Assembly (NCBI GenBank): GCA_023475565.1
Contig: JAMCVT010000062.1
Coordinates: forward strand, 1-34,996
Direction: 5' to 3'
Length of the DNA: 34,996 nucleotides
Origin: Actinomycetota bacterium
GTDB lineage: Bacteria; Bacillota; Desulfotomaculia; Desulfotomaculales; Desulfocucumaceae
Below the pieces are notes generated by a model. It was not told the DNA's origin. It did not search any database and saw only the letters and a list, made by a program, of their open reading frames with translations. The position numbers were made by a program, and so were the translations under genes. Shown here piece after piece: positions 1-34,996 of this stretch. Each line of letters opens with the position of its first letter. Within the stretch, counting starts at the first letter, position 1.

Positions 1-123
1 TTCAGCGGCCTCTCAAAAGCGCCCCTTTTATACGTGTGACAACCTGGCACCATTATCTTCTTGACATAAAACATATGTTCGCTTAATATAGTATAAAACA
101 TATGTTCTAAGGGGGCCGCTGAA
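1..123. repeat. Inverted-repeat-bounded segment, likely IS end
   Basis: TTCAGCGGCC at 1-10 is exactly inverted as GGCCGCTGAA at 114-123. The enclosed 103 bp hold a strong promoter and two palindromic boxes, and a transposase stub follows 110 bp later on the same strand. This fits the left, regulatory end of an insertion sequence, but the window begins at base 1, so the outer boundary cannot be seen. Confidence 0.45.
61..108 (+). promoter_or_regulatory. Sigma-A promoter overlapped by two LexA-like boxes
   Basis: TTGACA (61-66), a 17-bp spacer and TATAAT-like TAATAT (84-89) form a near-consensus promoter. Two copies of AAAACATATGTTC lie at 68-80 and 95-107. One fills the spacer and one sits just after the -10. 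Each contains the palindrome AACATATGTT and resembles the Gram-positive LexA site CGAACNNNNGTTCG, with the right half-site intact and the left weakened. SOS control of the downstream transposase remnant is inference. Confidence 0.6.
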
Positions 124-148
124 AAAGTACCATTGATAATTTGCTTTT

Positions 149-196
149 AAAAAGAGCTGGAATTACCGAAAAAGAGGTAACTCCAGCTCTTTTTTG
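149..196 (+). terminator. Hairpin terminator ahead of transposase stub
   Basis: The arm AAAAGAGCTGGA is complemented by TCCAGCTCTTTT, with an inner TTACC/GGTAA extension, and a T-run follows. It lies between the promoter at 61-89 and the start codon at 232. Such a hairpin in the leader of an insertion sequence can limit impinging transcription. That role is inferred. Confidence 0.6.
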
Positions 197-231
197 ATAT
201 AATTAAGGTAGTAAATTGAGCAGGTGACTAG

Positions 232-474
232 ATGATAAAAAAGCAAATGAGCCTAACCTTGAGCCCGTATATGGAGCTGTACGATTTGGTCGTACCAAAA
301 TATAACCTTTTGCGCCAAATGAATGAAGTGGTAGATTTTACTTTTATCTATGACGAGTTGGTTAGTGTCTATTGTCTTAAGGGCCCGGCACCTTTTGTCT
401 TTGTTCATAACTCAATTTCATTGAAATCAAAGGCAAGGATTCTATGCGGAAAAAGAGGACAAAGGTTAAGCTGA
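232..474 (+). pseudogene. IS1182-family transposase, N-terminal fragment
   Basis: The 80-residue reading frame starts MIKKQMSLTLSP and contains LYDLVVPKYNLLRQMNEVV followed by a FTFIYDEL segment. This is the characteristic N-terminus of IS1182-family transposases, where the LYDLVVPKDNLLRKINELVDF pattern recurs. Intact members are about 450-550 residues and carry a DDE catalytic domain, which is absent here. After about residue 65 the sequence no longer resembles the family and the frame stops at 474. The stub sits behind the promoter and hairpin at 61-196 and is followed by a terminator at 487-525. It cannot transpose by itself. Family assignment rests on recalled motif similarity, not an alignment. 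Confidence 0.7.
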
Positions 475-486
475 TTGATGGTTAGT

Positions 487-525
487 AATGCTCTGTCGGG
501 GCTCTGCTCCTGACGGAGCATTTTT
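487..525 (+). terminator. Rho-independent terminator
   Basis: AATGCTCTGTC (487-497) pairs with GACGGAGCATT (512-522) through eleven pairs including one G-U, and is followed by TTT. It closes the transposase stub transcript. Confidence 0.75.
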
Positions 526-548
526 GGGCTCCCGGTTCCCGTAAGCAT

Positions 549-619
549 GGATCAACTTAAATCGGAATCATGGCTCTCACCTATCGGGAATGCTGGCTCA
601 TTTTTACCGGAATACGCAC
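549..619. repeat. Three ~23-bp imperfect repeats, IS21-like end
   Basis: Units begin at about 549 (ATGGATCAACTTAAATCGG), 572 (ATGGCTCTCACCTATCGGG) and 595 (CTGGCTCATTTTTACCGG). All follow a pattern of TGG-x-TC-A...CGGAAT. Tandem 20-plus-bp repeats ending in CGGAAT are typical of the multiple transposase-binding sites at IS21-family ends. No istA or istB gene is near, so this is a relic. The family name is inference. Confidence 0.5.
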
Positions 620-745
620 AGTGACGGGGGATTTAACAATGTTTTCGCAGTGCTTCGCCATTTATAGCCAATAATGGAGCAACTGTTCACAATTGTACGT
701 CTCTACTATCCTGCCAGTGTTTTAGAGTCAGAAAATTATTCAGAG

Positions 746-769
746 CCGCTCTATTATGAGCGGTTTTTT
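746..769 (+). terminator. Orphan Rho-independent terminator
   Basis: CCGCTC (746-751) pairs with GAGCGG (758-763), followed by six T. No intact gene lies upstream between 526 and 745, so it probably outlived the gene or element it once served. Confidence 0.6.
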
Positions 770-850
770 CGTACTCTGCTCGCTTGTAAAGGTCCTATTG
801 GGACGTCTCTTGACTTGCACGTTTAGATGCATAACTGAAAGCCTGACCCC

Positions 851-895
851 ATTATGTCCCCTTGTCGCAAGGACGGGGGAATTGACATAATTTTT
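851..895. repeat. Hairpin-forming relic, related to 612-642
   Basis: ATTATGTC (851-858) and GACATAAT (884-891) are inverted, with CCCC/GGGG and CTTG/CAAG pairing inside and a T-run after. The right half, GACGGGGGAATTGACATAA then TTTTTCGCAGTG, is similar to GACGGGGGATTTAACAATG then TTTTCGCAGTG near 612-642, so two decayed copies of one element exist. The remaining bases from 770 to 1030 show no convincing gene. Confidence 0.5.
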
Positions 896-1032
896 CGCAG
901 TGTCATGGGCCTGGGGATCTGATATTCTTGGGGACCAAACTTTTAAAAGGAGATCCCTAAGGGGACTAAATTGAGTAAAATTACTTAAATTTTCAGGGTG
1001 AAAAACCAATAAACAAACCAAAAAAACCTTAC

Positions 1033-1062
1033 TTGACAAGGTATTCAGGATTATGCTAAACT
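1033..1062 (+). promoter_or_regulatory. Promoter of the tRNA-Gly/tRNA-Cys operon
   Basis: TTGACA (1033-1038), an 18-bp spacer and TAAACT (1057-1062), preceded by TG at 1054-1055 as an extended -10. It lies about 75 bp before the first tRNA, and nothing else is between. Confidence 0.75.
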
Positions 1063-1137
1063 AAACAAGCGGCGGTAAACCAGACTAAAAATCCGGCGTC
1101 CCAACTTATTATTTTATAAAATAGCATAAAAAAATGT

Positions 1138-1212
1138 GCGGAAGTAGCTCAGTGGTAGAGCATCGCCTTGCCAAGGCGAGGGTCGCGAGTTCGAATCTCG
1201 TCTTCCGCTCCA
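1138..1212 (+). tRNA. tRNA-Gly (GCC)
   Basis: The acceptor arms GCGGAAG (1138-1144) and CTTCCGC (1202-1208) pair fully. The anticodon arm CGCCT-TGCCAA-GGCG presents GCC, and GTTCGAATC is the T-loop. CCA is encoded at 1210-1212. It is the first gene of a two-tRNA operon, 8 bp before tRNA-Cys. GCC decodes GGC and GGU glycine codons. Confidence 0.97.
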
Positions 1213-1220
1213 TTTTATGT

Positions 1221-1295
1221 GGCGACATAGCCAAGTGGTAAGGCAGAGGACTGCAAATCCTCCACTCCCCAGTTCAAATCTGGGTGTCGCCTCCA
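1221..1295 (+). tRNA. tRNA-Cys (GCA)
   Basis: The acceptor arms GGCGACA (1221-1227) and TGTCGCC (1285-1291) pair. The anticodon stem GAGGA/TCCTC presents GCA, and GTTCAAATC is the T-loop. CCA is encoded at 1293-1295. It follows tRNA-Gly in the same transcript and is followed by a perfect hairpin. Confidence 0.97.
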
Positions 1296-1306
1296 ATCAG
1301 TAATAT

Positions 1307-1350
1307 CAAGGATAGAGGCCTGAAGAGATAACTTCAGGCCTCTATCCTTG
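1307..1350 (+). terminator. Perfect 19-bp hairpin after the tRNAs
   Basis: The arm CAAGGATAGAGGCCTGAAG (1307-1325) is exactly complemented by 1332-1350, with a 6-nt loop. There is no T-tract after it, so it is not a textbook intrinsic terminator. It may act as a 3'-end stabiliser or processing stem, or be a relic palindrome. Confidence 0.55.
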
Positions 1351-1395
1351 TCACAGGGACCCATTCTCAGAAGATTTACCAGGGACAGCCTTAAT

Positions 1396-1565
1396 GTGGC
1401 CATACAAATCAGGGATTTCAAAACAACCGTCACCCAGCTTATTGCTGCTTGTGAACTGCTCAGCGTCATACCGGAACTGCTGGCTGACCAGTAAGAAGAG
1501 AGGCTCAAAGATTTGTAGATACCATGGAGAGAAGACTGAGCGAGCTGGCCCAGGAAAAAGCCTAA
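1396..1565 (+). pseudogene. Possible decayed coiled-coil gene remnant
   Basis: From 1396 a GTG-initiated frame reads VAIQIRDFKTTVTQLIAACE and continues to a stop at 1492-1494. After a second stop and a one-base shift the text resumes as MERRLSELAQEKA, ending in TAA at 1563-1565. The two pieces look like one amphipathic helical protein broken by stops and a frameshift. No ribosome binding site is visible and the product is not recognised. It may be chance coding on the strand opposite the MFS gene's downstream region. Confidence 0.25.
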
Positions 1566-1573
1566 AACAAACG

Positions 1574-2773
1574 TTACAGGGGCGGCTGACTGTGTGTGCT
1601 TTTCCTGTAAAATCCGAACATTAGTATTGCAGCGGTTAACGCCATTGCCGAGCCGAAGTAAAAAGGAGCTCTATTGTCAACCTTGTCATATAATACACCG
1701 GCAATAACACTTGCCGGCAGCAACGTGATACCGATAAGCGAATTGTATATACCAAGTCCCGTACCACTCTTGCCTTTATCTATAAGATCCGAGACCAGTG
1801 CCTTCTGCACACCATCTGTTGCTGCACTGTAAAGTCCATATAATGCAAAAAGCAGAATTACTACCCCCTTATCATTTGTCCTTCCAAAACTGAAGTATAT
1901 GATGGAATAAAGTAAATACCCGAAGATAATAAGTCTTTCCCGGCCAATTCTATCGGAAAGCATACCGGCAGGAACAGCAAAGATTACCGAGACTGAGTTG
2001 AATATCAGGTATACAAGAGGGATGAACAAGGCTTGTATACCTATGTCATTAGCTTTTACCAACAGCAGGGCATCAGTTGAGTTGCCCAGGGTAAATATGA
2101 AAGCAATCCCCAGGAACATATAATATCTGATTGGAAAGTCTTTGAAGGCAATTTTCCCTGGAAGTTGGGCTTTTATCTTCTTAGCCTCCCTGACAAAGAG
2201 AATTATAACAAGTACTCCCAGTATGCCCGGTACTGCTGAAAGCAGGAATACCTTGCGATAATCGCCCGGAAACACTGCCAAAACTGCAAAAGCCAGTAGC
2301 GGCCCCACTATTGCTCCGCTGTTGTCCATAGCTTTATGAAAGCCAAAACTTCTACCTTTTTTACTATCACTGGATGATCCTACTATAAGGCTGTCCCTGG
2401 GTGCAGTTCTTATTCCCTTGCCTACCCTTTCGGCAAATCTGATGGTTAGAACCTGCAAGGGCGAATTTACTATTGAAAATAATGGAGACAAAACAGCTGT
2501 AATTGCATAGCCTACAACCATAAAAGGTTTGTTTTTGCCGATCTTGTCACTCCACCAGCCCGACAAAGCCTTGAGAACCGACGCTGTACTCTCGGCAACT
2601 CCTTCAATAAGAGACAGCTCTGTCTTTGATGCCCCTATAGATAGTAAAAAAAGCGGCATAATAGCATATATCATTTTTGTAGTGGTATCGGTTAAAAAAC
2701 TGGTTATACCTGCAAAAAAAATATTCCATTCAAGTCCTAAAATCTTTTTTTGCTTTTCGTTATGGATACTCAC
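1574..2773 (-). CDS. MFS transporter
   Basis: The 399-residue, very hydrophobic protein has about twelve predicted membrane spans, the size usual for the major facilitator superfamily. It carries the loop 2-3 type motif GWWSDKIGKNKP near residue 93 and its second-half counterpart GMLSDRIGRERL near residue 272, both forms of the G-x3-D-x-GR-R motif. RFAERVGKGIRTAPRD is typical of a sub-group annotated only as MFS transporters, so the substrate is unknown. It lies 29 bp downstream of the ChrB-N-like gene on the same strand and probably shares its operator-controlled promoter. This suggests an inducible efflux pump; a metal or organic anion is possible, but this is not shown by sequence. Confidence 0.85.
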   Translation of the reverse strand: MSIHNEKQKKILGLEWNIFFAGITSFLTDTTTKMIYAIMPLFLLSIGASKTELSLIEGVAESTASVLKALSGWWSDKIGKNKPFMVVGYAITAVLSPLFSIVNSPLQVLTIRFAERVGKGIRTAPRDSLIVGSSSDSKKGRSFGFHKAMDNSGAIVGPLLAFAVLAVFPGDYRKVFLLSAVPGILGVLVIILFVREAKKIKAQLPGKIAFKDFPIRYYMFLGIAFIFTLGNSTDALLLVKANDIGIQALFIPLVYLIFNSVSVIFAVPAGMLSDRIGRERLIIFGYLLYSIIYFSFGRTNDKGVVILLFALYGLYSAATDGVQKALVSDLIDKGKSGTGLGIYNSLIGITLLPASVIAGVLYDKVDNRAPFYFGSAMALTAAILMFGFYRKSTHSQPPL

Positions 2774-2802
2774 AACTATTACCCCTATCTGCCCTTTCCA
2801 TG

Positions 2803-3339
2803 TTATTTATTGTTATACTTAAAAACCATATCACTATAGTTTGCGAAAGCTTTTTTAGCCTGATCCAGTTTTTCCTTGGCGCAATCTCTTTGAGAAGAAT
2901 AAAACATGTCCCTTGTCTCAATCTTCGCATACCACGACAAAAGCTTATTAAGTTCTTCCTCTTCCTCTTCGAGCTCTGCAAAAGTAAACTTTTCTATAGC
3001 GATTTCTTTTTCAAGTTCCTTGAAATAATCCTCACACTTATCTATTAATTCTTTGTATTCCTCATCTCTCACGTTATTGAAATAAGAAATAACTTTTTGT
3101 TCATGCTTTTGATCAAAAAAAACACATTGCATCAAAAGAGCTTCACCATTGTTAGACTCAATCTCCTGAGAAATTGTATGCAATGCAGAGTAATTATGAT
3201 CGTTATGGGGCAAGACCCACATGGATTGTTGTATGTTAACGGCACCTAGTTTTTTTAGACGTCTCCATGCCGCCACTCTCAATCTTGACGGTTCTGTAGG
3301 CAGGTTATAGTTTATTACCAACCATTTTCTTTTTTCCAC
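2803..3339 (-). CDS. ChrB N-terminal-domain / PaaX-like protein, putative regulator
   Basis: The N-terminal segment KRKWLVINYNLPTEPSRLRV then AAWRRLKKLGAVNIQQSMWVLP is the signature of the ChrB N-terminal domain of chromate-resistance proteins, whose fold resembles PaaX regulators. The last 80 residues are a charged coiled coil with a run of glutamates. The ChrB C-terminal domain is missing, as in many Firmicute homologues. I chose GTG at 3339 because GGGGGTGG lies five bases before it. In-frame ATGs at 3354 and 3390 fall at or inside the promoter and operators described at 3354-3399, so they are unlikely. It is the first gene of an operon with the MFS transporter. Autoregulation is an inference from operator position. 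Confidence 0.75.
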   Translation of the reverse strand: MEKRKWLVINYNLPTEPSRLRVAAWRRLKKLGAVNIQQSMWVLPHNDHNYSALHTISQEIESNNGEALLMQCVFFDQKHEQKVISYFNNVRDEEYKELIDKCEDYFKELEKEIAIEKFTFAELEEEEEELNKLLSWYAKIETRDMFYSSQRDCAKEKLDQAKKAFANYSDMVFKYNNK

Positions 3340-3353
3340 TTTTTCCACCCCCA

Positions 3354-3399
3354 TGTAACGTCCGTTACATATTATATCATTCTGTAACATCCGTTACAA
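3354..3399 (-). promoter_or_regulatory. Promoter with two 16-bp palindromic operators
   Basis: On the minus strand, TTGTAA (3399-3394), a 17-bp spacer and TATAAT (3376-3371) form the promoter. TGTAACGTCCGTTACA (3354-3369) and TGTAACATCCGTTACA (3383-3398) are palindromes 29 bp apart. One covers the -35 and the other lies just after the -10 around the start site. This is a repression layout like those of TetR-type regulators. No TetR gene is in the window, so the ChrB-N-like product is the nearest candidate. Confidence 0.8.
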
Positions 3400-3737
3400 G
3401 GGATAATTTAGGAGAAGGGAGGTTGAATATTGGCAGCACATTCGGATCATGCAAAAATAGGGTTGACCCAGTCTCATATAAAAACGGGGACGGTTATGCT
3501 GACATTCCGAAGAAGTTTTGGAGATGATTTCGAGGAAGGATAAACGACATGCCGATAAGCCAGGGAGACTGTCCCCCTGGCTTTATTGATGTGTCTGTTG
3601 TTGAAAATACAGAATTAAAGGGAGGGGACCTGCACCGGGATACGGGTTCAGTTTTTACTCTGAGGAAGTTCTAAAACACCGGTGCTGTTCTTTCTGCGGG
3701 CACAGAGGGTCAGTAAGCATTAATAAGCCACTCTGCC
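3400..3737. other. Intergenic relics with REP-like hairpin
   Basis: AGCCAGGG (3558-3565) pairs with CCCTGGCT (3575-3582), followed by TTATT. About 80 bp upstream is GGGGACGGTTATG. GGGGACGGT / GGGGACAGTC-type palindromic pieces commonly flank RAYT (Y1) transposases in Firmicutes, but none is present. The rest, 3590-3737, shows no gene. Confidence 0.4.
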
Positions 3738-3914
3738 TTACTCTGCTTTTTCTTCTTTCTGCACTGACTTTCTATATAGGCAGCGTTCTTCCCTTTTCTT
3801 TTCTTCCAGGCCGCACCCCCAGTAGGTATTACCTGCGACAAAGAGGCGGTAATCACACCAAGAGCAAAAGGTATGGGCAATCTGCTCCTGTGTCATATCC
3901 TTTGTGTTTATCAT
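3738..3914 (-). CDS. 58-aa Cys-rich hypothetical protein
   Basis: A short frame begins with ATG at 3914-3912 behind the strong site AAAGGAGGAG eight bases upstream, and ends in TAA at 3738-3740. The product starts MINTKDMTQEQIAH and contains C17-x2-C20, then C34 in NTYWGCGLE, and C45. The charged tail is rich in Lys and Glu. Four cysteines in a CxxC...C...C pattern suggest a small zinc-binding or redox module, and WGC resembles zinc-ribbon turns. No family is recognised. The excellent ribosome binding site and biased composition argue that it is real. It is transcribed toward the ChrB-N/MFS region and lies after the gamma-carbonic-anhydrase gene on the same strand, with a 158-bp gap. Confidence 0.7.
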   Translation of the reverse strand: MINTKDMTQEQIAHTFCSWCDYRLFVAGNTYWGCGLEEKKREERCLYRKSVQKEEKAE

Positions 3915-4072
3915 CTTCTACTCCTCCTTTACTAGATACCCGGATTCTATTCAAAAAACGGCACAAACTAACTTATATTTTCTACTTCCCGGTGTGTATT
4001 CCTGCTCTAGAAAAAATTATCTCCGGACTTAGCGGTACCCGGGAACAGACCTCTTATGACTGTTGTACCTGC

Positions 4073-4627
4073 CTATTCCTCTATAATATCCTCAATTTTA
4101 ATTTCTTTCATGCCGGCCAGGCAACGGGGTGGCAGTGCTATGTAGAACTCTGTGCCGAGATCCATTAGCTTGCGCTCAGAGTATGATATATCACCTTTAA
4201 CCTTGGCCGGTGAACCCAGCACCAGCTTGTTGGGGGGGATTATCATTTTCCCGGTAACCAGTGCCCCGGCTGCTATATAGCACTCGTTACCAATTTCCGC
4301 CCAGTCCATTATTATTGCCCCCATACCTACCAGCACGTGCTCACCCAGTCTGGGAGTGTGCAAAATAGCCCCGTGACCAATGTGGCTCCGGGGTCCCAGT
4401 CTGGCGACTTCACCGGGATAAACGTGAATTATACAGTTCTCCTGTATATTAGACTCCGGACCGATCTCCACGGCGCCCCAGTCACCCCTTATACGTGCCC
4501 CTGCTCCTACGAAGCAGCCCTCTCCTATTATTACATCCCCAATTATTGTGGCATCGGGGTGAATATAGCTTCCCTTGCCAATGGAAGGCCTTTTCCCCTC
4601 AAATTCATAAATTGCCAATTTATACAC
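4073..4627 (-). CDS. Gamma-carbonic anhydrase-like hexapeptide-repeat protein
   Basis: The 184-residue protein is a left-handed beta-helix, seen in repeating I-G-x-x-x hexapeptides from residue 16 to 145. His68, His85 and His90 sit in IIHVYPGE and IGHGAILH with H-x16-H-x4-H spacing, matching the zinc ligands of gamma-class carbonic anhydrases. RGDWGAVEIGPESNIQENC matches the conserved RGD...NIQ(D/E)N core. Relatives include YrdA, PaaY and CaiE, so CO2 hydration is plausible but not certain. The frame opens with GTG at 4627; TTG at 4618 with GGGGTG upstream is an alternative. TATAAT on the minus strand at 4698-4703 may belong to its promoter. The neighbours give no pathway link. Confidence 0.85.
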   Translation of the reverse strand: MYKLAIYEFEGKRPSIGKGSYIHPDATIIGDVIIGEGCFVGAGARIRGDWGAVEIGPESNIQENCIIHVYPGEVARLGPRSHIGHGAILHTPRLGEHVLVGMGAIIMDWAEIGNECYIAAGALVTGKMIIPPNKLVLGSPAKVKGDISYSERKLMDLGTEFYIALPPRCLAGMKEIKIEDIIEE

Positions 4628-4814
4628 CCCATTTGAAAATTGAAATGATCAGCGCTAACGGCGTAAAGCATGACAGGATCACCTACTATATCTCTCTATT
4701 ATAAAGGGTTTCGCGGCATAATACCATTTTATTTATGAGATAACTCAATAATACTCAGGTGCCCTATATCGTATTATGGTGTCAAAGCAAGAAAATTACA
4801 TGGCTGTTTATATC

Positions 4815-4870
4815 AACATATGTTATATTATGTTAAAGATATACATATCTATTTTGAGATATGCATATCT
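4815..4870 (+). promoter_or_regulatory. Array of palindromes upstream of sirtuin
   Basis: AACATATGTT (4815-4824), AGATATACATATCT (4837-4850) and AGATATGCATATCT (4857-4870) are palindromic or nearly so. The last two start exactly 20 bp apart, two helical turns, so a dimeric regulator could bind both on one DNA face. The -10-like sequence is masked by the AT-rich repeats and I cannot fix the promoter. Confidence 0.6.
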
Positions 4871-4904
4871 TTATGGCGGGGATAGATAGATGTATGAGAA
4901 ATAG

Positions 4905-5742
4905 GTGAAAACAGTGGATTTAATGACTTGTTTTATTAATTCAGCTCAAGCAATAAAAAAAGCCCAGTCTATTATTATCACGGCCGGCGCTGGAATGGGC
5001 GTTGATTCCGGCTTACCTGACTTTCGTGGTGATAGGGGCTTTTGGAGAGCATACCCAATGTACGAAAGACTGGGTATTAATTTTATTGATGCCGCCAATC
5101 CAAGACATTTTGCCCGTGACCCTGCCTTTGCCTGGGGCTTTTATGGTCATCGCACAAATCTTTACCTGGAAACCGTACCGCATGATGGTTTTAAAATATT
5201 ATTAAATTTGATAGACCACTTTAATCTAAGGTATTTTGTAATGACTTCGAATGTCGATGGCCAGTTCCAAAAAGCCGGTTTCAAGGAAGAGGATATCTGC
5301 GAGATTCACGGCTCACTCCGCCATCTGCAATGTATCCGGCCTTGCAGCCCGAATATTTGGGATAATAAAGAAAATATTTCTGTGAACTATGAGACCATGC
5401 GGGCTGAATATATCCCTAAATGCTCATACTGCGGAAGCATAGCCCGGCCAAACATATTGATGTTTAGTGATTTTTCCTGGATTAGCTCAAAAACAGATAA
5501 CCAGGAGGAGAGATTCGACAGATTTTTAAACCGGTGCAAGAATGAAAAAATGGTAGTTGTTGAAATGGGCGCCGGTACTGGTATTCCTGCCATTAGAAAC
5601 TTGAGTGAGCGAATTGGAAGGATACGGGGCAACAGTTATTCGTATTAATCCACGGGAATATCAAATTCCAAAGCCTCATATATCCATTCCTTATGGCGCT
5701 TTAGAGGGGCTACGGGGGATTGAAGATGCTTTAGGTTCCTGA
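4905..5742 (+). pseudogene. SIR2-family NAD-dependent deacetylase with C-terminal frameshift
   Basis: Sirtuins remove acyl groups from lysine using NAD+. The Rossmann signature GAGMGVDSGLPDFRG is at residues 28-42, TSNVDGQ at 114-120, the catalytic His135 in EIHGS, and zinc ligands C143, C147, C173 and C176. The open frame stops at 5648 with an atypical tail. One base over, from 5611, the text reads ELEGYGATVIRINPRE and ends in ALEGLRGIEDALGS at 5742, which is the usual sirtuin C-terminus with the NAD-contacting VIRIN. Removing one C at 5610 restores a 278-residue protein. The start is GTG 4905 with a weak ribosome site; ATG 4923 is possible. Whether this is a true mutation or a read error cannot be told. 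Confidence 0.8.
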
Positions 5743-5839
5743 CAATGTGAACTTCTGGTATAATTATGATACTCAGTAAGCGTTGAAATAAAGAGCCGGA
5801 GGACAGACCTCCTTTAAGCACTCAGTGGGAGAGTAAACT

Positions 5840-7393
5840 ATGACTTACAAGCCTGCAGATTTGCTTTTGCACAATGCCAGAGTAATCACACTTGATGAGA
5901 ACAATCCCCTGGCAGAATTTGTTGCGGTCAAAGGCAATAAAATCATCACCGCGGGCAGAAAATCCGACATCGAATCGCTTACAGGTCCGGACACAAAACT
6001 TATCGATTGCCAGGGCAGGGCAGTCATCCCTGGTTTTAACGACGCGCATTGTCACCCGATTGGCCAGGCGATAACTCTTCTGCACATTGACTGCTCCGCT
6101 TTCTCTGTAAAAAGCATTGCGGACATAAAAGCAGGCATTCGTAAGCGGGCGCAGCAGACTCCGGGCGGTCAATGGCTCAGGGCCGCTCAGTATGACGAAT
6201 TCCATTTAACTGAAAAGAGGCATCCCACCCGCTGGGAACTGGATGAAGCAGCCCCGGGGCATCCGGTAATACTAGTCCATTACTCTGCGGGCATATGCGT
6301 TTTAAATAGTATGGCGCTCAGGCTGGTTGGAATCACCCGGGAAACACCCGATTCCGCCGGGGGCAGAATCAGCCGGGACCGGTTAAGCGGTGAACCTGAC
6401 GGAATCATCTTCGGCAGGAACGAAAAAGTGCAAAAGGGGATCCCGCCGGTGAGCGGCCAGGAACTGGAACAAGGAATCAAACTAGCCAGCCGGCAGTATC
6501 TCTCATGCGGGATTACTTCACTGCAGGACACCGGCTGGACCAACAGTCTCCGGCACTGGCAAACCTACAGGAGATTAAAAATACAAGAAGGGCTGCTGCC
6601 CAACCGTATTTCCATGCTAATTGGCCATGATGCTCTGAAAGACATCCTGGATAATGGCCTGTCAATGGGCAGCGGGGACAACCAGCTCCGCATCGGAGGG
6701 GTAAAATTAGCTCTTGATGAGAGATCGGGCAACTCCCGTCCGCCGCAGGAAGATATAAACCGCTGCGCTCTTATGGCACACCAGAAAGGTTTTCAAATCG
6801 CCTTTCACGTGCATGACCAGTATAATTTACAGGCATCCCTTACAGCCATTGAGTTTATCCTCCGCCGGATCCCCAACCCCTATCACCGCCACCGCCTGGA
6901 GCATTGTATGGTCTGCACTCCCGATCTACTGGAATTAATGAAAAGAATCCGGCCGGTCGTGGTCACCCAACCTTCATTTCTGCACTTTGGCGGCGAGAAT
7001 TTTATGGAGACCGTCCCACCGGACAAATTTAACTGCCTCTTTCCTTTCCGTTCATTTTACGCTGCCGGTTTGCAGGTAGCCTTTAGCTCCGACTCACCCA
7101 TGAACCCCGGTAATCCCCTGATAGGGATCTATACCGCTTCAACCAGGCGGGAGGCAAATGGCCGGGCGCTTGCTCCGGAGGAGGGCATTCCCCCAATGGC
7201 TGCGCTGAGGATGTATACTCTTGGGGGGGCTTACGTCTCATACGAAGAGGACATAAAAGGCTCTATTGCACCCGGAAAACTGGCGGATCTGGCTGTATTG
7301 GATAAAGACCCCAACCAGGTTGATACGCAAGAGATAAAGCAAATAACAGCCATGATGACCATAATTGACGGCAAAGTTGTTTGGGAAAAGTAA
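5840..7393 (+). CDS. YtcJ-like metal-dependent amidohydrolase
   Basis: The 517-residue protein belongs to the amidohydrolase_3 family. A small beta-sandwich start (residues 1-60) leads to the metal motif NDAHCHP with His70 and His72. Further metal or base residues are in AFHVHDQYN, HRLEHCM and FSSDSPMNPGNP. A C-terminal ISPGKLADLAVLD-like stretch (SIAPGKLADLAVL) closes the sandwich, as in D-aminoacylase and exoenzyme regulatory protein relatives. Substrates of this family are mostly unknown N-acyl or N-formimino compounds. The promoter may include TATAAT at 5759-5764. The start codon follows GGGAGAG at 5827-5833. It is 19 bp from the epimerase gene, likely an operon. Confidence 0.88.
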   Translation: MTYKPADLLLHNARVITLDENNPLAEFVAVKGNKIITAGRKSDIESLTGPDTKLIDCQGRAVIPGFNDAHCHPIGQAITLLHIDCSAFSVKSIADIKAGIRKRAQQTPGGQWLRAAQYDEFHLTEKRHPTRWELDEAAPGHPVILVHYSAGICVLNSMALRLVGITRETPDSAGGRISRDRLSGEPDGIIFGRNEKVQKGIPPVSGQELEQGIKLASRQYLSCGITSLQDTGWTNSLRHWQTYRRLKIQEGLLPNRISMLIGHDALKDILDNGLSMGSGDNQLRIGGVKLALDERSGNSRPPQEDINRCALMAHQKGFQIAFHVHDQYNLQASLTAIEFILRRIPNPYHRHRLEHCMVCTPDLLELMKRIRPVVVTQPSFLHFGGENFMETVPPDKFNCLFPFRSFYAAGLQVAFSSDSPMNPGNPLIGIYTASTRREANGRALAPEEGIPPMAALRMYTLGGAYVSYEEDIKGSIAPGKLADLAVLDKDPNQVDTQEIKQITAMMTIIDGKVVWEK

Positions 7394-7412
7394 TAAAGGG
7401 GGGTTGACCTGG

Positions 7413-8333
7413 ATGAAGAAAAACATTCTGGTTATCGGTGGGAGTTATTTTATCGGGCGGATTTTTGTGACAGCCTTAGCAAAAAAAAGCGAATATTCTA
7501 TTCACCTGATGAACAGAGGGAGAAGTCCTTTGAGGTTAGCGGGTGTGGAGGAACACGTGTGTGACCGTAAAGATATTGCGGGAATAAAAGCAAAAATACC
7601 TGCTCTGGACTACCATGCAGTAGTTGACCTCTGTGCAGACTTCCCAAATGAAATTGAAAGCATAATTGAGAACCTGCCGGGAACAATCGGCCAATACATT
7701 TACATCAGTACCTGCACCGTTTTCGAACCGTCTAATGACCTGCCGAAGTTTGAGGATTCGCCGAAACGTTCCTCTCTGCCATCCGGACCCATGGAAGAGT
7801 ATGGTTGCAACAAATGGCAGTTGGAGCTGGAAACGCACAATGTTTGCGGCAGGCACAGCATTCCATACACCATTGTGCGCCCGGCCTTTGTCTATGGCCC
7901 GTTTAACTATGCACCCAGAGAATCTTTCTTTTTTGACCTGATCCTGTCCGGAAAGAGGATTCCATTTCCGAAAGACTCCATGGCGCTATTTCAGTTTGTT
8001 TATGTCAAAGATATTGCCAGGATACTGTTTGCCTGCCTTGGCAACGAAAAGGTTTACAATAGCACGTTTAACCTGGCAGCGGAAGAACTAATCTCTTATG
8101 CCAAACTGATTGAAGTATTTGAACAGGTGAGCGACCGGCGCATCACCACAGAAAGTTTGAGCATAGATGCAATAAACCGCAATAATATTCCGCTCCCGTT
8201 CCCGTTGGATCAACACGAAATTTATTCGGGTTCCCTGCTGTCCCGCACTCTGGACTTTAAATATACCCCTTTTATCAAGGGGATGAAAGAAACCTTTGAG
8301 TTTTACAAGAAGTATGGTTACAAAGCGCCTTAG
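7413..8333 (+). CDS. NAD-dependent epimerase/dehydratase (extended SDR)
   Basis: ATG at 7413 follows AAGGGGGG by eight bases and gives a 306-residue protein starting MKKNILVIGGSYFIGR, a Rossmann NAD site of the G-x2-x3-IG kind. An upstream in-frame ATG at 7365 would overlap the amidohydrolase and lacks a ribosome site. ISTCTVF supplies the conserved Ser/Thr and EEYGCNKWQLE the Y-x3-K pair. IVRPAFVYGP is the family's substrate loop. Such proteins act on nucleotide sugars or related polyols. No sugar-nucleotide genes are adjacent, so the substrate is unknown. It is 19 bp from the amidohydrolase, on the same strand. Confidence 0.85.
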   Translation: MKKNILVIGGSYFIGRIFVTALAKKSEYSIHLMNRGRSPLRLAGVEEHVCDRKDIAGIKAKIPALDYHAVVDLCADFPNEIESIIENLPGTIGQYIYISTCTVFEPSNDLPKFEDSPKRSSLPSGPMEEYGCNKWQLELETHNVCGRHSIPYTIVRPAFVYGPFNYAPRESFFFDLILSGKRIPFPKDSMALFQFVYVKDIARILFACLGNEKVYNSTFNLAAEELISYAKLIEVFEQVSDRRITTESLSIDAINRNNIPLPFPLDQHEIYSGSLLSRTLDFKYTPFIKGMKETFEFYKKYGYKAP

Positions 8334-8366
8334 ATAGTTAGGGGCCAGACCCTCAGGGAGGTGTGT

Positions 8367-9218
8367 TTAGGGGCCGGGAACAACTGGGTCCCGGAGTACA
8401 AGGCTCTCTTCGCTCTGCTCAATCTTATTTTCCTTTAAAAGCCTGCCCACCGCCCTTTTGAAGGCCGACTTGCTCATGTTTAGCTGCATTTTAATGTCGG
8501 TGGGGCTGCTTCTGTCGTTTAAGGGAAGGGAGCCTCCCTTTTCTTTAATCTTTTCCAGTATCAGGCCGGCGTCTCCTTCCATCTGCTCATGGGACAGCTT
8601 CCTGGGGGAAAGATCCAGTTTGCCGTCCTCTCTGACTCTGGTAATCCTGACCTCCACTTTCTCGCCGGGCTTTATGTCCCGGTATTGCTCGCTTTCCGGT
8701 ATCAGGCCGTAGAATTGATTATCCACGGCCACAAGTACACCTATGTCTCTTCTGATGGCGTAAACCGTCCCCGTGACCTGATCATTTTTCTTATAGCTGT
8801 CTGTGGGCTGAAGGTACTTATATATATCGGTGGTGGCTATCAGCCTGCCGCTCCTGCCCAGGGCAACCGCCACCAGGTAGCTCTTCCCGGCCTGCACCCT
8901 GTATTTTTGCTCACTGAGCGGCAGAAAAAGGTCGAAGTCCAGCCCCCAGTCCAGGTAGGCTCCCGCCCCGGTGGTCTCCGCAACCTTTAAGCAGGCCAGT
9001 TCACCCAGCAGGGCCGCAGGTTTCTTCACAGTGGCCGCCAGGTGGTCCTGGGAGTCCCTGTAGATGAACACCTCCAGATCATCTCCCTCTTTTGCGCCCT
9101 CCGGCAGCTGGCCCGCGGGAAGCAGTACATTATTCCCCGCACTACCCTCTCCAGCCTCCAAATAAACTCCGGAAGGCCTTATTTTGGCTATTTTCATTTT
9201 CTGGTATTTCCCTACCAT
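8367..9218 (-). CDS. cvfB: CvfB/YitL-family S1 RNA-binding protein
   Basis: CvfB proteins carry three S1-type barrels and a winged helix that bind RNA, and affect virulence and translation in staphylococci. Here barrel one is about residues 8-65, barrel two about 70-135 with TTGAGAYLDWGLDFDLFLPL, and barrel three about 145-205 with GTVYAIRRDIGVLVAV and YGLIPESEQYRDIKPGEKV. The C-terminal winged helix from 220 includes SPTDIKMQLNMSKSAFKRAV, matching the family. The length of 283 is typical. ATG 9218 has AGGGTG upstream; ATG 9197 is an alternative. It is a single-gene unit facing the epimerase gene. A GC-rich CCGGGA/TCCCGG stem overlaps its 3' end at about 8375-8395. Confidence 0.9.
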   Translation of the reverse strand: MVGKYQKMKIAKIRPSGVYLEAGEGSAGNNVLLPAGQLPEGAKEGDDLEVFIYRDSQDHLAATVKKPAALLGELACLKVAETTGAGAYLDWGLDFDLFLPLSEQKYRVQAGKSYLVAVALGRSGRLIATTDIYKYLQPTDSYKKNDQVTGTVYAIRRDIGVLVAVDNQFYGLIPESEQYRDIKPGEKVEVRITRVREDGKLDLSPRKLSHEQMEGDAGLILEKIKEKGGSLPLNDRSSPTDIKMQLNMSKSAFKRAVGRLLKENKIEQSEESLVLRDPVVPGP

Positions 9219-9359
9219 TTTTTAAACACCCTGCTTCCTGCCGCTTTTTCAAAACAATGCTTACCGGGCGGCTTATCTTTTTTATAATATTTTTACCATG
9301 ATGACCATAATAACACATAAAAATAAATGGGGCTGCAGCCGATATTATTATAATACCGG

Positions 9360-9476
9360 ATGGAACAAATGAGTATTGCCGTTGGCTATCCCGACTGGGA
9401 ATTCCCGGCCAACTGCCTGGAAAGCGGCAGGTATCCGCTGGATAGTATTACCTCCTGGCATGGTTTTTCTGATTAA
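9360..9476 (+). pseudogene. Nitroreductase-family C-terminal fragment
   Basis: The frame from ATG 9360 to TAA 9474-9476 encodes 38 residues. The segment SIAVGYPDWEFPANCLES, followed by a PLDSITSWHGF-type ending, is the C-terminal signature of FMN-dependent nitroreductase-like oxidoreductases (IAIGYPD...N...R.PLD...WHGF). The upstream 150 bp are stop-rich and encode none of the rest of the fold, so this is a remnant of a deleted gene. It ends 58 bp before the T-box promoter. Confidence 0.65.
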
Positions 9477-9534
9477 TCTGTGGAATGCCTGACAGGATGC
9501 CGGTCCAGCCTTTTTTGCGGCGGTGTAAAAACTA

Positions 9535-9563
9535 TTGACAATATTCTGTTATCATACTAATAT
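9535..9563 (+). promoter_or_regulatory. Promoter of the T-box leader
   Basis: TTGACA (9535-9540), a 17-bp spacer and TAATAT (9558-9563). The start site should be near 9570, about 25 bases before the conserved GGGGAAAAGTA of the T-box. Confidence 0.85.
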
Positions 9564-9593
9564 ATCCATTAGCTGTATATTTTTTAAAAGCCA

Positions 9594-9866
9594 TGACGGG
9601 GAAAAGTAGGTTGGAAACCTTCCTCCAGGGAGAAGGCGCCATTGACTGGGAGCGCTTTTAAGGGTTAGGGCCGGCTGAAGTTCACCCCTGAGCTTTGAGG
9701 CTGAAACCCGGCTGGTTGGCGGGAAAGTAGGCCGAAACGGATTTCCCCCGTTACAGGGAAAGGGTATAAGCAGTTAATTTCTGTACCCAAGGAGCCGGGC
9801 ACCTCGGGGCCAAATATGGTGGTACCGCGAGCCGTTCGTCCCTATATAGGTGGAGCGGCTTTTATT
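9594..9866 (+). promoter_or_regulatory. T-box riboswitch, full-length
   Basis: T-box leaders sense uncharged tRNA and permit read-through when the matching amino acid is scarce. GACGGGGAAAAGTAGG at 9594 gives the lower stem I and the AGTA side of the specifier loop. CTGAAGTTCACCCC near 9678 supplies the opposing GAA plus specifier and the closing CCCC. The conserved T-box TGGTGGTACCGCG lies at 9817-9829, and AGCCG (9830-9834) to CGGCT (9856-9860) plus T-run form the terminator. The specifier is GTT (Val) if read directly after GAA, or TTC (Phe) if one base is skipped to place the usual A next. I cannot decide. No aminoacyl-tRNA synthetase follows; the next genes are a small membrane protein and a symporter. 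Confidence 0.9.
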
Positions 9867-9879
9867 ATTTGGGGGACAC

Positions 9880-9997
9880 CCCGGTGCAGGGATGCAGGAG
9901 GTTACATGTGCTGTACCCGCTTGAGTGAGTTTCTTTAATGAAACTAATCCGGGTGGTACCGCGGTGGAAATCCGTCCCATACAGGGGGCGGTTTTTT
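9880..9997 (+). promoter_or_regulatory. Second, stem-I-less T-box antiterminator/terminator
   Basis: About 130 bases after the first T-box comes a second core, GGGTGGTACCGCGG (9951-9964), with its own terminator CCGTCCC/GGGGGCGG (9972-9991) and T6. GAGTGAGTTTC/GAAACT upstream can form a stem III. Only about 85 bases separate it from the first terminator, too little for a normal stem I, and no GGAAAAGTA or GAA-specifier is seen. It may be a duplicated antiterminator module in series. Confidence 0.8.
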
Positions 9998-10354
9998 ATT
10001 TATAGAGTATTTTTAACAGTGCGGAGGTGGTTATATGAAGGGTTAAACGAAAGTGAATGATTGAGCGGGGCATGTCATGGACTTATAACCACGGGGAATT
10101 TTTTAGCGGTATCAGGAAGTGCGGTAGGACGGATATATAGGATTAATATTTTATTTCCGGATTAACAGGCATCTTAATAGAACAACTGCATCGAAAACAA
10201 TCTGGAAGACTGTGGGATTCAATAAGTGAATTCCGGCGGCCTTGTATATATAGCTGCAGGTATATCCTTTTCCGTACTGTTTTTAGGAAATTTGACGTAT
10301 ACCCGGGAGTTCATGCGGCAAGAAAAATCTGGGATTTTTAAAGGAGTGATTATA
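9998..10354 (+). other. Long leader between T-box and small membrane gene
   Basis: A good ribosome site GGAGGTGG at 10023-10030 precedes ATG-AAG-GGT-TAA (10035-10046), a three-codon frame. A 27-codon frame from ATG 10057 (MIERGMSWTYNHGEFF) ends at 10140. No product is recognised. The segment may be a decayed first gene of the T-box operon or a leader-peptide region. No further promoter or terminator is evident. Confidence 0.4.
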
Positions 10355-10471
10355 ATGCTGGGAATGGCTGACGGCTGGACGGCCGCTGTCTGGATACTGA
10401 ATGTGGCCTCCATGCTTTTGTGTGTTGTTTACGGAGTGGTTAACTGGAATAAGGGTGGTGATGACTGGTGA
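10355..10471 (+). CDS. Symporter small accessory protein (38 aa)
   Basis: ATG at 10355 follows AAAGGAG (10340-10346) by eight bases. The product begins MLGMADGWTAAVWILNVAS and has one membrane helix at about residues 8-30, then a short VNWNKGGDDW tail. Its stop overlaps the symporter start by four bases (GTGA), so the two are translationally coupled. Small one-helix partners precede SSS-family symporters in several bacteria, with MetS of the MetPS methionine transporter as a characterised analogue. The open frame extends upstream to 10226, but that part has no ribosome site. The role as an accessory subunit is inference from position and size. Confidence 0.8.
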   Translation: MLGMADGWTAAVWILNVASMLLCVVYGVVNWNKGGDDW

Positions 10472-12084
10472 GTATTTCCATACTGGCTGTAGTACTGGTA
10501 GGCTATATCGCCGTGGTGACCTACCTGAGCTACATCGGCTACAGGCAAACCCAGAGCGCCGATGACTACATGGTGGCCGGAAGGCAGATGAGCGGCTGGG
10601 TAATGGCCCTTTCCTACGCCGCTACTTTTATAAGCACCTCTGCCATAGTGGGTTTCGGCGGGGCTGCCGGGGTATTCGGCTTCACCCTTATGTGGCTTTC
10701 ATTTTGCAATATAATTCTGGGGATATTTGTGGCCTTTATATTCCTGGGGGAGCCCATCCGGAGAATGACCAACAACCTGGGCGCCAGCACCCTGGCCTCC
10801 ATGCTGGGCGAGAGGTTCCAGTCAAAGTTCATAACCTGGTTTATAGGCCTCATGATCTTCCTGCTGATGCCGGCGTACACCGGCGTGGTACTCATCGGGG
10901 GAGCCCGTTTTGTAGAGGAGTCTCTTAAAATTGATTTCAACCTGGCCCTTTTGATTCTGGCCCTCATCATAGCCCTGTATGTGGGCTGGGGCGGGCTTAA
11001 GGGGATAATGTACGCCGACGCCTTCATGTGCGGCACGATGATACTGGGTATGGTGGTGCTGCTTTATAAGACCTACGCGGTGGTGGGCGGGGTCACCGCC
11101 GGACACCAGGCGCTGACTTCCATAGCCAATCTGGTTCCGGAAAGCCTGGCCAAGGGAGGACATCTGGGCTGGACGGCCATGCCCAAGCCCGGCTCTCCCA
11201 TCTGGTGGACCGTTATAAGCACCATAGTGATGGGTGTGGGCATAGGAGTGCTGGCCCAGCCCCAGCTGATACTGCGCTTTCTTACCGTGCCCAACAAGCG
11301 TGCCCTCAACCGGGCGGTGCTGACCGGAGGTGTGTGTATTTTCCTTTTCACCGGCACCGCCTTTATGGTGGGCCCCCTTACCAACGTTTATTTCCATGAA
11401 ACACTGGGCAAAATCTCCATCGTGGTGGCCAAGGGCAATACCGACCTGATTATTCCCACCTTCATCAATGCCGTGATGCCACCGGCCTATATTTATCTCT
11501 TCATGGTGACCCTCCTTTCAGCGTGCATCACCACGGTGAACGGGCTCATTCACGTGCAGAGCGTGGCCTTTTCCCGGGACCTGATGGCCACCTGGAATGT
11601 TAAGGCCAGCCCCCTGACCCTTTCACGCATCGGTGTGGCCTTAGGTACAATAGGAGCGGTGACGCTGGCCTATACCCTGCCGCCCAGTATTATCGCCAGG
11701 GCTACCGCCTTCTGGTTCGGCATATGCGCCGCCGGAATACTGCCCGTCCTTATAGGGGCTATATTCTGGAAGAGAGTTACCAGGCCGGCGGCGGTTTGGA
11801 GCGTGGCCCTGGGATATGGGGTTTCCATATTCGGCTTTGTCTTCCTGCACGCTTCCGAGGCTGCTCCCTTCGGCATATGCCAGGCTATTTTCGGAAGGCC
11901 CACCCTCTTGGGCTACCCATGGACCCATGTGGACCCACTTTTCTACAGCATAGTGGTGTCCACCCTGGCGCTGGTTGTAATCACCCTTTTAACCAGCCCC
12001 CTTCCCAAAGAGCATGTGGAAAGGTGCTTCCGTAAGGCAGGCACAGGGGCCGACCTCCGCACGGGCGGGCAGGTCGGGGCTTAA
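10468..12084 (+). CDS. Sodium:solute symporter (SSS family)
   Basis: The 538-residue protein has about thirteen membrane spans. QSADDYMVAGRQMSGWVMAL near residues 29-48 is the N-terminal SSS signature, followed by SYAATFISTSAIVGFGGAAG. The region after it contains PRATAFWFG-like and GWGGLKGIMYADA motifs, the latter being the usual TM5-TM6 stretch of the LeuT-type fold in this family. It imports a small organic solute with Na+. The closest recalled relatives are pantothenate/monocarboxylate-type SSS proteins. The T-box upstream argues for an amino acid or a precursor, probably valine- or phenylalanine-related given the specifier. The start is GTG 10468, overlapping the small accessory gene. 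A strong terminator follows. Confidence 0.9.
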   Translation: MSISILAVVLVGYIAVVTYLSYIGYRQTQSADDYMVAGRQMSGWVMALSYAATFISTSAIVGFGGAAGVFGFTLMWLSFCNIILGIFVAFIFLGEPIRRMTNNLGASTLASMLGERFQSKFITWFIGLMIFLLMPAYTGVVLIGGARFVEESLKIDFNLALLILALIIALYVGWGGLKGIMYADAFMCGTMILGMVVLLYKTYAVVGGVTAGHQALTSIANLVPESLAKGGHLGWTAMPKPGSPIWWTVISTIVMGVGIGVLAQPQLILRFLTVPNKRALNRAVLTGGVCIFLFTGTAFMVGPLTNVYFHETLGKISIVVAKGNTDLIIPTFINAVMPPAYIYLFMVTLLSACITTVNGLIHVQSVAFSRDLMATWNVKASPLTLSRIGVALGTIGAVTLAYTLPPSIIARATAFWFGICAAGILPVLIGAIFWKRVTRPAAVWSVALGYGVSIFGFVFLHASEAAPFGICQAIFGRPTLLGYPWTHVDPLFYSIVVSTLALVVITLLTSPLPKEHVERCFRKAGTGADLRTGGQVGA

Positions 12085-12101
12085 TACAGGGTAAAGCTGA
12101 T

Positions 12102-12132
12102 AAAAGGGGCGTCGGAAAACGGCGCCCCTTTT
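12102..12132 (+). terminator. Terminator of symporter operon
   Basis: AAAAGGGGCG pairs with CGCCCCTTTT around a GAAAA-containing loop, ending in a short T-run. It closes the symporter transcript 18 bp after its stop. Confidence 0.85.
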
Positions 12133-12212
12133 ATGCAAAAAAGTCATTGCGCTATCTGCGGCCCCTGTGGTTAAATGATACAGAAGATGGCGGCTCCAGT
12201 GGCGCGCTGGTC

Positions 12213-12240
12213 TTGACAAATATTATCGATGTGCTAATAT
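12213..12240 (+). promoter_or_regulatory. Promoter of rplU-rpmA
   Basis: TTGACA (12213-12218), a 16-bp spacer and TAATAT (12235-12240) with an extended TGC just before. The start site should be near 12247. Confidence 0.85.
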
Positions 12241-12248
12241 ATAGTATT

Positions 12249-12343
12249 GTAGGCTACAAATGACCACCGCACGGGGCAGGTTAAAAACGGCTTGGCCGTA
12301 CCTGATCCGGCGAGTCCTGAAATTTAAAAGGGGGAGGTAGAAA
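12249..12343 (+). promoter_or_regulatory. Probable ribosomal protein L21 leader
   Basis: About 95 bases separate the promoter from rplU, with pairing blocks ACCGCACGGGGCAGGT and ACGGCTTGGCCGTACCTG, the latter holding the ACGGC/GCCGT stem. Firmicute rplU genes commonly have an autoregulatory L21 leader in this place. The match is by position and general form; I did not fold or align it. The rplU ribosome site GGGGGAGG is at its end. Confidence 0.5.
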
Positions 12344-12655
12344 ATGTACGCACTTATTGAGACCGGTGGGAAGCAGTTCAAGGTACAGGAAGGGGACACC
12401 CTTTATGTGGAGCTGCTTAAGAATGAGCCCGGCGAAATTGTGGAAATTGGCAGCGTTCTGGCCGTGGAAAAAGAGGGCCGGCTGATCGTAGGTTCACCCA
12501 CGGTGAGCGGGGCCAAAGTTTCTCTGAAGGTAGTACGCCACGGAAAAGGACAGAAAATTATCATTTTCAAGTATAAGGCCAAGAAGAATTACCGGCGCAA
12601 AACCGGCCACCGCCAGCCCTTTACCCAGGTTACGGTGGAAAAGATAGAGGCATAG
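12344..12655 (+). CDS. rplU: 50S ribosomal protein L21
   Basis: L21 binds 23S rRNA domain III and helps assemble the large subunit. The 103-residue sequence [18 protein letters not shown] through [18 protein letters not shown] is full length and contains the family signature [20 protein letters not shown] near the end. GGGGGAGG lies six bases before the start. It is the first gene of a two-gene operon with rpmA. Confidence 0.98.
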
Positions 12656-12692
12656 CCGATAAGTTTTTGGTATTAACGGAGGTGAGATTTCA

Positions 12693-12962
12693 ATGGCTCA
12701 TAAGAAGGGTGTTGGCAGTTCGAGGAACGGCCGCGACTCCAAGCCGAAGATGCTGGGGGTAAAGAGCGCTGACGGCCAGTTCGTCTCTGCTGGATCGATT
12801 ATAGTACGCCAGCGGGGCACCAGGATTCATCCGGGCCGCAATGTGGGCAAGGGAAGGGACGATACCCTGTTTGCCAAGATAGACGGTGTGGTTGAGTTTA
12901 TAACCAGAGGCAATGATAAGAAAGAAGTGAATATAGTTCCGCCTCAGGTTGAGGTTGTTTAA
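12693..12962 (+). CDS. rpmA: 50S ribosomal protein L27
   Basis: L27 reaches the peptidyl-transferase centre with its N-terminal tail. The 89-residue product begins [16 protein letters not shown] and includes [10 protein letters not shown]-type text ([20 protein letters not shown]). GGAGGTGAG stands just upstream of ATG 12693. Many Firmicute L27 proteins carry an extra leader ending in FFA that Prp protease removes. Here there is none, and the 37-bp gap after rplU has no prp. The obg gene that often follows is also absent; a terminator comes instead. Confidence 0.98.
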
Positions 12963-12975
12963 CTTAAAGCAGAGG

Positions 12976-13004
12976 GCCTGCCCGAAAAGGGCAGGCTTTA
13001 TTCT
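12976..13004 (+). terminator. rplU-rpmA terminator
   Basis: GCCTGCCC (12976-12983) pairs with GGGCAGGC (12989-12996) across a GAAAA loop, followed by TTTATTCTTTT. Confidence 0.9.
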
Positions 13005-13105
13005 TTTACACAGCAAATTTTTACCATAGATATTGTTACTAATTACCATTTAAGAAAAACAAAAAGGTCTACGAAAATAATAGCAGGGGATTTTATAACT
13101 TTTTC

Positions 13106-13116
13106 GGGGGGGGGGG
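13106..13116 (+). repeat. Homopolymeric G11 tract at a ribosome site
   Basis: Eleven consecutive G lie four bases before ATG 13121 and occupy the Shine-Dalgarno position. Such tracts are prone to slippage and would change the spacing or strength of the ribosome site. Confidence 0.8.
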
Positions 13117-13120
13117 CAAC

Positions 13121-13447
13121 ATGGCGCAGGATTTATTTGGGTACAGGATAAGAAAACAGTTTTCCTCAATTGACAGCCTGATTACCGAGCTGGTGATCAC
13201 CAGGAAGTATATCTGCTCGGCCAAGGCAGGTCTTAGCCACTGCCGGGAGCACCTTTCAATGGCCTCTGAGGCCGGCGGCCAAACGGGGAGTGAGCAGGAT
13301 TTTATGAAGAGCCAGGAGCAGCTGCTGAACAGGCTTAATCTGGTGGAAAAAAAGATAAAGAAACAGTTGAGAGAATCTGCCAGGGAACTGGGCCACATCT
13401 GCAGCCAGGACAGGGCCGCCAGGCACTCTTCAAAAAGAAAGGCGTAA
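13121..13447 (+). CDS. Hypothetical helical protein, 108 aa
   Basis: The product begins MAQDLFGYRIRKQFSSID and is almost wholly alpha-helical by composition, with a likely coiled coil at residues 60-95 (SQEQLLNRLNLVEKKIKKQL). Three cysteines (CSAK, SHCRE, HICSQ) are spread along it. The tail is strongly basic (SSKRKA). No signal peptide or membrane span is evident, so it is probably cytoplasmic. No family is recognised. It is a single gene between the rplU-rpmA terminator and a hairpin at 13452-13473, and its ribosome site is the G11 tract. Confidence 0.7.
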   Translation: MAQDLFGYRIRKQFSSIDSLITELVITRKYICSAKAGLSHCREHLSMASEAGGQTGSEQDFMKSQEQLLNRLNLVEKKIKKQLRESARELGHICSQDRAARHSSKRKA

Positions 13448-13451
13448 AGGG

Positions 13452-13473
13452 AAACCCTCCTTGGGGAGGGTTT
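13452..13473 (+). terminator. Hairpin after the 108-aa gene
   Basis: AAACCCTCC pairs exactly with GGAGGGTTT around TTGG. Only three T follow, so termination may be weak or serve both strands. Confidence 0.65.
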
Positions 13474-13544
13474 AAGCTTAATTCCATTAAAAAGGCGGAT
13501 ATCCGGACTTCAGGCCTTGCCGCCTGTGGGGCGGCTTTATAATT

Positions 13545-16184
13545 TCAGCTTATGGAGCCGCACTTCAGAGGGTCCTCGGTCCGGGAGCGGGCCCCGGCTA
13601 CTTTTCGCCACTCCTCCTCGCTCAGGGGAAGGTCGAAGCTGCGCAGCTGCGCCAGGTCAAAACCGTGCTTGGAGGCCAGCTGCCTTAAGTAGATCATGTT
13701 GTCCAGGGAGAGGTATGCCCCCAGGCTCATGTCTGTATAGTGGTGCTCCAGGGCCAGCATCATGGTTTCCGCCATGCAGGCGTAAGCCAGGCCGGGCTCA
13801 AAGCCGAAGTCCCAGCCCAGGGAAGGGCGGCCCGGAACAGCCACCACCCCACCGTCGATAACCAGAACATCAGGCCTTATTTGCTTCAGGGAAGGGCGGA
13901 CATTTGAGGGCTTGGATATGTCGCATATAATAGCCCCCGGAGCCACCCACAGGGGGTTTATCAGGTCATCCACGCTGCTGGTGGCCGTTACTATCACCTG
14001 GGCCTCGGGCAGAGCCTGGCTCAGCTCGGTGGTGATCAGCAGATAGTCCTCTTTTTCAAGCTCCTCTTCCACAGGCAGCCAGTCCTCGGTGGCGGCGCCG
14101 GTAGGAGGGAGGTTCATTTGCATAAGCCGGGCTCCCAGGCTGGAGGGAGATGGCGTCCAGCCTCCGGCGGCCTGTTTGGCCAGGTGCAGGCAGATATCGG
14201 CTCCCACCCGCCGGAGCCGGCGGGTGCTGGCCTGGGGATGGCGGGAATTGCCCACCAGTATAATGCGCTGCATCTCTTCAGACAGCATTATGGCCAGGGT
14301 TCGCCCGATGGAGCCGGTGGCCCCGATAATGGCAGCGGAGCACTGTCCCAGGTTCATGGAGAATCTATTTGCAGCCAGCTTGACGGCCTCCACCCCGGAT
14401 ACCACGGTGTAGCTGTTTCCGGTGGTGAGAGGCAGGAATTTCCCCTGGAGAAGGGTGCCGCTGCGGGAAACCACCGACGTGTAGGCCCCCAGGCCCACCA
14501 GACGGGCTCCCCGGCGGAGGGCAAGCTCCAGGGCTTTTTCCAGTTCACCTATGATAACCTTGGTATCAAGCTCCATCATCTCCCTGGCGGTGTGGGGCAG
14601 GGTGATGAATTCCCCGTATGCCCGGTGGCCTGTCTTTGATACAACAGTGGTTCTCCCTATTACAAAGGGCTCCAGTATGAGACTGCCGATATCTGCCAGC
14701 TTCTGCAGCTTATCTTCCGGCAGTGCCTTGAGGCTGGGATCGAACTGGTGAAAATTATAAAGGTCCAGCGGGTGGATAAGGAAGGCGAAGCGCCCCTCCT
14801 TCGGGTCCTCCGAGGGCTGGTAGCGTTCCCAGGGGTGTACCTCAACAGCGGTCTTCCCGGAATCTGCCTCTCCGTCCAGCTCCAGCAGGGGCCTCATTAT
14901 TTCAATGGTGTTGCCGGCATCCAGTATGGCTAAAACCTTTTCCAGTGACTTTAACGCTGAGCTGCACTCCTCCCAGGTTACGGTAAGCGGCGGCTCTATG
15001 CGGATGACCTTGTTCCCATTGAGGGTGGGGGCCACCCTAAGCCCTTCCTCGTTCAGAAGGTAGCTTGAAATAAGTGGGGTCAGGTTGCCCTGCTCGGAAA
15101 GCACGCTCAGAAAGCAGCCGGGAAAGTCCGATCTGCTCATTTCAAACTCCATACCCAGCATATAGCCCCGTCCCCGGACTGCCTTCAGCACCCGGGGGAA
15201 GCGTTTCTGCAGCGCTTCCAGGGACTCCCGCAGGAGGCGGCCGTTTTCCCTTACCTGTCTGACCAGAGCCTGGCTGTCCCCGGTCAATAGGTCCATCACT
15301 TTAAGGCCCACACGGCAGCCGGGGGTATTGGCGGCAAAGGTGGAGGAGTGCCGCTCCCCGAATTCCCTGGTGTAGGCCGAGGAAGTGGAAAGGCAGGCCC
15401 CTATGGGGTAAAGTCCTCCCCCCAGCGCCTTGGCCAGGAGAAGCAGGTCGGGGGTTATGTTTTCCTCCTCGCAGGCAAAAAGCCTGCCCGTGCGGCCCAG
15501 GCCGGTCTGAATCTCATCAAGTATAAAAAGCACCCCGTGCCGGCGGCAAAGATCCGCCGCCCCGGCAAGGTAGCCGGGCTGAGGCACCACTATGCCGCCC
15601 TCTCCCTGGATGGGCTCCAGTATTAAGGCCGCGTAATCGCAGCCGCTGTTTTCAAGCTCCTCCCGGAGGGCCTGCAGATCGTTATACGGAATGGACTTGA
15701 ATCCTTCCACCGGGGCCCCGAAGGGGGACTGGTAATACGCCCTTCCGGTAGCTGAAAGGGCGCCCAGCGTCTTGCCGTGGAAGCTGTTGTCCGCGCTCAT
15801 TATGCCCATTCTTCCGGTGGCCGAGCGGGCCATTTTGATGGCGGCCTCCACTGCCTCGGCGCCGCTGTTGGTAAAGGTAACATACTCCAGGCCGGCCGGG
15901 GCCGCCTCAACCAGCCGCCGGGCCAGCTCACCGGCGGCCTCCAGTGCCGAGGGCTGTATAAAGCTGGGCTCCCCGGTGAGACGCACCTGCTCCAGGGCCT
16001 CCCATATCTCGGGGGGGTTGTAGCCAAAGGGGAGCGCCCCGTAGGCGGCAATAAAGTCAAGGTACCGGCCGCCCCCGGAGTCGTAAAGGTAGTGGCCCTC
16101 CCCCCGGGTAAATACCTTGTCCATACGCATCTGTTCCAGCAGTTCCCCCAGGTGTGGGTTGACATACCGTGTAAATTTATGCAT
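13545..16184 (-). CDS. Class III aminotransferase fused to acyl-ACP-reductase-like domain
   Basis: Residues 1-425 form a PLP class III aminotransferase: NSGAEAVEAAIKMAR (107-120) binds cofactor phosphate, D223 in ILDEIQTG holds the pyridine nitrogen, and K252 in LLLLAKALGGG is the Schiff-base lysine. Residues 465-860 resemble cyanobacterial long-chain acyl-ACP reductase (AAR): FAFLIHPLDLYNFHQF, LGAYTSVVS, LTTGNSYTV, the Rossmann motif GATGSIGRTLA (621-631), VIDGGVV, and C803 in YACMAET, aligning with the catalytic Cys of AAR (FACFAE). Known AAR makes fatty aldehydes from acyl-ACP with NADPH; a transaminase could turn these into amines. ATG 16184 follows AAAGAGGT. The HTH regulator gene lies 104 bp upstream on the same strand. 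The substrate is inference. Confidence 0.85.
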   Translation of the reverse strand: MHKFTRYVNPHLGELLEQMRMDKVFTRGEGHYLYDSGGGRYLDFIAAYGALPFGYNPPEIWEALEQVRLTGEPSFIQPSALEAAGELARRLVEAAPAGLEYVTFTNSGAEAVEAAIKMARSATGRMGIMSADNSFHGKTLGALSATGRAYYQSPFGAPVEGFKSIPYNDLQALREELENSGCDYAALILEPIQGEGGIVVPQPGYLAGAADLCRRHGVLFILDEIQTGLGRTGRLFACEEENITPDLLLLAKALGGGLYPIGACLSTSSAYTREFGERHSSTFAANTPGCRVGLKVMDLLTGDSQALVRQVRENGRLLRESLEALQKRFPRVLKAVRGRGYMLGMEFEMSRSDFPGCFLSVLSEQGNLTPLISSYLLNEEGLRVAPTLNGNKVIRIEPPLTVTWEECSSALKSLEKVLAILDAGNTIEIMRPLLELDGEADSGKTAVEVHPWERYQPSEDPKEGRFAFLIHPLDLYNFHQFDPSLKALPEDKLQKLADIGSLILEPFVIGRTTVVSKTGHRAYGEFITLPHTAREMMELDTKVIIGELEKALELALRRGARLVGLGAYTSVVSRSGTLLQGKFLPLTTGNSYTVVSGVEAVKLAANRFSMNLGQCSAAIIGATGSIGRTLAIMLSEEMQRIILVGNSRHPQASTRRLRRVGADICLHLAKQAAGGWTPSPSSLGARLMQMNLPPTGAATEDWLPVEEELEKEDYLLITTELSQALPEAQVIVTATSSVDDLINPLWVAPGAIICDISKPSNVRPSLKQIRPDVLVIDGGVVAVPGRPSLGWDFGFEPGLAYACMAETMMLALEHHYTDMSLGAYLSLDNMIYLRQLASKHGFDLAQLRSFDLPLSEEEWRKVAGARSRTEDPLKCGSIS

Positions 16185-16288
16185 TATAAAGACCTCTTTT
16201 TTTATTATGCCTTGGTGAATAGTGGCAGTGACTGTTCAGTATATACTGCAGCACATCGCAGGACCCACTGTGACGTATATTCATCCGG

Positions 16289-16819
16289 TCAGCCGGCGTT
16301 TTTCAGCTGGACGACCAGCTGCCTGAGCTGGTCGGGGTTGACCCAGCGGTCTTCTTTAAGCGGTGATATGCCTATCTCCCAGCTTATCACCTTGGGGCCC
16401 AGTATGGCCTCCACCAGCTTGATGCGCATGTCGGAGCCTATAAAAATAACGGTGTCATAGCCCTTTACCTGGGAAATAAGGGCCATGAAGTGGTTTATCA
16501 GATCGGCTCCGTTTTTTTCCTCCACAAAGCGCCAGCGCTCCTTTTCATTCATAAGCAAAATAAAATCCACCCCGCCGGCCCGGGCCACATCGGTAAGCTC
16601 TCTGGCGTTGGCCACGGGGAAGCCGATGAGGGCCACCTGGGGCCCTTTCCGTATCTCTCCCAGACTTTCCAGGCGCGATACCAGGGTCCTGTCTACTCCG
16701 AGGCGGTCGGCCACCTCCTGCTGCGACATGCCTTCCTGCCTCAGCTTTATTATATGGTCCACCGTGCGATGAATGCGCTCGGCGCTAAGCACCTTGTCAC
16801 CTATGCGGATGAAATTCAT
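16289..16819 (-). CDS. HTH transcriptional regulator of the fusion enzyme
   Basis: ATG 16819 has AAAGGAG seven bases upstream and gives 176 residues starting MNFIRIGDKVLSAERIH. A more distal ATG at 16852 lies inside the operator and is unlikely. Residues 20-55 hold a helix-turn-helix, EGMSQQEVADRLGVDRTLVS. The remaining 120 residues have alternating beta-alpha segments (QVALIGFPVANAREL, DTVIFIGSDMRIK, ISWEIGISPL), like a small ligand-binding Rossmannoid domain. The family is not named with certainty. It lies directly upstream of the aminotransferase-reductase fusion, so it probably controls it, and a perfect palindrome sits in its own promoter region. Confidence 0.8.
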   Translation of the reverse strand: MNFIRIGDKVLSAERIHRTVDHIIKLRQEGMSQQEVADRLGVDRTLVSRLESLGEIRKGPQVALIGFPVANARELTDVARAGGVDFILLMNEKERWRFVEEKNGADLINHFMALISQVKGYDTVIFIGSDMRIKLVEAILGPKVISWEIGISPLKEDRWVNPDQLRQLVVQLKNAG

Positions 16820-16834
16820 AACACTCTCCTTTGT

Positions 16835-16884
16835 GCACAAATTTGTGCTCATGGATATTTTACCATAACCGGCTGCAAATACAA
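16835..16884 (-). promoter_or_regulatory. Regulator promoter with palindromic operator
   Basis: On the minus strand, TTGTAT (16884-16879), a 16-bp spacer and TAAAAT (16862-16857) with an extended TGG. GCACAAATTTGTGC (16835-16848) is a perfect 14-bp palindrome just after the start site and before the ribosome site. This is where a repressor would block its own gene. Confidence 0.75.
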
Positions 16885-16889
16885 GGACC

Positions 16890-17165
16890 GGACGTAATGG
16901 AGGCAGGAGGCCATAGGTTGGAGGTATGAAATAATTCTTTAGCCGGCCGCAATGAGCCCATGTTCTGCAAAAATGGCAGTAACCTTTCTGGAATCCACCG
17001 CCCGCAGAGCGGCTATTCTATTGATATTCATATTATTAACAGAATCGGCCAAAAAAATATTTTTCTTTCACCCGGCGGCCAGGCATTTTTAAAATAACCG
17101 GCATCATTCCAAGGCAGTACAGCAATTCAGTGCAGGACCGCCATCCGAACCGTTTAAAAGATGAG
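16890..17165. other. Gene-poor stretch
   Basis: No convincing gene. A 45-codon plus-strand frame starts at ATG 16960, and a 30-codon minus-strand frame opens with ATG and reads MNINRIAALRAVDSRKV. Neither has a good ribosome site. It separates the RNA gene terminator from the regulator promoter. Confidence 0.4.
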
Positions 17166-17170
17166 CAGAA

Positions 17171-17204
17171 ATGAATAAAGCAACCCTTTTAGGGTTGCTT
17201 TTAA
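17171..17204 (-). terminator. Terminator of the large RNA
   Basis: On the minus strand, AAGCAACCCT pairs with AGGGTTGCTT across a three- to four-base loop, followed by TATTCATTTC. The stem is ten pairs. Confidence 0.8.
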
Positions 17205-17761
17205 AATTTTCAGTGAAAGCATACCAGGTAAATGTTGCGGCTTAAGGTCCGGTAGGATTTCCCAGAAGGCTACCCGTCGTTGCCGCACGGGCGGTTTCCC
17301 TTTAAAACCTCTCCGGGCGCTAAGCCCGGGACCGGATTGCCACTGAGTCCGCACTGCAATCCCCGGTCTGCCCCATCCTGATGATGGACAGCCTAGAAGT
17401 TTTCCTTGACGGCGGCCCCTCTTGCTAGCCTCTATTGCAGTCTACGGTTTCAGGATATTATCCATCCCCCGCAGCCACTTCAAGGCGGGCTACACTGCAC
17501 GCAGCGTCTACCACATGCAGGTTCACACCCCGGGCGTAAGCTTTTGTTGTTCACCTGCGCTCCGGGTCTCCACGGAAACAGGGACATCATACATGCCTTT
17601 GTATTTAGCCCTGGATCCTTAACTCCCAGCACCAGCCCCCGATGGCGTCGAAAGCCAGCACCAGGAACTTCATCGATGTGCCCTTGGCGGATTTTTAGCC
17701 CCGCCTTCGTAAGAGGTTATCCGACTAGGATACTGCTTCACTGATTGTTTAATTATTTAGT
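17171..17761 (-). ncRNA. ole: Large structured RNA, probable OLE RNA
   Basis: About 590 bases on the minus strand lie between a strong promoter and an intrinsic terminator with no plausible protein. Self-complementary blocks are dense: GACCGG...ATTGC with GCAATCCGGTC, CCCGGGCTTAGCGCCCGG, and GGCGGGGCTAAAAATCCGCC. CTGGTGCTGG occurs twice near 17625 and 17667. Length, promoter-to-terminator layout and an anaerobic clostridial setting fit OLE (ornate large extremophilic) RNA, a ~600-nt RNA found with OapA at membranes. RNase P, tmRNA, SRP and group II intron landmarks were looked for and not found. oapA is not in the window. The OLE name rests on size and partial recall of conserved segments. 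Confidence 0.65.
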
Positions 17762-17767
17762 AAAGTA

Positions 17768-17796
17768 ATTTTATCATGGTTCATTATGGTTGTAAA
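17768..17796 (-). promoter_or_regulatory. Promoter of the large RNA
   Basis: On the minus strand, TTTACA (17796-17791), a 17-bp spacer and TAAAAT (17773-17768), with an extended TGA just before. The start site is expected near 17761. Confidence 0.75.
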
Positions 17797-17814
17797 AGCC
17801 GGTTTATTATCAAT

Positions 17815-17964
17815 TCAGGCCGAATTTCGGGACATCAGGGGCGCTGCGAGGTAATCCGCATAGAATTGGCCTATTTCTTGCAATGACATGGGACCTTCTT
17901 CGGAATACCAGCGCCCTATCCTATAAGTATGCTTATACTGGAATTCTATGCCGTCGGAATTCAG
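17815..17964 (-). pseudogene. Protein C-terminal fragment, function unknown
   Basis: An open minus-strand frame ends at 17815 and has protein-like composition: IEFQYKHTYRIGRWYSEEG then PMSLQEIGQFYADYLAAP. It lacks a start codon upstream, where the repeat element at 17945-18120 begins. It could be a gene cut by that element. A 24-residue peptide from ATG 17889 with GAAGAAGG upstream is the only translatable part. No family is recognised. Confidence 0.4.
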
Positions 17965-18109
17965 AATTCAGAATCCAGGAGACAGAATGGTTTGGGTATT
18001 TCTTATATGTTGTATAAGGGTAGAGAATCCCCATCTGAAGCCCCGATGTTCAGCTAAAGCTGAACAAGTCTCCCGTCTCCCGTCTCCCGTCTCCCGTCTC
18101 CCGTCTCCC
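17951..18109. repeat. MITE-like repeat with (GTCTCCC)6 end
   Basis: The left part GGAATTCAGAATTCAGAAT followed by CCAGGAGACAGAATGG is similar to 29079-29111. The right part is six perfect tandem copies of GTCTCCC (18068-18109), complementary to GGAGAC of the left part. AGCT-centred TTCAGCTAAAGCTGAA lies inside at 18049-18064. A short non-coding mobile repeat is likely. Confidence 0.6.
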
Positions 18110-18136
18110 GACCAGAGGTACTACCCTTGAGCTTTT

Positions 18137-19288
18137 TTACTCACCTACAGCCGGGGCCGGGGACCTTTTACGCCAGTTGTACAGGGCCAGGGATACGGTG
18201 CCCATGGCCAGGGCAATCACGGCTATGCTTATGATGGTCCCCACAATAGGGATGTTGGCCAGCAGTATCAGCCCCGCCAGGCCTATCATGAAGGGTACTA
18301 TGCCGGGCACCTTGTTTTCCCAGCCGAAGCGCCTGGACAGAAATCTTCCGGCGGCGTCGCCGGCAATTATCTTCCCGGCGTAAAGCAGTGCGGCGTAAGC
18401 AAACATAAGGGCCAGTGAGACCGGGATGCCCACAACGGTTATCAGCAGCAGCAGCGCGGCCAGGGGAGTTGTCAGCAGTGCCAGCACACCCCAGCCCAGA
18501 CTGGCCCAGGGAGATCCGGCTATGGTCTGACTGAGAGTGCTCCACACGGGCGGGAATAGAAGGGTGAAAATTCCCCATACCAGTACCCCGGAGGCAAACC
18601 AGGCCAACTGGGCCAGCCAGTTGATGCCCTCCCGGTGCTGAGGCCGCTCTTTAGTCAGGATCTGATTCCAGTCGGCGGCGCCTCCTATGTCTGCCCCGGG
18701 GTCAATCTCGGCCGGGCTTCTTGACCCGTAGGAAAGGCTGCCGGCAATGGCCCCCTCAGGACCGACCTTTAAACTTCCCACCGAAGGTATTTTGACGTTT
18801 CCCCCCACCGGGCTGTTCAAAAATATATTTTCCCCCGCTCCCAGCAGGTGGCGCCCTATTTTGCCGGATACAGTCATGCCGCCCATGGCGGCCACCATGT
18901 CCCGGTTTATCCGGGAGCCTGCCAGTATCTGAATTTCAGAGGCTGCCGCAGTGAGGCTCCCGGCTGTTTGTCCGCCGACGGTCAGGCTGGATGCCGCCAC
19001 CCGGGCGTCGCCGTTTATGGCGCCGTTAATGCGTATAACGTTGCCGGCGGCCAGCAGGTCACCGTCTATCTTCCCGTTCACCGTGACGGTCTGCCCGGCT
19101 GCAAAAACATCCCCGTCCACATCGGCATTGATTACTATACTGTTACCGGTTACAAACACCGGCCCTTCCACTTTTCCCTCCGGAAGGGTGACGGCGTCTC
19201 CTTTATAAAACTCCATTGCCCCGGCCGGGACGGCCAGGCACAGTAACGACAGCAGGGCCACCAAAATAATTAATAGCTTTTTAGGCAT
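18137..19288 (-). CDS. Signal-peptide bactofilin-like membrane protein
   Basis: Residues 1-24 are a cleavable signal (KLLIILVALLSLLCLAVPAGA). Residues 30-200 form a right-handed beta-helix of the polymer-forming/bactofilin kind, with repeats such as DVDGDVFAAGQTVTVNGKIDGD and LLAAGNVIRINGAINGDARV. From about 225 there are four or five membrane helices ending in a basic tail (YNWRKRSPAP). So the beta-helix is outside the membrane. Many Firmicute anti-sigma operons carry such a protein, possibly an envelope scaffold or sensor. It overlaps the anti-sigma gene by eight bases, forming the third gene of a sigma, anti-sigma, effector operon. Confidence 0.8.
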   Translation of the reverse strand: MPKKLLIILVALLSLLCLAVPAGAMEFYKGDAVTLPEGKVEGPVFVTGNSIVINADVDGDVFAAGQTVTVNGKIDGDLLAAGNVIRINGAINGDARVAASSLTVGGQTAGSLTAAASEIQILAGSRINRDMVAAMGGMTVSGKIGRHLLGAGENIFLNSPVGGNVKIPSVGSLKVGPEGAIAGSLSYGSRSPAEIDPGADIGGAADWNQILTKERPQHREGINWLAQLAWFASGVLVWGIFTLLFPPVWSTLSQTIAGSPWASLGWGVLALLTTPLAALLLLITVVGIPVSLALMFAYAALLYAGKIIAGDAAGRFLSRRFGWENKVPGIVPFMIGLAGLILLANIPIVGTIISIAVIALAMGTVSLALYNWRKRSPAPAVGE

Positions 19289-19796
19289 GGGCGTGTCCTC
19301 CTTTGCGTATTTTAAATTTAATCCAGGTCAGGCAAAAAACCATTACCACCAGGGCCGGCAGCGCCAGCTCACCATTCAGGGAGGCCCCGGCCGCCTGCCT
19401 TAAAAGGCCGGCCATCAACAAAACTGTTTCTGAAATAAGGGTGCCTCCGGCCAGCAGTTTGATGAACGACAGCACATTTTCCAGCAGGTTCCACAGCCCT
19501 GCCGCCGACGCTATAAAAATCCCTGTCAAAACCGCCGCCGGTATTAGCATAAAAAGCCACCTGGTCTCTGTTTCATTTTGAGAGTTCAGCCTGTGCCCGA
19601 TAAATGCCGCCAGGTTCGGAGGAAGCGGGATTCCGGCCAGGGACGCCCCTATAAGATCGGCCTCTCTCCGCAGGCCGGCCACTAGGCGCGTGCAGTCCCG
19701 GCACCCGTCCAGGTGTCCTTTCATTTCTTCCTTTCTTGCCGGTGGAAGCTCGCTGTCCAGGAACAGGTTCCATTCAAAATCTCCGGGGCAATTCAT
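19281..19796 (-). CDS. Zinc-finger anti-sigma factor, membrane-bound
   Basis: ATG 19796 comes one base after the sigma gene stop, eleven bases from AAAGGAGG, giving 171 residues. An in-frame GTG at 19808 overlaps that ribosome site. His28, Cys32 and Cys35 in GHLDGCRDC form the ZAS (zinc-binding anti-sigma) motif H-x3-C-x2-C near the N-terminus, which clamps an ECF sigma factor. Membrane helices lie at about 80-100, 115-135 and 145-162, with a basic, His-containing tail (KFKIRKGGHAHA). Translational coupling with the sigma gene supports a cognate pair. The signal that releases the sigma factor is unknown. Confidence 0.9.
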   Translation of the reverse strand: MNCPGDFEWNLFLDSELPPARKEEMKGHLDGCRDCTRLVAGLRREADLIGASLAGIPLPPNLAAFIGHRLNSQNETETRWLFMLIPAAVLTGIFIASAAGLWNLLENVLSFIKLLAGGTLISETVLLMAGLLRQAAGASLNGELALPALVVMVFCLTWIKFKIRKGGHAHA

Positions 19797-19797
19797 A

Positions 19798-20346
19798 CTA
19801 TAAGGCACCTCCTTTGTCTCCGGTAAGATCTTTCCTCAGTTTTCCCCGGGCTCTGTGCAGCCTGGTGCCCACCGTGGCCTCGGGTATGTCCAGCACTTCG
19901 CTTATCTCCCCGTAGCTCATCTGCTGGTAGTAGCGCAGAAATACTATGGCCCTGTCCTGGTCCGGCAGGCGGGCCACAGCCTGCCGGACCCCGCTCTGCT
20001 CATCGGCCTCCAGCGCCGCCTGCTCGGGGGTTGGCTCCGGGCTCCGGCTAATCCTGGTGTATATTTTGGGCAGGAGCCTTAAGAAGGAGCTCTTTTTCCG
20101 CAGTATATCCTGGCAGTGATTATAGGAGACCCTCATCAGCCAGGCTCGGAAATGCTCTTCCGGGATAATACCGGGGTTGGCATAAATCTTTACAAAGATG
20201 TCGGCGGCGGCATCCCGGGCCTCTTCCTCGGAGCGAAGGAGATACAGAGCCAGCCTGTATATATCCGGGCTGTGCTTGTTGATTAAATCAGCTGCCGCCT
20301 TCCGGTCCTGAGCAGGGGGCACTGCCTGCGGGACGCTTTTTTCCAC
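19798..20346 (-). CDS. ECF-type RNA polymerase sigma factor
   Basis: The 182-residue protein has region 2 at about 20-90 (DIYRLALYLLRSEEEARDA then AFRAW-like HFRAWLMRVSYNHCQDILRK) and region 4 at about 120-170, with YYQQMSYGEISEVLDIPEA and VGTRLHRARGKLRKDL as the HTH. These are ordinary for SigW/RpoE-like sigma factors. The start is GTG 20346 with AGAGGGTG before it. A TATAAT at 20374-20379 on the minus strand is a likely -10 and I see no clear ECF-type autoregulatory -35. The next gene encodes its anti-sigma factor. Confidence 0.9.
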   Translation of the reverse strand: MEKSVPQAVPPAQDRKAAADLINKHSPDIYRLALYLLRSEEEARDAAADIFVKIYANPGIIPEEHFRAWLMRVSYNHCQDILRKKSSFLRLLPKIYTRISRSPEPTPEQAALEADEQSGVRQAVARLPDQDRAIVFLRYYQQMSYGEISEVLDIPEATVGTRLHRARGKLRKDLTGDKGGAL

Positions 20347-20566
20347 TTTTTCACCCTCTTGTTCGACGCTCTCATTATATAAACGAATAAGCCGCTGCTA
20401 ATCTTCCCCCGATAGAATATTTTTTTAATTGTTAAGAATATGTTTAAGAAAGAGGTAAAACAACCGGTAATTAACATGCAAATATTAGAGGATTTTCGCC
20501 TTGTGTGCCGAAATTAACATTTTTATAGCTTTGGTCATATGCCTTTATAATTAATTTCCGGAAGAA

Positions 20567-22228
20567 GTGTGGAATATGTGGCATATAGTGGTATTGGGCC
20601 TGATTGGCGGCATGGGGCTTTTACTGTACGGCATGCAGATTCTCAGTGAGGGCCTGCAGAAAATTGCCGGGGCCAAACTGCGCACCGTAATGAGCACGCT
20701 GACCCAAAACCGCCTGAGCGCACTGGCGGTCGGGGCCACCATAACCGTACTCTTCCAGAGCAGCACGGCTACCACTGTTATACTGGTGGGCCTTACCAGC
20801 GCGGGAATAATGTCCCTCAAGCAGACCCTGGGGGTGATACTGGGGGCCGATATAGGCACCACGGTCACGGCCCAGCTGATAGCGCTTAAGGTTACTGAGA
20901 TAGCCCTTCCCATAGTGGGCCTGGGGGCCACCATCATTTTTTTTACCAAGCGGGAGCGCTACCGCCGCTACGGGCAGGTTCTTATGGGCTTTGGGCTGCT
21001 GTTCCTGGGCCTTAAAATAATGTCCGAGGTTATGTACCCCCTCAGGGAGAACCCTCTATTTCCGCAAATGATGGCCAAGATGTCCGATAACCCGATTCTG
21101 GCTATGCTTATAGCCTCCGTATTTACTTTTTTGATTCACAGCAGCGCCGCTTCCATAGGCATAATCATGGTTTTGAGCATGCAGCACCTGGTCAGCCTGC
21201 ACGCGGCTATATACCTGCTTTTCGGTGCTAATATAGGTACTTCCTTTACGGCCATACTTTCCAGCCTGGGGTCGAGCCGGGAGTCCCAGAGGGTGGCCAC
21301 CGCCCACCTGCTGTTCAAGGTGGCCGGGGTAATTGTTTTTCTGCCCTTTGTAGGCCCGTTCATTGATCTTATGGAGAAGATTACCTCCTCCCCGGGCTAC
21401 CAGGTGGCCAATGCCCACACCTTTTTCAATATCGTCCTGGCTATTGTTTTTACTCCCTTCGTCAACCAGTTTGCCAGGCTGCTGATGAAGATAGTTCCTG
21501 AAAAAAGAAAGACCGGGGAGGTGTTCGGGCCCCGCTATCTGGATATAAAGCTGATTAACACCCCGGCCATAGCCCTTGGCCTGGCCACCAAGGAGATTAA
21601 CCGCACCTTCGACTACGTTTACGAGATGACCAAAGATATTCTATTGATGCTGGAGAAAAACGATGTCTCTATTATAAGCACGGTGGCCAAGAAGGAGGAC
21701 AGGGTTGACATACTGTTCAAGGAGATAAGCGAATACCTCACCAACGTGCTTAGGCAGCCCCATTCCAAGGAGGAATTTGTAAAGTGCATGGGTCTTATCA
21801 ATATAGTGAATGACCTGGAGCATATAGGCGACATTATTGAAAAGAATGTTACCTACCTTGCCCAGTGCAAGATAGACGGGCACTGCAGCTTTTCTGAAGA
21901 GGGCTGGGACGATATTTCCATCATGCACAAGAAGGTTTGCGACCTTATGCAGATGACCAGCACGGCCTTTGTTACCAGCAACCACGATCTGGCGGAAAAG
22001 GCATATAAGCTGCAGCCTGAGATAACCAAGATGGAGAGGCACCTGAGGGTGCTGCACATACACCGGCTGAGAATTAACGGGAGCTCCGAGGAAGAAGGGG
22101 CCCTGTATCTTGATTTAATCAACGCTCTCCTCAGAATCAGCGAGCACATCCGCAACATAGCCTGGGAGGTGGCCAATGAGGGGCTGGAGTACACGGCCAG
22201 CGGTGAAAGGGTGGCCATGGAGTCATAG
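20567..22228 (+). CDS. Na/Pi cotransporter family protein with PhoU-like tail
   Basis: Residues 1-310 hold two Na_Pi_cotrans repeats. TVLFQSSTATTVILVGLTS (about 60-80) and HSSAASIGIIMVLSMQHLVS (about 190-210) carry the QSS/HSS motif pair of NptA/YjbB transporters. GADIGTTVTAQ and GANIGTSFTAIL are the paired GAN-type turns. From about 345 the protein is soluble and helical with PhoU-like text (NIVNDLEHIGDIIEKNV). This domain structure is standard, with phosphate or an anion moved with Na+. Direction may be export in bacteria. The start is GTG 20567 or ATG 20576, neither with a strong ribosome site. It diverges from the sigma gene and stands alone. Confidence 0.9.
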   Translation: MWNMWHIVVLGLIGGMGLLLYGMQILSEGLQKIAGAKLRTVMSTLTQNRLSALAVGATITVLFQSSTATTVILVGLTSAGIMSLKQTLGVILGADIGTTVTAQLIALKVTEIALPIVGLGATIIFFTKRERYRRYGQVLMGFGLLFLGLKIMSEVMYPLRENPLFPQMMAKMSDNPILAMLIASVFTFLIHSSAASIGIIMVLSMQHLVSLHAAIYLLFGANIGTSFTAILSSLGSSRESQRVATAHLLFKVAGVIVFLPFVGPFIDLMEKITSSPGYQVANAHTFFNIVLAIVFTPFVNQFARLLMKIVPEKRKTGEVFGPRYLDIKLINTPAIALGLATKEINRTFDYVYEMTKDILLMLEKNDVSIISTVAKKEDRVDILFKEISEYLTNVLRQPHSKEEFVKCMGLINIVNDLEHIGDIIEKNVTYLAQCKIDGHCSFSEEGWDDISIMHKKVCDLMQMTSTAFVTSNHDLAEKAYKLQPEITKMERHLRVLHIHRLRINGSSEEEGALYLDLINALLRISEHIRNIAWEVANEGLEYTASGERVAMES

Positions 22229-22250
22229 ATAAATCCCTGAATGTATAAAA

Positions 22251-22285
22251 AAAGCCCCGGTAATTTAGTCCGGGGCTTTTTTTTT
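22251..22285 (+). terminator. Terminator after Na/Pi transporter
   Basis: AAAGCCCCGG (22251-22260) pairs with CCGGGGCTTT (22270-22279), followed by a long T-run. Confidence 0.95.
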
Positions 22286-22409
22286 GCGAAAATGACTGAT
22301 ATTTTTCATGGCCGGGTGGATTTTTTATGGTAGACTAAGTAATTTTTAATGTTATTTTAAGTTTGGAATGTAAAATTGGATATAAAATAGATAACGGGAG
22401 GTTTTATTT

Positions 22410-23783
22410 ATGAACCCGGATGATATGGATAAAATCCAGCCGGAAGAGAATGCCGGCTCTGCGGAAAATGAAGAGACAATGGATAGTGCAGTGAATGAAG
22501 AAGGTGATGACCCTGACGGCCATGAAGAGGAGACCGGCGCCCCGGGGCCATGGCAGGCTGCAGGCGCCGCCGTTGTAGCCACCGCCGTGCCCGATCGGAG
22601 CAAGTACAGCATACGTCCCGGAAAGAAAAGATATACCGCCGCTTTTATAATTGCGGCCTTTGTGCTGGGAGTGGCGCTGGCCTCGGCAGCCTTTTACTTT
22701 GTGCCGATACTTCCCTCTCTGGCGGAGTCCGGACATGCAACAGCCATCCAGGCCTCTACGGCTGTTCCGGACGTCAATCCGGCGGGGGCGGGGTCTATCG
22801 CCGATATTGTGGATAAGACCAGCCCGGCTGTGGTCAAGATACAGACCACCATTCAGTCCGGCGGCAATTCCCGGGACCCCTTTGCCAATGACCCTTTTTT
22901 CAGGCAGTTTTTTGGCAACAGGGTGCCCTTAAACTCCGGTCCCAGTGTAGCCAAGGGCATGGGCTCCGGTTTTATAATCAGCGAGGACGGTTATATTCTT
23001 ACCAATGAGCACGTTATAGAAGGCGCCACTCAAATAGAGGTGCGCATGTCAGGAAAAGATGAGCCCGTGCCTGCAAAGCTTGTCGGAGCTGATGCGGAAC
23101 TGGACCTGGCGGTCCTCAAAATAAGCGGTCAAAACGGCCTGCCGACCCTCCAGCTGGGTGACTCCAACTCGGTCAGGGTAGGGGAGTGGGCCATAGCCAT
23201 AGGTAATCCGCAGGGGCTGGACCACACTGTCACCATAGGAGTTATAAGCGCCAAGGGACGGCCCATCACCGTCCAGGACAAACAGTATAAGAACCTGCTC
23301 CAGACTGATGCCTCCATCAACCCGGGCAACAGCGGGGGACCCCTTCTGAATATGAGCGGGCAGGTTATCGGCATAAATACAGCGGTAAATGCCTCGGCCC
23401 AGGGTATCGGGTTTGCCATCCCCACCAGCACGGTTCAGCCGGTGCTGGACACCCTCATAAGCAAGGGCAAGATAGCCAGGCCCTGGCTGGGGGTCAATAT
23501 ACAGTCACTTAACAAGGAAATAGCGGACTACATGAAGCTGGACAGGACCGAGGGGGCGCTGGTGACCTCGGTGGTTAATGGAGGCCCCGCTGCTGCGGCC
23601 GGAATAGTGCAGGGGGATGTAATTACCGAGCTTGACCACCAGAGCGTGGCCACTGCCGGTGACCTCACCGGCCTGGTAGAAAAAATGAAGCCCAATCAGA
23701 AAGTGGTGGCGGTGGTATACCGGGAGGGGAAAAAGATGCTGATTAACGTGGTTATAGGTGAGAAGGGCAATATAGACGGCTGA
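22410..23783 (+). CDS. htrA: HtrA/DegP-like S1C serine protease
   Basis: A 457-residue protein with an acidic cytoplasmic N-terminus (1-60), one membrane anchor at about 76-98, a trypsin-like domain at 130-345 and one PDZ domain after 355. The catalytic triad is His201 (TNEHVI), Asp232 (ELDLAV) and Ser308 (NPGNSGGP). ARPWLGVNIQSL marks the PDZ start. The protease degrades or refolds misfolded proteins at the outer membrane face. GGGAGG stands eight bases before ATG 22410. It is followed at 42 bp by a response regulator and a kinase, like the HtrA-CssRS arrangement of bacilli, so the kinase may sense secretion stress. That link is inference. Confidence 0.92.
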   Translation: MNPDDMDKIQPEENAGSAENEETMDSAVNEEGDDPDGHEEETGAPGPWQAAGAAVVATAVPDRSKYSIRPGKKRYTAAFIIAAFVLGVALASAAFYFVPILPSLAESGHATAIQASTAVPDVNPAGAGSIADIVDKTSPAVVKIQTTIQSGGNSRDPFANDPFFRQFFGNRVPLNSGPSVAKGMGSGFIISEDGYILTNEHVIEGATQIEVRMSGKDEPVPAKLVGADAELDLAVLKISGQNGLPTLQLGDSNSVRVGEWAIAIGNPQGLDHTVTIGVISAKGRPITVQDKQYKNLLQTDASINPGNSGGPLLNMSGQVIGINTAVNASAQGIGFAIPTSTVQPVLDTLISKGKIARPWLGVNIQSLNKEIADYMKLDRTEGALVTSVVNGGPAAAAGIVQGDVITELDHQSVATAGDLTGLVEKMKPNQKVVAVVYREGKKMLINVVIGEKGNIDG

Positions 23784-23824
23784 TGGGCGGGGGCCTGACT
23801 ATTTTTTCCGGGTGGGATTGGTTT

Positions 23825-24502
23825 ATGAGTATAGTTATAATTGACGACGACCCCAGGATTACTGCACTTCTAAAAAGAACCCTTACTTTTGAAGGCTATG
23901 CCGCCGATGTGGCGGGCAATGGGGCGGACGGTCTCAGGCTGGTGCTCTCCGGCAGCCCGGACCTGGTGGTGCTGGATATAATGATGCCGGGGATGGACGG
24001 GTGGGAGGTATGCAGGAGAATAAGGGCCGAGAAGGATGTTCCGGTCCTCATGCTGACCGCCCGGGACGAGGTGGCCGACCGTGTCAAGGGACTGGATATA
24101 GGGGCTGACGACTATCTGGTTAAACCCTTTGCCCTGGAGGAGTTCCTGGCCAGGGTGAGGGCACTGCTGCGCAGGCGGAAGATTTCCTCCGAGGTTTCCG
24201 GGACTTTGTGTTTTGCTGACCTTATATTGAATACCGGCACCAGGGAGGTCTACCGGAGCGGCCGGGAGATAAGGTTCACTGCCAAAGAGTATGACCTGAT
24301 GCTTTACTTTATGGAGCATCCCAGGCAGGTGCTGACCCGGGATATGCTCATGGAAAGAATATGGGGCTATGATTACGGCGGGGAGTCAAACGTGCTGGAG
24401 GTCTATGTCAACATGGTCAGGCAGAAGCTGGAGGAAGGCGGGGAAAAAAGGATTATTCACACCGTCAGGGGAGTGGGGTACGTTCTTAGAGAAGCCCCGT
24501 AA
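23825..24502 (+). CDS. OmpR/PhoB-type response regulator
   Basis: ATG 23825 gives a 225-residue protein starting MSIVIIDDDP, the usual REC opening. An in-frame ATG at 23783 would add a non-conserved leader overlapping the protease stop. Asp51 in LVVLDIMMPG is the phosphoacceptor, with the acidic pair at 7-9 and Lys in LVKPF. The winged helix (from about 130) contains RFTAKEYDLMLYFMEHPRQV and RVVRGVGYVL-like TVRGVGYVL. It is between the HtrA gene (42 bp gap) and its kinase (78 bp gap). Confidence 0.93.
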   Translation: MSIVIIDDDPRITALLKRTLTFEGYAADVAGNGADGLRLVLSGSPDLVVLDIMMPGMDGWEVCRRIRAEKDVPVLMLTARDEVADRVKGLDIGADDYLVKPFALEEFLARVRALLRRRKISSEVSGTLCFADLILNTGTREVYRSGREIRFTAKEYDLMLYFMEHPRQVLTRDMLMERIWGYDYGGESNVLEVYVNMVRQKLEEGGEKRIIHTVRGVGYVLREAP

Positions 24503-24580
24503 ACTTATCATACAGGCACTGCTTTTTAGGATTCCGGCCATTAGGTATTACTTCTTAAGTTGAAGAAACGGTGGTTTATC

Positions 24581-26020
24581 ATGAAAAACATGTCTTTAAG
24601 GCTCAGGCTCACCATACTGTACACCGGCGTCCTGGGGCTTACACTGATCATTTTCAGCTTTGTTGTATACCTGACTATGTCCAGGACCCTCTATGCCGAG
24701 GTGGATAACAGCATTTCGGCCATGGTCTCTTCGGTGGTGAAATCCATAAAAATATCCAGGTCGGCTTTTGAGCTTGATAAGGTGATTCTTCCTGATGTGG
24801 ATGTTTTCTCATCACCGGGAACTTACCTGCAGGTTGTGGATGCCGGCGGGAAAATAGTTTCCCGCTCCGGAAACATGGGGCCGCAGTTCCTGCCTATGAG
24901 CGAGGACACACTGAGAATGGCCGCAGCGGGCAGGGAGTTTTACGAAAATGTGGGCTACGGGGATAAAAGGATCAGGATATTCAATTACCCTCTGATCCTG
25001 GAGGGGAAACTTATAGGAGTAGTGCAGGTGGGCCGTTCCCTTTTCCAGGTGGAGATGGTGCTGGGCCGCCTTAAGGTGCTGATGTTTTCCGGGGCCGTTA
25101 TTACCGTTCTGGCCGCCGGGCTGATGGGCTTTTCAGTGGCCAGGACTGCTTTTAAGCCTATGGAGAGGATTATTGAGGCGGCGGCTTCCATCCAGAGGGG
25201 AAGCGATCTCAAACGGCGCATTGACTACCGGGGACCCAGGGATGAGCTCTACACCCTGGTGGAAACACTGAACGGCATGCTGGAAAGGCTGGAGAATATG
25301 TACAGGCGGCTGGAGGAGATAAACGAGGCCCAGAGGCGTTTTGTGGCTGACGCCTCCCACGAGCTGAGGACACCCCTGACCACCATTAGAGGCAATGCCG
25401 AGCTCCTCATAAAGATGGGCGACAGCCAGCCGGACACCAGGGCAGAGGCCCTGGCCGATATCGCCGGGGAGGCTGAAAGGCTGACCAGGCTTGTGTCCAA
25501 CCTGCTGTACCTGGCCAGGGCCGACGCCGGCCAGGTAATCGAAACCTGTCCGGTGCAGCTTCGGGACCTCATGGACAGAGCGGTGGACGGCCTTAAATTT
25601 ACCACGGGCAGAAGAATAGAGACCGAGGGCCTGGAAGCTCTTCCGGAGGGCCTGCAGGTCAATGTCAATACTGATTTGATAATACAGGCGGTAAACATAC
25701 TGGTGGACAATGCCGTCAAATATACACCCGCAGAAGGGGAGGTAACCCTGGGGGTCAGTGCCGGCGGCGGTCCGGATCCGGAAAAAGTATCTATCTACGT
25801 CAGGGACAGCGGTCCGGGCATTCCTGAAGAGGACAGGCAGGAGATATTCGAACGGTTTTACAGGGGCAAAACCGCCCGGGGCAAGAGCGGGTCGGGCCTT
25901 GGGCTGTCCATCGCCCAGTGGATACTGCAAAAGCACGGGGGAAGGGTGGCCTTAAGCAGCAAGGAAGGGATCGGCAGCTGCTTTGCCCTGCTCCTGCCTG
26001 TTGATCAGAGGTCCGGCTGA
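24581..26020 (+). CDS. Two-component sensor histidine kinase
   Basis: ATG 24581 gives 479 residues; an in-frame TTG at 24560 is also open. Transmembrane helices at about 10-32 and 166-188 flank a 130-residue extracytoplasmic sensor domain. A HAMP domain follows at 189-242. The HisKA motif FVADASHELRTPL places phospho-His260. The ATPase domain has VDNAVKYTP (N box), VRDSGPGIPEED (G1), FERFYRG (F box) and GSGLGLSIAQ (G2), all intact. It partners the response regulator just upstream. The operon suggests it responds to envelope protein stress and controls htrA. Confidence 0.93.
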   Translation: MKNMSLRLRLTILYTGVLGLTLIIFSFVVYLTMSRTLYAEVDNSISAMVSSVVKSIKISRSAFELDKVILPDVDVFSSPGTYLQVVDAGGKIVSRSGNMGPQFLPMSEDTLRMAAAGREFYENVGYGDKRIRIFNYPLILEGKLIGVVQVGRSLFQVEMVLGRLKVLMFSGAVITVLAAGLMGFSVARTAFKPMERIIEAAASIQRGSDLKRRIDYRGPRDELYTLVETLNGMLERLENMYRRLEEINEAQRRFVADASHELRTPLTTIRGNAELLIKMGDSQPDTRAEALADIAGEAERLTRLVSNLLYLARADAGQVIETCPVQLRDLMDRAVDGLKFTTGRRIETEGLEALPEGLQVNVNTDLIIQAVNILVDNAVKYTPAEGEVTLGVSAGGGPDPEKVSIYVRDSGPGIPEEDRQEIFERFYRGKTARGKSGSGLGLSIAQWILQKHGGRVALSSKEGIGSCFALLLPVDQRSG

Positions 26021-26036
26021 AAACTGTGGGCAGGGG

Positions 26037-27605
26037 CTAATCAGTCATATAAGATCCAAACAGAGCCTTCCAGTGGGCCGTGGCTGCTTTGACATCCCCG
26101 GCCCGGTGATAGTTTATGCCCTGCTTGGCCAGGCTGAAGGACTCGGTAAGCACCCGGCTGAACCTTCCGAAGGTATTGATATTGGAGTAAATATAGTCGT
26201 CAATGTATGAGCCCGGCTTGCCCGGGTCAGCTATAAAGGGCGACTTATTTTGAGTCATAAGAGTATAGGCGTTTCTGAACCACAGGTAAACAGACTCGAA
26301 GGAAAGCCCGAGATTGACCCTGGAGGCTATGATGTCGGTAAGAAGCTCCAGATGGAGATTATTTATATAGCTGCAGTTAGACCTCTGCCACGCTTTAACC
26401 AGGCGCAGGAAGGGCAGGAAGGCGGGACCGTTTTTTTCAGCGGCCTTTTTCATCCACAGTTCAGGCGCCGCCGGGTTTCGGGCTAGCCAGAATCCCCCCT
26501 CGGTGCTCGGTATAAACAGCTGCACCTTTCCTTTTTCCATGGCGGCCAGCACAGGAATTATATCAAATTCCACCCCGTGCGTAACTACACCTATCCGCCC
26601 CCTGGAAGACACCATTTCGGTGCCCGGTGACTCCCTGGACAGAAACCTTTTAAAGTCCTCCAGGGTCTCCGGAACGCTTTTTTCCTGGCCCCGGGGGGGT
26701 GACATGACCGCTATTATGTCTACGGACTGCATCGGCCTGATCATGGCGCCCCTGGAGAAACTTCCGCTATAGTGCACCTGGCGGACATACATATCATAAG
26801 CCTTCTCCAGTATGTGGCACAGATTCCGGTATCCCGCCGACACTGCTTCCAACTCTGATTCGGCCAGTGTGCACTGGTCCAGTATTCCCTCCAGCTGCCT
26901 GTCCAGGACTGGTACCTGGGCAGAGCAGGGAACTGCCAGGGGGGGAAGGTCCGGCTCGGAAAGCTCCAGGCTTGCGTCTTCAATGCCTGCCGGGGAATTA
27001 AGGGGGCCGCCGGTCTCCTCTAAGGGGGGCTGTACGCTTTCATCAACAAACCCCAGGCTTTCCATGGCCACTTCGTATATGGGAACCTTGCCCACCCCGG
27101 ACAGGTTTTTAACTCCGATAAACCGGGAGACCATTTCATTGAAACTTTTTATAAAAGGCTTGATCATTTCCATGGTGGACTCATCGGTCAGTATCTGGCT
27201 GGGAAGGGCATGGTCAATCAAACGGGAGCACCTGTCCACGGCATTTCCTATATAGTCGGTTCCGTTATTATCTATTTTCGTCACAATTCCATGGCTAAAC
27301 ACCGATTTTGTCCGGAATAGAAGCTTTTCCCTGTCTATTTTTTCAACAAGCTCCAATGAAGCCAGCATTCCCTCCAGGGGAGTGTTAAAGGCGGCGATCA
27401 GCAAATCCCCGATGTTTTTAACAACCCGTCCCCCGTACCGCCCGCAAATATCGGCCGCCATTTGGTTGTGAGCAACCGCCAGGCTTACCCTGCGGGATTG
27501 TTCCAGGTCTTTCTTGCTGCTGGTTGAGTCCATAAGACTAAAAAAAGCTATGCAAAGGGACTCTATCTTCCCCAGTTTTTGGTATTTATAGTGTAGGAAG
27601 GCCAT
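26037..27605 (-). CDS. Class III cyclase homology domain fused to CD-NTase domain
   Basis: ATG 27605 has GGAGGTG seven bases upstream, giving 522 residues. Residues 15-180 form a class III cyclase homology domain: FFSLMDSTSS aligns with the metal loop FxDIxGST, KNIGDLLIAAF supplies Asp67, and GNAVDRCSRL matches GxAVNxAxR. Residues 190-225 are an acidic, proline-rich linker. Residues 230-510 are a CD-NTase (cGAS/DncV-like) domain: SGSFSRGAMIRPMQSVDII at 280-298, FDIIP with Asp348, then helices FLPFLRLVKAW and NNLHLELLTDIIASR and a final IADPG. One catalytic Asp is Ser at each site (Ser23, Ser294), so activity may be altered or lost. It follows the YvlD-like gene, and its product is unknown. 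Confidence 0.75.
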   Translation of the reverse strand: MAFLHYKYQKLGKIESLCIAFFSLMDSTSSKKDLEQSRRVSLAVAHNQMAADICGRYGGRVVKNIGDLLIAAFNTPLEGMLASLELVEKIDREKLLFRTKSVFSHGIVTKIDNNGTDYIGNAVDRCSRLIDHALPSQILTDESTMEMIKPFIKSFNEMVSRFIGVKNLSGVGKVPIYEVAMESLGFVDESVQPPLEETGGPLNSPAGIEDASLELSEPDLPPLAVPCSAQVPVLDRQLEGILDQCTLAESELEAVSAGYRNLCHILEKAYDMYVRQVHYSGSFSRGAMIRPMQSVDIIAVMSPPRGQEKSVPETLEDFKRFLSRESPGTEMVSSRGRIGVVTHGVEFDIIPVLAAMEKGKVQLFIPSTEGGFWLARNPAAPELWMKKAAEKNGPAFLPFLRLVKAWQRSNCSYINNLHLELLTDIIASRVNLGLSFESVYLWFRNAYTLMTQNKSPFIADPGKPGSYIDDYIYSNINTFGRFSRVLTESFSLAKQGINYHRAGDVKAATAHWKALFGSYMTD

Positions 27606-27660
27606 GTTGTACACCTCCGATAAGCTATGGTTCATTTTGTCACTGCACCCATACCGTTTT

Positions 27661-28005
27661 TTAGTCGTGGTCGTTCACCAGGCCGTTCAGCACCCAGCTC
27701 ACCAGGCTTGTGATGATAGCTCCCCAGAAGGCCCCGCCGAAGCTGTACACGTGAAAGCCCGGCACCAGGAAGGCGGCCAGCCCAAAGGTAACGGCATTGA
27801 TGACAAAAATAAACAGCCCCAGGGTAATGGCGGTAAGGGGGAAGGTAACAACAAGAAGTACCGGCCTGATCAGGGTATTGACCGCTCCCAGGACCAGGGC
27901 CGCAATAACAGCTGAGAGAACTCCGGATATGTATATACCCCTTAGAAGCCAGTCCGCAGCTATAAGAGCAGCCGAGTTAACCGCCAGGGAAAACAACCAT
28001 CTCAA
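27661..28005 (-). CDS. YvlD-type four-helix membrane protein (phage holin 4 superfamily)
   Basis: The product has four membrane helices (about residues 5-20, 28-48, 58-80 and 88-110) and the family text GAVNTLIRPVLLVVTFPLTA then LGLFIFVINAVTFGLAAFLV. Members are called mycobacterial 4TMS phage holin IV, though bacillary YvlD is not a phage gene. TTG 28005 with GGAGGCG eight bases upstream gives 114 residues beginning at RWLFSLAVNSAAL. The in-frame ATG at 28020 lacks a ribosome site. It is 55 bp upstream of the cyclase/CD-NTase gene on the same strand. Role unknown; as a small membrane protein it might be an effector, but this is speculation. Confidence 0.75.
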   Translation of the reverse strand: MRWLFSLAVNSAALIAADWLLRGIYISGVLSAVIAALVLGAVNTLIRPVLLVVTFPLTAITLGLFIFVINAVTFGLAAFLVPGFHVYSFGGAFWGAIITSLVSWVLNGLVNDHD

Positions 28006-28295
28006 TTTAAACGCCTCCATTTTTTTATTTTTTATGATATTCTATAACAGCGCCTGCAAATCCTTTACAATATATATAGCTTTACCTCCGGGCCTTTCGG
28101 CGGCGCATCCGCAAATTGATTCCAGTGTGCAGGCGGTAAATGCCGGAAATAATATCTGTAGCGTGAGAGTACGTCCCGGTAATATCGGTATATGGCGGTT
28201 ATGGCAGGAAAAGTTGTGGGCCGGGTGGAAGGGAATATAGTTTAAAATATTTTTTCCGGGGCGCTCTAGATTATGTCTCCGGATCAGGAGATGCC

Positions 28296-29066
28296 ATGGG
28301 AAAAAAGGATTTCAGGAAATGGGCCCTGGCTATAGTGAAAAGGGCCATTGTTGATTACGGCATGATCACCCCCGGCGATCATGTGGCCGTCGGGCTCTCC
28401 GGGGGAAAGGACAGCGGTGTGCTCCTTTATGCCCTGGAGGCCGTAAGAAAGTCGGCGCCGGTAAAGTTTGAACTGCACGGAATATACCTGGACCTGGGGT
28501 TTGGGATGGACTACAGGCCCATAAAGGAATACTGCAGCAGCTTAAGTGTGCCGTTCAGCTATGAGGCCACTGATATAGGGCAGATAGTATTTGATGTGAG
28601 AAATGAAAAAAGCCCCTGTGCCCTGTGCTCCACACTGAGGAGGGGGGCTTTAAACGACCTGGCTCTTAAACTGGGCTGCAGCAGGGTGGCACTGGGGCAC
28701 CACCTGGATGATGTGGTGGATACATTTTTCTTGAGCCTTTTTTATACCGGACAGTTTAAGACCTTCTCACCCAACACCTACCTGGACCGGACCGGCCTGC
28801 ACATGATCAGGCCCCTGGTCTATCTGGGGCAGGAAACGGTCAGGGAGCTGGCTGCTCTGCAAAAAATCCCGGTGGTGGAGAACCCCTGCCCTGCCAGCGG
28901 GCTGACCAAGCGGGAGGAAGTAAAAAAGCTGGTGTCCGATCTGTCTCAAAAGTATCCCGACCTCAGGGGAAAGGTGCTTTCCGCTCTGCAGGGCGCGGAC
29001 CTGGAAAACCTCTGGCCCAGGACTCTGCCCAGGGTGAGGAGAACAAAAAAAGCTAATACTGAGTGA
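28296..29066 (+). CDS. TtcA-like tRNA 2-thiocytidine sulfurtransferase
   Basis: TtcA thiolates C32 of some tRNAs using ATP and an Fe-S cluster. The PP-loop SGGKDS is at residues 35-40. C108-x2-C111 in SPCALCSTLRRG and C198 in NPCPASG match the three cysteines that hold the TtcA cluster. LGHHLDDVVDTFFLSL is the family's central helix. The 256 residues agree with short Firmicute members, which are often annotated as TilS/TtcA-like ATPases. ATG 28296 follows CAGGAG by five bases. It diverges from the YvlD-like gene, so the 290-bp gap contains both promoters. The exact target tRNA is unknown. Confidence 0.85.
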   Translation: MGKKDFRKWALAIVKRAIVDYGMITPGDHVAVGLSGGKDSGVLLYALEAVRKSAPVKFELHGIYLDLGFGMDYRPIKEYCSSLSVPFSYEATDIGQIVFDVRNEKSPCALCSTLRRGALNDLALKLGCSRVALGHHLDDVVDTFFLSLFYTGQFKTFSPNTYLDRTGLHMIRPLVYLGQETVRELAALQKIPVVENPCPASGLTKREEVKKLVSDLSQKYPDLRGKVLSALQGADLENLWPRTLPRVRRTKKANTE

Positions 29067-29078
29067 AGACTACTGTCG

Positions 29079-29250
29079 GAATACAGAAGTCAGGAGTCAG
29101 AATTCAGAATGGTTTTGCATCCTGAACTTTTAGGTTTATAAAAAAAAGACCACATGTCGGATTTGCGCAAAAGATAAGTATTATGAGGTAATAATGCATC
29201 AAAGGAATGCCTTTTAAATTCTGGCTTCTGAATTCTGAATTCTAGATTCC
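29079..29250. mobile_element. MITE-like element with ~33-bp inverted ends
   Basis: The left end (29079-29111) GAATACAGAAGTCAGGAGTC then AGAATTCAGAATG and the right end (29217-29250) AATTCTGGCTTCTGAATTCT then GAATTCTAGATTC are imperfect inverted repeats about 170 bp apart. The core has no gene. The same GAATTCAGAATTCAGAAT words occur at 17955-17975, so the element is a repeated family. Both copies are between genes. Confidence 0.7.
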
Positions 29251-29270
29251 TCAGGATAAGGAGGGCTTAT

Positions 29271-29516
29271 GTGAGGTTTATTATGATTCATGTGAACAGC
29301 TTTCGCAGCTGTGTCACCGAAAAGGGACGGTCCCGGGTGGTCGAGCCGGCTGAGCCTCCGGAAACAGCAGTGGGGGAGTCCGTGGTGGTCCTGGCCAGTG
29401 TAGAGGCGGGAGATGAGGAAAAGTGGTTCAACACCCTGGAGATAGATGCCAAGGGGCACCCCTACTCCAGGGTGGCCAGGGTGGTCAGGGCTTACGAGTC
29501 CGGACCGCCCACGTAG
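29271..29516 (+). CDS. Small hypothetical protein, 81 aa
   Basis: GTG 29271 follows AAGGAGG by six bases. The product begins MRFIMIHVNSFRSCVTEKG and is acidic and rich in valine and glutamate (PPETAVGESVVVLASVEAG). It has no membrane span. No family is recognised. The start lies 20 bp after the MITE-like repeat, and its 3' end overlaps the converging 90-aa gene by 25 bases. Confidence 0.6.
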   Translation: MRFIMIHVNSFRSCVTEKGRSRVVEPAEPPETAVGESVVVLASVEAGDEEKWFNTLEIDAKGHPYSRVARVVRAYESGPPT

Positions 29517-29764
29517 GGTTTAACAGCATCGTGAATTCTCTGTGAGATCCTCTCCTTTACGTCCCTTGGGAGGGGGTCTCCATTTTTCTGCAGTATTATG
29601 TCAGGGATAACAAAATCATTATGTTTCGCCAGCCTGTGATACTGCACCACACCGTCCCCCAGGAAGCGGCCGTCCTCAAACACCTGGTACCTTACTATGT
29701 AGCTGGGGTCCACCGAGAGGTCGCGGCTTACCCGGGTCATTATTTCAAAAGTCAATTCCTTCAC
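29492..29764 (-). CDS. Small hypothetical protein, 90 aa
   Basis: The frame opens with GTG 29764 (MKELTFEIMTRVSRDLSVDP) with AGGAGAG just before it. TTG 29755 would have better spacing. The product has mixed alpha/beta composition, with RYQVFEDGRFLGDGVVQYHR and NGDPLPRDVKERISQRIHDA. It has no cysteine or membrane segment. No family is recognised. It converges on the 81-aa gene with a 25-base overlap at the 3' ends, so one of the two may be weakly expressed or extended. Confidence 0.6.
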   Translation of the reverse strand: MKELTFEIMTRVSRDLSVDPSYIVRYQVFEDGRFLGDGVVQYHRLAKHNDFVIPDIILQKNGDPLPRDVKERISQRIHDAVKPYVGGPDS

Positions 29765-29908
29765 CCTCTCCTAAAACCGTTTATAAAACCTCAGAGCTGG
29801 ACATGTAAAACCCCTGTCGTTTTCTGCAGCTGTTTATATTCTGTCTGGTGAAATTTTAGAAATACATTATTGTAGATCAATTCTTAATTGTACTATTTTA
29901 CACAAGCT

Positions 29909-29939
29909 AATTGTTAAACAATTTTTCATAGTCTATAAT
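29909..29939 (+). promoter_or_regulatory. Promoter and palindrome of the acetate-CoA ligase operon
   Basis: TTGTTA (29911-29916), a 17-bp spacer and TATAAT (29934-29939). AATTGTT-A-AACAATT (29909-29923) is a palindrome on the -35, suggesting a repressor site. AATTGT also occurs at 29885-29890. Confidence 0.75.
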
Positions 29940-29989
29940 TAAGACAGCATGGGGGATAGTGACAGCATTCCCAGGAAAGAGGTGAACCG

Positions 29990-32092
29990 GTGGCTCTTAA
30001 AAACTTTTTCGACGCAAGGTCTGTAGCAGTAATCGGGGCATCCCGGACAAGTGGGAAAATTGGCAATGCCATAGTGAGAAACCTTATATCGTCCGGCTAT
30101 GGCGGATCCATTTATCCAATCAACCCCAGGGAAAGTGAGATAGAGGAACATACAGCTTACCCGTCCCTGGGGGATTTGCCGGAGGTGGTGGACCTGGCAG
30201 TCATTGCGGTGCCTGCGGCCAGGGTTGTGGACATGGTGGAGGACTGCGGAAAAAATGGTATCAAAAACCTGGTGACCATAACTGCCGGATTTAAGGAGGT
30301 GGGCAGAGAAGGGCTGGACCTGGAAAAGAGGCTCTTAGAAATCTGCCGGGAGTACGGGATGAAAATGCTGGGTCCCAACTGCGCCGGCATGATGGACACG
30401 CACGTGCCGATCAATACCTCCTTTGCCAAGGGTTTTCCACTAAAAGGCGATATAGCCTTTTTTACTCAGAGCGGGGCCATGATGATTGCCATACTCGATT
30501 GGAGCTATGCTGCAGGCCTGGGGTTTTCAAAGATAGTCAGCCTGGGAAACAAGGCGGACCTCTCGGAGATAGACTTTATCGAGGAGGCGGCGAACGACCC
30601 TTACACCAGGGTTATTCTATGCTATATAGAAGACATTACCGACAGCGCCAGGTTTTTGAAGGTTGTCAGCCAGGCCACCAGGAAAAAGCCTGTGATCGTA
30701 CTCAAATCGGGGACAAGCCAGGCCGGGGCCCAGGCGGCCTCGTCCCATACCGGCGCCCTGGCCGGAAGTGACCTGGCCTATGACATAGCCTTTAAGCAGT
30801 GCGGTGTAATTCGGGCCAGGACGGTAACCGAGCTGTTCGACCTGGCCGTAGCCTTTGCCAAGAGCGAGGCGCCCAGGGGGCCAAAGGTGGCTATAGTTAC
30901 CAACTCCGGCGGCCCCGGCATTATAACCACCGACAATGTGGAGCTTCAGGGGCTGGAAATGGCCCGGTTCACCAAGGAGACCCTGGACGCCCTGAGGGAG
31001 GGGCTGCCCGCCGAGGCAGGCATATACAACCCGGTGGATGTTCTGGGGGACGCCATGGCTGACCGCTACCGGTTTGCCATGGAGAAGGTATGCTCCGACC
31101 CCGGCGCCGACAGCGTGGTGGTTATAGCTGTGCCTACCGCCACCAACAATCCCACGGAAACTTCCCGGACCATTATTGATATGAAACAAAAGTACCCGGA
31201 GAAGGTTTTTTTCGGAACCTACATGGGAGGTGAAGCCCTGGAAGAGGGCAGGGAAATACTGAGCAAAGGGGGAATACCCTGCTATACTTTCCCTGAGCCG
31301 GCTATATCGGCAATCAGCCAGATGGTAAAATACAGCCAGTATATAAATTCCGGGGCCGAGTGCGAAATAACCTTCTCCAATGTTGATAAAAGGTCAGTAA
31401 AGGCTGTTTTCTACGATGTGCTGAGAGATAACCGGGTGGTGCTTCTGGGAAGCGAGGCGGCCGATGTGGCCAGGGCTTACGGTATAGCGGCAGCGCCCAT
31501 TTCTCTGGCCGGCACTCCCGAGGAGGCGGTGGACGAGGCCGATAAAATGGGCTACCCGGTGGTGCTCAAGGTGGCCTCACCCAGGATAATGCACAAGACC
31601 GACGTGGGCGGAGTAAAAGTAGGGCTTGGCAACCAGGATGAGGTATACAGAGGTTACCTGGAAATAATTGAAAACTGCTCCCACCATATGCCCCAGGCCT
31701 ATATTTACGGGGTGGAGGTGCAGAAGATGATGCCCAGGGGAACTGAGCTGATTATCGGCATGACCAGAGACCTGCAGTTCGGCCCTCTGATTGGGGTAGG
31801 CCTGGGAGGAATCTATGTAAACCTGCTGAAGGATGTGACCTTTCGTCTGGCCCAGGGGCTTTCCCACCATGAAATTGAAAGAATGATCTCTGAAACAAAG
31901 GCCTACACGCTGTTAAGGGGGTACCGGGGTGAAAAGCCCCGGGACATGACCGCCCTGCTGGATGCGGTGGGCCGGGTGGCCAGGCTGGTGCTGGACTTTC
32001 CCGAGATTACCGAGCTGGATGTAAACCCCATATTCGCCTATGAAGAGGGATTGAGCGCGGTGGACGTAAAAATAACCATTTCGGTATCGTGA
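29990..32092 (+). CDS. ADP-forming acetate-CoA ligase (alpha-beta fusion)
   Basis: This enzyme makes acetate and ATP from acetyl-CoA, ADP and phosphate, or acts on related acyl-CoA. Residues 1-130 form the CoA-binding Rossmann domain (SVAVIGASRTSGKIGN), and 150-450 the two succinyl-CoA ligase-like parts with phospho-His253 in SSHTGALAGSD. From about 470 there is an ATP-grasp domain (GYPVVLKVASPRIMHKTDVG). The length of 700 is usual for the fused form. GTG 29990 follows AGAGGTG. The next gene, a DRTGG-type P-loop protein, starts 10 bp later. An anaerobe could use this for substrate-level phosphorylation. Confidence 0.92.
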   Translation: MALKNFFDARSVAVIGASRTSGKIGNAIVRNLISSGYGGSIYPINPRESEIEEHTAYPSLGDLPEVVDLAVIAVPAARVVDMVEDCGKNGIKNLVTITAGFKEVGREGLDLEKRLLEICREYGMKMLGPNCAGMMDTHVPINTSFAKGFPLKGDIAFFTQSGAMMIAILDWSYAAGLGFSKIVSLGNKADLSEIDFIEEAANDPYTRVILCYIEDITDSARFLKVVSQATRKKPVIVLKSGTSQAGAQAASSHTGALAGSDLAYDIAFKQCGVIRARTVTELFDLAVAFAKSEAPRGPKVAIVTNSGGPGIITTDNVELQGLEMARFTKETLDALREGLPAEAGIYNPVDVLGDAMADRYRFAMEKVCSDPGADSVVVIAVPTATNNPTETSRTIIDMKQKYPEKVFFGTYMGGEALEEGREILSKGGIPCYTFPEPAISAISQMVKYSQYINSGAECEITFSNVDKRSVKAVFYDVLRDNRVVLLGSEAADVARAYGIAAAPISLAGTPEEAVDEADKMGYPVVLKVASPRIMHKTDVGGVKVGLGNQDEVYRGYLEIIENCSHHMPQAYIYGVEVQKMMPRGTELIIGMTRDLQFGPLIGVGLGGIYVNLLKDVTFRLAQGLSHHEIERMISETKAYTLLRGYRGEKPRDMTALLDAVGRVARLVLDFPEITELDVNPIFAYEEGLSAVDVKITISVS

Positions 32093-32102
32093 GGTGAAAA
32101 AA

Positions 32103-33155
32103 ATGAAAAATTTATACGTAATCGGTTATCCCGGCAGTGGAAAGACCATAGTGGCGCTGGGGCTGGCCCTTAAGTTCCAGCGGGAGGGCAAAAAGGTCGC
32201 CTACTTTAAGCCGGTGGGGACCCCCTTAAGGGGAACAGGCCAGGAGGACGAGGATGCTGTCCTGATGAAGCAAATTCTCAAAATAAATAACCCCATCAGT
32301 GACATAGTTCCGTGCCGGGCCGGCCAGACCTATCTTTCCAACAGCAGGAAGCAGGAATGGGCCGAGGCTATAATAAACGCCTACCTGAGGGTTAGCCAGG
32401 GGTCCGACGTGGTGCTGATAGACGGTGCGCTGTTTCCCTATATTTACAACAGCTGGGGGCTGGATGACGTCACCCTGGCCCTTAGGGCAGATGCTAAAGT
32501 GCTGGTTACCGTAACCATCGAAAATGACTTCACCGTGGATCAGACCCTTTTCCTTAATGAGTACCTGCACTCAAGGGAAGTTCCGGTGGTGGGGAACCTT
32601 TTTAATAACATTCCCTTGCCGCTGCTGGCCAAGGCCAAGGGTGTTTACTCCCCGATACTGGAGGAACGCGGCTTCAAGACCCTGGGGGTCATTCCCAGGC
32701 GCCAGGAAATATCCTCACCCACGGTGGAGGAGTTCCACAATGAACTGGGCGGGGAGGTGCTGGCCTGCCCCGGCTGTATGGACCTTCTGGTGGAAGATAT
32801 AATGGTGGGGGCCATGAGCCTGGACGGAGCGCTGCGGTACCTGCGCCGGACCACCGACAAGGCGGTCATCATGGGGGGGGACAGGGCCGACCTGGCGCTG
32901 GCGGCTCTGGAAACCAGCACATCGGTGCTGATACTTACCGGTGGGCTGTACCCCGATGTAAAGGTGCTGGCCAGGGCGGAGGAAAAGAGAGTGCCGGTAA
33001 TACTTGTCCACTATGACACTTACACAACCATAGAGAAGCTCTCCAGGGTGAGCAGGCACATTACCCCGCAAGACAAGGCAGGGATTGGGATTGTTTTGGA
33101 GAATATTGAGGAATACTGTGACTGGCAGGCAATATTGGAATTCCTGGAAGAATAG
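32103..33155 (+). CDS. DRTGG-domain P-loop protein
   Basis: ATG 32103 is six bases after GAGGTG, giving 350 residues. The P-loop GYPGSGKT is at residues 8-15, and the first 210 residues resemble a dethiobiotin synthetase/MinD-type fold, as in the N-terminal part of clostridial and E. coli-type Pta. A DRTGG domain follows (about 215-330), with MVGAMSLDGALRYLRRTTDK and GGDRADLALAALET. No acetyl-phosphotransferase domain is present. Such DRTGG proteins are often next to ADP-forming acyl-CoA ligases and may regulate acetate metabolism by nucleotide binding. That role is inference from context. Confidence 0.85.
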   Translation: MKNLYVIGYPGSGKTIVALGLALKFQREGKKVAYFKPVGTPLRGTGQEDEDAVLMKQILKINNPISDIVPCRAGQTYLSNSRKQEWAEAIINAYLRVSQGSDVVLIDGALFPYIYNSWGLDDVTLALRADAKVLVTVTIENDFTVDQTLFLNEYLHSREVPVVGNLFNNIPLPLLAKAKGVYSPILEERGFKTLGVIPRRQEISSPTVEEFHNELGGEVLACPGCMDLLVEDIMVGAMSLDGALRYLRRTTDKAVIMGGDRADLALAALETSTSVLILTGGLYPDVKVLARAEEKRVPVILVHYDTYTTIEKLSRVSRHITPQDKAGIGIVLENIEEYCDWQAILEFLEE

Positions 33156-33184
33156 CCTGACCAGTATGATTGGAGGGGTGTTTA

Positions 33185-33718
33185 ATGAACCTGGCAGGTA
33201 GTAAAACTGAGGCCAATATCAAGGCGGCTTTTGCCGGTGAGTCCCAGGCCCGTAACAAGTACACTTATTTCGCAGCGGTGGCCAGAAAGGAAGGCTACCA
33301 GCAGATAGCCGAAATTTTTGAAGAAACGGCAAGCAATGAAAAGGAGCATGCCAAACTTCTTTTAAAGCGCCTTGGCGGTATAGGGAATACCAGGGAAAAT
33401 CTGAAAATGGCCGCCGAGGGAGAGCACTACGAGTGGACCTCTATGTACAAGGAATTTGAAAAGGCGGCCAGGGAAGAGGGCTTCAATGAAATAGCAGATT
33501 TTTTTAAAGGCCTTGCAGCCATAGAAAAGGAGCACGACGAACGCTATAAAAAGCTCCTGGAGAACATGGAAAAGGGTGAGATATTTAAGAAGGACCGGCC
33601 CCAGGAGTGGAAGTGCCGCAACTGCGGCCATATTCACCAGGGGGAGGAGGCCCCCGATGTCTGCCCGGTCTGTGCGCACCCCAAGGGATTCTTCGAGGTG
33701 CGCACCCAGAATTATTAA
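33185..33718 (+). CDS. Rubrerythrin
   Basis: ATG 33185 follows GGAGGGG by five bases and gives 177 residues. An in-frame TTG at 33170 overlaps that ribosome site and is unlikely. The ferritin-like four-helix domain has paired ExxR/ExxH ligands (AGESQARNKYTYFA, ETASNEKEHAKLL, GLAAIEKEHDERY). The rubredoxin-like tail has CRNCGHIHQGEEAPDVCPVC with four Cys for one Fe. It reduces hydrogen peroxide in anaerobes. It is 29 bp after the DRTGG gene and closes with a terminator, so may be in the acetate operon. Confidence 0.96.
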   Translation: MNLAGSKTEANIKAAFAGESQARNKYTYFAAVARKEGYQQIAEIFEETASNEKEHAKLLLKRLGGIGNTRENLKMAAEGEHYEWTSMYKEFEKAAREEGFNEIADFFKGLAAIEKEHDERYKKLLENMEKGEIFKKDRPQEWKCRNCGHIHQGEEAPDVCPVCAHPKGFFEVRTQNY

Positions 33719-33736
33719 AAAAATGTTGTAAAGACA

Positions 33737-33766
33737 AAAACCCCTGCCGGCGCAGGGGTTTCATTT
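33737..33766 (+). terminator. Terminator after rubrerythrin
   Basis: AAACCCCTGC (33738-33747) pairs with GCAGGGGTTT (33752-33761) around CGGC, followed by CATTTGTT. Confidence 0.9.
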
Positions 33767-33983
33767 GTTGCCGGGCAAATAACACCGTCCGTGCTGGCGA
33801 TATTTAAGATATGGTATAAATATAAACTGCATTTTTTTGCGCGTCATGGGGGGTCAGTGGGATGGAAGTTAAAGCATGTCACAATTTTGGCAGAACAGGC
33901 CCTTATCAACATGTCTTATATTTCACTAAAAAAATGCCTGCCGATCTCCGATAAGTAATAGCAGAGTCAACTATTTAATTATA

Positions 33984-34012
33984 TTGACATGCCGCCCCTG
34001 CCGCAATATACT
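33984..34012 (+). promoter_or_regulatory. Promoter of the efflux adaptor gene
   Basis: TTGACA (33984-33989), a 17-bp spacer and TATACT (34007-34012). It begins the next transcript 54 bp before ATG 34066. Confidence 0.85.
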
Positions 34013-34065
34013 TAACTGGATAAAAATTTAACCAGCTTAATTAACAGGGTGGGAGTGTTTTGCCT

Positions 34066-34996
34066 ATGAAGCCCAGGTCATTTGTTCCAGTCATTCTAAT
34101 GATGGCGCTTTTTTTTATTCAGGGGTGCGCCAGCAGTGGTTCAGGGGTGCGGGTGGTAACTGAAAAAACAAAGCTGGGCACGCCCAGCGCGGATTACGTG
34201 ACCGGCAAGACCGAGGCCGTTGATTCGGTTACCATTATACCAAAGATAAGTGGAAGAGTAGCTGAAGTGTTGGTGGATGTGGGGAGCAGGGTGCAGGCCG
34301 GCCAGGTTTTGCTGAAAATGGAAATGGCAGACCTTGAGGGCGCCCGCAACCAGGCGGCCAACGCCGTGCAGGATGCCGAGGCCGCCCTGGAAAAGGCGGG
34401 GATTGACCTCGGCACCGCCAGGGACAATTATGAAAGGGCGCAAAACCTTTATAATGGAGGGGCGCTTTCCAGGGCAGACTTTGACAACAAGTATGCCGCG
34501 CCTTATGAACTGGCCAAAATTCAGGCTGAAAAAACAGCCCCCAGCAAGCTGGCCCAGGCCCGGGCGGCGCTGCAGACCGCTGAGGCCGCTAATGCCAATG
34601 CCGTTATCAAATCTCCCCTGACCGGTGAGGTCACCGGAAGGTACATAAACCCCGGGGAAACCTGCGCTACAGCCAAGCCTTCACCGGTTTTTGTGGTGGC
34701 CGACCTGTCCGGCATGCTGGTGACTTCCTATGTTGATGAAAGCAAGGTCAATACCCTCAAAGTAGGCCAGAAGGCTGCCGTCATGGTGGATTCGGTGGAA
34801 GGTGTTATGGAGGCCGAGGTAAGGAATATTTCTTATTCCGTGGACCCCAATACCAAGGGCTACCAGATAAAATTCATAATTATCAATTCCCCCGAAACTG
34901 TGAAGCCGGGTATGTTTGCCAGAGTTTACCTGGACGGGAGCCGGCTCAAACAGTTTGTTATACCCAAGAAGGCGCTGGTGGACGAAAACGGTGCTT
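34066..34996 (+). CDS. Lipoprotein efflux adaptor (HlyD/RND-type), partial
   Basis: ATG 34066 begins MKPRSFVPVILMMALFFIQG and reaches a lipobox Cys at residue 21, so the protein is a lipoprotein. The biotinyl/lipoyl-like half motif KISGRVAEVLVDVGSRVQAG lies at about 60-80. A helical hairpin follows (about 90-165, VQDAEAALEKAGIDLGTA), then the second lipoyl half IKSPLTGEVTGRYINPGE and a beta-barrel from about 205. These are the parts of MexA/HlyD-family periplasmic adaptors, which link inner-membrane pumps to partners. The frame is still open at the window end, after 310 codons. In a Firmicute it probably works with an ABC (MacB-like) or RND pump encoded beyond the edge. Confidence 0.92.
   Translation, partial: MKPRSFVPVILMMALFFIQGCASSGSGVRVVTEKTKLGTPSADYVTGKTEAVDSVTIIPKISGRVAEVLVDVGSRVQAGQVLLKMEMADLEGARNQAANAVQDAEAALEKAGIDLGTARDNYERAQNLYNGGALSRADFDNKYAAPYELAKIQAEKTAPSKLAQARAALQTAEAANANAVIKSPLTGEVTGRYINPGETCATAKPSPVFVVADLSGMLVTSYVDESKVNTLKVGQKAAVMVDSVEGVMEAEVRNISYSVDPNTKGYQIKFIIINSPETVKPGMFARVYLDGSRLKQFVIPKKALVDENGA

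Follow-up and report, generated by a model that had tools for sequence, protein, structure and literature searches.

The question raised by this locus is whether a large structured RNA that lies away from its usual gene neighbours is a working OLE RNA, and how it came to lie there. Among bacterial RNAs of unsolved biochemical function, OLE is one of the largest and best conserved, and its link to the protein OapA rests partly on gene neighbourhood. In the stretch of DNA analysed here (the window, 34,996 nt, contig JAMCVT010000062.1) a first-pass annotation placed a structured RNA of about 590 nt on the minus strand, at 17171-17761, and named it a probable OLE RNA standing apart from oapA and isoprenoid genes. 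Our reading, to which we assign a probability of roughly 0.8, is that the segment is a functional OLE RNA expressed from its own gene, relocated from an ancestral operon and assembled into its ribonucleoprotein in trans.

The covariance-model search decided the identity in favour of the proposed name: RF01071 matched the minus strand at 17757-17197 with 426.4 bits (cut-off 50 bits; E = 4e-122), and the alignment spanned model positions 1-616, the full length of the model. That the segment is an OLE RNA, a known RNA class, is near certain, and the score rules out a new class. The coordinates of the structured segment held as well, its 591 nt folding at -238.6 kcal/mol, a stability that none of 100 shuffles equalled (z = -5.3). 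The segment had been said to lack coding logic, and indeed no sense-strand ORF of at least 80 aa was found across it, the sole overlapping ORF of that size being antisense, 112 aa long and with TTG as its start codon; the absence of a sense ORF, together with the covariation described below, rules out a coding explanation. The RF01071 search of the genome returned this single copy. The RNA and its flanking signals are:

17197 to 17757, minus strand: OLE RNA (RF01071), 561 nt, assigned by the covariance-model match and covariation
17768 to 17796, minus strand: sigma-A-like promoter, with -35 TTTACA (17796-17791), a 17-nt spacer and an extended -10, TG-A-TAAAAT (TAAAAT at 17773-17768)
17177 to 17201, minus strand: intrinsic terminator, AAAGCAACCCTAAAAGGGTTGCTTT, a stem of 11 pairs followed by a modest T-rich tail

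Transcription would start at about 17761. A generic scan for promoters paired with terminators gave 3, barely more than the chance means of 1.4 and 1.8, and we take the extended -10 promoter and the terminator, both called already in the first-pass annotation, as real because equivalent signals flank related OLEs elsewhere. By inspection, relatives of the same family (f1) carry equivalent TTTACA-17/18-TATAAT-like promoters at the same place relative to OLE, a genome of another family (G016) has a looser TATAAT-type site, and similar terminators, seen by eye and unscored, follow the relocated OLEs. The canonical OLE copy of Peptococcaceae bacterium BRH_c4b (G003), inspected in the same way, runs straight into oapA. 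Given the stand-alone signals on the relocated copies and the canonical copy that runs into oapA, relocation has probably given an RNA once embedded in an operon a transcript of its own. The window OLE would be transcribed alone and end by intrinsic termination, rather than being processed from an operon transcript.

The separation from oapA was examined across the genome with an OapA profile built from six OapA proteins of neighbouring OLE loci. The only OapA of the window genome (G000:C11:9073-9660, E = 4.8e-85) is encoded on a contig other than that of the OLE, 28 nt after ispA (polyprenyl synthetase) and just before dxs, so that the operon is intact and OLE is gone from its usual slot. An OLE host without OapA, considered when a PF01595 search of the window genome gave no match, was dropped once this gene was found. 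Adjacency of ole and oapA, which is usual and not obligatory, is absent here, and the locus is as unusual as had been supposed: 88 of the 102 OLE copies in the order lie at most 368 nt from oapA (median gap 42 nt), the window copy not being among them. The class-level genome search covered the same 113 genomes as the order-level one. The other 14 copies are made up of seven relocated ones, two incomplete OLEs at the edges of contigs and five whose genomes gave no OapA hit; two of these five genomes, G004 and Desulfocucumis palustris NAW-5 (G006), hold the remaining relocated copies.

An assembly or binning artefact could in principle separate the two genes on paper, and the window genome is indeed split into 175 contigs. 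The ispA contig of G004 ends where oapA would start, and neither ispA nor oapA was seen in D. palustris; for both, an assembly gap is the most likely explanation, rather than a true absence of OapA. Against an artefact, the separation recurs in independent assemblies, and ispA and oapA share one contig with no OLE between them in six genomes: the window genome, BRH_c4a (G001), G002, Desulfovirgula sp. Tomsk_2_57_21 (G005), HOT.CON.130 (G007) and G016. As the OLE site itself is also syntenic in most of the family, we regard an artefact as extremely improbable. The two longer of the emptied ispA-oapA gaps, those of BRH_c4a and HOT.CON.130, gave no OLE relic. The BRH_c4a gap (L065, about 8163-8365) gave weak Rfam microRNA matches on both strands of the same ~200 nt, which suggests a long inverted repeat, MITE-like in nature.

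The exceptions that contig ends or a missing oapA do not explain form one clade, consisting of eight genomes of the window family and one of another family. A relocated OLE is present in all eight window-family genomes and is the sole copy found in 8 of the 9 genomes; BRH_c4b has two OLEs, a canonical copy on C13 (518 bits) beside oapA and dxs, and a relocated copy on C26. That a whole lineage has a relocated OLE, and that one of its genomes retains the canonical copy as well, is beyond what the window sequence could show. Two ribosomal protein genes are found close to the relocated OLE in most of the family; in the window they are:

12344 to 12655, plus strand: rplU (bL21), conserved beside the relocated OLE locus across most family members
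12693 to 12962, plus strand: rpmA (bL27), likewise a conserved neighbour

In BRH_c4b the relocated copy is flanked by rpmA and spo0B-obg and lies on the opposite strand, and in G016 (family f10) the OLE has a transporter gene on one side and a response-regulator gene on the other. Because this last site differs from that of the window family, either one or two moves are possible.

Several other elements were observed around these loci. The window encodes an 879-aa class III aminotransferase (13545-16184, minus strand) with weak C-terminal Rossmann-type matches, partly PigE-like, and its gene is retained beside the relocated OLE in several relatives. Directly upstream of OLE, genes for an ECF sigma factor, a zinc-finger anti-sigma protein and a bactofilin-domain protein form one run (18137-20346, minus strand), and a short tandem array of GTCTCCC units (18068-18116) lies between the bactofilin gene and OLE. 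Farther away are two tandem tRNA genes (1138-1292, plus strand) and a 532-aa protein (26037-27635, minus strand) with a SMODS (CD-NTase type) domain at residues 246-397, a possible signalling nucleotidyltransferase. In BRH_c4a, a TwoAYGGAY RNA match (L057 2318-2475, minus strand; 45.8 bits, cut-off 43) lies near the relocated OLE.

A tree built from 59 OLEs joined the eight family copies with that of G016 in one clade (support 100/100) on a long stem of 0.54, while the canonical OLE of BRH_c4b grouped with the others. After 67 further Bacillota OLEs were added, the relocated clade stayed inside the OLEs of its own class (98 SH-aLRT), in a basal position. In the OapA tree the same genomes, including BRH_c4b and G016, again formed one clade (100/97), which fits the prediction that OapA was inherited vertically in the genomes with a relocated OLE. 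A grouping of the relocated clade with the canonical copy of BRH_c4b was neither rejected nor shown by the AU test (p-AU 0.17). The best fit is a duplication that took place before the two families diverged, with the old copy lost later. In the shared ancestor of the window family and one neighbouring family, a copy of OLE, or OLE itself, would have gone from the ancestral ispA-ole-oapA-dxs operon to other sites, and the old operon copy would then have been lost in most genomes, BRH_c4b retaining both. The basal position of the clade could instead reflect an earlier duplication, a transfer out of a donor lineage absent from the sample, or long-branch attraction. Horizontal acquisition from an unsampled lineage, in place of an internal duplication, would account for this position and for the long stem; yet the clade remains within the OLEs of its class, none of the 67 other Bacillota OLEs is a close relative from outside the two families, and the grouping with the canonical copy stands unrejected, so that we consider a horizontal origin unlikely.

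The structure of OLE is under selection in the relocated clade. Across the nine sequences, 91.9% of structure cells are in standard pairs, compared with 37-44% with slid partners, a percentage biased upward by the Rfam-derived structure having been taken from one of the nine; for this reason the 30 pairs with changes on both sides are the stronger evidence. In the window OLE, 128 of the 136 mapped pairs are standard. We also followed 200 columns conserved in at least 95% of 117 other OLEs, 180 of which are unchanged in all nine relocated OLEs. These observations bear on whether the relocated OLE is a decaying remnant that has been drifting since it left oapA, which would explain its lower scores (399-448 bits, where most canonical OLEs of the order score about 450-550), the missing P9 loop and trimmed P5.1 loop described below, and the long stem branch. 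The losses do fall at otherwise conserved positions, but they are common to the whole clade and not scattered, the RNA is the only copy found in nearly all of its hosts, and OapA is kept wherever its operon is assembled; with the conserved columns retained and many compensatory changes, the covariation largely refutes drift, and decay appears very unlikely.

The clade-wide changes concern regions with published contacts. Cryo-EM of the OLE dimer assigned contacts to the P4 loops, the P5.1-P6.1 loops and the P9 loops (PMC12265935, PMC12286853); the P4/P4a A-rich-loop region is reported as the OapA-site region and as holding an A-A dimer contact (PMC9723947, PMC12265935), the P6.1 loop is reported to be the kissing partner of the P5.1 loop (PMC12265935), and the OapB-binding site is in the P12.2/P13 region (PMC9723947). 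In the window OLE these regions are:

17686 to 17705, minus strand: A-rich-loop hairpin GGCGGG-GCUAAAAAU-CCGCC (P4/P4a region), kept
17643 to 17647, minus strand: P5.1 apical loop CGCCA, in which a CA present in other OLEs is deleted
17592 to 17601, minus strand: P6.1 loop CAAAGGCAUG, kept, including GGC
17453 to 17479, minus strand: P9 arm reduced to 27 nt (median elsewhere 67 nt), with the palindromic kissing loop gone
17264 to 17330, minus strand: hairpins of the 3' domain in and about the OapB-binding region (P12.2/P13), mostly retained, with one hairpin loop shortened

The deleted CA of the P5.1 loop is present in 117 of 117 other OLEs. The P9 arm measures 25-52 nt in the nine relocated OLEs, and its GGGCCC palindrome, found in 46 of 50 canonical OLEs of the class, occurs in none of the nine (0/9); short P9 arms are also seen in a few other OLEs. 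Fixed in the clade, too, are the replacement of a G-C pair by A-U in the small GAGGAAAACUCC hairpin and other pair switches, and a loop has changed from GCGA to GCAA. A C to G change in the A-rich loop was considered as a lineage marker and rejected as not diagnostic, the sequence being common in other Bacillota OLEs. Since the palindrome is absent and the CA deleted at published dimer-contact loops, the relocated OLE has probably lost the P9 contact and altered that of P5.1. It would dimerise with no kissing of the P9 loops and with a P5.1 loop that differs from the usual one, in which GCC may still pair with the GGC of P6.1.

A membrane OLE ribonucleoprotein is known from Halalkalibacterium halodurans. 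The window genome encodes OapA together with candidates for OapB and OapC. The OapC candidate, called by its position and Pfam family, is an L7Ae-family protein encoded between rpoC and rpsL, the YbxF position. The OapB candidate lies between map and infA and matches PDB 7k9b, 'OLE-associated protein B' (E = 9e-11). A domain search of the window genome found no CNNM (MpfA-type) protein, in keeping with a published observation that MpfA and OLE tend to exclude each other (PMC11332333). As OapA and the OapB and OapC candidates are encoded, the usual membrane ribonucleoprotein is probably assembled in trans. By analogy with its relatives, the window OLE likely works as such a particle: it would bind OapA, OapB and OapC in trans, yielding a membrane OLE ribonucleoprotein that would serve in adaptation to stress (cold, alcohol, Mg2+, carbon source).

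The neighbourhood is broken here and both genes are kept, making the OLE-OapA link independent of shared transcription, and the fixed changes at otherwise invariant positions point to dispensable dimer contacts. A genome with both OLE forms provides a natural test of dimerisation and of partner choice. The changed contacts might even stop free pairing with canonical OLE, giving two insulated OLE lineages and, in BRH_c4b, two ribonucleoproteins sharing one OapA; this proposal is doubtful, and if true it would mean that OLE paralogues with divided roles are seen for the first time, in BRH_c4b. The open-access literature searched made no reference to OLE copies that are relocated or paired, and it is uncertain whether the relocated lineage is new to the literature.

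Compared with known systems, the relocated lineage with its changed dimer contacts is a variant of the known OLE class. With full-length OLE (RF01071; H. halodurans and most Desulfotomaculia) the window OLE shares the architecture and most of the conserved sequence, including the A-rich hairpin loop, the P6.1 loop and the 3' domain, and in both cases the hosts have OapA, OapB and OapC (the last a candidate here). It differs in not lying beside oapA, in having its own intrinsic terminator, in lacking the P9 kissing loop and the P5.1 CA, in one shortened 3'-domain loop, and in several compensatory pair switches and the GCAA loop. Variant 1 OLE, from TANB77 and other clades, has shorter P7, P8 and P9 and often lacks the OapB site (Fernando and Breaker 2024, PMC11332333). 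The window OLE shares the short P9 but, unlike variant 1, has P7 and P8 arms and the OapB-region hairpins, in a host with OapB and an OapC candidate, and does not belong to that variant; nor does it belong to variant 2, where P7 and P8 are entirely absent, both arms being present in the alignment. The C26 copy of BRH_c4b is of the same relocated lineage, and that genome, unlike the window genome, additionally carries the canonical C13 OLE.

Follow-up and report, generated by a model that had tools for sequence, protein, structure and literature searches.

A conserved family of bacterial proteins joining a class III cyclase homology domain to a degenerate CD-NTase domain

Degenerate GGDEF domains bind GTP and control the adjacent EAL domain, and pseudoenzymes with the nucleotidyltransferase fold act as regulators in animals. 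A CBASS locus is recognized by a CD-NTase adjoining a Cap effector, and a Pycsar locus by a pyrimidine cyclase with a cyclic-pyrimidine-sensing effector alongside. The CD-NTase fold comprises a Pol-beta-like nucleotidyltransferase core and a helical lobe. Among CD-NTases, the D73N and D75N variants of BcCdnD are inactive, and D73N was still crystallized with ATP and pppApA (PMC13424991). In the class III adenylyl cyclase Ma1120, a Lys and an Asp specify ATP; the enzyme is active with Ala at the transition-state Asn site, and changing this Ala to Asn abolished activity (PMC4215837). Catalytically inactive cNMP cyclase domains have been proposed as nucleotide binders in vWA-ternary conflict systems (PMC7159879). 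Neither a CD-NTase/cyclase fusion nor a bacterial pseudo-CD-NTase turned up in the literature we searched, which excluded most subscription papers.

We analyzed a 34,996-nt stretch of a bacterial contig (JAMCVT010000062.1, assembly GCA_023475565.1), which we refer to as the window. The open reading frame at 26037–27605 (reverse strand, stop codon counted) is real, and ORF calling, Pfam, PADLOC, PDB searches, and an AlphaFold2 model together describe its product as a 522-residue fusion of a cyclase homology domain (CHD), a linker, and a putative pseudo-CD-NTase. A GGAGGTG ribosome site lies immediately 5' of the start giving this length (ATG at 27605), and a longer in-frame ATG at 27635 is a second possible start. 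The CHD spans residues ∼12–182 (27060–27572, reverse strand) and the CD-NTase domain residues ∼234–520 (26046–26906, reverse strand). Between them lies a disordered linker (residues 190–229; 26919–27038, reverse strand), which was modeled with very low confidence (pLDDT 26–42, within a model of pLDDT 75.5) and evolves fast (omega of 0.34–0.69 in three close pairs). In one genus the linker is ∼100 residues longer (L071:8296-10143, L120, and L118), mainly Ala, Ser, Gly, Thr, and Pro. The relative placement of the two domains carries no confidence (pTM 0.56), so an allosteric path between the halves is not visible in the model.

An initial annotation, made from the window alone, had proposed that a class III cyclase-like and a cGAS/DncV-like fold are combined in this protein. 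Both fold assignments were confirmed, with Pfam, PADLOC, PDB searches, and AlphaFold2 in agreement; residues 230–510 fell inside the nucleotidyltransferase fold and residues 15–180 inside class III cyclases. For the CD-NTase half, Pfam SMODS matched residues 236–387 over its curated cutoff (E = 6e-9), and PADLOC "Cyclase" (oligonucleotide-cyclase) models spanned residues 242–519 (E = 8e-30). A single-sequence PDB search reached the CD-NTase 9sa5 (E = 7e-9), a 10-sequence family profile matched this BcCdnD structure at E = 5e-11, and the model of residues 233–522 aligned with CdnD structures over 279 residues (Z 25.5, rmsd 2.9). NCBIfam CBASS cyclase models match the fusion proteins only far below their curated cutoffs. 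For the CHD, residues 13–76 resembled Pfam Guanylate_cyc below its cutoff (E = 0.011), which is reached by three other members of the family (L071, L121, and L123). The single-sequence PDB search returned the class III cyclases Rv1900c (E = 3e-5) and Ma1120 (E = 7e-5), the latter rising to E = 9e-14 with the family profile, and the model of residues 11–182 aligned with Ma1120 over 163 residues (Z 21.6, rmsd 2.4).

A survey of distribution and synteny, which the initial annotation had proposed as a check, recovered the full-length fusion in 15 genomes of anaerobic bacteria, at clade-specific loci. Nine belong to the window's own order (including its source genome, which has one copy) and six to a single family, f67, from a different class of this phylum. 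Presence is patchy (9/113 genomes of the order and 6/83 of the other class), and all 15 carriers have an uninterrupted reading frame. No additional full-length fusion came up in samples of 398 and 399 genomes of the phylum. A pattern scan of named genome contigs gave seven loci, all from the window's order, with carriers including the Peptococcaceae bacteria BICA1-7, BRH_c4a, and BRH_c4b, Desulfocucumis palustris, and Pelotomaculum terephthalicicum and relatives; it missed f67, and since this one narrow scan was the only coverage outside the phylum, absence from other phyla is not implied.

Phages, viral contigs, and plasmids held no full-length match, and the plasmid matches covered the CD-NTase half alone; a mobile or phage gene was rejected on these results. 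In the CD-NTase tree, the fusion halves formed one clade (support 100/100) apart from the phylum's canonical CD-NTases and from a glnA-linked group described below. The fusion is monophyletic, and both half-trees are in taxonomic order. The cyclase tree shares its main splits with the CD-NTase tree, and pairwise identities of the two halves correlate at 0.95.

The neighbors in the window are Na/Pi transporter, HtrA, response regulator, histidine kinase, YvlD-like, and PP-loop genes. By clade, the fusion sits with Na/Pi transporter, HtrA, and two-component genes in f1, with his genes in Pelotomaculum-type genomes, and with chemotaxis genes and groESL in f67. No effector recurred beside the fusion gene in the 14 loci compared, which bears out the earlier remark that no recognized CBASS effector adjoins it. 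PADLOC, run on ten window proteins, found no defense partner and matched only HtrA, to general protease domains. On these two results we rejected a CBASS or Pycsar locus; the CD-NTase does not adjoin a Cap effector, no cyclic-pyrimidine-sensing effector lies alongside, and the substrate residues of the cyclase are of the adenylyl type. Because the trees track taxonomy, the housekeeping loci are fixed by clade, and no effector recurs, the data speak for vertical inheritance with losses over a mobile defense cassette.

The gene upstream of the fusion encodes a YvlD-like protein with four transmembrane segments (27661–28020, reverse strand; Pfam Phage_holin_4_2, E = 5e-31) and adjoins the fusion gene within the same genus only. 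The gap between the two is ∼55 bases in the window and several hundred in two congeners. An operon with this gene as a membrane effector was rejected owing to the absence of the short gap in the two congeners, and the YvlD-like gene is probably not a functional partner. The source genome also encodes a further full class III cyclase of the membrane type, which passes the Pfam cutoff, and four cNMP-binding proteins over cutoff; a cAMP circuit in this cell is plausible, though not tied to the fusion gene.

Alignment to BcCdnD equated S294, D296, and D348 of the window protein with Asp73, Asp75, and Asp123, placing Ser at the first catalytic Asp with the other two retained. The residues named in the initial annotation (S23, D67, S294, D296, and D348) and their substitutions were correct in the translation and this alignment. 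The complete triad of an active CD-NTase (DxD ... D/E) is present in none of the 15 fusions. The first position reads S,P,T,E,E,Q,P,P,P,S,S,S,A,A,D, with Asp in a single protein. The third reads D,D,G,S,S,V,L,L,M,R,R,R,R,R,K, with Asp only in the window protein and the one closest to it. The second is Asp in 14 and Glu in the remaining one. The first and third columns hold seven and eight kinds of residue, against a column mean of 3.8, and 11% of domain columns reach seven. Part of the nucleotide pocket (G281, S/T282, and D296) is kept. Judged from these columns, the CD-NTase half appears to be the catalytically dead one across the family. Because the D73N variant of BcCdnD is inactive and could nonetheless be crystallized with its nucleotides, loss of catalysis with binding retained is realistic. 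One f67 protein (L123:1495-3153) is the sole fusion with an intact DVD motif and has Lys in place of the third Asp; it is perhaps closest to the ancestral state.

The cyclase half presents a different picture. In the 15-protein alignment, the first metal Asp is present in 13 fusions, K63, D67, and D117 in all 15, and R128 in 14 (Lys in one), so that 13/15 have both metal Asp residues together with the ATP-specifying Lys and Asp. The transition-state Asn is replaced by Asp (D124 in the window protein) in all 15. Since Ma1120 is active with Ala there, Asp124 alone is no proof of lost function, and the PDB search alignment places His at this site in Rv1900c; the substitution could weaken cyclase activity in all members. 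The cyclase half looks competent across the family, except in the window protein and the member most closely related to it. The window protein retains K63, D67, D117, and R128 and has S23 in place of the first metal Asp, and thus departs from the residue set of active class III adenylyl cyclases.

The nearest relative of the window protein (in G002) is 82% identical and has Gly at the first cyclase Asp; these are the only two of the 15 without it. The pair has changed at 8/40 cyclase columns that are otherwise invariant, versus 2/35 in the CD-NTase half, and is set off by a long branch in the cyclase tree. Both halves are under purifying selection, with omega ∼0.1–0.2 (CHD 0.10–0.12 and CD-NTase 0.12–0.21 in three close pairs); between the window protein and its relative, omega was 0.12, 0.21, and 0.69 for the cyclase, CD-NTase, and linker, respectively. 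The window protein is constrained, yet its residues suggest that cyclase activity has probably been lost too. Given the 8/40 diverged columns, the role of its CHD may differ from that in the rest of the family.

Other degenerate CD-NTases occur in the phylum. Six genomes of the order encode a second family (∼277 aa) beside glnA, in many cases with a COG2384-type methyltransferase nearby (L073:13108-13941, which lies in the window's source genome at G000:C79:35110-35940 and also appears as L002/L098; and L099–L103). Its DxD is replaced by S-x-K, S-x-R, or T-x-R, the third Asp is kept, and the members form a separate, fully supported clade. Descent of the fusion from the same genome's glnA-linked CD-NTase was rejected, as the two groups are separate clades, each fully supported. 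In another genome, a truncated glnA-linked pseudo-CD-NTase with a 129-aa open frame lies downstream of an intact glnA (L104; G013:C1:930111-930431), which suggests loss of the gene there. We also noted three stand-alone CD-NTase-like proteins with degenerate motifs (NxN or TxD; L014:1357-2241, L051:1489-2376, and L131:1462-2325), two of which sit between housekeeping genes such as aroB and isoaspartate methyltransferase. Pseudo-CD-NTases seem to be recurrent in the phylum.

The explanation we favor, at a probability of about 0.5, is that the family is an adenylyl-cyclase-like protein with a pseudo-CD-NTase as nucleotide-sensing or regulatory module, and that the window's lineage carries a double pseudoenzyme. 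The fusions would be soluble class III adenylyl-cyclase-like proteins in which the C-terminal CD-NTase has turned into a noncatalytic regulatory module. This module would use what is left of its pocket to bind a nucleotide or some other trigger, and binding may then alter, through the linker, the dimerization or activity of the CHD, with control presumably running in that direction. The CHD has, in 13/15 members, the residues that would make cAMP, the presumed product, from ATP. The window copy is most likely a double pseudoenzyme because its cyclase half also lost the first metal Asp; it would most likely serve as a nucleotide binder, regulator, or partner rather than a synthase. In its lineage, the protein probably produces no messenger and either just binds nucleotides or targets some other cyclase. 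The initial annotation had offered that one half senses a nucleotide and controls the other, or that both are pseudoenzymes. Comparison with 14 relatives assigns these to different levels: the apparently dead CD-NTase and competent-looking cyclase agree with the former family-wide, and the loss of the cyclase Asp would confine the latter to the window pair. The near-invariant D296 counts against this explanation, as the CD-NTase half could still carry out some metal-dependent reaction.

Both halves could instead be noncatalytic throughout the family, leaving a nucleotide-binding scaffold or adaptor that makes no second messenger. This would account for the Asp at the transition-state position and the broken CD-NTase triad in 15/15 proteins, as well as for the loss of D23 in the window's lineage, and has a precedent in the inactive cNMP cyclase domains proposed as mere nucleotide binders in bacterial conflict systems (PMC7159879). 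However, the metal Asp pair and the ATP-specifying Lys/Asp persist in 13/15 members over large divergence, which is difficult to reconcile with an inactive enzyme, and Ma1120 likewise lacks the Asn yet is active, with His in Rv1900c; we consider such a scaffold unlikely, if far from negligible. The CD-NTase half might, conversely, be an active but unusual nucleotidyltransferase using one or two carboxylates, as D296 is replaced in a single protein only (by Glu) and D348 persists in the window pair. This is very improbable, with the first Asp lost in 14/15 and the third in 13/15 to many different residues, and with a single D-to-N change at the first or second Asp sufficient to inactivate BcCdnD.

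An antiphage system resembling Pycsar or CBASS, with the CD-NTase half sensing infection and the cyclase product activating a distant effector, is suggested by the use of both folds in antiphage signaling and by the patchy occurrence of the gene. We regard it as improbable: the housekeeping loci are fixed per clade with no recurrent effector, PADLOC gave no defense partner in the window apart from the HtrA match, and the trees track taxonomy, with no full-length phage or plasmid match and none in viral contigs. The earlier idea of a separate, defense-related system thus gained no positive support. That the gene is decaying, or a chance frame without function, is barely credible; the window copy has indeed lost catalytic residues in both halves, but the frame is open in 15/15 genomes, and a pseudogene was rejected by the omega of 0.1–0.2 in both halves.

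Returning to the adenylyl-cyclase-like protein with a pseudo-CD-NTase module, a more specific version, possible but doubtful, is that the dead CD-NTase is a nucleotide- or RNA-sensing domain of an adenylyl cyclase, lineage-wide and outside phage defense. If true, two second-messenger systems would be joined in one chain, and together with the phylum's other degenerate CD-NTases at housekeeping loci, this would amount to repeated domestication of an immune fold. The family presents a conserved combination of two known folds with one half apparently dead; the sequences suggest that an immune-signaling fold was given a new task in sensing or regulation. A dead CD-NTase half next to a kept cyclase site, in a vertically inherited family, makes it possible to ask directly whether a cGAS-like fold controls bacterial cAMP synthesis and what it senses. 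Genome tools may attach the name "CBASS cyclase" to proteins of this kind, which lack both the active site and the locus.

Compared with known systems, the C-terminal half resembles CBASS CD-NTases of clades C and D (BcCdnD 9sa4/9sa5, EclCdnD 7ljl, and PaCdnD 6p82) in its whole-domain fold (Z 24–25), SGS motif, W..NP motif, and C-terminal helical lobe. It differs in that the catalytic Asp set is broken in all members and a cyclase domain is attached, at a locus with no Cap effector, HORMA, TRIP13, or E2/JAB neighbor. The N-terminal half is like adenylyl cyclases of the Ma1120/Rv1900c type in fold (Z 20–21), in the metal Asp pair and Lys/Asp of 13/15 members, and in having the transition-state Asn replaced (Ala in Ma1120 and His in Rv1900c); unlike these, the window pair has lost the first metal Asp, and the partner is a C-terminal pseudo-CD-NTase. 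Pycsar pyrimidine cyclases share the soluble class III cyclase fold, whereas the fusions have adenylyl-type substrate residues, an attached CD-NTase, and no Pycsar-type effector beside them. Inactive cNMP cyclase domains of vWA-ternary systems have other partners and no CD-NTase, in contrast to the fusions, which carry one. The likeness to degenerate GGDEF domains is one of idea only, a second-messenger synthase fold taken over for nucleotide sensing and control of a neighboring domain, which would be realized here with unrelated folds and another messenger.
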